Both the position numbers and the translations under genes were made by a program. A DNA stretch of 64,000 nucleotides from Haliclystus octoradiatus. Lineage: Eukaryota; Cnidaria; Staurozoa; Stauromedusae; Haliclystidae. Shown one piece after another: positions 1-64,000 of this stretch; the first letter of the stretch is position 1; every line of letters starts with the position of its first letter. The notes under the pieces are model-generated. The model was given only the letters and a program-made list of their open reading frames with translations. It did not search any database and was not told where the DNA came from. The stretch spans positions 10,606,125-10,670,124 of the forward strand of contig OU744448.1 in the NCBI GenBank assembly GCA_916610825.1. The letters are read 5' to 3'.

Positions 1-1859
1 AGTAACTGAGTACAGGTAGACCGTCTGCATAAAAATCCATATTGGGCATCAGATATCAGATGATTGGAAATAAGATAATCCAGTAATTGTTTAGTAATGA
101 TGGACTCCGTTAGCTTACACGAAATACATGTCAACGAAATGGGTCTATAATTCTTGCACAAGCTAGACTTGCCTTTCTTGTAGATAGGGATAATAATAGC
201 TTTTTTCCAAATATCAGGTAAATTGCCAGAGAGCATAGAGGATTCGAATAACAATGATAGAGGATAAGCAATCTCATTGGCAATTGATTTCATGAAAAAT
301 GCTGGATAACCATCTGGTGTTCTTGACGTTTTATTTGGAAGCTTTTTTAGTGCTTTCAGTACACTTAAAGTAGAAAATGATGCAAAACTAAGACTTGTAT
401 CGCTTGAAACACGTGGCTCAAAAGCAGGGATATTCCCATTGTCAGTAGTAAAAACGGTTGCAAAGTATTTATTTAATAAATTAGATTTGTCAATATCTTC
501 AATGTGCTTGACTCCAGTCTCGTCCATCAACGATAGTATTTGTGGATGTGAATTCATCTTGGAATTAACAAAAGAATAAAAGTTTGATAGTGAACCACTG
601 TTAATTATATTTTCTTCTAATTTGAGTTGATTGTGTTTAACAGCAGAGTCATAATCACGAGAAATCTGTTTGAATATATTATAATGAGCAGGTGAATCAT
701 GTCTTTGTCGATATGCAACTCTCTTCTTTAATGCCAAAGACCGAACTTGTTTTGATCTTTTTGCCTTTCGAGAATTTTTATGGGATTTTGGAACGAAGTT
801 ATCTACGCAAAAGTCTAATTTAGAACATATTTCTTTCCAGAAAAGATCAACATCACCATTGCAATGATTGTACAAAAATTTCCAATCTGTTTTATCGAAC
901 TCAACTGATATTGCATTATAATCTGCTTTCCTATAGTTGTAACGGGTTTGGTGGGTGTTATTAATGTTTTGTGATGTGGGTACATGTATGCTGAAATTAA
1001 TTGCGTTATGATCACAAGTACTTGTGAAAGGCGCAGTAACTTCAATATCAGAAATGCGATCTGGCGAGGATGTAAAAATGAGGTCTAATAAATTGTTCTT
1101 TCTAGTTGGCTCAGGAACAACTTGTTGTAGATTATTACGTAAAATAGAGGATAAAAAAGATTCTGAGATAGTGCCACCAGAGCAATCAGGGATTTTCCAG
1201 TCAATTAAAGGGAAATTGAAATCACCAACAAGGAAAACTGGGAAATCAAAGTCAGTGCAAAAATTTATAAAGTTACAGAGAACGTTTGTGTGTTCTGTTG
1301 AATTTGAAAAAGACGGGGGATGATATGCACATACCATGCGATTTACCAAGTAGGTTGATAAATGAATGTCAATAACAATAGCTTCAATATCCAAGAATGC
1401 TTGAGGTAATTCAATAATGGAAAACTTTAATGTAGATTTTAAAAATATAGCAACACCGCCTCCAATTGTTTCTTTGCGATCCGAACGTATGGTAGCATAA
1501 CCAGTATCATTCACAAGTAGACTATCAGGAATATTTTTATTTAGCCATGTTTCTGTAACAAAAATAATGTCGTATAGCTGTGACTCTAGAGTGTCATACA
1601 AATTATTTAACTTATTCTTCAATGATCTTGAGTTGAAGTAGAGACATTTCAACTGTGAGCTGTCCAATATTGGACAATTTAATAATGTTGATTTTGGGAT
1701 GGTTGTCTGCTTGTTAGAATCATCACCAGATGCTGTATTTAAAAGTATGCTGTTCATCATTTTTGACGTAGAGATGTGGAAATTATTGGCTGTGGCGGAG
1801 TGGCCTGTGCAAATGTGCAGTATCCAGAAGTCGGCCAAACCCAGATCGGCCAAAGCCAT
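1..1859 (-). mobile_element. Non-LTR retrotransposon (LINE) ORF, 5' part, open at window edge
   Basis: A single uninterrupted minus-strand frame runs from a stop at 1923-1925, through a Met at 1859, to base 1, about 620 codons. Early on it has an apurinic-endonuclease-like domain: NSRSLKNKL, then VTETWLN (catalytic Glu, about residue 100), GGGVAIF, VGDFN (about residue 215) and STCDHNAINF (catalytic His, about residue 281). After a basic linker, the reverse transcriptase begins near residue 480, with IIIPIYKKGKS, NYRPISLT and AQYGFLCRRSTCTQL. The YxDD box would lie beyond the window. This order is typical of CR1/jockey-like LINEs, but the clade is inferred. The intact frame suggests recent insertion. 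It lies downstream of the last visible SERGEF exon, on the same strand. Confidence 0.9.
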
Positions 1860-1922
1860 GCTCAGAGTACTCACTTTAACAGCATGTAGATGGCTAAGGC
1901 TAATAGACCGCTGATTAATAGC

Positions 1923-3470
1923 TTATGAAAGGAAGGTTTGAAAACTGACTGAATGGATGTAACTCAGGTAGACTAAAGATCCAACTAGATATGGTTAATT
2001 TTGATTTATAATACTGGGATACGAGAATTGTATTTGCTGTGCGTTTGAACTGGCATAACTGATCGAATTAAGTGTCATTTAATGTTCTTGTGTCACAATA
2101 AACTATTTAGGGTCCATTTAAGTTTGACCAATTAATGTTCCATCGTCAAGATAATAAAATTAAATAATGGTAATGTTCAGACGTTAGGTCAATACAATAT
2201 ATCGAATTACAGTGCATGGAGATACCGGGTGAGAAGATTACCATGCTGTACACCTTTCTAGAGTCTATAGTGCAGATTGAAAGGTAAGGTAGAGAAACAC
2301 CATAACTGCATTGCACATACGTGTAAATATCTGTGAATTTTTGAGCTACAATTTCTAACAGACTATTTCGATGGAGTGGAGCAAATCGTTATAATCCATG
2401 TATAAACATTGGCTATTTCCCCTCTTTGCTTCAATAACTGATGTAGTGGGATCTCTGGAACTGCATTCCTTAATCATGTTGCTGAATGCGGTCGTAAATA
2501 GCCAAATGCCCTTTCAATAACTGACAATGGTGCATGATTTGAGCAGAGACGCGCTCACGTGAATCCCACTGGTGCGCATTCCCGTCATGCTTTGACAATG
2601 CGCACAGGAACGCTCCAAAAAGGCTAGTCACAATTTTCACTTGAGCTCCCTCGTTAATTCAAGAAGATGTTGTAGATGTTGGCCATCTGATCGTGGCGCG
2701 GAATGACTTCATGGCTGCATTCAATCGATCCTCGTATAAAAGCTGTGAACAATAGGGGGAATATGGGGTCCATACGGGGAAGAGCGACATTACGAAGCTT
2801 TCAGTGGGTATTTCTGCTTTATGATTCCCATAGTTCTTCAGTTGGCTGAAAAACCTTAATGTCAGAAGAAGTCAAACGTCCCTTTACTTGATTTCTCATG
2901 TCATATCACCATCCAATAGTTCATTGGTTACTGCTTCACCCATACTATTCAAATCAGTGTTTGATATTTATTTCTGGTCGAAAAAAGATGCATTTTGCAT
3001 TGTGCCATTCGATTACTCTGTTGATGGAATACAATAACTGTGCCGAGTTGACATTTCCAACCAGTGATTATCTGTGCCGACTGAATGTGCTTTATGCTTA
3101 AATGTGACTGTGCGGCAATTTAAGTGCAACTGACTATAAGGCAACACATGAAGTTTTTTCTGTAGTTGTAGTTGTAATGTTTGGTAATTTTGAAAATCTT
3201 AACAAATGGGATTGCTTTGCGATGAATAATATCAACAGATTGCTGATAACAGAAAGAGGAAATTTCAAAATCAAACACTACTCTTACCTAATTCATAATT
3301 GCATGTCTATACCATAGAATAGGGAATTCTGTGAATTATAGGGTTGCAAATTCAGGATTCAAGTAAAATAATGAATTGTTGCAGTAGCTTTAAATAGCAT
3401 CATAGACACCCCATCGATCGTAGTACTACACTTAATAATTCATCAAACATAAATCATAACAAAGACCTAC
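1923..3470. other. Non-coding stretch between LINE and SERGEF exon 9
   Basis: I checked both strands for the expected terminal RCC1 repeat of SERGEF (a W-G-W-N-E-H-G type block) and for other family-like exons and found none. The sequence is AT-rich with no long frame. It is either the start of the next SERGEF intron or sequence beyond a truncated gene. Confidence 0.5.
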
Positions 3471-6400
3471 CAGACAATGCGAGAGAATGCTCAGCTCCAC
3501 AACAGATTTTAGTGATTCGTCTTTCACATAGATCAGATAGAATATCAGGTACGTAGCATTGATTGGTTTCACGTCCAAGTTGACCATAATCACAACGACC
3601 CCAACTCAATATTTTACCATCGTCTATGACAGATACAAGAAGAAGACTGAACATATATAGCTCAGAAAGATTTCTGTTACATATAAATGGAGTATATGGT
3701 AAAAAAAGTCATTTTTGTCAATTTGTCATTGTAAATTAAATAGATACGAATATTTTTCTGGTTTTTAATATATTGTAACGCGCATTTTGAGCAAATTCGG
3801 AAAACTCACTAGAAATAAATATCATTAAAAACTCCCATGCGGGCCACAGTGGGCAATAGGTAGGGTTATGAAGACGAAATTGGCTTAATTCGTATGTAAC
3901 TAATGTTTTTGTTACGTTAGAATGTTGAATTATTTGTTGAATTATTATTAAAAAGTTGAGCTATATGTGCAAAAAATCATAAAACAAGCACCAGTCTGTG
4001 TGCAGACGTACGTTTTTCTTCCTTGTACGCAGAGGGAAGAAACAGTAGGTCTGCCATTGTTTACATTAAATATTCTGTACTATGACACATCTATCAAAGC
4101 CTGATTAGTTTTGACCCTCTAAATGAATCAGTTCAATGGTGCTGCTTAACAATGTAACATGTCTAGCTTATGGCGCTGACACATGGCATGGTCTGTTGGT
4201 AATAGGAATAGTACATGATGATTTAATGTCTAGACTTTATACCTGTTAATGCCAGAGAGTGACTCCATCCACATGCGATATCAACAATACAACATGGTAA
4301 ATCAACTTTATGCGGTAGATACACAAATTCAACAATAGATTGTTTTAATAATACATTGCCATCAACAGATATTGATTTAATTGATGGCAAACCACATTGT
4401 CCATGATTGTTAGCACCCCAGCATAGAACATTACCATTGTCTGAAATAAGGAAAAACTAGTGATTGAGTCAACCTGTGATAGCGACCGCTATTATTGTTG
4501 ACCTTGGTCCCTGAGAAGCTGTATTAATCAAAATAACCAATATTGTTACATGTACTTATATATAGGACGCTCTAGTGTTGAGCAATGAAAACATATCTTT
4601 CTGAAGAAGATAGTTAATTAAACGTTTGAATCTGAATCTATACAGTAAAATCCCATATAATTAGTAAAAATATCTCAAATATACCTAGGTGATTGAGTGC
4701 ACATTCATTTCTTAAAAAATACTCATTAAGTTGAAGGTAAATTTGTAGAAACAAAAAGATTCATGAATAACATAGCATTATGGAAAAACCTCCCTTCTGA
4801 AACGTATGTATACAGTATGTAACCTAACAGCCAGTTATAATGAGATTGACCACTATAACGAAGTGATACCAGTATTTCTATAGAAGGCAAAATCTCAATT
4901 TAATGAAACGTAGAAGTTTGAAACGCTGGGTGAAATGACCATCACAGACATTGTTAATTTACAGTAGGTTAAGGTTATTACAGAGTAATTGGTTGTGCGC
5001 ATAATTGTGATGAATGGGTTTACCTGTCAATGCCATTGAATAATTTCCACCAGCTGCTACTTTTCTAATTTGTTGTTTGGAATTTCCAAAATCAACTGCA
5101 ATTTAAATAATATACTGTTCATAATGTATGTATACATGCTAAAGTTATACAAATACTATATCAATGATTTAATAGGGAATAACCACAACCTATAGACATG
5201 TATTTATACAAATGACATCATGATTTCTATGTTGCCTTTCAGATATTGTTTAGATGATTCATAAATAAGTTGTGTTTAATTCATATGAATAAAATTGAAA
5301 TTTAATTATGTGTAACTTAAAAATGGTTGCATGATGCAACCAAAACGTTGTCAACTCAATTAATTATTTCTAGTAATAAAATAGGATCAAATGTACGTCG
5401 TGTAGAAGATTCTGATAAACACAGAATTATCCTACATCAGAACAATGAAGCTCCCATACTTTTATGGAACCTCTACCATCCCAAGATTCTTTGTGCGACA
5501 GTTCTATCAGAGACAACAGTTCATACATCTGGCTAGGATTCAATAATCTTCAGGGTTTGACAAAATGGGGGGATTCTGGGACTGAGAGTCCCTTAAGGCT
5601 AGCACAAATTCAGAATCAAGGGGAAGAAATACCGGTGGTTGTATTCAAGTTTTTTTAATCAGAGAAAAAATCAGTTTCTTTAACAAAATTTTTCTTCTCA
5701 CCTTGAACAAGAGAATTTTGTAGTTTTTCTGGAGATTTGCTATGTCCAAGTTGACCTTTTCTAGATGCACCACATGCAAACACTTTTCCACTATCTGAAA
5801 GTGAAACATAAACAATTGGCATCTCAATATTATGGCTGCAGTCCTATTTGTTGAAGAGTACTTGCGTAAACAATTCATGAACGTTGGATGGCCAATTTCT
5901 TCATGAACTGTTCATCAGATGTTCATCAATGGAGATTCAGGTAGAAAAGGTCAATTAACGATCCTGAAATTTTTCTGAACTGTTATTGACCTGTTTATCA
6001 TATACCAATTTCATGAACTAATTACGTTTCTAGCAGGAGGAATTCTTGTGAATTTCAAGTTGCCTTGAGGATTACATCATTTCATATCTTCAGAAACCAG
6101 TATAAACTCTCAGCCTGGAAATTGAGTTCGATCGAAGCCTTTCATATTAAAAATATTGGGAAACCCAGCCATTTCAGTTGTCTGGCAAAACCCCTGCTAA
6201 ACATTTCATGAACTTTCACGCAATTTCACATTCAGGAACCAGTTCATGAAGTGTTCATGAAATCTATGTCACTTTTCGGAAAGTGTTCATGAACTTTCAG
6301 GCAATTTCACATTCACGAACACTTTGTGACTGTTCATGAATTGTTCATGAACTCTTTGTGGCTGTTCATGAACTGTTCATGAAGCGTTCATGAACTTTCT

Positions 6401-9400
6401 GAAAATTTCACATCTATGAACTCTTTGTGAATTTCATCAACTCTTTGAGACAGTTCCTGAGGTGTTCGTGAACTTTCAATCAATTTCCCATCCATGAACT
6501 CTTTGTGATTGTTCAGGAACTGTTCATGAACTGTTTATTAACTTTCAGTCAATTTCACATTCATGAACCAGTTCATGAACTGGTTCATGAAATGTTCATA
6601 AACTTTCTTCATGAACGTTCAGGCAATTTCACATTCATGAACCAGTTCATGAACTGGTTTGTGAAGTGTTTATGAACTCATTGTGATTGTTCATTAACTG
6701 TTTATGAAATGTTGATGAACTTTCAGGTAATTTCATTTTCATGAACTAGTTTATGAACTGGTTTAGGAAGTGTAGATGAACTCTTTGTGATTGTTCATGA
6801 ACTTTCAGGCAGTTTCACATTTATGAACCAGTTCATGAACACATGTCTTAGTAGTAGCATAACTATATTTCTTGTGTGTCAATTGTTGAATGTTCAAATA
6901 ATGCCAACATATCTCAAAATACAGTATGCAAGAATTTTGAATAGCAGTGTTTCCTATTTATACTTCATATATATATATACTGTATAATAATAGAATCAAG
7001 AAAGATACACCATTTTTGCTGTTACTTGAAGTTTCATGTTGTTAAACGATCATCAGACAGAATATATATAGAGTCCTGAAAGCCAAAAACAGGCATTTGA
7101 TGCAAAAAGAAATAAATTAAAAAATGAGAAAACAAATTACACACCTGTTAGGATGAGGGAGTGATTCATACCAGCTGCAACCATTTTAACAGTTTCCTTA
7201 ACCTTAAACAATCACAATAAGTTGTGGTTAAGAACACAAAGGTAATTCCAATCCAAAGAAAAGCAATTGCAAAATGTGTTACATGGCCATAGGCGAAACA
7301 AGGTTAAAAACTATAAATATTTGTGAAGCCTCCCAAAAGAGCCTAAAAATATCAAGTACGAAAATATTACACTGCCCATACTTGAAGTTATAATAATTAT
7401 TTACTCTGATCACCACAATTTGCACAGTAGCATTAGTAGTAGTACAGACAGCTGAATTGTAGGAATGTTGATGTAGTTCTTTCGTTCAACATACACAAAG
7501 AACACCACACAGCTGTATGGACGGATCTGCACCAGAGGCTAGTCCACCCAGGCTTACGTTAAAGGGAATGTTACTGGCCGTCTTGTTAAGTAATAAGAAA
7601 AAAGGTTCAATTTCACAAATTCAATGCTGTGTTGATGTTTTTGCTTTCTATAATGATTTTATAGTGCCAATTCATTAGACCTAAAACATGCTAAAGTTTA
7701 GATTGTTTACACTATCATCTATATTCATATATTCATACTATTTTATTAGTAGTAGTTTGTACTTATACTTATACTTATATTTTACAATTATTATTATTAT
7801 AGATTTACAGTATAAGAAAGCTTGCATCAAATAATACTAATTGTTCTTTGAAAAGCGAAAAACTTGTATCTAAAACCCGATTGATCAGAAGACTAAAAGA
7901 AAAACAAACTACTGGTAATAAACTTCCATCAGTGTTCAGCTTAATAATTTGGCAGTCAATCCATAAGTGTGGACAGCATATCAAGGCATGATCAAAGGTG
8001 AATTTGGAATATCCAAAGTTTGGAGAAACCTGCATATAAAAGCCATCCGCTGGATCTAGAGAAATTGACTGTGATTTACTGGTAGATCATGATTATAGGA
8101 TTGGACAAATACAGGATTGATTAATAGAACATTTACATGTCTATATAAAATGACAATACACACAGTAGGCCTCAATGTATAGAGATGAGTATTAGAGCCA
8201 GGGTCCGACAAAAGTGGGGATCCTGGGATCCTAGATCCCGAAAGGCTAGACAAAATTCAGAAGAAAATTGATGTTTTTAATGATTTTCTGGTCAAATCTC
8301 AACAAGAAAATTCAGAAGAAAATGTTGAAATGCCTTTAGGATTCCAGAAGGCTGAACCTTTTGTCGGAGAGCATTAGAGAACATTTGACTATAGAGCATT
8401 TGCATTAAACAAATATAAACTACCTGTACATGATTGAACTCAAATGAAGAACCAGATGTTGGGACACCAAGTTGACCGAATGAATTAGAACCAGCAGCAT
8501 AGAAAAACGAATCCATTCCTTACAAGAAAATTAATGTAAAAATAGATTGATCAACATCAAGTAATCATCACATTCTAAATAATTCATAATCTAAAATATA
8601 ATCCTAGATATTTATAAGACTTCAAACGATGTTTAAAAGAACAAAAAAAATACTAAGGGTAAATACAAGATGTCAAGTTCAATTCGGAATCAACTTGCAT
8701 TGAATTGTTTTTAAATATATTCCAGTCCTGAGGAGCCCGTAGAAGAGTAGAAAACCCAATGATTCGTAATGAACTATTCATTCACAGTTCATTAATGTCT
8801 AATGACTAGCTTTCCTAGGACCATGACATGTTCATAAGGGATATTTCCATGTAGCCTATATGAAAATAAACAAATGATATTATGTTTATTTCGCAACTGT
8901 GTTAGACATAAGCTAAAAATATGTCATGAAGTTCATGATTTGTGCATGAACCTATGGATGTTTTCACAGTAGAGGCCCAAGAAACAGTTCATAATTTTAA
9001 TAACCTACCTGTACAAATAAGTGTATGATTCCAACCGCAGGTAATGCTTGATACGATTGACATTTCTTCATTGTACGTTGGTAATGTAACATTTAAATTT
9101 GTTTTGTTCATACCAAGCTCACCCTTTTGATTAGAGCCAGCAAGTAACAACCGCCCCTTCTCTATTGAAATAATCAAGAGCAGAAAAAGCTATTACGATT
9201 TGACCCAAACTCGTTTACAGGAAAGCAGAATACAATAGACCTTGTTTTAAATTTTTCCGTAAATTTCTTTTCGTTTTCCATAAATCAGAGGTGCCAGCGT
9301 CATGTGCATCATTTATATTATCACAATGAAAAGCAGTAGGCCTAATTGAAGAAAAAAATTTGATCAACTGTGATTTCCATATTCCTTATGATATAACACA

Positions 9401-12400
9401 AGTAAAGCCCGTTTTTCACTGCACAAGAAACGTCGCGCGAAGCGACATTCCTGAGATTGCGCATGCAGAGTAGTGGTCTTATGACATCAAAATGTCGCCA
9501 GGCGATGTCGCCACATGTCGCAGAGAGAAAAAATGTACTTCAAAAATGTTTTAACTTTGCTGATGTCGCCAAAGCGCAAATGTCGCAAGCCAATCAAATA
9601 GCTAGTTATTTTGAGATAGATCGAAATGAGACTACAATGTCCAGATTTATGCCCTAAATTAAAATTGAAAATTTCACCTTTTTCAAAATACTAGACTTCG
9701 AGTTGCATGCAAATGCATGCTTATATTGAGTTGTGAATCATCTGGTTTAACTGGCTCAAAATAAATGCATGAACAAATCTATGTAGAAAAGCCGATCGAA
9801 GCCGCAATTTAATTGAGAAAATTTACAAAATTTGGTACTATCTAGTTTATCCCAAAGCACGTTGAAGTAGTAGCCATAGCCCCCCCCCAAAAAAAAAATT
9901 AAATTGTGTTTCACCTATACAACACCGGCATAGCCCGGAGAAATACCAATAATTGTTCACTACTCATAACGTGTTTATTCAACATTTGATTCAAGTGACT
10001 TTTGAATAAGTATATAGAATGTGAAAACTATTTATTACTTCTTTACATCTTATTTCATCAATTATTTTCAGCCATGAACAGTACTTTCTACATATTCCAA
10101 GTCATATAGGCAAGGTGTCAAATTTATCTACTTTTAAAACACTAAACAACGTGCCAAATAATGCCATTTCGTTGCCACAGTACGAAGGGGGTGATTTTGC
10201 TTGAACACTACACTGATTCAGAATAAATCACTGCCATGTGAAAACACATCATCACCATGTGAAATATGTCATCGCCGTGTGAATCGAGTTTGACCCTAAT
10301 TCAGCTTCATACGCATGAAACAGTCCTATCTTTAATAGCATGATTACTGGTTTTATTTAAAAGTAGATCATTACAAAGTCCTGTGTAAACGACTCGCCGA
10401 CTCTCGAAAGTGAAGCAATATTCTCATTTGAATTGATTATATAAATAGGGCCATTATTACAACTCCCGGGTTTGTCTGCATTTTATTTAGCTTCATCATT
10501 AAACATTGTAAAACAACACTCACATCATGGCAACAGTTATAAATCCATCGATTTGATTATTCAATAATTGATTCAATCCACTTTCCCGAAAGAAAAAACT
10601 ATTTATTATTGTTTACATTTTTTAGTTAAATACACTGATCCCATCAAACTGTTCAATCGAGTTTCATCGCATTTGAATCCTCGTTAAATCTATATATGCG
10701 ATCGCTGATATATAATAATAATAATAATAATAATTTGTTGTCGATGGTGAAGAGGAAGTTTGTATGTATATTGTTTTCTATATTAATGTCTTTTCATTGC
10801 AGTAAAATTGCCGGCTATCATTATCAGTAGACATGTGAGATTATGTTGAATAAATAAGAATTTCCCCAGCATGGGTTTGTTTACAAATGTGATATCGTTC
10901 CTATCCGAACAGTTTATAAATAAATTTCAAAAAACATTGATTATATAATTTCCATTCTGACGCATGACCATACACGAAACAAAAGATCGATCTGCACTGT
11001 TGCTCAGAGACAATAGAAAGTCATTTAAGTGCGAAACTGCTTAGTTAGCGCTTCAGTCTGAGAAAGCATTGTTGTTGAAAATGGAAACAATTTCCATTGG
11101 TTTTTATCAACTTCGATGTATTTATTTAAGAAATGAAGCCGGCCATGTACGCCTCTGGTTAATAACGAATCCATTGATATGTGCTTCAAGTCAATTGCAT
11201 CAAAAATGGCATCGTGAATCCCCGCCTTACATAAAATGGAAATAGCGTAAATTTAAAAGTAGATTCAAACTTTCACATTTATGTCATTTGATTTCGTACT
11301 TTGTAAAGTCTTTATTGTGATCAATGCGAGTCTGAGGACTGGGAATAACATTTAATAATTTGCAGACATACTCAAACAGATTCTGAACAGTTGAGAATTA
11401 TTAATACAGTGAAACCTGTATATAACAGCCAGCTACGAGACGAGGGGTAGATAAATTGACCATTATAGACAGGTGGCCTCTATATAGAGGTTTGATTCAA
11501 TAGAAAATACTATTTTAGACATTGCAAGAGTGACCACTATCGACAGGTGACCGCTGTATAGAGGTGACCGTCATAACAGGTTTGACTATAACAAGTTGAA
11601 ACTCGTGACCAATGAGTGAAATTTACCTAAGTATTCCTTTCACACTGTTCTCAAACAGCCCAATAAACATAAGTAATCTTCTTATAACAAAATATGTATT
11701 GTCCAATTCCTTGTAATAGCCAATTTGTAAACAAAACGTTTATCATTCAAAACGTCAGTTTCATTCATGGCCTTTCATTATTATTATTTTAATTGCCAAC
11801 AAACGCTATCGTTGAAGGCAGCCATATTTTGTTTAATTGGACTACGGCGCTATAAAGTCAAAAGAACTCTCATTTGTGTGGAAATCGCAAAAAGTTTTTC
11901 GATCAACATTCTTCGCGCGACAATTGTCTCTGCTAACCTGATAAAATAATAGTATGACCTCCTCCACCAACAATGCTGATAATTTGTTCTGAAGCTACAT
12001 CAAATGAATTACATTGTTGTGGTGTAAGGTAATCTTCTTTGTTTCCTAGACACAGCTGGCCGTAACTATTGGCCCCCTACAGAAGCAAATCAACAGACAC
12101 ATATCAATGAAATCCTTTCTTTGTTGTTAATTGACTTAGTAACAACATTGTCTAAACAGAAACGTTTTTTTAGTTTTTGAATTTGTATAGCGTAGCGTAG
12201 TAATGATGAAAATGTTATAAAGTATGTGAGCATTTAAAGCCCCATAATGGTGACCCTGATTTATGCACATGCAGCCTCTGAACATGTACTCTTTGGTAAC
12301 ATGTTGGTAATTTACATTATATCGCTTATAATACAAGCCATATTGAGAATATTAGATGGATTTTGTTGAGCTAGTACATTTCACATGATTTATAGGCATA

Positions 12401-13156
12401 TCACTGGCAGACGTTCACACATTGCCATTTCAACTTGCAGTTAAGTTGTTAACAAAGCCAACTCTATTTTATTTCTAAAAACTCTTCGAATTATCACTCA
12501 CATCTCTGAAATTTCTCTGTGATCTACATTGCTATTAAAATCTATGCCAGTATTTAGTATTCTCAAGGATAGTAACCAAATACCACCAACAAATAAATAT
12601 ACTGTCCTATTATAATAGAACAGCCTATGGTGTAGGATTTGTTCCTATAACGGCAAAGTGGTGCCAAAGTTTAACAATGCATAAAACGTATTGAATTGAA
12701 TCACAGACTGCAAACAAAATGAATTTAGAGGTCGGGCCTAGGGCTACGAGGTACGGTCTCTTGTCATCATTAAATCATGTAATGTACAGTATTGATCATT
12801 TATAAACTATTGGCTATTTTTGGCTTGGTATACAGGTGAAATATCAAGAAATACATTGATACAGTTTAACCCGCTTATGTGCAATTCAGATAAGTGAAGT
12901 TCCCGCTTATCTGCAACCTGGCTTTGAAACCGTTAAACAATTTTCTGGTCAAGTCCTTGGTAAACAATTCCGGATAACTGCAAATTCGGATAAATGCAAT
13001 GAAAACCGTTGGCAATTTTGACTTGCACTTAAGCGGGTTACACTGCAGTATTAGTTTGTACCTATTTGTATATTAATTATCGTTGTTTTTAAGGTGACCT
13101 TGTCTTTCGTTTCATTGTTTGCTACATACCCAGGAGTAAAGCATTGGCTGCTGCAT
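3471..13156 (-). CDS. SERGEF: SERGEF-like RCC1-repeat protein (secretion-regulating guanine nucleotide exchange factor), 3' end missing
   Basis: Nine minus-strand exons join in phase: 13156-13130, 12076-11938, 9161-9009, 8518-8424, 7202-7145, 5794-5702, 5095-5024, 4440-4243 and 3623-3471 (988 bp, 329 codons). The product starts MQQPMLYSW, then GANSYGQLCLGNKED, AGSNQKGELGM, AAGSNSFGQLGVP, ACGASRKGQLGH, CWGANNHGQCGL and SWGRCDYGQLGRE. These are blades of an RCC1-type seven-bladed propeller, and their order matches human SERGEF, including GSNSFGQLGVP and WGRxDYGQLGR. The start Met at 13156 is chosen because exon 1 ends in Trp exactly where the family has W-GANSYGQL, and a stop lies upstream in frame. 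The family is linked to secretion control, but exchange activity is not proven by sequence. Relative to human (about 458 residues), the final RCC1 repeat and tail are absent from the window. An intact LINE lies where they would be expected. Confidence 0.88.
5555..5660. repeat. Dispersed repeat copy (GGGATTCTGGGA... AAGGCTAGCACAAATTCAG)
   Basis: Shares the words GGGGGATTCTGGGA, TCCCTTAAGGCTAG and ACAAATTCAGAA with copies at 8199-8360 and 21105-21250, and in reverse orientation at 49905-49990 and 59770-59960. It is probably a small transposon remnant in a SERGEF intron. Confidence 0.5.
5880..6850. repeat. TTCATGAA-rich degenerate tandem repeat (SERGEF intron 5)
   Basis: Dozens of overlapping TTCATGAAC and GTTCATGAA words, with recurring blocks such as CTTTCAGGCAATTTCACATT and CTCTTTGTGACTGTTCATG. 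Because TTCATGAA is its own reverse complement, the array reads similarly on both strands. It lies between SERGEF exons 5 and 6 and has no coding logic. Confidence 0.85.
8199..8360. repeat. Dispersed repeat copy (GGGATCCTGGGATCC... AAGGCTAG)
   Basis: Begins GTCCGACAAAAGTGGGGATC, then CCTAGATCCCGAAAGGCTAG and two AAAATTCAGAAGAAAAT words. It shares these blocks with the copies at 5555, 21105, 49905 (reverse) and 59770 (reverse). No coding potential was seen. Confidence 0.55.
10711..10734. repeat. (ATA)n microsatellite
   Basis: About seven ATA/TAA trinucleotides in SERGEF intron 2. Confidence 0.9.
11407..11588. mobile_element. pogo/Tigger-like MITE remnant
   Basis: The left end, after a TA, reads CAGTGAAACCTGTATATAAC. 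The right end, reversed, reads TATAGTCAAACCTGTTATGA. The interior alternates words such as GACCATTATAGACAGGTGGCC. CAGTG-AACC ends with TA flanks are typical of pogo/Tigger terminal inverted repeats. There is no transposase. It lies in SERGEF intron 2. Confidence 0.65.
12862..13045. mobile_element. pogo/Tigger-like MITE
   Basis: The left end CAGTTTAACCCGCTTATGTG follows a TA. The right end in reverse complement is CAGTGTAACCCGCTTAAGTG. The inner part repeats TTCGGATAAATGCAA-like words. It is about 184 bp, with no coding capacity, between SERGEF exons 1 and 2 and only about 85 bp from exon 1. Confidence 0.7.
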
Positions 13157-13312
13157 TGCTAACTGAATATGAATGCAAATCTATGCAGATTAGGCTATGC
13201 TTAATCTCATAAACCACTTATGACTTATCCAATCCAGGCTATCACAACAGTCAATGGTCAATGGCTCAATGCAATGTTGCGATTTAAAACCAGATGATTT
13301 CGGGCAATCATT

Positions 13313-13550
13313 CTATGCAATAATCATCATGAAAATATATTCTACATAATAATAAATTTCATGCCATCTCTTAGACATATCTTTCATTTCGATCAACTGA
13401 GAAGTGGGAAAACCGAGAACGTCCACGGTCTGTTGTGAAAGTCTCGCTTTGACACACTCTGTGGCTACGGCCATTACCTGTTTAAGCGGCCACTCTTGAT
13501 CATCAATCACACCACCAAAACGATTATCTCTGCCTGTCTCCTATTTACGA
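13313..13550 (-). other. Unassigned coding-like fragment upstream of SERGEF
   Basis: A minus-strand open frame follows a possible acceptor (tcgtaaatag) near 13550. It contains ETGRDNRFGGV, IDDQEWPLKQVMAVATECVK, ARLSQQTVDVLGFPTSQLIE and MKDMSKRWHEI, and stops at 13313-13315. Its composition (charged, amphipathic, few low-complexity runs) is unlike the surrounding AT-rich shadow frames. I do not recognise the family. It could be a single exon of another gene, the remains of a transposon protein, or chance. It ends about 156 bp upstream of the SERGEF start codon, on the same strand. Confidence 0.35.
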
Positions 13551-15840
13551 ATACAAATTATCGACTTTCCGTGTAGATCCTTGGTTGATGTAGATATATC
13601 ACTGTTCTGTTTATTCCCAGCCTTGAAACTCACAAGTCTCGATAGAAATCAAAAACTACATGGGAGATGAGATATCCAGCTGTAAAAGGTCTTAAAAGAG
13701 TTGCCGAGTAGAGTTTCTGTCCCGGGTATCTATCTTCTCCTTCAATACAGTATACGATTGAGTATGTTATATGGATCATTTCACGTCTGTCGAGCTACTA
13801 CAACTGGTATTGCTAATTACCAGGCTAATTTTGCGTGAGCAAGTTTGTTGTCCACTGAGAAATTGTGGGTCAAAATTGTCATTTTGATACCAAATACCAA
13901 ATTTGAGAGCGGGGAAGCAATTGATAGCCACACCCATTTTCCATGTGTTCCCCAACAGACAGATCACAAACAAAAGCAATTTACATAATTATTCAGTAAT
14001 ATCAAAAATGCTGTTTCAAGTCTTGCGAACACATTGTTATCTTCTTGTGAAGAATCTTCAAATATTCCGATTGCAAAAAATGTTTACAAGCAATTAATAA
14101 TTATGTCTTTATATATTATTGCAAGGTATTCTATTGGTTAACTCTCCCTATATATGTATGTATCCAAGTTTACACTCAATATAATTAATTTATTATGACT
14201 ACTATTACAGCATTGTTGTAAACTTTATGCCTTAGATGTAGGTAAATTTATGCAATTTATGTATGCAATTTCGTGTATACGTTCATTAGCTACATGGCTC
14301 GGTTTATAAATGAATTCAAATTAAAATATTCCGATGAACGAATGTGTATTTCATTATTATGTAGGAATTATACGGTGTCGTGCGAAAACTCAAAACCGTC
14401 AAGTAAACAACATTTGTGCCAACTTTTCAATTCTAAAACATTGCCATACAAAATCAGATTGTCGTATGAAATGTTGTTCATCAGGGAATTAAAACCTAAT
14501 CTGAATAAACAATCTGACTCTATAAGGGCAAACCATTTTTAATATGTATATTCCCTTTATTTAAATTTTTATGATATTTTGTATAAATAGCTTATATGTA
14601 ACTTTATATTTTCTTAACTTGAAGCATATAATGTTGCCCTTTTACTAAAATGTTTCACAAGGTAGCTTTTTTAGAATATTTAGAAATTACGCCATAAATA
14701 CAGAAAACAGAAAATATCATTACAGTTTATAGCAGTTTATACAAGTTCACAGAGAACCATTCAATTTCAATTATTCTCCTCCGTGCAAAAGAGATTGTCT
14801 ATATTACGATAGCCTGCGCGCAGACCCAAATCTTTTTTTTATGATTAGTAGGGTCATAAAAATTCCTACTAATCATAAAAAAAAGATTTGGGTCTGCGCG
14901 CAGGCTAATATTACGAATGCTGTATTGATAAATCATTTTCTCGATAATTTGGAATACAAAATACCTATAGCCTTCATGTAGATCAAGTTCTTTCAAAATA
15001 TTCAACATACACGGTCCAAGTTGGATTTTTTTAAACTTTTAAATAATGAAAATTATGTAAAGTAGCTCAGAACGATAGTCATTGATAGCGGTTAATAGCT
15101 CAGCCTCAGAATGCAGTCACACGCCCATCTGAATTCCCTTATATATCAATTTGATAATTATGTTGCGCTATTTTCATTTCAGATATGTATATAGTATTAA
15201 AATGACAAAGTGCATTATATGATATATACGGGGATATATATAAGTACTTAATGGGTCTTAACTTCTACTTTAATAGTGCTCAATACCATAGAGGCAGCCA
15301 ATCATAATAATATTGCAGAAAATACTGTACTACAAAATCAAACATATCCTTAGCAAATATTAGTGTTTGATTTTTGCGTTCTCTTAAATGATTATATAAT
15401 TATGCTATGATGTATTCAATTATATAGCGCTGACTTTGTAAGGACACATGGGCTTGTTGTGAGATATAAAAACACTGTGATACGATCATCATATGCGCTT
15501 TGTCTACAGCTGCGTTTTCACATGGATCAAGTACTCATTTGGTATTTATAATTCTCATAATAACAATACCGCAATGCTGTGAAATTAATGAGATACAACA
15601 GCCTTACAAAGCCACATCAAAAAAATACTTAACTTTTTTACACGGTATTTCTAAAAAATGCATGAATAAATCAATAAAATAATAGAAATTCTACAAGAAA
15701 AAAGAAATAAAGATCATTATTAACTTGATACATATCAATGTATAATCAGCGCGGCATTTCTACTCAAACGGTACCTTTCATCAATTTTTAAAAGATTGGA
15801 GCTGAATTAATATTTAACACATTAATAATATGCAATAGCA
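13551..15840. other. AT-rich intergenic region
   Basis: Contains the foldback MITE at 14810-14907 and otherwise AT-rich sequence without recognisable exons. Open frames here have no domain-like content. Confidence 0.5.
14810..14907. mobile_element. 98-bp perfect foldback MITE with 9-bp target duplication
   Basis: Two 43-base arms, beginning TAGCCTGCGCGCAGACCC, are exact reverse complements around a 12-base loop. The element is bounded on each side by the identical 9-mer ATATTACGA (14801-14809 and 14908-14916). Clean ends plus a matching direct repeat indicate a recent DNA-transposon insertion. A 9-bp duplication suggests a Mutator-like mover, and if the true duplication is 8 bp, hAT is possible. 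No ORF. Confidence 0.92.
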
Positions 15841-15847
15841 TTTATAG

Positions 15848-15854
15848 TATAAAT
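15848..15854 (+). promoter_or_regulatory. Candidate TATA box of the neuropeptide gene
   Basis: TATAAAT lies about 30 bp before the start of a plausible 5' UTR exon that ends in a strong donor at 15926. The assignment is inferred from spacing only. Confidence 0.35.
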
Positions 15855-15878
15855 TTTAGCATCACGAGATAAACATAC

Positions 15879-15926
15879 CAGTCCATTAACATTCATCAAA
15901 CGAGTGAGAAGGTGATATTTCATAAG
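15879..15926 (+). other. Candidate non-coding first exon of the neuropeptide gene
   Basis: The sequence ending TTTCATAAG|gtaagtaagg is a near-perfect splice donor on the plus strand. The next matching plus-strand acceptor of good quality is ttctttttcag at 18060, just before the neuropeptide start codon. If joined, the 2.1-kb intron would contain the tRNA-Leu gene. There is no transcript evidence. Confidence 0.35.
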
Positions 15927-17800
15927 GTAAGTAAGGGTTAATGATCTAAAGTAATATATTAATTTCAAATCTTCTATACTAGCCTTTTTAATATATTACA
16001 TTTGCGATTAAATTTGCCACACTATCTTATATTATAATTCAACTATTTTTATCAATTTTTGATTTACATAATTTTTGTAACTTTGCATTGCAATCAAACA
16101 TATATAGATATATATTTTTTGCATTGCTCGCTACTTCGGCAGTTTGAGCACTCTGGTATGGCACAGATGATTTTTCCTATGGCAAATTTTTAGCCACATT
16201 TACTAGCCTATCTTGACCTATATAGCTATCTATAACAGGCGAAGTCAGCCCCTAATTGTTTCTGAGAAGTAATAATGATTGCTAATGGCCAGAAACAAAT
16301 GCTTGTTTGCTGCTAAATTTTACTTATACAGTTCCAACTTATATAAATTAGATTTAGATTATAGTCCTTTTTTCATATATAGGTAAAGAATGTGTCTTTC
16401 TTGATCTTCTCTTTATTAATATTTACGCTCTGCTATTCACTAGCATTGAGCATTATCCAATTGCCAATATTAAGTTTTCAATTTTTTTTTAGTATTATTA
16501 CTATACAATATAATATATATTTATATAATCGTATTATATATACTTAATTAAATTACAACTAATTACAACTGTCTATTATACATTTTGAAAACATAAAATA
16601 AGTAAATAAAGCTAATGAAATAAATGAATGAAAAATATATATATAAATTGAGGAATCAAAGACTACATATTTTGTTACTGTGACAAAGCAAAAACTGTCT
16701 TTGACTCCTCTATTTTTATTTACAGTTCTGTCGACAGACATTGAGCACTGTTTTATTGCTATTAGATAATATTTATTATTAGTATTTACGCTCTGTCAAT
16801 CATTGGTACTGAGCACTATAATCTGCTGATAGACAACTATATGTTAATATTATCATTATTACAAAATATACATATATTTATTACTATATTATCCTTACTC
16901 TAAGATGGTAAATATGATTTTGCCTGCATGTGATTGAAAATTGAAATATACTGTTGATAAAATATATTTGATATTACTTTGGAGGTTGGCAAGCTTAGTG
17001 ACATGGAAATGATGGCTTTGTTACTAGCCAGTAACTATGCCAGCGCCTCTATACGACATGAATACATGATCAACCTAGCACTTGGTGATAGACTGTAGAT
17101 AACGAAGAAATAGATTTACATATAATTATTAATTATGTTAGTTCTGAACTATATGCAGTAGAACAATGATTGATTGATAGGAATATGCATGGGTCCGCTC
17201 TAATAGTATTCATTGGTGTGTCTAAATTTCTAAGTGGTAGTTAAGTGATTTTTACCATATATCAAGATCCACACTCAATAAATGAGACTTGTAATTGCAT
17301 GGAGCATGGTTATTTCTGATGAAGAATTGAAGCCAATAGTATAAAAAATATCAATCAAAAATATCAAATTTTTTGAGCAATCTAGAGGTACAGTGTCGAT
17401 CGCCTATCATATGATTGAAAATCAATTTTAGTTATTTCACGGATGTATAAGCTGTATATTATGTGTAGCCATTGACTCTATCTATTTATCCACCGTTCTG
17501 TCATTTACTGACATTGAGCACTATAACACTGCGATTGGATCAACAGTCAAGTAGTCATTAAGCTGTATATTATATAACTTCAAAACTCAATTCAAGCGTA
17601 TTCTTCTGCATGGACGTCAGTGAAGCATCTGGAATAATAAATCATATTTTTATAATAAAACAATTTCCATAAGTACGGCACGGTACCATTAGAAGGCATA
17701 AGTTCAAACAATTATTCCCTGCATTTTATTATTCTTATTATTATTGGCGTAAACTGAGACCCCGAAAAGATCTTATCAAAATGAGCACAGACTCATTCTA
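15927..17800. other. AT-rich region with dispersed CTGTCA...GACATTGAGCACTATA motif copies
   Basis: No exons were recognised. Four related copies of a roughly 45-bp motif occur near 16421, 16711, 16778 and 17485, all in the same orientation. One copy (16711) follows a short inverted repeat, GAGGAATCAAAGAC with GTCTTTGACTCCTC (about 16649-16710). A fifth copy follows the foldback element at 57691-57898. Confidence 0.5.
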
Positions 17801-17882
17801 GGCAGGATGGCCGAGCGGTCTAAGGCGCTGGTTTAAGGCACCAGTCACTTCGGTGGCGCGGGTTCGAATCCCGCTTCTGTCA
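17801..17882 (+). tRNA. tRNA-Leu (anticodon AAG)
   Basis: A complete type II tRNA cloverleaf: acceptor GGCAGGA pairs with TTCTGTC, then discriminator A. The box A region is TGGCCGAGCGG, and the anticodon stem CTGGT/ACCAG encloses loop TTAAGGC with anticodon AAG. There is a long variable arm with a CACTTCGGTG hairpin, and T-arm box B GGTTCGAATCC. A TTTT pol III terminator follows at 17884. The CCA is not encoded, as in eukaryotes. It is very close to animal tRNA-Leu(AAG), has no intron and appears functional. Confidence 0.97.
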
Positions 17883-18081
17883 ATTTTATATTTTCAAGAA
17901 CTTTATAGCATACTGAGACGAGACAAGCAATTTGACCAGATTTCAGATGCCAAGCAAGATATTACAATAGAACCACATTTGATAAATAAATAATACACAT
18001 TTGGAGATTCTATCTGCAAATCAATCATATTCTATATTGAATATATCCTTCTTTTTCAGTTTCATTCAAATATATCTCAAA

Positions 18082-18450
18082 ATGATGACAGGAAAATTAA
18101 TTACTATCTCAATTGTAGCAGTTGCCATGTTACAATTTAGTAACATGTGCTATGCACGAGCAGTGATAGATACAAAATCTAATGTTAATGATGAAGTTAC
18201 CCACCGCTTATTTCATTTATTGAATAACCAATTGAAAAATGAAGATTTAACAACATTTGATGACGAAAAAGAAACAGAAAGAATGGGACAAGCATTACTA
18301 GATTTTATCTTAAAAGAGGCTAATTCAAAACGAGACATCACTATGGATGATTATTTTCAAAGGAGGTTTGGACGAAAACGAGAAAATGAAATTGAAGAAC
18401 CGAAAGTTAATTTCGAGGCTGACGAAATGAGACGAGAATTTAGAAATTGA
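18082..18450 (+). CDS. Amidated RF-type neuropeptide precursor (122 aa)
   Basis: One coding exon preceded by an acceptor (ttctttttcag, 18060). The first of two adjacent Met codons is taken as the start. Residues 1-25 are a signal peptide (hydrophobic core LITISIVAVAMLQF, likely cut after CYA). A helical spacer at 38-82 leads to Lys83-Arg84, then the peptide at 85-96 (DITMDDYFQRRF), Gly97 as amide donor and Arg-Lys-Arg 98-100, followed by an acidic C-terminal piece (101-122). This predicts one amidated 12-mer secreted from neuroendocrine cells. Tyr91 after Asp-Asp is a good sulfation context, and DDYxxxRF-amide aligns without gaps to insect sulfakinin DDYGHMRF-amide. RF-amide identity is visible; the CCK/sulfakinin link is inference. 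An internal Arg-Arg at 94-95 could also be cut. No second peptide copy is seen. Confidence 0.82.
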   Translation: MMTGKLITISIVAVAMLQFSNMCYARAVIDTKSNVNDEVTHRLFHLLNNQLKNEDLTTFDDEKETERMGQALLDFILKEANSKRDITMDDYFQRRFGRKRENEIEEPKVNFEADEMRREFRN

Positions 18451-18610
18451 ATTCAAAATATATCATTTGTTTTAGATTAAGGCATTATTGCATACAAATA
18501 TATATATATATATATAAAGAATTAATATTTATGAAGTTCTTACAAAGTTATGCATGTTTATGTAAGCTTTATGGTCATAATGAATTATCTATATCTCATG
18601 TAAATTTAAA

Positions 18611-18616
18611 AATAAA
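18611..18616 (+). terminator. AATAAA polyadenylation signal of the neuropeptide gene
   Basis: The first AATAAA after the stop codon, 160 bp downstream, and before the convergent AASDHPPT stop at 18715. Confidence 0.5.
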
Positions 18617-18714
18617 TTGAATTAATAATTCCTTATATAACATCAAATAACAATGTATGTATGACGCGTGTAAAATGTATTTGCATTACATCTATCTATT
18701 ATCATATTCTTATA

Positions 18715-21700
18715 CTATATATCCACTCTTTCTCCTTTTTTTCTAAATCTTTCCCAGTCATCATGATCTTTAGTATTGATATTATTACCAATTGTTACAG
18801 AATGTTTCATTAAATCTTTAAATTTCAATTGTTGAAAGAACCGTTGATTTTCCGGCGGTAAACTGAAAACAACAACAAAATGAGATTTTAAAGCAGAAGA
18901 CGAGAAATTGTTTTATTAAAGTAGTGAAATATATGAATGAAATGACATAGAGTAAGTATGACTAATGCTAATAAATACTAAAACTATAATTATAAAACAC
19001 TAGCAATGTCTTACACCCGCGTTGCTGGGTAAATTTTGGCTGAATTAAAACTACATTAGGCGTTGTCAACGCGAAGCAACGTAGCATGGTAGCATGACGA
19101 TCACGAAAACACAAACAAAATCAATGCGCGGAATGGGAATATCTTTCCTTTTGCAAGAACAATGGAAAATTGGAGAAAACACGTTAGTCTATTTGCAATT
19201 ATCTATTAGATGATATGCTATTTGATTCATTTGCTTTTAAAATGGCTGGGAAAATCGCCAAAACCACTGCAATCACACACAAAGACATTCGCATTTAGAA
19301 CTATAGGACATTTCATAGTACAGTGTAACCATAGTGATACCAACTCAAGTCCAAATTGCCAACAATTCTCATTGCAATTATCCGAATGTACACTTACCAG
19401 AAATACTTCAAAAAAGATTTGATCACGAAATTATTTAAAATTGTACGCGTTATTGCAATCATGTTGGTTTATTTGTCTTAAGTGGCTAATAAAGTGAAGA
19501 TAATCTTCCACCTACATTGAATTATATTTAGATGGTGTAACCACGGTCGTAAATTCAGGGGTTTTGGGGTGTGACACCCCCCAAAAAAGTTTTAGTTAAA
19601 TTTCGGGCAATTCTGAGACAAAAGATTGCAAATATCGGGCAATTTGGAAGTACATATTACAGTACTGAAGCTCCCAAATATTCAAATGCCACACATTTTT
19701 CATCAGGCAAAATGCCCATTTCGTCGGGCAAAAATTATGGCCGTGAGTATAACTAACTGAATAAGTTCACTGTCCGATGATTGCCTAATGCGTGGAAATC
19801 TAAGTAACAGAACAAAAATATGTAGTCTTTGACTGCATGCACAGTACAATTATTATCATTTACAGCGCTGTCAATTAACACTGTCATTGATTGGTGTTTT
19901 AATGCAACTAGATACTATCGAATATATAATTAATCTTAAAGTTTCAAAATCAAGTTGCAGATTACTGGGAATTGCATTTATAATAGCTGCACTGAAACGA
20001 CTTTCATTTGACCGATTTGAACTTACGTAATTGCACACTGTCCAATGTACAATGTAAAATGACAGTGGCGTACACTGTCATTTATAATACGGAAGCAGAT
20101 ACGTAGGCTATACAGTATAGACATATTTAAAGGCTCTAATACTTTATTCGTTTGCACGGGATTTTCCTTTTCGGCTCACGAACATACGCGGCTATGCATT
20201 TATATGAAATTCTTACTTGTCGACAGATGTTTGATTTTCTTGATTCGGAAATGAAGCAACAGCTACAATATGCTACAGATAAAAATAAAGAATAAAGATA
20301 ATCGTAATAACTGATAAAATGTAGTCATTCGTTCTATTTTTGATTAACTCAAGGCTTCATCTGTGCGATGACTATTCAAGATAAATTTTATAAGTCAAAC
20401 TTTCAAAATATTACAGCATCCAAAAAGCTTTTTCACATGACGTTGTTTTTGTATAATTCAAAAGAGAGCACAATACATATCTTGATCGTAAACATCACAA
20501 AACAGTCATCAATTTCATTATTTTGTCACAACGTTATGGATGATGTTTTTAACTGGTATGATGATATTCTATAACTGAGTCAATTAGAAATTTAAAAAGA
20601 AAAACGATGTCATATTATTAATTTTATTTATTTATTTATTGACGTACAACATTTTGTAATCATTATACGTGAATTGTGGGAAAGATAAGAGTGATATCGA
20701 ATATCGCGAATACTTCCTAATTCGTAATGGAACAAAAATCTCAGAGGGAGAAAACAGGGAGAACATACTATGTTTTCGAATTGGCAAATTAATTAGAAAA
20801 TGATATAATAACTTGAATACGTTTCTAAATTCAATTAATAAATTTAAGATATTGTTAGAGATTCTCACCGAAGGGTCATTTATAATACTTTCTTCAAATT
20901 TCCACGTTGATTTCTCATTGTTTAAAAGTAGCTCAGTGTCACAAGTAACAACCTGAAATAATCAATTATAAGAGAAAGTGTTCAAATCATTTTCATATAT
21001 AATAAATGTCAGTTAATGGGTAATGAAGTCAAGAAATCTTCAATTTCAAATCGTGAATATGATAACCCGCAGAAGGCTCCGCGTACCATTCATATATCTA
21101 GATGACAGGGGTTCTATAAAATGGAGGATGACGTGACTGTAGGTCTCAGAAGGCTAGCACAAAATGAAAGGAAAGAAAGATTAATATAAACGCAACCAAT
21201 TTATTGCAAAGAAATTTAGAACCAAAGTTTGGATTCCAAGAAAGATAATATTTTCATAGGTCCATACTAGAGAATTATACACCCGCACCATTCTTCTATT
21301 TCTAGATGAGTGGCTTATTTGCTTATAGAGTAATGATCGTAAATTCCCTCACTGTAATGATCGTAAATTCCCTCACTGTTCTCGGTCATCACACTGCAGT
21401 TCCATTCGAACAAACTTTATATGGCAGCCATGTCTTAATTGTCAATAGAATAGGCAGTAGAATGCAATTCCCTCTAGACCAATCATCCACCATCACAGGA
21501 TGATCACACATAGTAGCTTTGTCTTGGTTGCTATGCGAATAAAATATCCACGTGCAATAATTGGAGCAATTACAACCAATGTAAAAAAAAGCCGTAAGTC
21601 AGAGATTTTTCTTGCAAAGAAGCCGAAATGTAAGTGCCGGGGTAAAATTTCTCAAGAATTACAGTATAAAATGACACGAGGATTGTAAAGACATAGAACT

Positions 21701-24700
21701 ATAGAAATTCAAACCTTGGATGAGAGACTTCTAGTTATTGGAGTGAAATTAGCATAATTGGACATGTTTAAATCTAGTCCAATTCCCAATGCCTTTATGT
21801 AGCTTTCTTTCAAGCACTAAACAAAAAAAAATCATCAATAAAATTATAGGAAAGGACATAGTAACGGTAGCCAGGTCTTGTGCGCAGTCAAATGCGCAGT
21901 CAAATGCGCAGTCAAATGCGCATGCAAAATTGAAAGTTTTATTTACACATTTCGAAGACAGAAATGCGTTCTTCGCATGCGTATTTGACTACTGGGACTC
22001 TATCCACGTCCTAAAATTATACATTTCTTATAGTAATCACAATAAAGAGTGTTATGTAAAGCAATCTCAATATTTATTACACTTGGGTATAAAGAGATAC
22101 GAAGGTTGTACCGACATTATATGCGAAAAAATTATATTCATTTCCGTAAAACATATCTGTCGATCTTGAGTAAATTGGTGGCAAACTTTAATACTTTATA
22201 CAGCACAAATTTCATTGATTTCATAAATTTTGTCCATTTTTAATGGATTTTCATGAAGTTAATGAACTGTTTATCGATATTTATAAAGTTCATGAACTGC
22301 TATTAATGGATTTTCATGAAGTTTACGAACTGCTCATAGATGTTTATGAAGTTCATGAACTGTTCATGGATATTTATAAACTTCGTGAGCTGTTCATGGA
22401 CTTTCATCAAGTTCACAAGCTGTTCAGAGATTTGTTCATATATGTTCGTAACGTTCATGAGATAGATTTGAGATGAAGTTCATGAATTGCTTATAGATTT
22501 TCATAAGGTTCATAACTGTTAATGAATTTTTATAATAATGTTCATGAACTTTTAACGGATTTCCATGAAGTTTATAAACTGCTCATAGATGTTCATAAAG
22601 TTCACGAGATATTAATGGATTTTCATAAAGTTTATGAAATGCTCATGGATTTTCATAAAGCTTGTCAACTTAAAATGGATTTTCCAAAAAGGTCATGAAC
22701 TGTGAATGAACTTTCATAAAGGTCACAACCTGATAATGGATTTTTATAAAGTTCATGAACTGTTAATGGATTTCCATTAAGTTTATGAACTGTTAATAGA
22801 TGTTCATGAAGTTCATATACTGTTCATGGATATTTATAAACTTCATGTTCATGGACTTTCATCAAGTTCACGAGCTGTTCAGAGATTTGTTCATATATGT
22901 TCGTAACGTTCATGAACTGCTAAAGCCTATGACAGAAATAGATTTGAGATGAAGTTCATGAATTGCTTATAGATTTTCATAAGGTTCATAACTGTTAATA
23001 AATTTTTATAATAATGTTCATGAACTTTTAACGGATTTTCATGAAGTTTGTAAACTGCTCATAGATGCCATAAAGTTCATGAGATTTTAATGGATTTTCA
23101 TAAAGTTCATGAACTGTTTATTGGTATTTATAAATTTTGATAGATTTGAACTGAACATAGATTTTCATCAAGTTCATAAACTGTTCATGGATTTTTATCA
23201 AGCTCATGAACTGTGGATGGATTTTGATAAAGTTTATAAAGTTAATGAACTGCTGATGGATTTTCAAGAAGTTTATGAAATGCTCATGGATTTTGATAAA
23301 GCTTGTCAACTTAAAATGGATTTTCCAAAAAGGTCATGAACTGTGAATGAATTTTCATAAAGGTCACAACCTGATAATGGATTTTTATAAAGTTCATGAA
23401 CTGTTAATGGATTTCCATTAAGTTCATGAACTGTTAATGGATTTTCATAAAGTTTATGAACTCCTCATAGATGTTCATAAAGTTCATGAACTTTTAATGG
23501 ATTTTCATAAAGCTTGTCAACTTAAAAATGGATTTTCCAAAAAGGTCATGAACTGTGAATGAATTTTCATATAGGTCAAAACCTGATGATGGATGTTTAT
23601 AAAGTTCATGAACTGTTAATGGATTTCCATCAAGTTCATGAACTGTTAATGGATTTTCATAAATTTATGAACTCCTCATAGATGTTCATAAAGTTCATGA
23701 ACTTTTAATGGATTTTCATAAAGTTCATGAAATGCTCATAGATGTTCATAAAGTTCATGAACTGTTTATGAATCGTTTATGAACCATTCATGAGGTTGAT
23801 ACTGGTCACACTTTACACCACTTATAAGAATTAAACAATAATCAGGCATCATTCCTTATTAACTTCAAAACGCCACTCCTTTGAGAGTGATAAAAGCACA
23901 TTTTATAGGGTGGTATTGTTTGACTTAATTTATACGTATTTGTACAGGAACATTGGAAAACTCACCCAAAGTCTATAAAACGCCTTCAGCCTCTTATTAT
24001 CTTCTTGAAATGAATGTATATAGTACCATTCATCGTTACAAAACTGCCTCCTCATCAAATTAAAGTATTCTGGTAATGATGTATTTACTAGAATCACAAA
24101 ATCATAATGATAAGATTGTAACTCAAGTGTGAAAGTTGTGATCAAAAGGATTGGAGGATATAATATTAAAATAAAGAACTTTATCACTGTAGTGCTACCA
24201 AAATAACCTCTTGTGGAAAATGCAGAACATTTTAATTTCTAGTCATAACTGACAAATTCACTGGCTAGTCAATTGTGGTAATTTGCGGCAATTGTGTTGA
24301 CAATGATGCTTTTCTCAATGTGTTTCTGGGTTAGATATCAACAAGGGGAGGTTCCTGTCCGCCTTACAACCGGTGCACCTAGATTCAGTAGCCTCAAGTT
24401 TTCAACATTCTGTACTGAATGGGCTATCCACCATGATCTATAATCTCCATACCATCATGTTGAAATGGATATGCCGAGGCAGCTATCAAGACCATGAAAA
24501 GAATTGCTGACTAAGTCACCTCAAATGAAAATACCCACAATTCATATTTCCACAAAGCAATCATTGAGTATCGAAACACTGCAAGAAATAATGGACTAAG
24601 CCATGCACAAAGACTGTTTCGAAAACCGGTCAAGAGCTCCAATAAAACTGACAAAAATGGGACAGAGTTGCTGATATCATGTCTCAAGATCCCACAGAAA

Positions 24701-27700
24701 GAAGCTATGAGGTAAAGTCAGAGACATGAAAGCTATATTGGCGCAGCCTTCAATATATTCACCATTACTATGGTCCACAGCATTGTTACACTCAAGATCC
24801 AACTGTTCCAGATGTCAATCCTGCTGCTCCGAACCTATGTCGCAGTGCTCGTATATCTAAACCTTCAACTAGATTAATTAATCTACTAGTACACAAGCTG
24901 TTGACTGAGAAATGCTTATATCTTCCTCTGACCTGTGCAGGTTTTTGACCAGCATAATATTGCACCATTCAAAGCGAACTATAACACTATAGTAAAGATA
25001 GCAACGTCACAACACATGGGATGCTTAAACCATGATTTTACCACAGCATCCCAAACAATGTAACCGACCAATCCACTGGCAGGATTATGTTTGACTATGA
25101 AGTGATATTTTGGAAAAATAATTACGGATAGGATATAATTTTTTATTATTGTTTTTACAGTCAAACCATTAAATAATAATCAATATGATCATTAGATATC
25201 ATATCTAATCCTTCTTAATATTATAACTTTTTGTATTTTCAAAACCATTTTTATAATATTGTACGCTTGCAAAGCACTGAAAGTTATAACTGAGCATGAT
25301 CAATGAAAGGAGTGATCACTGATCATAATAGCTTGCGAGCACAAGCATTTTGAAATTAGTGGCAATGGTTTGACCTGATGTAAATACCATTGTGGTAATG
25401 GGATCTTGCTCTGGTGGTATGTGGCTGTTAAAATAAAATGGAAGGCAAAGGAGTCTCCAATTTCTAATCTGATACACCTATCTGTGTGAAATACAGTCGG
25501 TAATCAATAGCCCAATGTTAATTGGCTGTCCAGGAAGATGGGCAAACAGTCCAACAATAAAATAACAGCTCAATTGAGCAGTTTATCAAGAGTAAATGAA
25601 TTTCAAAAGACATCTTATTCATGGGGTTTTTCATGCACATTTTATGATCTACTCATGAAAATGAAGTCCTTTAACACCAATGAACTGCATTTTAAAGGCC
25701 TATGATTTTGTTTGTTGCTTAAAAGGGTCCATTAACTACTGACAATAAATTTACATATAATACTTTACCTGGTCGTTTTAGATCCATCACGTCAATACCA
25801 ACTAAAAGAAATATCAAATATTTACAGGGGATAGATCACCATCATTGTGCTATAGCAATAATAATAATAAAACCCATAATAATACAAATGTGGGAGGAAT
25901 GAGCCTCAGCCAGTAAGCCAATAGTTAACAACAAATGTAGTTTTTTACGTGGCTCTGAAATGTCTGTTAGAAAATGATACATTGGTAAATATTTGTATTG
26001 ACATGCAGCAAATTCGTAACAGTCCTGTCCAGGCAATCCTTGGCCCCGCTCAAGATTCAAAGTAAAGAAATTAAGTGTGCTATAGAATTAAAATAAAATT
26101 TTGCAGTAGCATTCTTCTAACCTTTATTATTATTGCTTGTTGCCAAAGCTACAACATCACCCTGGTGAGATATAACAAATTATAATGAAAAGATTATAAT
26201 AAAGAAAATGCACTTTACCAAAGAACCTTAGGTATACAATACTGCAATGCAATGAAACCTTGCTATGGTAACGACTCCATCATGATGCAGGTACGATTCC
26301 TGCTAATAAGCAGAGGGATAAATCATTGAGATTGACAGTAATTCTGATGTTGTGTTATACTTACACTATGAGTGATCAGTATTATGTCAGTACATTTTCA
26401 GTTGTCTTGTCTATTTCAGTACTTTTTCAGTATATTTTCAGTACCTTAAAATCTCAGAGTGTTAGTGATATTAAGATGATTGCAATACAAACAGGTTTAT
26501 ACAGCAACTACTGTGGGCCTACATGAAGTTGAAATGAAAATAATAACAATGACTAATACTGTAGGAATTAGTAAAAAAGGAATAAATTCACAATGAATAA
26601 TCTAATCCTCCCTTAGCAGATAGCAGATTTTGGAACAAAATCTACATCATAAGATATTGCTTACAATAGTGAAGCTGTACACCCCGTAATTACATGTCAA
26701 TAGAAAAGATTTTTGAGGACAGGATTGAAGCTATCCCTTTTGAAAACAGTTCATGGATGTTAAATCGTCTAATTTACATAAAGTTTTCATATCATGATAG
26801 GTTCATGAAAAGGATCATGAAGAAAAGGCATATATAACTCCCATGAACTTTGATGAACAGATTTTAATTGTTCATAAGTTTAATGTATATGGGCAGTTCA
26901 TGAACTCAGAAGGTGTCCTATCTGAAAACGCAAATTCAATATTGCATGTCTTGTCTATCTACTCTCATGAAGAAAGATTTAGGACAGCTGTTGATTTGTA
27001 AAATCCATGCAAAAAAGTTCATGAGCTCATAAACGTGAAATTGCTCAAAAGTTAATAAACTGTAAATGAAGTTTCATGTAATTTCACATTCATGAACCAG
27101 TTCATGAACCGGTTCATGAAGTGCTAATTAACTCTTTGTGACTGTTCATGAATTGTTCATGAACCCGCAAAAAAATGTTTGTGAACTGTTCATGAAATCA
27201 TGTAATTTTTCACATTATCATCATTTTCATGAACATATTAAGTCAATGCTGGTATTGAAATATAAATTAATCTGTATCTAAAAGGGGAAATCCATGCATT
27301 AGAAGAACAGTAAGCAGCAAGGCTGCTTAGTTTAAATTCATTGTCAAATTCAATAGTTACCCATACAATTGTCAATCTAAACTAATTGACAGTTTTACTT
27401 CAAAATTTAGTTACGTTAACAGAACTTTTGAAAGAAACTTTTAAAACTTTCGAACTTTGAAGAGAAACTTTCTAGAAGGGTTTCAAATGAGTAGCCTGCT
27501 TCCCCTAAAGCAAACACCTTTGGGACAGCCTGCTAATAGAACTATTACTTGAATTGTTTTTACAAAATGTAAGCGGTACTTTGCAAAACTGCTTACCTGG
27601 TGTGATATATTGAAGCTAAATTTTTCATGTTCTTTATTTGATGAGATCTAGAAATTAAAAAGAAAAATAATGGCAGATAAGTATTTTTCTAAGAAGGAAT

Positions 27701-30700
27701 TTTCCCCTTTTCTTTTAGCTCTACAAAGAGCCAATTTATGCAGGCGTTGCAAAAAAATGATACGATACCGTAAAATTCTGTAATGGAACTATATAGTATA
27801 ACAGAGATACAGTGAGCTTGCCTCAAAGCAGTCCTGACTGTAAAATTTTGAATGGGTTGGCATGGATGTTCTACCAATAGCCTGCTGTTATGTAGTGATG
27901 ATTCAAAAGAGAGAAGAGAGAACCGAGGGGAAAGGCTGTAACCACAGTAAATCTTAGGAATGGATTACAGAGTCTGCTTTATGATTGTCAATCAAGCTTT
28001 CTATTAAAATAGCTCATTGGAAAGTGCCTACTTATCAAGTATTTCCCAGGAATGGATGTATAAAATTGAAACTTCACAAATGCAATGTTTCAAAAGATCA
28101 ATGGTAATTATATCACTACTCAACCCACCTACCAGTATAGGTTTTCCTTTTTCAGTCCGCTGCAATTCAATTTCTTGCCATAGCAGACCAAGGCATTCAC
28201 ATATGCAACCACGAATGAGCAACCTTCCAATCTAAAGTAAAACATTATATATTTCATAGTTTTATGACACCTTAAAAAAACGTTTTAATAGGTCCATTAT
28301 TAACATAATTATATGACTATTTATTTAGACAAAAAACAAAACTTACAAGAGCCAGTTTTGAGTCTTTTTTGAAGTAAAATTCATTAACTCTCTTTCTTTC
28401 CGCCAAGCTAATACAATCCAATGCCATAGTCCATTCCTGTCAATCAAGTATGTGCATATCAAAAAAATTATACTTCATAACCCGTAAGGGAGACCGGGGA
28501 GACTTGGACCACTTTTTACATTTTTAATTATTAAAATTATTATGGTTGTGCAAATGTAACAAATTTTATGTCATTAATTAGCCAACATGCTCAATTCAAA
28601 AGGGTAAGAATATCAATTACATAAATGTAGCAATTTTTCAAATATTTAGTGTGCAAGACCGACCATTTTAGAGGGGAGACTTGGGACACGGTGGGGTGAC
28701 ATGGATCAGGCATATTTTCTCAATATTTCATTAAATAACTGACAAAGTTACTTTCCAGTACCAGACACTACTGCTGTTGCTTTGACTTAGGGAGTTTATT
28801 TGATCAAAATTAAGCCAGCAACAAGTAATTTTAGCATTAATAAATAACATTAATTTTTGACACACCTGTCATCAATCTAATTGTAATTGATTTAGCAACT
28901 TTATCTCCACAAAGTTAAAAAGTCAAATACAGCGCATATAAATGAAAACAAACTCATGTCTCAACCAAATGCGATTCATTTCCCATTCGTGGTTGATGCT
29001 AAAACGCGCTGTTCCATGTCTCCCCGTTTGACTTCCCAGCAAAAACATGAGGTGGCACTCCTCATCAACAGGAAAGTATTCAAACATTTTATATCAAAAG
29101 ATTCATCAAAGTAAAACAGTTGCAATGGCACCATTCAAAATGGCAATTAAACACTTATTCTAAAATTAATTGAATCAAAAGAGGAATCGCAAAACGCATG
29201 TCGATCATCGTAAGCTGTATACTAAACTTTCTTGATAATTAGTTATTGTTTGTTATCGAAATTTAGGGAAACAACATGAAATGAAGTGATATACAGCATA
29301 TTAGAAAATAATTTACATAGGTAATCAGGAACGCTCTTGTCCCATGTCTCCCTAGGTCCAAGTCTCCCCGGTCTCCCCTACAAATGCAAATCAAAATTGC
29401 CAACAATTTTCACTTCATTTATCGGAATTACACTTATCCAAAATTGTTCAACAAGGACTTGACAACAAAATAGTTTATAGGATTTCAGAGCTAAATAAAC
29501 ACCGGCTATTTTCAGCTGTTGTAATCGTAACTTAACATAAACATCTATACCTCTCCTCTATCTATATAATGAAGCCTCATTTGTATGTACAGTATATCAC
29601 TCATAAATAAATAGTACAAACATGTCTGACTTGTGTATGTAATCTCTCTACAATCCCATCTCAATCCTTTAAAGGGTCAAAACGGACTGGCAAATCTTGC
29701 ACACTTGAAGTTGAATAGTGCACATATCAATCAAGCACTTGTTGTCAAACATGACGTTGACTCGCTTAGAATGCGTTTGTCATCAAATGTTTTTGAAGTT
29801 GAAAGGTTGAACCATTCTTAAACACAAACTTTACGTATACTTTATTTCTAATCGAAAGGAACACAGTGAAGATAATTGTGAACATTTGATACTGTTTTCC
29901 TATTTACAAATCTATTAATGTGAGATTTCTTGCAAAGAAGAAAAAACAAAGCTCCAATTCCACAACCTCAAGTCAACCGCTTATATTTTGTATTTCTATT
30001 TTCAATCACACTTGATATTATGAAATTTCGATCGAAATGAAATAAATACGTGGTTTCTGTGTCCCGTAGAATGTTTGATTTTCTACAGAAAAATTTATTA
30101 AAATATTGCAGTATTTTATTACTGATTACCGGTAGCTTTGCCGTTCTTTTCGATTATTTCTCTATGCGGTTTGAGTAGTTTTATCTTCTCAGAGATTGTT
30201 GATACAATGATTTTAGTTGCACTGTTTTGGAGGAATAATTTCAAAGCTGGACAAAAGTACCACTTGGGTTATCCGTTTCTTCTTTGTTTGGTTATGCAAT
30301 GACGTCAGCTTTTGATATTGTGAACTTTAAATAACTAATTTGTTGTTTTAATACCGTAATAAAGAATTACGATTGTTGCATTACAATTTAATAATTTCGG
30401 TCCGTTCCTTCCTTCCTTCTACCCAACATCTTTTTATTCCCTTATGAATTTATAATTCAAAAAGTAACGGTAATTAGCAATCCTACTTTTGAATTAAAAG
30501 TAAATTGTAATTTCTGATTGTACCTACTTTTTCCGAAAAGTAACTTCCAAAAGTAACTAGTAAAATTTTTGTCAAAGTAACTGTAGCTATAGGGTAGACC
30601 AAGGTCACTTCGGACGCGGGTGACTTCAGACAGAACGGTTTTAGTTTAAATAAAAAGACAATCTCTCAGTACGTTAAATACAAAGATAAAACATACCTAT

Positions 30701-32297
30701 TGCCAAAGTTTTAGACAATTTCAACACGTAATAAAAAAGTTATAATCGTTTGAACTTTGTCCTGCTTTTGTGTATGATTTGTTCTCGAAGAAAAAGTTTG
30801 AAGAAGAACATCCAAGCGACCAACATGTCGATATTTGGTACCATTTTGAAGCCAATGGCGTTGTGTGCCTCATCCTGAAGTTTCATCCATGTGTGCTTTC
30901 AAAATTCAACTGCAGAAATGATTTCCTTCAATGTTTATAGACGGGGTGACTACGCCCCTGCAAAAAACAGTTCAGGAGTGCATGAACAGTTAATGAATGT
31001 TAAATGGCCTCAATTTCCATGAACTGTTCATGAACACTTGTGGAAAGTTCATGAACAGTTCATGAAATGTGGGGCCATTTAACGTTCATGAACTGTTCAT
31101 GAACTGTTTATGAACTATTCATGAACCCCTGAACCTTTTTTCACAAGGCGGTCAGAGCGTCAAAACATAGCAAAGCGAGGAAGAAGTAAAATATCAAGCT
31201 GTTAAAAAATGGTAAATCCGAAATTAAGTGGGTGTCACTTTTCTCATTCCATTCAAGTTTGACATGCTCCAGCTGTGACGTTGTGTAAACATCTCAGAGC
31301 ATGCATAATCCTTCCGCTCAAAATTATGGAAATAATGTAGTCTAATTTAACTAGAATATAAAATTGTAGATGAAAAATCAAATTCGAAGTGCATTTAATT
31401 ACAGATGGGCAATTCCAATGTGACTGACCTACGCAACAGAGCATGTTTTGGACAAGGGCATTGACTTAAAAGCAAACTTTAATATTTTTTTGTTTCCTAG
31501 AGACTAAAAACATCGAAAGGACTCTGTTTGACTAAACAAATGAAATTTTTCTGTAAAATCATATAAATTAAAAGAAGATTTAGGACTGTGACTGACCTAC
31601 ACAGAAGCTCGCCATTTTCTCAATCAGACACAAACATTTGCAAAATTCTGTGTCAGTCGTATAACAAATTAAGACAAAATAATTGCTTTCCAATTCTTTA
31701 AAGATGTAAATGTAAGCATATAATCAAGTTGACTTAAAATTCTCAAATAATTCACGGCAATAAACCAATATGTTTTGTGACTGACCCTTCAACGGTTTGT
31801 GATTCTCCCACGAGTCCCGAAAGCAATCGTGACTGACCCATACGTTTTCTTGAAAAACACAAATAATACGCTGTTATGAAAATTTTTATCAACGCAGTTG
31901 TAATAAATAGCCTATAGCCATATAGTAATGTAAAATGGTTGTAGTATTTAATCAAGCTGTAGCACGAAATCAGCATTTAATCTAAACAACGAGGATAATT
32001 GAAAAATCTTTTCTCCTTTGAAGCGACAAAATCGAAAACACGCCTGCTAATCTCAACAACAGCGACAACAGAATTAGCACGTGGTGTGAAGTGTCTATAA
32101 TGAGATGTTTCAAGTTTACAGAAAATTATAGATACACTGAATGCTACAAGTAGAAGTGGAGTAGGCCTACAAAGTAGAGTTGAAAGTACAAATTAACTCA
32201 AGAGCTTTACCTCTCGCGATGGGATCCATTCTGTGACATTGAAGAACCACCTAAGCTCAAATGCATTTAACGCAGCCTTTCGTGTGGATGATATCAT
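18715..32297 (-). CDS. AASDHPPT: L-aminoadipate-semialdehyde dehydrogenase-phosphopantetheinyl transferase
   Basis: Transfers 4'-phosphopantetheine from CoA to a carrier-protein serine (fatty acid synthase, mitochondrial ACP and others). Eleven exons join in phase: 32297-32211, 28436-28347, 28231-28133, 27647-27597, 26161-26122, 25801-25769, 24087-23966, 21816-21715, 20952-20869, 20272-20217 and 18862-18715. They total 912 bp or 303 residues, against 309 in human. Recognisable blocks in order are LRWFFNVTEWIPSRE (about 15-29), LIGRLLIR, LQRTEKGKPIL, FSFNISHQ (about 102-109), VGIDVMD with Asp126, EYFNLMRRQF, FYRLWCLKESYIKALGIGL with Glu178 and Lys182, WKFEES, and a C-terminal FKDLMKHSV block. 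The Sfp-type Mg2+/CoA motifs (GID, W-x-x-KES) are intact, so it should be active. The start is divergent from VPS36 by 297 bp. Confidence 0.96.
21105..21250. repeat. Dispersed repeat copy (AAAATGGAGGATGACG... AGAAGGCTAGCAC)
   Basis: A diverged member of the family seen at 5555 and 8199. It lies in an AASDHPPT intron. Confidence 0.4.
21331..21378. repeat. Two tandem copies of a 24-bp unit
   Basis: The unit TAATGATCGTAAATTCCCTC plus ACTG is repeated exactly twice. Confidence 0.85.
21885..21925. repeat. Three tandem copies of 12-bp TGCGCAGTCAAA
   Basis: A perfect short array. A reverse-oriented GCATGCGTATTTGAC about 60 bp downstream makes the locus a potential hairpin. It lies just upstream of AASDHPPT exon 8 in that gene's direction. 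Confidence 0.8.
22205..23790. repeat. TTCATGAA-rich satellite with higher-order structure (AASDHPPT intron)
   Basis: About 1.6 kb of units near 30 bp, built on AAGTTCATGAACTGTTAATG and GGATTTTCATAAAGTTCATG. Longer blocks recur: GCTTGTCAACTTAAAATGG followed by GATTTTCCAAAAAGGTCATG occurs near 22658, 23303 and 23513, and GATAGATTTGAGATGAAG occurs near 22461 and 22938. This is higher-order duplication. Open frames here merely read the repeat (MDF-HEV-NEL pattern) and are not genes. Confidence 0.9.
24365..24885 (+). pseudogene. Decayed LTR-retrotransposon integrase fragment
   Basis: In shifting plus-strand frames this reads FSSLKFSTFCTEW, then an in-frame stop before SPYHH, then after a frameshift NGYAEAAIKTMKRIAD (the integrase core Glu motif), IIEYRNTARNNGLSHAQRL and, at the end, RSARISKPSTRL. 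The order matches the C-terminal half of a Ty3/gypsy-type integrase and its basic tail. Stops and frameshifts mean it is dead. It lies in an AASDHPPT intron on the opposite strand. Confidence 0.75.
26740..27240. repeat. TTCATGAA-rich repeat
   Basis: Shorter and more diverged array with TTCATGAACCAGTTCATGAA and CTCTTTGTGACTGTTCATGA blocks identical to those at 5880-6850. It lies in an AASDHPPT intron. Confidence 0.8.
28487..29378. mobile_element. 892-bp non-autonomous DNA transposon with ~25-bp TIRs and TA flanks
   Basis: The left end AGGGAGACCGGGGAGACTTG plus GACC matches the right end in reverse complement (GGGGAGACCGGGGAGACTTG plus GACC) apart from the first bases. TA dinucleotides flank at 28485-28486 and 29379-29380. 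Related words (GGGGAGACTTGGGACACGG) occur inside. It has no transposase frame. TA duplication suggests a Tc1/mariner or pogo-type mover. It is inserted in AASDHPPT intron 1, 51 bp from exon 2. Confidence 0.85.
30960..31140. repeat. TTCATGAA-rich short repeat block
   Basis: Contains GAACTGTTCATGAACTGTTT and AGTTCATGAACAGTTCATGA. It is a small member of the same family, in AASDHPPT intron 1. Confidence 0.75.
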
Positions 32298-32594
32298 GTT
32301 TATCAGACAGACCATGTAACATACACACGTAATAACAGATCAAATAGACACTTGTGTTTTCTTTTCCTGGTCGTGGTCGGATTGGTCGTGATAAATGACA
32401 ATTGTTGAAATTGGAAGTTGAAATTGCACTGAAGCAGCGCTGTTTGAAGTGTCTCGTTTCCACTTAAAAATGGTAGCATTTGTGTTTAAAATTTTGTAAA
32501 GATTTGTAACTTTAAACTCAGTCTCATCTCATAACTTTGCTAAAGCTTTGCTGCTTTGTAACTTTGCTCAGTTTGATTGATCGGCTTTTGGGCT
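32298..32594. promoter_or_regulatory. Shared divergent promoter region AASDHPPT / VPS36
   Basis: Only 297 bp separate the two start codons, which point away from each other, so both 5' UTRs and core promoters must fit here. There is no clear TATA box. An inverted CCAAT box (ATTGG, 32381-32385), a TTCC ETS-like core and an AAAATGGTAG YY1-like word near 32467 are visible. These are typical of TATA-less bidirectional housekeeping promoters, but their function here is inferred. Confidence 0.6.
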
Positions 32595-35500
32595 ATGAAT
32601 CGTTTCAGTTGGGCAGACAATGAAGTCACTTCCCCTGGCGAAAAGGTATTCTTGAAAATAAGCCATGGGGCGAAGCTTTATGATGGTAGCAATAAAGTGA
32701 GTTTTTTCATCACAAAATTTGAGATCGGTGGCTTAGTGGTACTAGCTAGACTACTACAAATTGAAATTGGCTAAAAAATTTTAAAATTCTAGGCAACGTA
32801 GTATCAATTGTTTTCTTTCAATTCTGATTCTGCATTATATCGTTGATTTTGGCTACCATAACCATGCCCATAGGCCTACTGTGAAAAGTAAATTAATGGC
32901 ATTTTGGATGTTTTAGTCATAGTATATGAAAATGAAATGAATATGCTATGAATTATGAATTTATGACGATATGATTATTATATTGATATAATAATCGGAT
33001 AGGTCTAGACCTAGTGGAGTAATCAAAATTCACCGAAAACGGGGCTAACTCTGCCGACAAGAAAGTGGATAATTATAGGAAATATTTGCAAAAATGATTT
33101 TAAAAAGTATCGAAAATTTCCCCAACAATCCAACCGTTCTTCATCCACAAAACTATCAGTAATTGAGAAGGCACCTGTACCACTCTTCTATTTAAAGAAA
33201 AGTGGCTTGTTCATTAAGAGCAATGATGTTAAATGCATTGCAGACACTTCAGATCAATTTCAACAGATTTCATGGCAGATCTAGGCCATGATCGTCAATG
33301 CCCAACAATGCGCCACATCTACTTACAAAGCAATTTCTTCTGAACTATTCCATCCACCATTCTTAAATTGTTCGAAATATTTCCTAGAAAAGTCAATCTG
33401 TCTGTCAAAAGCCCGCAAGTAACCTATAACCAGACCTTCCAAGTCTCACATGGTTGCCAATGCCAATTTTGAATCTATGGCAAAATCTATGCCCTACACC
33501 CCTTGGAATTAGACCACCTCTTCCGTGAGGCCCCTATAATTTATCCCCAAAATACGGAATTTCAAAAATTTCTCTAATTATTCTTCAATTTTCAATTTGA
33601 AAGGTCTGCTATACAAAATAAAATCCAAATGATTTAGGCATAAAATATATGCCGCAAGTACTTGAAATATGCCGCAAGTACGCAACAGCAACTAAATTTA
33701 GAACAGCAAAATATAACATGATACATTATACAGCAGACAATAAAAATTGCAACTATAATAACAAAAACCACAGCAAATAATATTATGCAGCTAAATATAT
33801 GATATTTGGGGATTGTATTTGGTTTCTGATTCAGACAAGGAAGCAGAGTACCTGCCTATCGTTACAATTTTTCATTTGTTGAAGATGATTTGATAGTTAT
33901 AATTATTGTAATTATAATAATTATAATTATAATTTTAATAATACGAAAAGAAAGTTATTTGTAGGGATGAGACCGTTATTCTGAAAATAGTCCCCTGATG
34001 ATTATTGGTGCCATTTTGAGACTTGAGTAGACCTAATCGAAAGAAAGACATGCTTGCATCAGAAAATGAATTCATTTTTTCTTTGATCCAACAATAATTG
34101 TCCATTGAACAAAAAGTAACGGCAGCTCTTATGTCAAAATCACGCCTGATAATGCTAGGCTCTATAAGTAAAGCCTATGCTAACTTTGACATTCTCTATT
34201 GTCAGTAGAATCAATGTAGTGCTAGATATATTCAGTAATGCCAGGTAGGCATATACCTATACATACACCTCGACGTTGGATAGAATATGTAAGTTCTCTC
34301 TGTGAAAAGTTTATGATTCTTTGAATATAGTAGAGCTCCAGATATTATATGCAAAATTCCCACAGTTCATGAACAAATTAATTGAAAATTCATGAGCGTG
34401 AAATTCTGCACTTTTTCATGAACTATTAATTTAAATTTTTCATATGGCATCTAATGTCCATCTAATGTATAATGCCTCAGCGTTCCAAGCTGTTTCAGCA
34501 TTTACTTGCCGACCAAAAATGAATTTCCAATCGATATTTATTTTCCAATTTTATTTTCAGTAGATCTAATGTATCGTTTTAAAATATTTTTATTGGTACC
34601 GATATTCATTTGAAAGTTATCTCGACATAATTTCTTTCCCATTTTCGACTTACCAATTTGAAGCTTTGAAGTAAAACAAAACATTTATATTTACTGCATT
34701 GAGATTCAACACCTTCTGTAGCCTACACACGTAGCTAGAACAAGTTAGCACCTTTCAATTTCCTATTTTCATTACAATAAATCAAGCAAATAATCGTGGA
34801 ATGAGATCACCAGTGCTGACAGGGATGTTTTCAAAATTATACTTGCTTCAATATTATATCAAAAGCAGAATCTTTTTTTACCATGCATGTAAAATTTTTA
34901 ACTTTAGATACTAATAAACTTGGTGTTTAGCTTGTATTTATCATATGATATTATATTCAACAGGATATCTTGTTGCCATGATAAGGTTTCTTAGGCGTGC
35001 GTTCTGTTGCATGTGTGTGATTTCAGGAATGCAAGCCTTGTGATTTTATTTCACAGAGTCTGTTAATCTGTTGCAAGTCTGCAATAGGGAAAATGAATAC
35101 AAAACTATGCAGAGACATTCATAGCCTACCTATGTCTATGCTGTATTATGCATTTTAAACAAGTATACAATGTGATAATGTGTAATTTAAGTTGTGGCTT
35201 CAGATTCAGTGAACATACAATCTGCTTTAAAGCCAAATGTTCGCTTGGGAATGCATTGTCTATATTCTGGTTATGACAAGTGAGCATATTATGATCCCGG
35301 AAACTATTGATCATTCAACACAAGTTTAACAACAAATCTGTCATAAGCAAGCTTAACTTGACTCTACATTAATACCGGTACACATTATCCATTCTAAACT
35401 ATTGATTAACTCCATTCTTACAATGATTTTAGAAGCATTGATTGTGTCACACGATAGTCACATTAAAAGCTTGCATTGTAGGAATGGACTCATTTATTCT

Positions 35501-38500
35501 AAATGTTATTAAACATTTTTGTATCCAATAGACTACTTTTGAAGATGGTTCATTAGTAATTGGAGACGATTTAATTATATGGAATGATCAACGTCAGAAG
35601 GTAAACTAAAACATTTAATTACATTGGCGTTAATCTGGGTTCCCTGCAGTCAGGAAAGTTGCGTGTTTAGGTTGGAGTAACCAAGTCATTTGCCTCATTG
35701 TCTGTAAAATTCTCGTGATCCATAATGTCATTATTTATTTATTTATAGCCCCACTATAAGCAACCAGCTACCTTTTTCTAAATTGATAGGCTTCAAGTAA
35801 GACAAAATATAAAAAATTTCGAAATAGTTGCTTTACTTATACATCTCTTTACATGTGACATGAATAAGGGATCCTCACCAAAACAATACTTCAGATTTTT
35901 CCTCATAAATCGGTTCAAGTATACTTAACAATAATGTGTCCAAGATATTTTTGAAAATATCAAGAAATGAGTATGTAATTAATGATTTGAAAATCATCAA
36001 CAAATTACGTGGGAAAAATCAACTTATTTGGCGTGACAACGCTGTGACGTCAATATTCAGCCGAACCACGCGGTTGGAACAGTTCTTACCATAATTTGTT
36101 GATAATCTTTGTGTGGTATTATGGCTCAACCCACGAGAAAAACAACAATTTGAAGCATAGCTTTGTTCTTGGTTGTATCAGTACAGATAGTTCAGATATT
36201 CATGATAAGAAGAAGGATATTATTATTGTACGGATAGAAAAGACGAATAGAATTCATCGTTCAAAGGCATCAAAGCTGCCAGAACCGTGACTACTGAAAA
36301 AGGAAACAATAACATTTCATTGCTCATCTTACACAAAATTTTGATTCACGTTTTGAATAAATTTGTGAGGTGAACAAAGTTTTTCTTGGAAACACAGCGA
36401 ACACTTGCCGGCGATACATCAGTTATTTTTACCAGTAAAATGAGTGATTCAAAACGCACACTTGGTCGCAATGGTCAGCCATCTGGCAGATTCTTGTCTC
36501 CATATGTTAGCTAATCTTGAGGTCACAGATTGGTAGTCTATTGACGATGGGTATACCTTATTTCTAGTTTTAAACATTGGCAATATCCATTCGTCACACT
36601 CCTAGAGAACCATATAGTTAAAACTGATATAACAGCCATCTCTATATAGCAACTACCTGCCTATGATGGTCACTTCAATAATGATAAAAAACCTCATCGT
36701 ATTGAATCAATTCTCTATCCAACAGCAACCAGTCAATAGTGATCAATTTGTTTAGATCATGTTGGTGGCTATTATCTATACAGGTTTCACTGTAGCATTG
36801 CACACTGACTAATCAAGATTCAAGATCATCCATGTAGGTTCATATTTTGTTTCACTTTTAGAATAGGACTTTGAAGCTGCCAGTAGCGTTGGTTGTTACT
36901 GCATCAGAAGAGTCAGGCTCACTTTTTAAAGGGTAGGTTATGTAATTATTGAATCTTTTGTTGATGATGTCATCAAAAACCGGTTAATGATGTCATGAAA
37001 AGTTCATGCATCTGCACGAAAACATGAGTTCATGAAAACGAACGTTAAATTTCCCAATCTTCATAAACTTTTCAAACTTGGCAATCCATGAATCGTTCAC
37101 AAAAAGCTAATAAATATGCATGAAAAGTTGACAAAAAAGTGAAAAAGTTCATAAAAATGGGGTCATTTAACGTCCGTGAATAGTTCATGAACTTGTGAAT
37201 TGTCTTTCACAGGGGGTTTATCAGCTTTTAAACAAATTTCAAATTTTAGAGTTGCCTTCTGTTGTATTGTTTTCGTACATTCTGTTTAGCACTATATGAC
37301 AAATATGTAGAGTCTAGAACAAAGTAACATCCTAATGGTGAGGATATCAATTGCAAACGCCAGTTCTACATCATTGGTATTGTATGTAGCGAATAATAAT
37401 CTTCTAATGGAAATATAAAACAAATATTGATTAGATTGGAAACAAGTGAACATTGTTGTCTCTAAGCAACCTACATGCGCTAGATTACTTGATAGTGATT
37501 GTTTCAAGTCTAATAAGCGTTGCTGTAATTATTTGTCACTTTCATTGTCTTACTTTTAGTTGTTCCTAGAATCATTTATTGTAATCCCATAATAGTGTGA
37601 TTAGTCAGGGAATGTAGAAGCCAAACACGGTAGATATATATATTTCGTGTTTTACTGGTTGTATTTAAATATTTATAGATATCATTAAGTTAAATACTGT
37701 ATTGTTATCTCTTTTAGAGAAACTTCATGATTAATATATTGTTGAATTCGTCAACCTTTTGATATTTATTTGTGAGTGATCTCATGCATGGTTTAACAGT
37801 TCCAAACTACGCGATGTATAGATAACGCTTAAACAGTGATGCCAATATTTAAAAAAGCGTTGCAAAATCTAGGCAATGTGATCTCTAACTAGCAATTTAT
37901 CTCAGAAATGTTTTTATAATAATAATAATAATTCATTTTATTTTTATAGCGCTATTTCTATTAAGATATCCAATAGCGCTTTATAAAATTTAAATTTAAA
38001 AAGAATAAAAATTACGGTAACATAATACCTATGTATAGAAATGTACATTTATGGCAAAAAAAAACAATTAGAAATGATAGCTACAACTTTATTATTTACA
38101 TTTTAACAGCTAATAAGATTTCTTAAACAAGTACTTTTTCATTTTCTAATTGCAATTTTCCAATGTGGAACAGCATGTAAGTTCAATTGTGAGATCATTT
38201 CACAACTTAGGTGCTACACATGCAAAATGTAATCCACCATATAATTTCAGTTGATGATGGTGTTCTTTGAGTAATTTCTTATTATTTGATCGCAGTGCTC
38301 TACTCAGTTTGTAGACAACCAATAATTCTTTCAAATAAGAAGGTCCAGTGTTATTTAATTCTTTAAATGTTGTTGTTAAAATTCGATTTAAAAGTCCATT
38401 CTTTCATATATATCTATTTCTATGAAGCATATCAAATAGCATATCAAATAGCATATCATGAATAAGTAGATAAATAGCATATCAAATTTTGTTATCAAGG

Positions 38501-41500
38501 GGTAAAGTTGTTGTCCGGCTACTTCGCCCTTCTGGAAATCAAGAAGCAGGTCCTTGTGTTTCAAGTCATAATGATAATATAAAGATATCATTACGAAGTG
38601 GACAGCAGCATTCAAATGTAAGTACATTTAACCTGATGAGGCCTAGAGCCATCTATTTACAAGACCTGGGACACTCTTTCTTGTTTCACATGATTGTATG
38701 GACGTCATTTTAATTCCGACAAACCCAGGCTCGTAAAATTTGAACAAAGCCTGCGAAAATATTATTATGAAACTTTTTGTTCAAAAGCAAAATCTCGTTT
38801 TCAATGGAACAAAAATCGTGATTTTCAAGCATCAAAACTTGCGTGTCCCAACTCTTATAAATAGATGGCTTTGGGTGCAGCCGATTTGAACATATCTGTA
38901 TTCGTATAAGCTATATATTGACTTTGTGTTAGTGAACTACATAATTTTATTTCCCCTAGAAGTTGAATATTAGAGGTGCACCAATCAGACAGTTTGCTGA
39001 CTAATTTTACTTATTGATGTTTTTGATCATTTTAATAATCAGCTGTTTGTGTCAGAAAATCAATAATTTTCTAATATTCCTAAAGTAATAAGTAATGCGA
39101 AGGGAACAATTCTAGAAAGAAGTTGAATTCGAAGAGAGGTAGGCGTATTCATAAAATACAAAAATTAATTGATGACATAGATTTATTCTTCGGGCTCAGC
39201 ACTGTGGGATACATGATTATTATTATTACTTTTATTTAATTATTTATTTAACTTTGGCTGATAGAACAGCCACACATACTGATGGCAAGATGGTGATACA
39301 GATTAATAATCATAAAGAAATATACAATGATTGATTGACATATGATGGAATAGATTGTTACCGTGGAAATGAGGTCAACTGATGGATTTTTATGTAATTT
39401 TTATCATACAGCAATAATCTTTGCTATCATGGTGGATTTGAGTATCATTGGCTATTCAAGAATGTTTTCTATAAAAAATTTTTACCCACCTAGGACCAGG
39501 AACTTACTTTCTATCTATTCAGGGCAAGTCACATTCAGGACCAGCTCTTCCGTTCCTGATTCGTAACTACTGGTACTTTCTAAGGACTATATTGGTTAGC
39601 CCAAATCTTGATATGCTCTCTATTTTATATTATCAGGGCTGGTCTAATTCAGGACCAGCCCATCTTAGCCGGATACCTTGCTACTTCCCAAAAGTGCTAT
39701 GTTGCTTAGTCAAATTCCTGATTTCCTTTCTATTTTAATACTTCAGGGCCAGTCCAATTTAGGACCAGCCCACCTTAGCCGGATACCTTGCTACTTCCCA
39801 AAAGTGCTATGTTGGTTAGTCCATATCCTGATTTCTTTTCTATTTTATATCTTCAGGGCCGGTCCAATTTGGGACCAGCCCTACTTAGCCGGATACCTTG
39901 CTACTTCCCAAAAATGCTATGTTGGTTAGCTCAACTTCTGATTTCCTTTCTATTTTATATCTTCAGGGCCGGTCCAATTTAGGACCAGCCCTTCTTAGCC
40001 GGATCCTGACTACTTTTCCAAAATTGCTATGTTGGTTAACCCGATTTCCGATATTCAAAACACTAGTAACTCCTACATTACCAATGCTTCTACAAATTAA
40101 CTACTGAGATAACTATGAAGTCCTCCTAAAAACTCCACAGCATTTTCCTCTTGATATGATTGGATTGTAACAAATATCCCATGGGTGTTATTTTTTCTAA
40201 TTAGATGATCTCAACGATACTTTAATCCTGCTCTCTTTCATGATAGCTACAACATTTTATTAATTTTTCAGGTGTGAAATCTACCATTTCCAATAAACAA
40301 TACGCATATATCATAAGCAAACTATGAAACTCAAAGGATTAATGATAAATAAATTAATATGCTCTTTCATCAATACTTCAAATGCTTCGATTGATAGTTG
40401 TTTTATATATCAACCATTGAGAATGGATCATATCAATATAGTCACCATAATACTCTTTGGCTCCACGATTTGATTATCAAACATGTACAAAATTTGTTGG
40501 AAAATGTAGTGATAACCTATCATTACCATGGAAACAATCTAAACTGTCACATGTCAATCAATTACTTGTATATTACTTACAGTGAGAATCTGAACACCCT
40601 GAATTTAATCAGGCTTTTCTGCCACCAATAGCGTTCCTGTTCTACAGCTATTGTCTTACGTACATACAAATTCCAGAAATTATAAGATTTTAACATAGCT
40701 AGTCTATCACTAATCTCGTATAATATTAATAAACTATTTTTGTTGGTTTTTATATTATTTCCAGCACTCAATTTTTCTGTGCATTTTTATTGATTTATTT
40801 TTATATGTTATTTATTTTTTTATGTGTTTTATATTTTTTTAAAATTTTTATTTTATTTTTATTTATTTAATTTTTTTGTTTATTTTTATTTTTATCTATG
40901 TCTTACTTTGTGCTGAGCCCGGCATGCAACATTATTTTTAAGCTGCTTTAGGCGGTAGAAGATCATTGATCTTCTTGCCTTTTTCCAATTTCTTTTCCAT
41001 TTCAATCAGAGTACTGACGCCATCAATAACTTTTTGGACAAGCTCAACCTACAATTTATTTATCAAAATTGATTTATTTCTTTAGTACTGTACAAAACTT
41101 CCAGAGTGTTCTATTTTGTATTATGCAATATGTAACAAAAAAAAACATTTTTATAAACAAGTAAAAAAACTGAAGCCTGTGTATAAGGTCCACCTGCCTA
41201 TAATGGTCAACATTCCTTAATCTCATAACTTGCTGTTATACACATGTTGCACTGTATATGATAGTAGATGGAATGTCGCCTTATATGAGTATGCCGTCTC
41301 TCCCTCTCTCTGTCTTATGCATAACATATTCACTACATAGATAACCTGTAACATGATTCACAATATAAAATATCATTGTAAGAATTATAGATATTGAAAA
41401 TTATCTCATTGAAAATAGTTCTTGTAGCAATTAACACACAATCAATAATTTTCCCAATTTATTCTTCACTCAAGAACACCAAAAACTCACTGAACTACTT

Positions 41501-44500
41501 ACAAATTACTCTCTATTTATACTATATTCTATTTACGTCAATGCTAAAGTCCAAATAATAAAAATACAAAACAAAGCCATTAAGACAGGAACAATTTTAC
41601 ATGATACGGAATAAACACATTCAAGCTAAACTATTATTAAACATTAAACTATTAACACGGGAACAATTTCAATCTATCGTCATTTATGTTCCGCATTTTA
41701 TTATCATGCAAGCTACGTATACACCCGCGTTAACATGTATGACGTCAACCTGCCTATTCCCATTAACAATGTATTAACTAATATCACAAACGAGGCAAAT
41801 CAAACATAACGGCCCTCAACTAAAATTATAATAACAGATAAAGGCACAGTTCTCTTCACTCATTCATTGTTAGCATTATTTTATGTGTATTTAGTAATAA
41901 TTTGCAGTTATCTAAAGTCGTAAAGTGTTAACTTAGGCCTAATAAATGAGTTTACAGATCAATAGGAAAATGTCCACTGCCAACACGGTTTCTATTAGAG
42001 GTAATCATTTTGACTCTGTTCCCCTGAAATTCACTTGGACATTTCCTAAATTAACTTGGCTGTACAGCAACAATACAGTGCTAATGGTACTGTTGTTAAA
42101 TGTTTAAATGAGTACAATCAAACATTTTACAGTTGTCATATCGACCACCTGTCTATAGTGGTCACTGCAGTAATATCTGAAAATAAGTATTCTATCAAAA
42201 TCAACCCTGATTATAGAGCCCACCTAGTATATAGAATGGTTAATTTATTTAGATATTAGAGGTAGTTTTTCTATACATGTTTTGCTGTAGTGTAGTAGCA
42301 GACATAATATCAGAATAGTCTGCCAGGCCTTTGTTTGTGGACTTTATTGACAAATGAAGTGGATATACTGTAATAACAGTTCCAACTTTAACGGTATTCT
42401 GTCAATAAGAGTAAGCTATGAAGAATCCAATACCGAGTAATCGCCGGTCATACGTTGCTAAATATTTACCGCTAGCAACGGATTCTGTCAAAACCGGTAA
42501 AATAGTTTGTCTCCCGAGCATACCGTTATTGCCGGATTCAACTGTATAAATCAGTAGGAAATATTGATTGATCATGATTCATGAATATACCTCTGAGATT
42601 CCCAAACGATCAAGATTAGAAATGTCGAATGTACCACCAACAGCAGCAGTGTCAACACCACCTATAACCAATAAATAAACAATAATTAAATCATTATTCT
42701 ACCTGTACGTGCGTGTTGTGTTATAATTATCACTTTCCAACGTAATTGAGACTGACCTGTTCCTCTCTTTTGGAGTCGTAGGCTTTTCAAGATGGAATCA
42801 AAGCGTTGATCCTACAAATAGCATATTACATAACTTTATAATTTATGTTTTGCATCCATCTATTCATTTTTAAAATCTATTTTTATAAATTTTAAATTTT
42901 AAAAATTCATAAATGTTTATGCAATTTATAATATTCTTTAGAGAAGCTTTTGATTAACTTTCTGTGAAATGAAAATAATTTATTTTATTTTAGCAATCTG
43001 CAGTAATTAAGTTTATACCTTTGAGAGATGTGGAAGTTTAACATGCACTCCTGCTCTGAGACCAGTACCAAGATTTGAAGGGCAAGTTAAAATGTAGCCA
43101 AGATGTTTATTCCACATGAACTCGGCTCCTTTGCCTTTGATGTGAGTCTCAACCTGTTTGAGCCCATGGCAGAAGCGTTCAAAAACAGCCTTCATGTTAC
43201 CCCCCTTCTCCATTGAGATGACACGGGTGTGGTCCTCTTCGTTGAGCCAAACAAGGAAATTCTTCTTGTCATTGTGCCAGATACCACGACCATCAGGCCA
43301 ATCGCGTGCCATTCCAGCGCATGTTAACAATGTCGAGACAGGTTTATCAAATAAGAAATGATCGTTGATAAGTTGTTCTTGTTCTTCATCTGTCATGTCG
43401 GCAAGAGGGTAATACTTTCCCTTGAGATCACCTACAATTATTTTCAAACAAGAAGTCCAGACTGTTCAAATATACACAAGGTAATTAGAATGTATGAATA
43501 TATATTATTGCTGTATTCATTACCTTTAAGAGAGATGAGAGCATCTGAGACAAGATGTTCAACAGCTCTGCGCTCAGCTCTTGTGCAATGTGGTGGCAAT
43601 GCATAGCCACGGATGCTGCGGCCAGTGCGGCATCGGGATGACAAAACATAATTCTCATCGAGATGACCTCCTCTGATTTTGGATGCATCTATATCTGTTT
43701 TGTGGATTGCATCCTTTTTGTAGCCATTGTGACGATCTTCAATGACAGGATCAAATAGGTCGGCAAACACACTGTAGGATTCTTCATCACCGGCAACTAA
43801 GCCAACGGTTGAGATGAATGGATGGCCAGGATTGTCAACGCCGGTTTGGATTGCTTGATCAAGCGTGAAACCACTGGGAGTTACCTAGAAAATACAAACA
43901 AACTGTCGTTTAACCAGACAGTTTGAGCTATATAGAAACGGATCATTAGAGTCTGCTAGCACGATTGTACTATACCTTATCTCTGAGTTTGGCATAGAGG
44001 GAAGGGCTCAAGAACTTTGCCATGGTGTTGTTATGAAGGCGTAGATCTGGATAATCGCCCATTGGCGAGAAGAGACTGTAAGCGCGACGCATACTTTCGC
44101 ATCCACCGTCAACTTGAGTGGATGAGTATGCCATTCCAGCAGCAGCGGATGCCATAGCACCTATGCCTACGGCAGCCTTTGATGCCAAACGACCAAGTAA
44201 TGCAGCCATGTCAATTTAATTTACTTGAGATGATTCTTTGAGTGTTTCCTGAGTTTTTGTTGAAGTGCGATCGAGTGAGTGATTTCGGTAATCGATTTGA
44301 CGTCATAATTGATAACTTCAGAATGAAAGCTCAACCGGCGTAGTATATTTGATGTCATGATTATAATAATAATAAATAATAATAATGTCATGATTATGTT
44401 TCTTGTTCATCTATCGGCCATTTTAAAGTTCATGGTAAATCTTGCATATAGCCGAAACTTGGGTCTCGCTGCAATTTGTCTCGCTGCAATTTTCTGAGAA

Positions 44501-47500
44501 ACTACCAAGAGATATATTTATATTCTAGCTTTCTGTATAGCAAAAACGACTTTCATCCTAGGTGGGTCAAGTTGCCAACTGCTTCACCATGAAACGACGT
44601 TGTATAAGATATCAATATTGATATGCCCTTTCTAGAAAGTAATATATAGGTGAACTCTTATTTTTGGGGCTAAAAAATCATCTGTTATCACTTGATTAGT
44701 CTGCGTTACAGACCGCGATTCATTCACAAAAGAATAGGAATATACTGAAAACATACTGGAATGGGATTGAGTACTGAAACCGTACTGAAACTCACCAGAC
44801 ACTTGAATTTAGATTTTTCTCATTCTACTGAAACACACCTTAAAATTTGAAAGCTGCTGAAAAGAGCCCAATTCAGTAGCCTGTTCTGTAAGTTTACAGT
44901 ATGATTTCAGTAGGTTTTCAGATTTTCAAAATTCATAGTGACACACATGATAATACAAATAAACTGTCCTCAATATTAATACTCTCATCTTTTTCGTTTG
45001 CTTTTATGTCTTTTAGTTGTGCAAGGCAATTGTTGATGCTGTCAAGCATAAATCTCAAGCATCGACTAAACCAGATCAGCAACAAAAACCCCTTCAGAAT
45101 GCTCCACCGAAGGTAAATATTGTGTCATACTATTCTTTATACTGTCAATAAAGTTGGTATACACAGTCTGCTGTTTTGATGCTGGAAGATCCAATTTATT
45201 AAGAAGGTTTTAACATAAGCGTTTGTTTATTTTACATTATAGCGTCATGTTGGAATAGGTGGAATTGAAAGGAAAATGGAAGAAAAATACAAAGAAAGTG
45301 ATAAAACCATCAATGAGGTGAGTTTCTAAATTTAGAATCTGAACTGAAATATACTACGGCATATTTCTGATGCTCTATAGATATAATAAATTAATGATAT
45401 TTATTAATAATATAGTAAATCATACACTGTAGTAACTTAACTAGGAGTTGATCAAAAAAGTCAGTGTGGCAATAGTGAATTTTTATTTAGAACAACGTTT
45501 CTGCTACATTCGTTGCAAAAATTAAGTTCTATTTATTTACAGGATGAAATTTACAAATAAAAAGGGTTACTATTAAAATAAATATCAGTAAACCTTTATA
45601 ATTGTAAATTTCACCCTGTCAATAAATAGAACTTAGTTTGTGTAAACCATAACTTAATAATGGCTAACGAATGTTGCCTAAACGTTGTTAAAAATAAAAA
45701 TTCACTATTGCCAATGACGTTTTTGATCAAATGTTTTACCAAGACGCTTTTCTTCTTAATTAACTAAGAGTATCTCGCATAATGTAGAGGCATTGATCAC
45801 AACAATAACACCAATAATTTATTACTGTCATTTTTTTATTACTTCCTTCACGAAGTAAGATACTGATGTGCATCATTTCCATTTAATTCTACCTGGACAA
45901 ATAATACTTTTTTCATGCGAGTGTAAAAATAAATTTTTATACTACTTATCAGATATTTTGAATAAATGATGATGATGATTTCATTTTATAGGCCTTTCAT
46001 GATCTCGATGCTCTAATTGTTAAGGTAAGCTGACACTTTATCTTGTGAATTCTATTGGCCTATACAGTATATTACAAAATTTCTACTCTGTATATATGAT
46101 AATCCGGGGGGGCGGGCTAATTCCATATTTTTGGAGGTATACGGAGATGTTCAAATATTGAAGGGCGTTTTTAACTATATTTATGGTATCTTTTTCATGA
46201 TCTGAACATATTTTCTGTCAAAGTTCTATTTGAGCGACACCTTTGAAGAGCGACGGAAGTTTTTCTGTATGTTTTTTTGCAGGTAGATTTCTGGATGTGT
46301 ACAGATTTGATATGATCTTATACATTAATTATTTAAGTACGATATCCCTATTTGGTTATTGCTTTTGAATCTATTTGTATTATTATGGTCAAGATTCTTA
46401 CTTAATTAAGATCGATGTTCATTCAACTAATTGAGAATGTGATGAGCTAGGTCACGATTGGAGGTTCAATTGTAGAAATTGACCACTGCACGACAATACC
46501 CTACTTTCAAATTGACTCAATGGCGCATGACATATAAGGCAATATAGCTTATGTTGCATTATTTTAGGCAAAAGATATGGTATCGATTGCAAGCAAATTC
46601 ACAAGCAAATTACAAGATAAACAAGTATCAATGACAGACGATGAGGTATGTAAGTGTTGTTTTCATTGGAGTGTTCATCAGATAATTCAATATTCCTGTT
46701 ATTTGATTGGTTTTCTTGCCAACTATATGGTCTTCCTGTGTGAGTCAGCAGTGATTGTTTGACGAAAAGGATGATAGCATTATTGAGTAAATTAGTATGC
46801 CTTTACTTCTAATTTTAGGGATTAATAGTGATCTGACTCTTTGTATTCATATTGAATACAGAACAAGACGTATTAGATGAGATTGAGAATAATGATTATA
46901 ATAATGATGGTACGAATGTCCCCCCGAGTGCCAGTGTATGTCAAAGTAAATTTATTCGTTTATTTAATTTAATTTATTTGATTATTAGATGGTTTGACCT
47001 TTAAATGTTTACATGCATGAGTAAGAAGTTACATAAAATAAGGATACTCTTATATCAGATGCACGACAAAGAGGCTTATAAAAACCAATCGGTTACACTT
47101 GGTTTTTAACGATGGGCCACGTGGTAAAATTTTTTCTACTATGGCAACAATGGGCCATGGCATAAAAATTTTTCAAAAAAAAACGCTATGGCAACGATGG
47201 GCCACCATACACTTTCCTTAAGAATCTTTTTAGTCTAACGAAATAATATAATAGAGGATCATTATCCAATTTTACATTGCATTCTATATCGCTGCTTTGC
47301 TTACATTCTTATTCAACGTTTTGATCTTCAACTGTATATAATTTTCTGTACATAATTGATACAAGCATTATTGATGTGCATCTACCAGACACCTGCATGG
47401 TATTAAGGTACATTGGTATAAATTAAAACAAACAAACAAACAAACAATTTTGTTTTTCTTTATCTTAGACAATGGAATTCAAGACGTATTTACTTAGTAT

Positions 47501-50500
47501 GGGTATTGAAAATCCTGTTACAAAGTGAGTATATCTGAATAGCATAGTCGTCAAATCTTTTACCCAAAAGGTGAGCTTTTTCAACTGGTATACAACAGGA
47601 CTGGAAATCAACTAGAATCAATTGATATCTGATTTAGAGACAATCCCAAGAAAACATTTTTTGGAAACATGCACACCGGAATTAATCCCAGTTTTTTGTC
47701 AAGATTTAGAAGGTCATCTAGAAACACAAACGTGTACATTTTGTCTCAACCGATTTCCAATGTTCTTTTTGTATCGGGTACCTTTTAACATTTACTACAA
47801 ATTTATGGCGAGTTTTTTTAAATAAAATAAAAAAGTTATTTAACTTTGAAACTTCACTTGATGGTAACATTTATTGCAATAAATTTTTTACTTTTAGTAT
47901 TATTTAAAAAGTTTGCGGTAGATTTGTAGTAAATTTACAAAGTTACTGCAGTAGATGCAAAAAGAATTTTGGAAATCGGTTAAAACAGAATTTACTAGTT
48001 TTTGTTTCTAGATGACTAAACCTTGACAAAAAGACTGGGACTAGTTCCGGTGTGCATGTTTTCAGAATTTCTTGCTTGGGATTGGCTCCAATCTAGATAC
48101 AGTAGTAGATACTAATGATTATAGATCATTCCCAGTCCCGTTATATACGAGTTATATACCAGTTGAAAAAGGTCACCTTTGGGGTAAAAGGTTTGATGCT
48201 TACCTGAGTACCTCTATAGACCTGCAAAGCTATAATTTATGCGAGATGAAACGACAAAAGAACTTGGCCAGGGGAACTTGAGCGGTATTAACTCTAGTTC
48301 TAATTATAATATCTCATTATCTTGGCATAGCTTTATATCATAAAGGTCTATTGACAGTCCGGGTAGTATTCACCAATTTCATAATATATTGGAAAGACTG
48401 ATCACTCAAAGTCATTTGTCTTGCGTGTGCATTTATGTGATTAAGATAACATGTTAACAATATTGTAATTCCAGCGAATTAAGAACGTGAAATTCTTCTT
48501 CGGATGAAATTGCGTCAATACAAGGAATGGAATACGATCTATACTCTATGCATGTCAAACTCAATACGAATAAAAATTTCAAAATGTTGTGTTTTCATTT
48601 CAGACAAAGTCACGGTAAAGGTTCTCGTTATCATGTTGAATTGTCACGTGAATTAGCATCGTTTTTATCTGAATTAGTAGAGGTAAGAAAGTTATACAGT
48701 CCTATACAATCATTGACTGTAGACTGATAGACCTTTTAGATTTTCTCAATGTTTAATTCTTTTTATTTTCATTTGCAGAATGAAGGCGGAATTATGACTC
48801 TTTCTGATGTCTATTGTCGATTTAATCGAGCACGTGGAATGGAGGTAAGCATACAATCATTCTTTTTTGTTTATCCCTTATATTAAGTCTATATAGTATA
48901 CTGTATATACGAAATACGAAAATATATTGTTTCAAAATAGTAGTCCTAATACGAGACGTTGATTAATGTAGCATCCACTTTCTTAATAAATAACTTCGTT
49001 GAAATCTAGAATTTATCCATATTCAAATGTCTTTTATTTTTACGCGTGTTTATTTTATAGCTTGTTTCACCTGAAGATGTCGTTCTTGCTGCTCAGCAAT
49101 TTGAAACGTTAAAGCTTCCATTGAGGTAAAATCTCGAAATGTTGCAAAACCATCAGAGTCTTCTCCTATAGCTATCATGAGTGTAATTCTAACTTAAATA
49201 AATATTTAACTCCCATCCTACATATAGCTGTTTCCCCCTCTTGATTTGGAAGTAGACCATCCTATAACCGTCTATAGCAAATGTTGAATTTTTTTCGCGG
49301 ATCTGATTGGTCAAACATTTTTTGTTTTGTTCAACAACATAGCTGCAAAATATCTTCCCATAATCCCACTTACTTCTAGATGTTCGGATTGACACTTGAA
49401 CAACTTCAAGATAAGTTAAGATGCATTAAAATTAATTTGGATTTCAAAATTTCATAAACTACATGAATTTACCTCATGAAAATAGGAGAAATTGCGCTTG
49501 ATCTGAAGCTAAATTTAGACATGAAGAAAATGTGTTAGTATTTGTTATAGATCATATGGTGGTCGTTTGATATTTCTGATGCCTTTCTCTTGTCTCATCA
49601 CTCATCTTTCGTGCATTTAATTCGAACTAAGAGCATTTCATTGGATGATTGAGTGGAATAACATTTTTTTAATCAATTTGTATATACTTTCAGATTGCGT
49701 TGGTTTGATAGTGGAGTTCTTGTAATTCAATCCCTTGCTCATTCAGAGGAACAAGTTGTCAAGGCAACTTATGAATTGGTATGTCTCCCCTATTGTATCA
49801 ACGATCCTTACGACTTCCATGCAGTGTCTAACAAAGGTTTAGCCTTCTGGAATCCTAAACAATTTCAACATCCTACTCTAAATAATTTGTTGAGGTTTGG
49901 CGTATAAATCAGAAAGGTATCAATTTTCTTCTGAATTTGCTCAATCCTTCCGGGATCGAGGATCCCCAGTTTTTGTTGGGTCCTGCTTTCATGTACTATT
50001 ATCGTTGTAAGCTAATTAGGGATATATGGGCTTGTATTGCTTGGTCAGATAATATTGTGGGACAACATGCATTTTGCCATTTCAAGCGAGATAACCCAAT
50101 CCGATTTCATTCATTTCAAATTTGTATTACTTTTAAAATAATGCTCCACTGTATAGACAGAGATACATATAAAACCTCAATCATATATAGTAGAAAATAT
50201 GATTGCCTGTATATATTTATGGTGTAGGTCTATGATGAATTGAATCACATTAATCTATCTAAAAGTGTATTTTGCATGATTTATAAAACTTATATTTTTT
50301 CTTTGGCTTGATGATATCTATTGTTGCATTGCACATATAAGTTAACTAGCAATGAGTGTAGTCCATAATGGACCTTCTATGATAAAACTTTCAGATCACT
50401 TATAATTAAACAATTGACTAAGCTGACTATCGCTGTATAATACGGAGTATGAACTCTGGAGGAGAACATGAGACACAATATGCATTGAAACGATGTAGCA

Positions 50501-53500
50501 TTAATCAATACATCTTAATCATTCCTTTAATAAAAATTTAATTTATTTCACATCAATTGAGTCGATTGAAATGTATAATTTAACGTAGCTTTGTCTACAT
50601 AGAAAAACTTTATTTTATGTGTTGAAAGGAAGCCAGAACACAATTATTATAAATTACAAATACTCAGTCAAATTTCGAAATCTGAAACTATCCACAAAAA
50701 ATAAGTTCAAATCCGATCCGATCCGAAGACCTAAAATATTAACCCGAATCTGACCCGATACGATCGGATCGCGTTCGGTTCGAATTCATAAATCTTTATT
50801 GCAATATATACAACACTAATGTGGTGTTCACAAAATAACGCCGTCAAAGTGTGGCCAGTGAAACTCGTGGCATTGCATGCGATAGATTCAATATTAAATT
50901 AATTTAGCTTCAACAAGACACATGGTCCACTGATTTCTGTTATTAACATGATCAAACGATATCTTTTGTTAATTAAAAATGATTTACTGCTTCATATTAA
51001 AAAAAATCAGAAAAATCGTTGATAAAAATTGCAATATGGCGGATTTGAACTGACGACCCTGATATTGAAATACCAGGGCATTAACCAATCGGCCACTACC
51101 TTACTTTTTGTTATCGGTGCTTTAACTGAAGTGGTCAACAAACCTACTGCTTCGACAACGTATTATTGAACAAAGCCGACCCACGCGCGTGTATTGAAAA
51201 TCAAATTATATATAATCTGAAAATATTATGATATGATAGTATATGAGCCTATATATTTTTGATCTTTGCAATCTCAGCAAGCAGGCCTGTGATTTTCATG
51301 GCAGTCTATCAAAATACTAAGAGTTCGTTGAAAATAAAATTTTAAAAGTAAACAAAAGATATGAAAAGTTGACCTCATAGTGCTTCTTGTTATCAAATTT
51401 TCCAGAATAATAGCATCAACATTCTTTTAAAATGAAATAAAATTCTATAATAAATCGCTATACTAATTCGATATTGATATTATGTTACATCTTGTTGTCA
51501 ATATTTCTACGCGCTATTTATAATACATTACAGATGTCGAATGAAAGAAAAGATGATTATGAATAAATTAATTATTTTGATAGAAAAACGAAAACAACTC
51601 ATTTTGCCAGATTCGTGATATGCATTTATTCAGAATTTATTGAAACTGACGCGATGGTTTATAGAGTGGAAATGTTTAGTGCAGCTTCAAAGATATAAAA
51701 TACCACAGCCGATGGTAATATTTAAATGCTCATGTTATGATGTCTGACGAAAAGGATAATTTACTATGTAGAAAATGAATCTACTTTACCATGCATTTGA
51801 TCACGATATGAAATGATCATTTTTGTCAGAATTATTTCGAATAAAAGACAATCTTTATTTTATTCTTATCGGGCGTACATTCTCCTTCGATAAAATATGG
51901 TTGTTAACTTATTATTGATTGGTGTATTAACTCAGAGAACCCGCTATTATGTATTTAAATGTTGTTCGGAGATTATGCCGCTCGTATAGTTTTTATTTGG
52001 ATCTCATTTGGAAAATGGTAAGTTGTATTTTAATAAATATTGTTTGCTATGATCGATTATTTCATGCAACCTTTTCGCTTTTTATTTTTGTAACACAAGG
52101 TTTGTTACACTCATCCAAACTGTATTAACTATTTAAAAATGTTTTTAAATTATGTTTTTGTGCTTTTAAATTCAAAGCAAAATTTTTGAACGCTGAAAAT
52201 ATTATAATTATTATTATTTATCACAAATCATACGCTCAATTCAATTTAACTTTGTTGAATTTGATATACCTGAAAAAATTAACTTTATTAAATGTTGATC
52301 AACGATAATAACAAGACATCGCTATTTTTATTCTCGAAACTGTAGTAACATACTGTGTGTTATTCGTATAGCAAGTCAACAAAATGAAATTTTAATTTTA
52401 ATCGATGCCTATAATTCCTTCGTTAATTATTGAAGCAAAATCTGAAAATAAAAGCCTGCCTGCTCATAACCAAATGATTCATATTTTTATATTCACTAAT
52501 AAATTATAGAAATACTTTTGTGCAATGCCTTGATTAGTTCTAAACTCTATAATTTTATACTGTAGACAGATAATCTATTCGAACTTTGAATATTTTTCGA
52601 ATTGATCGAACGCCAACGTCATTTTGAAAATTCTTGAAAGTTAATTTGTTTTTATGCCCCGCGATAGATTATTCATTTCAAAACAGATTGTTTGCTCAGT
52701 GTTCTCACAAATTATATATCAAAATAGCCTTTTTAAAAGTGAAATGTTTTGTATCTCGATTTTGTGAAAAGTAATGAACGGCATTTTGTTTCATTTATAA
52801 ATTAAAGACCTAAAGTCTCTTTAATTTTCATAGCGTTTGTGCAGCGCTATATGTATTGCTGATATCAACACTGCATGAAATAAGTCTACGTTTCTTTGAT
52901 TTCAAAACATATTTTGTTTGGCCTATTTATACTGGTAATTCAATGTAATTCAGTATTTCGTATTGTTTTAATTATCATAAAACTGATTCATTTTCAAGTT
53001 TCACTTGCTCAAACAATTTACACGCAGCTTTTAAATTCAAAGCAAAATATTTTTGTTCTGGGGATTTCAATTTGAATTCGATTTGGCTGCCCGCTAGATT
53101 ATCGACCTATGAAATTTTTCAAAATCTCTGAATTTTTTAATGCAAGGATATCAAATAAATTATCAGATGAAGTATATTATTTTAAAACAACGTCATAGAC
53201 CCATACTTTTCATACAACAAATTTGTTACTGTACACGGTTATCTCGACACAAATGTTTGCATAATTTCCCGACAACGGATTATCCGTATTATATCGCCAG
53301 TAAGACGTACATAAGTCGCGGACAGACACAGAAATATCGAAATATCGAAATATCGAAATATAGAAATATAGAAATACTAGCAATGAGTGTAGTCCATAAT
53401 GGACCTTCTATGATAAAACTTTCAGATCACTTATAATTAAACAATTGACTAAGCTTTCTATCGCTGTATAATACGGAGTATGAACTCTGGAGGAGAACAT

Positions 53501-56500
53501 GAGACACAATACGCATTGAAACGATGTAGCATTAATCAATACATCTTAATCATTCCTTTAATAAAAATTTAATTTATTTCACATCAATTGAGTCGATTGA
53601 AATGTATAATTTAACGTAGCTTTGTCTACATAGAAAAACTTTATTTTATGTGTTGAAAGGAAGCCAGAACACATTAATTATTATAAATTACAAATACTCA
53701 GTCAAATTTCGAAATCTGAAACTATCCATAAAAAATCACTTCAAATCCGATCAGATCCGAAGACCTAAAATATTAACCCGAATCTGACCCGACACGATCG
53801 GATCGCGTTCGGTTCGAATTCATAAATCTTTATTGCAATATATACAACACTAATGTGGTGTTCACAAAATAACGCCGTCAAGGTGTGGCCGGTCAAACTC
53901 GTGGCATTGCATGCAATATATTCAGCATTAAATTAATTTAGCTTCGACAAAACACATGGTCCACTAATTTCTGTTATTAACATGATCAAGCGATATCTTT
54001 TGTTAATTAACAATGATTTACTGCTTCATATTAAAAAAAAAATCAGAAAAATCGTTGATAAAAACTGCCGAATGGCAGATTTGAACTTACGACCCTGATT
54101 TTGTAATACCAGAGCATTAACCAATGAGCCAACCCCTTACATACTGTTGTACGCGCCTTGACTGTACTAATCAACAAACCTATTGCTTCGACAACGTATT
54201 ACTGAACAAGGCGACAGCGCGTGTATTGATTTCAAACTATATATATAATCTGATAATATTATGATATGATAGTATATGAGCCTATATATTTTTGATCTTT
54301 GCAATCTCAGCAAGTAGGCCTGTGATTTTCATGGCAGTCTATCAAAATACTAAGAGTTCGTTGAAAATAAAATTTTAAAAGTAAACAAAAGATGTGAAAT
54401 GTTGAACTCATAGTGCTTCTTGTTATCAAATTTTCCAGACTAATAGCATCAACATTCTTTTAAAAGGAAATAAAATTCTATAATAAATCGCTATACTAAT
54501 TCGATATTGATATTATGTTACATCTTGTTGTCAATATTTCTACGCGCTATTTATAATACATTACAGATGTCGAATGAAAGGAAAGACGATTATGAATAAA
54601 TTAATTTTTTTGATAGAAAAACGAAAACAACTCATTTTGCCAGATTCGTGATATGCATATTTATTCAGAATTTATTGAAACGGACGCGATGGTTTATAGA
54701 GTGGAAATGTTTAGTGCAGCTTCAAAGATATAAAATACCATAGCCGATGGTAATATTTAAATGCTCATGTTATGATGTCTGACGAAAAGGATAATTTACT
54801 ATGTAGAAAATGAATCTACTTTACCATGCATTTGATTACGATATGAAATGATCATTTTTGTCAGAATTATTTCGAATAAAAGACAATCTTTATTTTATTC
54901 TTATCGGGCGTACATTCTCCTTCGATAAAATATGGTTGTTAACTTACTATTGATTGGTGTATTAACTCAGAGAACCCGCTATTATGTATTTAAATGTTGT
55001 TCTGAGATTATGCCGCTCGTATAGTTTTTATTTGGATCTCATTTGGAAAATGGTAAGTTTTATTTTAATAAATATTGTTTGCTATGATCGATTATTTCGT
55101 GCAACCTTTTCACTTTTTATTTTTGTAACACAAGGTTTGTTACACTCATCCAAACTGTATTAACTATTTAAAAATGTGTTTGAATTATGTTTTTGTGCTT
55201 TTAAATTCAAAGCAAAATTTTTGAACGCTGAAAATATTATAATTATTATTATTTATCACAAATCATACGCTCAATTCAATTTAACTTTGTTAAATTTGAT
55301 ATACCTGAAATTAACTTTATTAAATGTTGATCAAAGATAATAACAAGACATCGCTATTTTTATTCTCGAAACTGTAGTAACATACTGTGTCTTATTCGTA
55401 TAGCAAGTCAACAAAATGAAATTTTAATATTAATCGATGCCAGTATAATTCCTTCGTTAATTATGGAAGCAAAATCTGAAAATAAAAGCCTTGCTGCTTA
55501 AAACCAAATGATTCGTTTTTTTATATTAAATAATAAATTATAAAAATACTTTTGTGCAATGCCTTGATTAATTCTAAACTCTATGATTTTAGACTGTAGA
55601 CAGATAATCTCTTCGAACTTTGAATATTTTTCGAAATAGTCGAACGCCAACGCCAATTTGAAAATTCTTGCAAATTAATTTGTTTTTAAGCCCCGCGATA
55701 GATTATTCATTTCAAAACAGATTGTTTGCTCAGTGTTCTCACAAATTATGTATCAAAATAGCCTTTTTAAAAGTGAAATGTTTTATATCTCGATTTTGAG
55801 AAAAGTAATGAACGGCATTTTGTTTCATTAATAAATTAAACTAAGACCTCAAGTCTCTTTAATTTCATAGCGTTTGTGCCGCGCTATATGTATTGCTGAT
55901 ATCAACACTACATGAAATATGTCTACGTTTCTTTGATTTCAAAACATATTTTGTCTGGCCTAGTTATACTGGTAATTCAATGTAATTCAGTATTTCGTAT
56001 TGCTTTAATTATCATAAAACTGATTCAGTTTCAAGTTTCACTTGTTCAAACAATTTACACGCAGCTTTTAAATTTAAAGCAAAATATTTTTGTTCTGGAG
56101 ATTTCAATTTGAAGTCGATTTGGCTGCCCGCTAGATTATCGACCTATGAAATTTTTCAAAATCTCTGAATTTTTTAATGCAATGATATCAAATAAAATAT
56201 CAGATGAAGTATATTATTTTAAAACAACGCCATAGACCCATACTTTTCATACAACAAATTTGTTACTGTACACGGTTATCTCGACACAAATGTTTGCATA
56301 ATTTCCCGACAACGGATTATCCGTATTATATCGCCAGTAAGACGTACATAAGTCGCGGACAGACACAGAAATATCGAAATATAGAAATATAGAAATATTG
56401 TGATATATAAACAGACAGTATTATGTATATAAGTGATATAAGTGATAAGTGATAGAAATATTGTGATATATAAACAGACAGTATTATTAATATTATTAAT

Positions 56501-57248
56501 ATAAGTAGATAGAAATATTGTGATATATAAACAGACAGTATTATTAATATAAGTAGATAAGTAGATAAGTAGATATGGGAATGTTATGTTTCAGGTGAAT
56601 GATTGGGGCAGTTTAACAGCCGAGCAACTTGCTGGTGCTATCGAGATTGGTGTTGCTCTAGCCAAAGAAAGGTAATTACTCTTATTTTAATAAACCGCAA
56701 TTCGTCATTCTACAATATGATTTTTCTAAGTATACTACATATGCAGCTTTATTGCCGTTCAACACGAGATAGTCGACAGTTGTGATTTTAGGAAAGATTA
56801 GCTCAGATGGCAGAGCAACCAAACTTAAACTGTGATACCAAAATCTGATATCTGGCCGAGAGTGGTTCATACCCTTCAAAGTTTAACTCTGCCTTGACTT
56901 TATCTAAACATCAAATGAGTAACATCGTCTGATGGTAGACAATGATCCAGAGGAGATTGCATCATCGGTAGCTGCGGTGCATCGTTGCGCATTGACAATC
57001 AATGCATATCTGCCATGAAATATGTTAAATTGGTCAGCATTGTCGATGTGTAAATGTGTTCAAATGTTTTACATAATAAATGTCAAATAAACATCTATTC
57101 TATTTTGTCTAAATCAAGTTCTTTTTTTAACAATTGCTACTGATTCTTTTATTTCAGATTACTTTGCGCCGAAAGAAATGGAAAACTATGTCGTGATGAT
57201 TGCGTCGAAGGACTTCGATTTTATCCTAATAGATTTCTTATCACTTGA
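32595..57248 (+). CDS. VPS36: Vacuolar protein-sorting protein 36 (ESCRT-II subunit)
   Basis: ESCRT-II subunit that binds ubiquitin and phosphoinositides and sorts cargo at endosomes. Fifteen exons join in phase: 32595-32696, 35532-35600, 36862-36932, 38500-38617, 45017-45112, 45243-45317, 45992-46024, 46568-46645, 47469-47524, 48604-48682, 48779-48844, 49061-49125, 49694-49778, 56595-56671 and 57158-57248. Total 1161 bp, 386 residues, the same length as human VPS36. The N-terminal GLUE domain starts [10 protein letters not shown] (human MDRFVW) and includes KLYDGSNK and [10 protein letters not shown] linker leads to [14 protein letters not shown], the conserved helical region, then [15 protein letters not shown] and the winged-helix domains ([53 protein letters not shown]). 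Introns are far larger than the exons. Intron 4 holds creatine kinase and intron 13 the 3-kb duplication. An AATAAA lies at 57533. Confidence 0.97.
34360..34440. repeat. Short TTCATGAA-type remnant
   Basis: CACAGTTCATGAAC and TTTTCATGAACTATTAAT words only. A decayed small copy, in VPS36 intron 1. Confidence 0.5.
36614..36792. mobile_element. pogo/Tigger-like MITE
   Basis: The right end CTATACAGGTTTCACTG followed by TA is the complement of CAGTGAAACCTGTATAG. The left end, TTAAAACTGATATAACAGCC, is diverged. It carries the same interior vocabulary (CTGCCTATGATGGTCACTTC) as 11407-11588. It ends 69 bp before VPS36 exon 3. Confidence 0.65.
36990..37200. repeat. TTCATGAA-type diverged repeat
   Basis: Words such as ATGAAAAGTTCATG, AAAGTTCATAAAAATGG and GTGAATAGTTCATGAACTTG. 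A diverged member of the family, in VPS36 intron 3. Confidence 0.55.
37917..38373 (-). pseudogene. 5'-truncated LINE 3' end (C-terminus of the RT protein)
   Basis: The minus strand reads [20 protein letters not shown], then [13 protein letters not shown], a stop where a Trp is expected, and NDLTIEL. This is the characteristic C-terminal segment of LINE ORF2 proteins (PSYLKELL ... APKLWNDLP). It ends in a 3' tail with GCGCTATTTCTATTAAGATA and an ATT microsatellite at 37917-37935. It is 5'-truncated and dead, in VPS36 intron 3. Confidence 0.8.
39500..40060. repeat. 110-bp tandem repeat, about 4.5 copies
   Basis: The word GGACCAGCCC recurs at 39652, 39762, 39872 and 39982, exactly 110 bp apart, within a conserved unit (CTTAGCCGGATACC, CTATGTTGGTTAG, CTTCAGGGCCGGTCCAATTT). 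A weaker first copy begins near 39515. Each unit holds an imperfect inverted repeat, GGGCCGGTCC with GGACCAGCCC. Frames open across it (MLLPKSAML...) only reflect a repeat length that shifts frame. It lies in VPS36 intron 4, downstream of the creatine kinase gene. Confidence 0.93.
40780..40900. repeat. T-rich low-complexity tract
   Basis: (TTTTA)n-like sequence immediately 3' of the creatine kinase stop. On the minus strand it supplies several AATAAA hexamers that could serve as polyadenylation signals. Confidence 0.7.
40938..44209 (-). CDS. CKMT1: Mitochondrial creatine kinase, nested in VPS36 intron 4
   Basis: Transfers phosphate between ATP and creatine in the mitochondrial intermembrane space. 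Six exons join in phase: 44209-43976, 43884-43524, 43431-43019, 42811-42757, 42661-42591 and 41048-40938. Total 1245 bp, 414 residues, close to the family's usual 417. It begins with a presequence rich in Ala and basic residues without acids ([20 protein letters not shown]...), followed by the MtCK-type segment [21 protein letters not shown]. Then come the substrate loop region [55 protein letters not shown] and the signature [20 protein letters not shown] with the reactive Cys near residue 315, and finally the [13 protein letters not shown] and [10 protein letters not shown] tail. All catalytic blocks are present. The whole gene is antisense inside VPS36. The mitochondrial assignment rests on the presequence and N-terminal block; ubiquitous versus sarcomeric cannot be told. 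Confidence 0.97.
41175..41258. mobile_element. Short pogo-like MITE fragment
   Basis: CTGTGTATAAGGTCCACCTG, then CCTATAATGGTCAACATTCC, and ending CATGTTGCACTGTATA. It has the same vocabulary as the elements at 11407 and 36614. It is in creatine kinase intron 5. Confidence 0.5.
42058..42290. mobile_element. Diverged pogo-like MITE
   Basis: Contains CGACCACCTGTCTATAGTGG and a right end TTTTGCTGTAGTGTA, with an AATACAGTGC word on the left. The ends are decayed. It is in creatine kinase intron 5. Confidence 0.4.
45448..45730. mobile_element. 283-bp foldback element
   Basis: The left arm TTGATCAAAAAAGTCA, then GGCAATAGTGAATTTTTATT, is matched in reverse by AATAAAAATTCACTATTGCC and TGACGTTTTTGATCAA at the right. 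Inner arms (TTCTATTTATTTACAGGATG with its complement) also pair. There is no ORF. It sits in VPS36 intron 6. Confidence 0.8.
47551..48196. mobile_element. 646-bp long-inverted-repeat element
   Basis: The left end TCAAATCTTTTACCCAAAAG, then TTTTTCAACTGGTATA, pairs with the right end TATACCAGTTGAAAAAGG and GGGGTAAAAGGTTTGA. Complementarity continues through GACTGGAAATC, CATGCACACCGGAA and AAATCGGTT blocks almost to the centre. It is a non-autonomous transposon without transposase, in VPS36 intron 9, starting 26 bp after exon 9. Confidence 0.85.
49905..49990. repeat. Dispersed repeat copy, reverse orientation
   Basis: TATCAATTTTCTTCTGAATT, then TTCCGGGATCGAGGATCCCC, reverse of the family at 8199. 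It is in VPS36 intron 13. Confidence 0.5.
50345..53375. repeat. 3.03-kb tandem duplication, copy 1
   Basis: Starts ACTAGCAATGAGTGTAGTCC and ends in a (GAAATATC/A)n tract. The same sequence begins again at 53376, giving a period of 3031 bp. Mismatches are scattered (a few per cent by eye), with small indels. No conserved protein-coding frame runs across both copies. The unit includes a tRNA-like segment (51040-51105, minus), CpG-containing words such as GATCGGATCGCGTTCGGTTC, and an ATG|gtaagt at 52014. It lies in VPS36 intron 13. Confidence 0.95.
51040..51105 (-). other. tRNA-like sequence (relic or SINE head), copy 1
   Basis: The minus strand reads a good box A (TGGCCGATTGG), an anticodon-arm-like CTGGTATTTCAATATCAG and a box B-like AGTTCAAATCC. 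The anticodon loop has one base too many and the acceptor stem does not close, so it is not a working tRNA. Confidence 0.5.
53376..56397. repeat. 3.03-kb tandem duplication, copy 2
   Basis: Repeats copy 1 in the same orientation in full, ending in the GAAATATAGAAATAT tract near 56397. Differences from copy 1 include point changes and short indels (for example a 4-bp insertion near 53675). The tRNA-like segment is more diverged here (about 54066-54133), while the ATG|gtaagt (55050) is kept. Confidence 0.95.
54066..54133 (-). other. tRNA-like sequence, copy 2
   Basis: Box A reads TGGCTCATTGG and box B AGTTCAAATCT on the minus strand. The anticodon arm is CTGGTATTACAAAATCAG. It is the duplicate of the segment at 51040 and equally unable to fold as a standard tRNA. 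Confidence 0.45.
56386..56575. repeat. Three tandem copies of a ~60-bp AT-rich unit
   Basis: TAGAAATATTGTGATATATA followed by AACAGACAGTATTA occurs three times (near 56390, 56452 and 56512), with GATAAGT-like spacers. It abuts the end of duplication copy 2 and ends 20 bp before VPS36 exon 14. Confidence 0.88.
56793..56880 (+). other. tRNA-derived SINE or tRNA pseudogene
   Basis: GATTAGCTCAGATGGCAGAGC gives a box A match (TAGCTCAGATGG) with a D-arm. Some 50 bp later GTGGTTCATACCC resembles box B. The acceptor and T stems do not pair, so it is non-functional. It lies in VPS36 intron 14. Confidence 0.5.
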
Positions 57249-57532
57249 ATTTAACATTTAATAATAATTATCAATTTGATTGACTTATGCCAGGTCATGA
57301 ACCACTACAATATTAAATCGAATTGAAATCCCATGTATATTTATATATGTAATGATTGAATGGTGTCATGGGCCTAGCCAATAGAATGAATAGAATACTT
57401 ACACTTGTGTTTTAAAGTGATGTAAATTTCACCTGCAATTGGCATGTAAGCATTTTTAATTATAAATGCAGATGAGAATCGTTGCTTAGTAACTGATGTA
57501 AGTACACACGTGAATTATTATAAATAAACGGT

Positions 57533-57538
57533 CTTTCG
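57533..57538 (+). terminator. AATAAA polyadenylation signal of VPS36
   Basis: The first clear AATAAA in the 3' region, 285 bp after the stop codon. Confidence 0.55.
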
Positions 57539-57690
57539 CATATTTTATTGAGTACAGCAAAGAAATATTAAATAGCGTTAAGCTTACATGTACTTACGGA
57601 TTTTGAAATTGTGATGAATTAAAATCAACCAACAATATGATGACTAGAAAAACTGAGGTTTGTTGTAATATATATCATATATTTAATAAC

Positions 57691-57898
57691 AATATATGGT
57701 GAAAGAGTCAAATAATACACATTCTGTTCTGTTACTCAAGTTTCACGCATTTCACAGCGATCTTCAGACAGATTTTTTACTCAAATTTTGAAGCAAAAAT
57801 TTTGAGTAAAAAATCTGTCTGGAGATCGCTGTGAAATGCGTGAAACTTGAGTAACAGAAAAGAATGTGTATTATTTGACTCTTTCGCCATATATTATT
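57691..57898. mobile_element. ~208-bp near-perfect foldback MITE
   Basis: Arms of roughly 90-100 bases (AATATATGGTGAAAGAGTCA at left, TGACTCTTTCGCCATATATT at right) are complementary with few mismatches, around a TTTTGAAGCAAAAA-type centre. It is followed by TTACTGCTCTGTCAAATGAA, then GACATAGAGCCCTATA, the motif also seen near 16.4-17.5 kb. Confidence 0.85.
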
Positions 57899-58248
57899 AT
57901 TATTTACTGCTCTGTCAAATGAAGACATAGAGCCCTATATTATCTGCTATTAGATAAACATAAATTTTATTATATCATATATTTAGTAATTTCATATTTA
58001 GCTTTTAGGTGATTTAATAATTGGTTTAGTTAATACTAGTTGTGGCTCTTTTTGTTTTGATCATTTCTCTCTTCATTCATAACAAATTGATTAGCTCTAT
58101 ATAGCTGTTGAACTATACTGTAGATTCCGTTGATATTGTATTTCATTTGACTATTGATGATTTCTATATAAGCCAAAGCTAGGCATTTTATACATGTAAA
58201 CATTCGTAACAAGTGAATGCGATAAGAGAAAACAATTGATTATTTGTA

Positions 58249-58346
58249 ACCAATTCATTAAGGAGGAATTTACTATCTACTATGAAAAGTTAGAGTTACC
58301 AATTCATTAAGGAGGAATTTACTATCTACTATGAAAAGTTAGAGTT
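58249..58346. repeat. Two tandem copies of a 49-bp unit
   Basis: ACCAATTCATTAAGGAGGAA, then TTTACTATCTACTATGAAAA, is repeated with period 49 and no visible mismatch. A recent duplication. Confidence 0.92.
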
Positions 58347-59117
58347 ACTAATCATTTTTGATAAGAAGTGTTTTTTCTGGAATAGCAAACTCTACTGCGG
58401 ATAGCAACCATCCGAGCGTAGCGGTTTTTAGTCCAAACCGGTATTTAATCATTCTACCCGGGATTGGAATAGTGGAAATCAGACCCCAAGGGGGGTAAAA
58501 CCTTACAAGCAATGACCTGGTATTGTCAGAGTATTGTTGCTCCTAGTCAATTGGTAATCACCAATCGCTGTAAAGGCTAAAAGCCTGATTTTCATTAAGA
58601 AGCGAAAGGCACCGGCGGCCATCGCCGATGAATTCGAACGCACATGAAACGAATCGAAGCATTCATCCTCGGAATCACTCTTCGAAGACCGGCGAATGTA
58701 ATGGAAAATTAATGGAAACAAAGCTTTATAAACAATGCGAAATTAAATGTCCCAAAAGTGTAGATTGATCACAACCGAAATCTCCTGATATTTCGTGGTT
58801 ATCTGAGATTCATCAGAATATATTATACCAATTGTTCAGTGAATATGCTTATGTGGCTAAGAATGAATAGGTTGCCATGGTGAAAGCTGCTATGACAACG
58901 ACGCCAAAGACACGAGGTTGAAAATCAATTGTGATGTAAACATTCCTTTTTATCTTTCGTTCAAAAGCAGCAAAACCAAGGTAATTTTTCCCATTTTTAA
59001 CAAATCAAGTTTACACTATGCAGAGAAAGACGGAGTTAATTAACGCACTACATAAAACAAGATAGCATCATTTTTTTTAAAATTTGATTTCGTTTTTTGA
59101 TTATTGCTCATTTTTAG

Positions 59118-62100
59118 ATCAACAATAACTTTGCTACAAATCGCTTCTACGAAAACCTGAAACGTTATCGCTCAAATTTAAAAGACGGAAACGAAAAAGC
59201 AGCTTGTGATAAACTAATGAGGTCCATAAATACAGAAAGGTTGGAAAGTGGTCGACGTAAGTCTAACTTTTATATTGATCGAGTTGGATGATTGTACATG
59301 TAATTGTCTTGCCATTATCTTGGTTTGTTCGCCATGTTAGGGTCAAGACGGACAAACAAAGGTGCTGAATCTCCAATTTTTAATGAAAAATGTCGAGATC
59401 ATGGTTATCGGCCAACAAAAGAAGCAAATCAATTTTATTTAACATCAAACAGAAATGATTTTCAAGGTTTGCCAGGATCGGCAGCACCAAATGCAAGGTA
59501 TGTGGATTGGATGTGGTATACACGCCAGGTAAAATGTCATGAAGTTTAGTAAATCTAGTTTTCAGAATCGAACAAAATATCTATATCTAGGAGGGCGTGT
59601 CAAACTATACCAAAAGAGTTCCAAAATGTTATCGAATAGTTCTGTCTACTCAAGATACTGTATTTAATTGAGTAATAGTTAATGTCAGCATATCTATATT
59701 GCTGAAGATAAAGTATATTCTAATTTACGTTCTACAGATTATTTTATTTTATTCTTGATTTTGGTTGAGTATATTATCTCCATGTCTGACAAAAGGTCCT
59801 GTTTTCTGGAATCCTTGAGGCATTTCATTTTCTTCTGAATTTTTTTGCTGATGTTTGACCAATAAATCATAAAAATATCAATTTTCTTCTGATGATTTGC
59901 TCTATACCTTCCGGAATCTATGATTCAAGAAATTCTACTTTTGTCGATCCATACCCACAAACATAAAAACTCTATCGAGGTTGAATATTATTTATGCAGA
60001 TGTTTATGTAGATGTTTCTTTTCGTGGTGCAAAGCTTATAAACAAATATATCGACTTACATAGTGATAATAACAGTCAATATTTATAAACAGAAAATTAA
60101 ATCAGCTAAACCAAAGTAGTAGATAAAAACCAGGCTTCTAGAAACAACAGCAAAATAACGAAATATCTGTTAGTTAAAGTATAAAATAAAAAAGTAGATT
60201 CATACTTGTATTAAGTTGTTTAAAGGTCTTAAAATAAATTAATCTATTCTATTCTATGACATAATGAAAACTATCGTGAAACTCAGATGTCTTAAAATGG
60301 AATTAAATTATTTAACTCACCATAGGTGGGTTACGTGGGTTGCCCAAGGTTGTAAACACACAACAGATAAATACCCGCCTATAACTGCCTGGGTAACTCA
60401 CCCTCCTTGTAAACAGGGCCAGATATCAGAACTAATTCCCGTCATTACTGAATCCAATAATAATAATATTTAAATCACTATACAATACGATTCCTCTAAT
60501 TTGTTCATTAATTTCAAATACAGGCCATCTTCATCTCGATTTTATCCTTCTAAAACAAAAACCGAACCTACATTATACAGCAATGAATTTGGATGGAAGA
60601 AAACAGAAAAGCAAGGACATGAAACCCGTGCTGGGACAGCATCAGGGGGCAGGAGCAATAACCCACATCCCCTTGAGGTATTTGAGATAATCATTAATCA
60701 AAACAACACTCTAAAAGAACAATAATATGACATATCTACCAATTATTTTACTATTTATTGATAGGCATTTATGGTTTGGAAATTTCCAAGTCGCCTCCCT
60801 CCTCTTGTTTTAGATCAACAACCACTTGATCCTAATCTATTGCAAAGAATTTGTCAAGAGAAATTAAAATCTACATACCAAGTAGATTACCTGGGTACAC
60901 AGAATGGTATGTTAATACATAGCCAGAAATACATACTGCATGCGCACATCCAATCAGAACATTGTACCCTTTGATGGGGCAGGGAAAAGGGATTGTGTTC
61001 TGTTTAACAAGCATGGAACATTTCTATGCAATGGGCTCCTTTAAACATGACACGAGGAAAGTCCAGACCTGGTGAATATTGCATGACAAGCCGATATCAT
61101 TGTTACCAAATAGAAATCTCTAATTCGAATCATCGAAAAATGTTTTTATCGTGCTATTTTGACAATATTTCACTCATGACCTCAATTTTTCCTATGCACT
61201 GTTTTTTTATATAAGATTATGTAAAATTGAGTTGAGCTTCAAATATTGTCAAGTTTCTAGAAATGTCATTCTGAAATGTTCTTAATTATTTGTTGAAAAA
61301 GTATGTTTATAATATTATTTACAACAATCTTATCTGATTTGAATATAAATGAATATAGATATAATATAAATACCTTCAAAAAATGAGCCAGCTTAGAATT
61401 TTCAGAATCTGAGCCTCTTAATTTTTTATTATAAAGAGTGTGTCTGGTATTGATATTGATAAGTTCAACATTTTTCGTATCATCAGTTTTACTCTATACG
61501 TGTATAATGTATATGCATGGAACAATTAATGACATTGGATTGTTTTCCTAGCGAAAGCACTTTCACGGACATCACACAATAATGAACATGGTCTAGGTGA
61601 TGCTGATAAAGTCCCTCCATACACATTAGATTCGACGTCAAGATTCGATTACCAAGCACCGGCAGCATACAAAGAATTACGTAACAATACATTACGGTAT
61701 GGATGCAATGCAAAGAAGCATTCACCAGCAATCGGGGCAGGTATGCGTTACAAGTATCTTAATTATAATTTATTACGTAGTAGTCGTAGTACACGAGCTC
61801 GAATGACCTCATCCTTGACCTCCATATCCAGTATTATATAAGTTAATACCGAAACCTTCTTACAGCAGACCTGCAACAGATTGTCATCATCGTTGGCGAA
61901 ATATTTAGTGTATGTATTATTAGTACGAGTCTGGAGTCTCTATATATGTCCTGGCTGCTGATCTAGTAGGTCTGATGTGACTAAATAGAGGCTTAATCAG
62001 TTTGATTACATTTTATATGTAAAGAATTGAAAATTCCAATTACTATTTCCAATCAATTTATATGTACATTAATTCTTTAGTTCCAGTCATAGCAGCTCAA

Positions 62101-63288
62101 CAGCCATTGATGAATTTGTATGGTAAAACAATTTATTCCAATGAATTTGTGGATAAATCAACTGAGGTTTGTAACAATTTAACACGCAGTATGATAATAG
62201 TTTACGACGTCCAATGATTCTGTGTTTCTGGATTAATGAGATGTTTCTACATTTGCATAATAGACGAGACCAACCTCTACAAAAACAAGAACTGTCATTC
62301 CTGCTGTTGAAGAATTTATGAAAACAGCAACGAGCAAAGGTAAAATATACTTCACCAGTTTGTCGGTCGTTATTATCGATTTGACCGTGATAAAGAATAC
62401 CTGTCTAAGTGGTCACTATAGCTCGGCTCCATCAATTATTTTTATCAAGATCATTTGGTTGATGTAGCCACTGCATCCACGTTTTCAAATGACTTAATAT
62501 AGATCACGACTACTGAACTTTTTTATTTTTAGTGCTGTCTTGATATGCTCCTCTAGCAAAGACTACTTGACTTTTGCGGTCGTATTTGTATTAAACCTCA
62601 CTATCGGTGTGATAGTTTGATACACGGCATATATACTTCACAGCTACTGTATTGGTAAAGCATCAATGATTTTAAACTAGGATTCCACTCTACTGGATAA
62701 CTTTCTGAGTGTAGTGATTTTTGTAACGGTTAGGTCTTCAAACTACACTATACCAAGTTAATCTGGTATCCAGGGTTTACCTAGCCGAGAAAAATCTACT
62801 CTGTTACGAATATGGGGTAAAAATTGATCCGGTACGCGCAGGGTGCGCGACGTGATTCGATCTGTGTATTCACGGTCAGAGTTACAGCTAGTGTATTCCA
62901 ACAATCAATTCGTTCTGATAATTTAGTTCTGACGGCGCAATACTTATCCGTTAGGAAGGTTCAATCTGATGCAAGACATACCTCAAGTAAATTGGCATAA
63001 ATATAGAGAAGATTAAATCAAATAGACCAACTAAACTGACAAAACTGACAAAACGTAGTAACAACCGCAGGGTACGAAATCCATCATTTACACATCGCGG
63101 GAAGGAGATCTATAGCTATATACCCTCCTTTGTTAACAACGACTTACAAAATTCTGTCAACCAATAAATTTACTTTTACTTCCACTGTAGAAAAGAGAGT
63201 TGTATTGGATATGTTGAACTCTATGTCAGAGAGACCTGGTAACGAAAGACAATTATCTCGTGTTTCTGATTGGTCCGGACCCTTGTAA
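59118..63288 (+). CDS. TEX26: TEX26-like protein (testis-expressed protein 26 family), 5' exon not assigned
   Basis: Eight exons join in phase: 59118-59256, 59341-59497, 60524-60677, 60765-60894, 61552-61740, 62081-62166, 62264-62339 and 63191-63288 (1029 bp, 342 residues plus any upstream exon). Matches to human TEX26 are FYLTSNRNDF (about WDSYATTMRTAF), SSSRFYPSKTKTEPTLYSNE plus FGWKK (about YSDEYTWK), EAFMVWKFPSRLP (about DIFLWTLP), YQVDYLG, and SRFDYQAPAAYKELRNNTLR plus YGC (about the [20 protein letters not shown] region). The repeated short Tyr/Pro/Asn blocks resemble those of ciliary and microtubule-associated proteins, so a role in sperm or cilia is likely but not shown. The first exon found begins directly in frame (INNNFATNRFYENLK), so the true start is probably upstream. 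If not, the first Met is at 59216. The extreme C-terminus is not conserved with human. Confidence 0.78.
59770..59960. repeat. Dispersed repeat copy, reverse orientation
   Basis: TGTCTGACAAAAGGTCCTG, then GGAATCCTTGAGGCATTTCA, AATTTTCTTCTG and CTTTTGTCGATCC match the reverse of 8199-8360 over most of its length, including the GATGTTTGACCA-like centre. It is in a TEX26-like intron. Confidence 0.55.
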
Positions 63289-64000
63289 ACTTTATTCACA
63301 ACATTTACGTATACATCCGCATAAATAAATTAACGATTAAATAAAGAATAATATATACAATTGAATACTTTATACTCCACTTATATTTAAATGCATGTAT
63401 GTACAAAAATTATTGAGCAAATAAATTAATGTTTTATCAAGTGTAGAAAAGGCTTATTAATTTTATTTTATTTTAGTAAGCTTAAAAAGGATCTTCTGTT
63501 CAGTGACATGAATAACCTTTAGCCCCTAATTCTAATATCAAATTCATTAACTGAATGATTAGTATTTGTTACGTGCTAAAATAACCGAACCTGCGGTCAT
63601 TATAAGGTCACTATAAGGTCAATATTATATAGAATTATAGATCGAAGGTCAATGAGATCAGATATGGTCACGAGAGTTGCTGAACTCAATATTTACTATT
63701 CACGTGTATTGTCTAAAAACTTCATTTACAAAATGACCCGTGCAATTAAGAAGTGCAGACGGTCTGCAATTAAATATAGAAGTTTGCGTCCTCAAATTTA
63801 CATAATTTGGATCAAATAGTTTCGAATTAGAATGTAGAAAATAAATTTATTATGGACGCAGAAGAAATTTGCGTCCTCAAATTGAGCTATTTTTAGGCCA
63901 GCTAAACAGTTTTGGATTCTCGAATCGGGCTAAAAGCCTCATCACAATAAATTCATTTTTTAAGTAAGAAACGCATATTGAGAACATGTAAATATTGTTG
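63289..64000. other. TEX26-like 3' region and beyond
   Basis: An AATAAA at 63340-63345, about 52 bp after the stop codon, is a reasonable polyadenylation signal. The rest is AT-rich. A duplicated phrase, AAGTTTGCGTCCTCAAATT and AAATTTGCGTCCTCAAATT, occurs near 63780 and 63866. No exon was recognised. Confidence 0.55.

What the first reader, a model, noticed from the sequence alone, without database searches (positions are those of the whole stretch)
18082..18450. Single-peptide RF-amide precursor with a sulfakinin/CCK-like layout
The precursor has a signal peptide, KR before DITMDDYFQRRF, then G-RKR and an acidic tail. The 12-mer ends RF-amide and has DDY exactly five residues before its C-terminus, as in sulfakinin DDYGHMRF-amide. 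The acidic tail also resembles CCK precursors. The core F-Q-R-R-F is not one I recognise from a described peptide family, so it may be a divergent CCK/sulfakinin or a new RF-amide.
Basis: partly seen in the sequence, partly recalled or inferred. Interest (0 to 1): 0.78.

Follow-up and report, generated by a model that had tools for sequence, protein, structure and literature searches.

The report
Single-peptide RFamide precursor, stalked jellyfish
A stalked jellyfish genome holds a small gene that looks as if it makes one short nerve-signal peptide ending in RF-amide; its likeness to the gut hormone family of CCK and sulfakinin is probably coincidence.

Summary
No second copy was found. In 0 of 960 simulated windows did a signal-like ORF carry an RF-amide cassette. 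A splice acceptor precedes the ATG and AATAAA follows the stop.

By assembly metrics the window is chromosome 3 of Haliclystus octoradiatus (Cnidaria, Staurozoa), which changes the interpretation. [quoted passage not shown] The YGxMxF core is missing, and the Sulfakinin model finds nothing in the genome (a weak nine-position test). Against my reading, DDYGHMRF is the best match of nine peptides compared (P 0.009, uncorrected). Cnidarians already have an RRFamide, VVPRRFamide, and single-copy RFamide genes; acidic residues before the peptide are regarded as processing sites there.

Best reading: a new single-copy cnidarian RFamide-type precursor, of a kind that the published staurozoan survey, which asked for three or more similar peptides, would miss. 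Expression, amidation, sulfation, receptor and conservation in other species are untested.

The parts
18049..18059 (+). probable 3' splice acceptor (TTCTTTTTCAG) of an intron in the 5' UTR
   Evidence: sequence; the GRFamide precursor of the same genome has CTCTTTCAG 7 bases before its ATG. By eye, no transcript.
18082..18450 (+). coding sequence of the 122-aa precursor, stop included
   Evidence: translation; no second copy found; codon score positive only in this frame
18082..18156 (+). signal peptide, residues 1-25, predicted cut after CYA
   Evidence: by eye; no predictor available
18328..18333 (+). KR cleavage site before the peptide (residues 83-84)
18334..18369 (+). predicted peptide DITMDDYFQRRF (amidated), residues 85-96; if acidic residues are trimmed as proposed for other cnidarian precursors, YFQRRFamide or DYFQRRFamide
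   Evidence: acidic processing described in PMC6402141 (passages)
18370..18381 (+). G (amide donor) followed by RKR cleavage site
   Evidence: RRFGRKR codons occur at one other place in the genome, which is not a precursor
18382..18447 (+). acidic C-terminal tail, 22 aa, computed pI 4.4
18611..18616 (+). AATAAA, possible polyadenylation signal, 161 bases after the stop

Best explanation
A single-copy, lineage-restricted cnidarian neuropeptide gene of the amidated RFamide kind in the stalked jellyfish Haliclystus octoradiatus. Inferred mechanism: the precursor enters the secretory pathway; prohormone convertase cuts after KR (residue 84) and RKR (residue 100); carboxypeptidase removes RKR; the Gly becomes the amide. 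This releases one DITMDDYFQRRFamide per precursor, possibly shortened at the acidic residues to DYFQRRFamide or YFQRRFamide. The peptide then acts on a cnidarian RFamide-type GPCR or on a peptide-gated DEG/ENaC channel, most likely to modulate muscle or nerve net. The Tyr may be sulfated, but this is not needed for the explanation. Shown: the frame, its layout, no second copy found, the organism (by assembly metrics). Inferred: signal cleavage, processing, amidation, expression, receptor, effect, and restriction to the lineage.
For: Complete precursor layout that chance rarely gives. In-frame codon signal. Splice acceptor just before the ATG and the whole CDS in one exon, as in this genome's own GRFamide precursor with ten QFLRGRFG copies. 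Precedents in cnidarians: RRFamide ending in Nematostella VVPRRFamide, single-copy GRFamide genes in Hydra, single-copy LRWamide precursors in Nematostella with sensitive receptors. The published staurozoan survey asked for at least three similar peptides, so its script would pass over a one-peptide gene. RFamide-gated channels exist in Hydra, and a GRFamide receptor group is ancestral to cnidarians.
Against: No transcript, peptide or relative in a second species could be examined. The codon score is modest, and the segment with its upstream extension ranks 20th of 168. Of nine peptides compared, the best match is sulfakinin DDYGHMRF (5/8, P 0.009), not a cnidarian one (best P 0.053, VVPRRF). 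The internal RR (residues 94-95) could itself be cut, which would leave no RFamide. The peptide lacks the N-terminal pQ or XP protection common in cnidarian peptides. No paralogue with which to measure selection (the other hit has E 1.48). Searches for the amidating enzyme and DEG/ENaC families in this genome did not complete.
Confidence: 0.66

Rival explanations
1. A divergent single-copy offshoot of the cnidarian GRFamide gene family: the repeats were lost and QFLRGRF drifted to (D)YFQRRF, with acidic residues before it as the family's processing signal.
For: GRFamide precursor on the same chromosome, C4:34.9 Mb; the C-terminal template aromatic-hydrophobic-polar-x-R-F-G-R fits both; acidic residues precede GRFamides; single-copy GRFamide genes exist in Hydra.
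Against: BLASTP of the two precursors gives only E 0.60 at best; identity of the 7-mers is 2/7, permutation P 0.06-0.13 for the three GRFamide references; R instead of G at -3.
Confidence: 0.15
2. A non-bilaterian member of the CCK/sulfakinin family: a sulfated DDY(SO3)FQRRFamide acting on a CCK-type receptor.
For: DDY-xxxx-RF, 5 of 8 identical to DDYGHMRF, permutation P 0.009 (lowest of nine comparisons, uncorrected); Tyr five residues from the end, within the five to seven of the family; a tyrosylprotein-sulfotransferase-like gene is present.
Against: No CCK-type peptide has been found in Cnidaria according to a review; the G and M of the core are absent; most known neuropeptide GPCRs fall in separate bilaterian and cnidarian clusters; no Gastrin or Sulfakinin match of the protein; no Sulfakinin-model match in the genome. 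YGHMRF alone gives P 0.08, gastrin/CCK YGWMDF 0.10, cionin 0.24, starfish SK/CCK2 0.64.
Confidence: 0.04
3. A secreted propeptide whose product is not an RFamide: cutting at the internal RR gives DITMDDYFQ, or the protein serves another secreted role.
For: RR at residues 94-95 is a possible convertase site; a non-amidated peptide regulator is reported in Hydra (PMC12440616, title, section 2.1).
Against: FG-RKR directly follows, a standard amidation cassette; bulky F after RR is a poor site (recalled). No cysteine after the signal peptide, so not a typical cysteine-rich secreted peptide.
Confidence: 0.1
4. A chance open frame or dead gene that is not expressed.
For: Length alone is within chance; modest codon score; no relative seen.
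Against: The combined layout did not occur in 960 simulated windows; acceptor, A at -3 of the ATG and AATAAA in order.
Confidence: 0.05

Closest known systems
Cnidarian GRFamide precursors (staurozoan pQFLRGRFamide, cubozoan pQWLRGRFamide)
   Same: RF-amide end, G plus basic site, acidic residues before the peptide; in this genome's copy also an acidic tail and an acceptor just upstream of the ATG
   Different: one peptide instead of the ten in this genome's GRFamide precursor, RRF instead of GRF, no pQ, no significant precursor similarity
Nematostella VVPRRFamide (Nv-RFamide II)
   Same: cnidarian peptide ending RRFamide; 3 of 6 identical from the C-terminus
   Different: different N-terminus; an anthozoan; that it shares a precursor with pQITRFamide is recalled, not checked
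Sulfakinin / CCK
   Same: acidic-acidic-Tyr five residues from an RF-amide
   Different: no YGxMxF core, non-bilaterian host, sulfation and receptor unknown
Single-copy cnidarian peptides (Hydra pQLMRGRFamide genes; Nematostella LRWamides)
   Same: one amidated peptide per precursor
   Different: other sequences; short peptides with pQ or GPPQ at the N-terminus

Membership tests
Amidated neuropeptide precursor (general kind) | signal peptide, basic-site-bounded peptide with C-terminal Gly, no other domain | tested here: met
   signal peptide by eye only
Amidated neuropeptide precursor (general kind) | expressed in neurons and processed to the amidated peptide | not testable with these tools
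   no RNA or peptidomic data
CCK/sulfakinin | Tyr with five to seven residues between it and the amide | tested here: met
   FQRRF, five residues (criterion from PMC8428848, passages)
CCK/sulfakinin | core YGxMxF of insect sulfakinins and chordate gastrin/CCK (the starfish members depart from it) | tested here: not met
   Y-F-Q-R-R-F has neither G nor M; 3/6 against YGHMRF, 2/6 against YGWMDF
CCK/sulfakinin | match to family profile | tested here: not met
   no Gastrin or Sulfakinin match for the protein (where HMMER's filters drop most matches above E 0.1); no Sulfakinin match in the genome. Low power: the GRFamide precursor of this genome also matches no Pfam family at E 0.001. The genome search with PF00918 did not complete.
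CCK/sulfakinin | sulfated tyrosine | not testable with these tools
   only that a TPST-like gene exists
CCK/sulfakinin | acts on a CCK-type receptor | not tested
   no receptor search made; literature places most cnidarian receptors in separate clusters
Cnidarian GRFamide | C-terminal GRFamide | tested here: not met
   RRF
Cnidarian GRFamide | several peptide copies per precursor (usual, not universal) | tested here: not met
   one copy; Hydra exceptions
Cnidarian GRFamide | precursor sequence similarity | tested here: not met
   BLASTP E 0.60 against this genome's GRFamide precursor

The most novel reading that the evidence does not exclude
A cnidarian sulfated DDY-RFamide that shares ancestry with bilaterian CCK/sulfakinin, which would place that family before the cnidarian-bilaterian split.
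Probability: 0.04. Interest if true: 0.9.

Novelty: new member of a known kind. Interest (0 to 1): 0.4.

Why it matters
Three neuropeptide families were reported for Staurozoa in the survey seen here, with a script that asks for at least three similar peptides. If expressed, this would be a further one, and a reminder that repeat-based surveys undercount cnidarian peptides. It also gives a clear, testable example of a CCK-like motif that probably arose by convergence.

Tried and rejected
Paralogues: P0001 against its own genome at E 10 gave one other hit (C11, E 1.48), read as chance after viewing the locus. A second RRFGRKR site (C1:24478908) lies in a 31-codon stretch between stops with no signal peptide; the pattern's count, 2, is no higher than the 6 of the backward-pattern control. 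The pattern [DE]Y-x4-F-G-x-R gave 48 places against 52 in the control, 25 of the 48 being one repeated element and its variants; it would not have caught this gene itself, because it wants R two places after the G and the gene has G-R-K-R, so it is no test of uniqueness. IMG/VR scan: 7 pattern matches, none a relative. PDB and NCBIfam: weak hits only, E 0.095 to 1.3. Pfam: only DUF7266 at E 0.18, rejected. Literature: 'FQRRF' occurs in two papers, in one inside a phospholipase, the other not opened; RRFamide variants in 11 papers, of which I opened PMC13137736, PMC7266959, PMC4346854 and PMC3743763 for passages. 'Tyrosine sulfation' with 'cnidaria' and 'neuropeptide' gave one barnacle paper. 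'Staurozoa' with 'neuropeptide' from 2019 gave 48 papers, 30 listed, a few opened. The cubozoan gene named RRFamide in PMC13137736 may be the doubtful Tcy-RFamide-II of PMC6402141, a repeat precursor; that equation is my inference.

Full report
Observation. The translation of 18082-18450 (+) is a complete 122-aa protein with a hydrophobic N-terminus ending CYA, a 57-aa pro-segment, KR, DITMDDYFQRRF, G, RKR and a 22-aa acidic tail (pI 4.4). Its length is not unusual for AT-rich sequence, but the layout is: none of 200 first-order Markov windows gave an ORF of 60 aa or more with a hydrophobic N-terminus and an F-amide cassette, and in 960 third-order windows there were 12,280 signal-like ORFs, 34 with any amidation cassette, 1 with F-amide and 0 with RF-amide. 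Codon usage trained on 971 codons of this genome is positive only in the proposed frame (+0.104 bits per codon; the other five -0.107 to -0.215), though the stop-to-stop segment with its upstream extension ranks 20th of 168. A splice acceptor ends at 18059, 22 bases before the ATG; the ATG has A at -3; AATAAA is at 18611.

Organism. The window is G000:C4:10606125-10670124 in a 261.9 Mb genome of 33 contigs. Contig C33 is 18,316 bp and carries mitochondrial genes, with COX1 on the opposite strand to its neighbours and a DNA-polymerase-like frame (genes named by eye). Haliclystus octoradiatus jrHalOcto1.1 has 33 scaffolds, nine chromosomes, a longest one of 39,977,743 bp and an 18.3 kb mitochondrion (abstract and genome report section of PMC9975415). 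C1 is 39,977,743 bp and C4 is 35.87 Mb, the size of chromosome 3. The paper's total (261,898,343) differs from the tool's by 36.5 kb, unexplained. The genome also encodes ten copies of QFLRGRFG in one precursor, the peptide reported for Staurozoa (passages of PMC6909153). I take the organism to be this stalked jellyfish.

Relatives. No second copy was found: the only other hit at E 10 is 1.48. RRFGRKR is encoded at one further place, not in a precursor. No convincing Pfam, NCBIfam, PDB or IMG/VR relative was found. That silence means little: the same genome's GRFamide precursor has no Pfam match either. No animal sequence collection was available, so conservation in other staurozoans is untested.

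CCK or not. The Tyr lies five residues from the amide, within the five to seven of the family (PMC8428848, passages), and DDYFQRRF matches DDYGHMRF at 5 of 8. With RF held fixed the permutation P is 0.009, the lowest of nine comparisons and lower than for any cnidarian peptide tried (VVPRRF 0.053, three GRFamides 0.06-0.13). Without the DD it fades: YGHMRF 0.08, YGWMDF 0.10, cionin 0.24, starfish SK/CCK2 0.64. Further against: the G and M of the core are missing; [quoted passage not shown] receptor phylogeny puts most known neuropeptide GPCRs in separate bilaterian and cnidarian clusters (PMC11087051, section 8); and the Sulfakinin model finds nothing in the genome (nine positions, weak). A TPST-like gene is present: one 267-aa frame on C6, best PDB match protein-tyrosine sulfotransferase 1, E 6.6e-47. 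Sulfation is thus possible but not indicated.

Cnidarian context. RRFamide endings are known in Nematostella (VVPRRFamide; passages). Single-copy RFamide and LRWamide precursors exist (passages). Acidic residues before RFamides are regarded as processing sites (passages of PMC6402141), so DD before Y may be a trimming signal and not a sulfation motif. The survey of Staurozoa reported three families with a script that asked for at least three similar peptides (passages), so it would pass over this gene. The GRFamide precursor and this one show no significant similarity (E 0.60).

Mechanism. Signal removal, cutting at KR and RKR, amidation at Gly and release of one peptide are inferred from standard precursor biology. 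Target: a cnidarian RFamide-type GPCR or a DEG/ENaC channel. RFamide-gated channels are shown in Hydra (PMC4212090, passages), and a synthetic FRRFamide modulates ASIC1a (PMC3743763, passages). Which one applies here is open. Searches of this genome for the amidating enzyme and for DEG/ENaC channels did not complete.

Verdict. A probable new single-peptide RFamide-type precursor of a stalked jellyfish: new member of a known kind, moderate interest. CCK kinship is not excluded but unlikely.

Noticed in passing
window 43016-44215 (-): Exons of a creatine-kinase-like gene, mitochondrial type by its N-terminus (by eye). ATP:guanido phosphotransferase domains; the top PDB rows for one exon are two-domain arginine and taurocyamine kinases (two stretches each), then creatine kinases.
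   Followed up: partly
window 3457-4456 (-): Two exons with RCC1 repeats, a separate gene.
   Followed up: partly
window 3-1922 (-): Fragment of a non-LTR-type retrotransposon: endonuclease and the start of a reverse transcriptase, the latter below Pfam's cut-off.
   Followed up: partly
window 22240-23770, also 6312-6840, 27089-27120, 31018-31126: Arrays built of TTCATGAAC-like units, partly palindromic (GTTCATGAAC), at several places in the window.
   Followed up: no
window 17801-17882 (+): tRNA-Leu (AAG) 200 bases upstream of the peptide gene.
   Followed up: no
L055:3966-4655 (+): GRFamide precursor with ten QFLRGRFG copies on the same chromosome, coding part in one exon with an acceptor just before the ATG.
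   Followed up: yes
L056:1453-2253 (-): Tyrosylprotein-sulfotransferase-like gene; a search with it found no second copy.
   Followed up: partly
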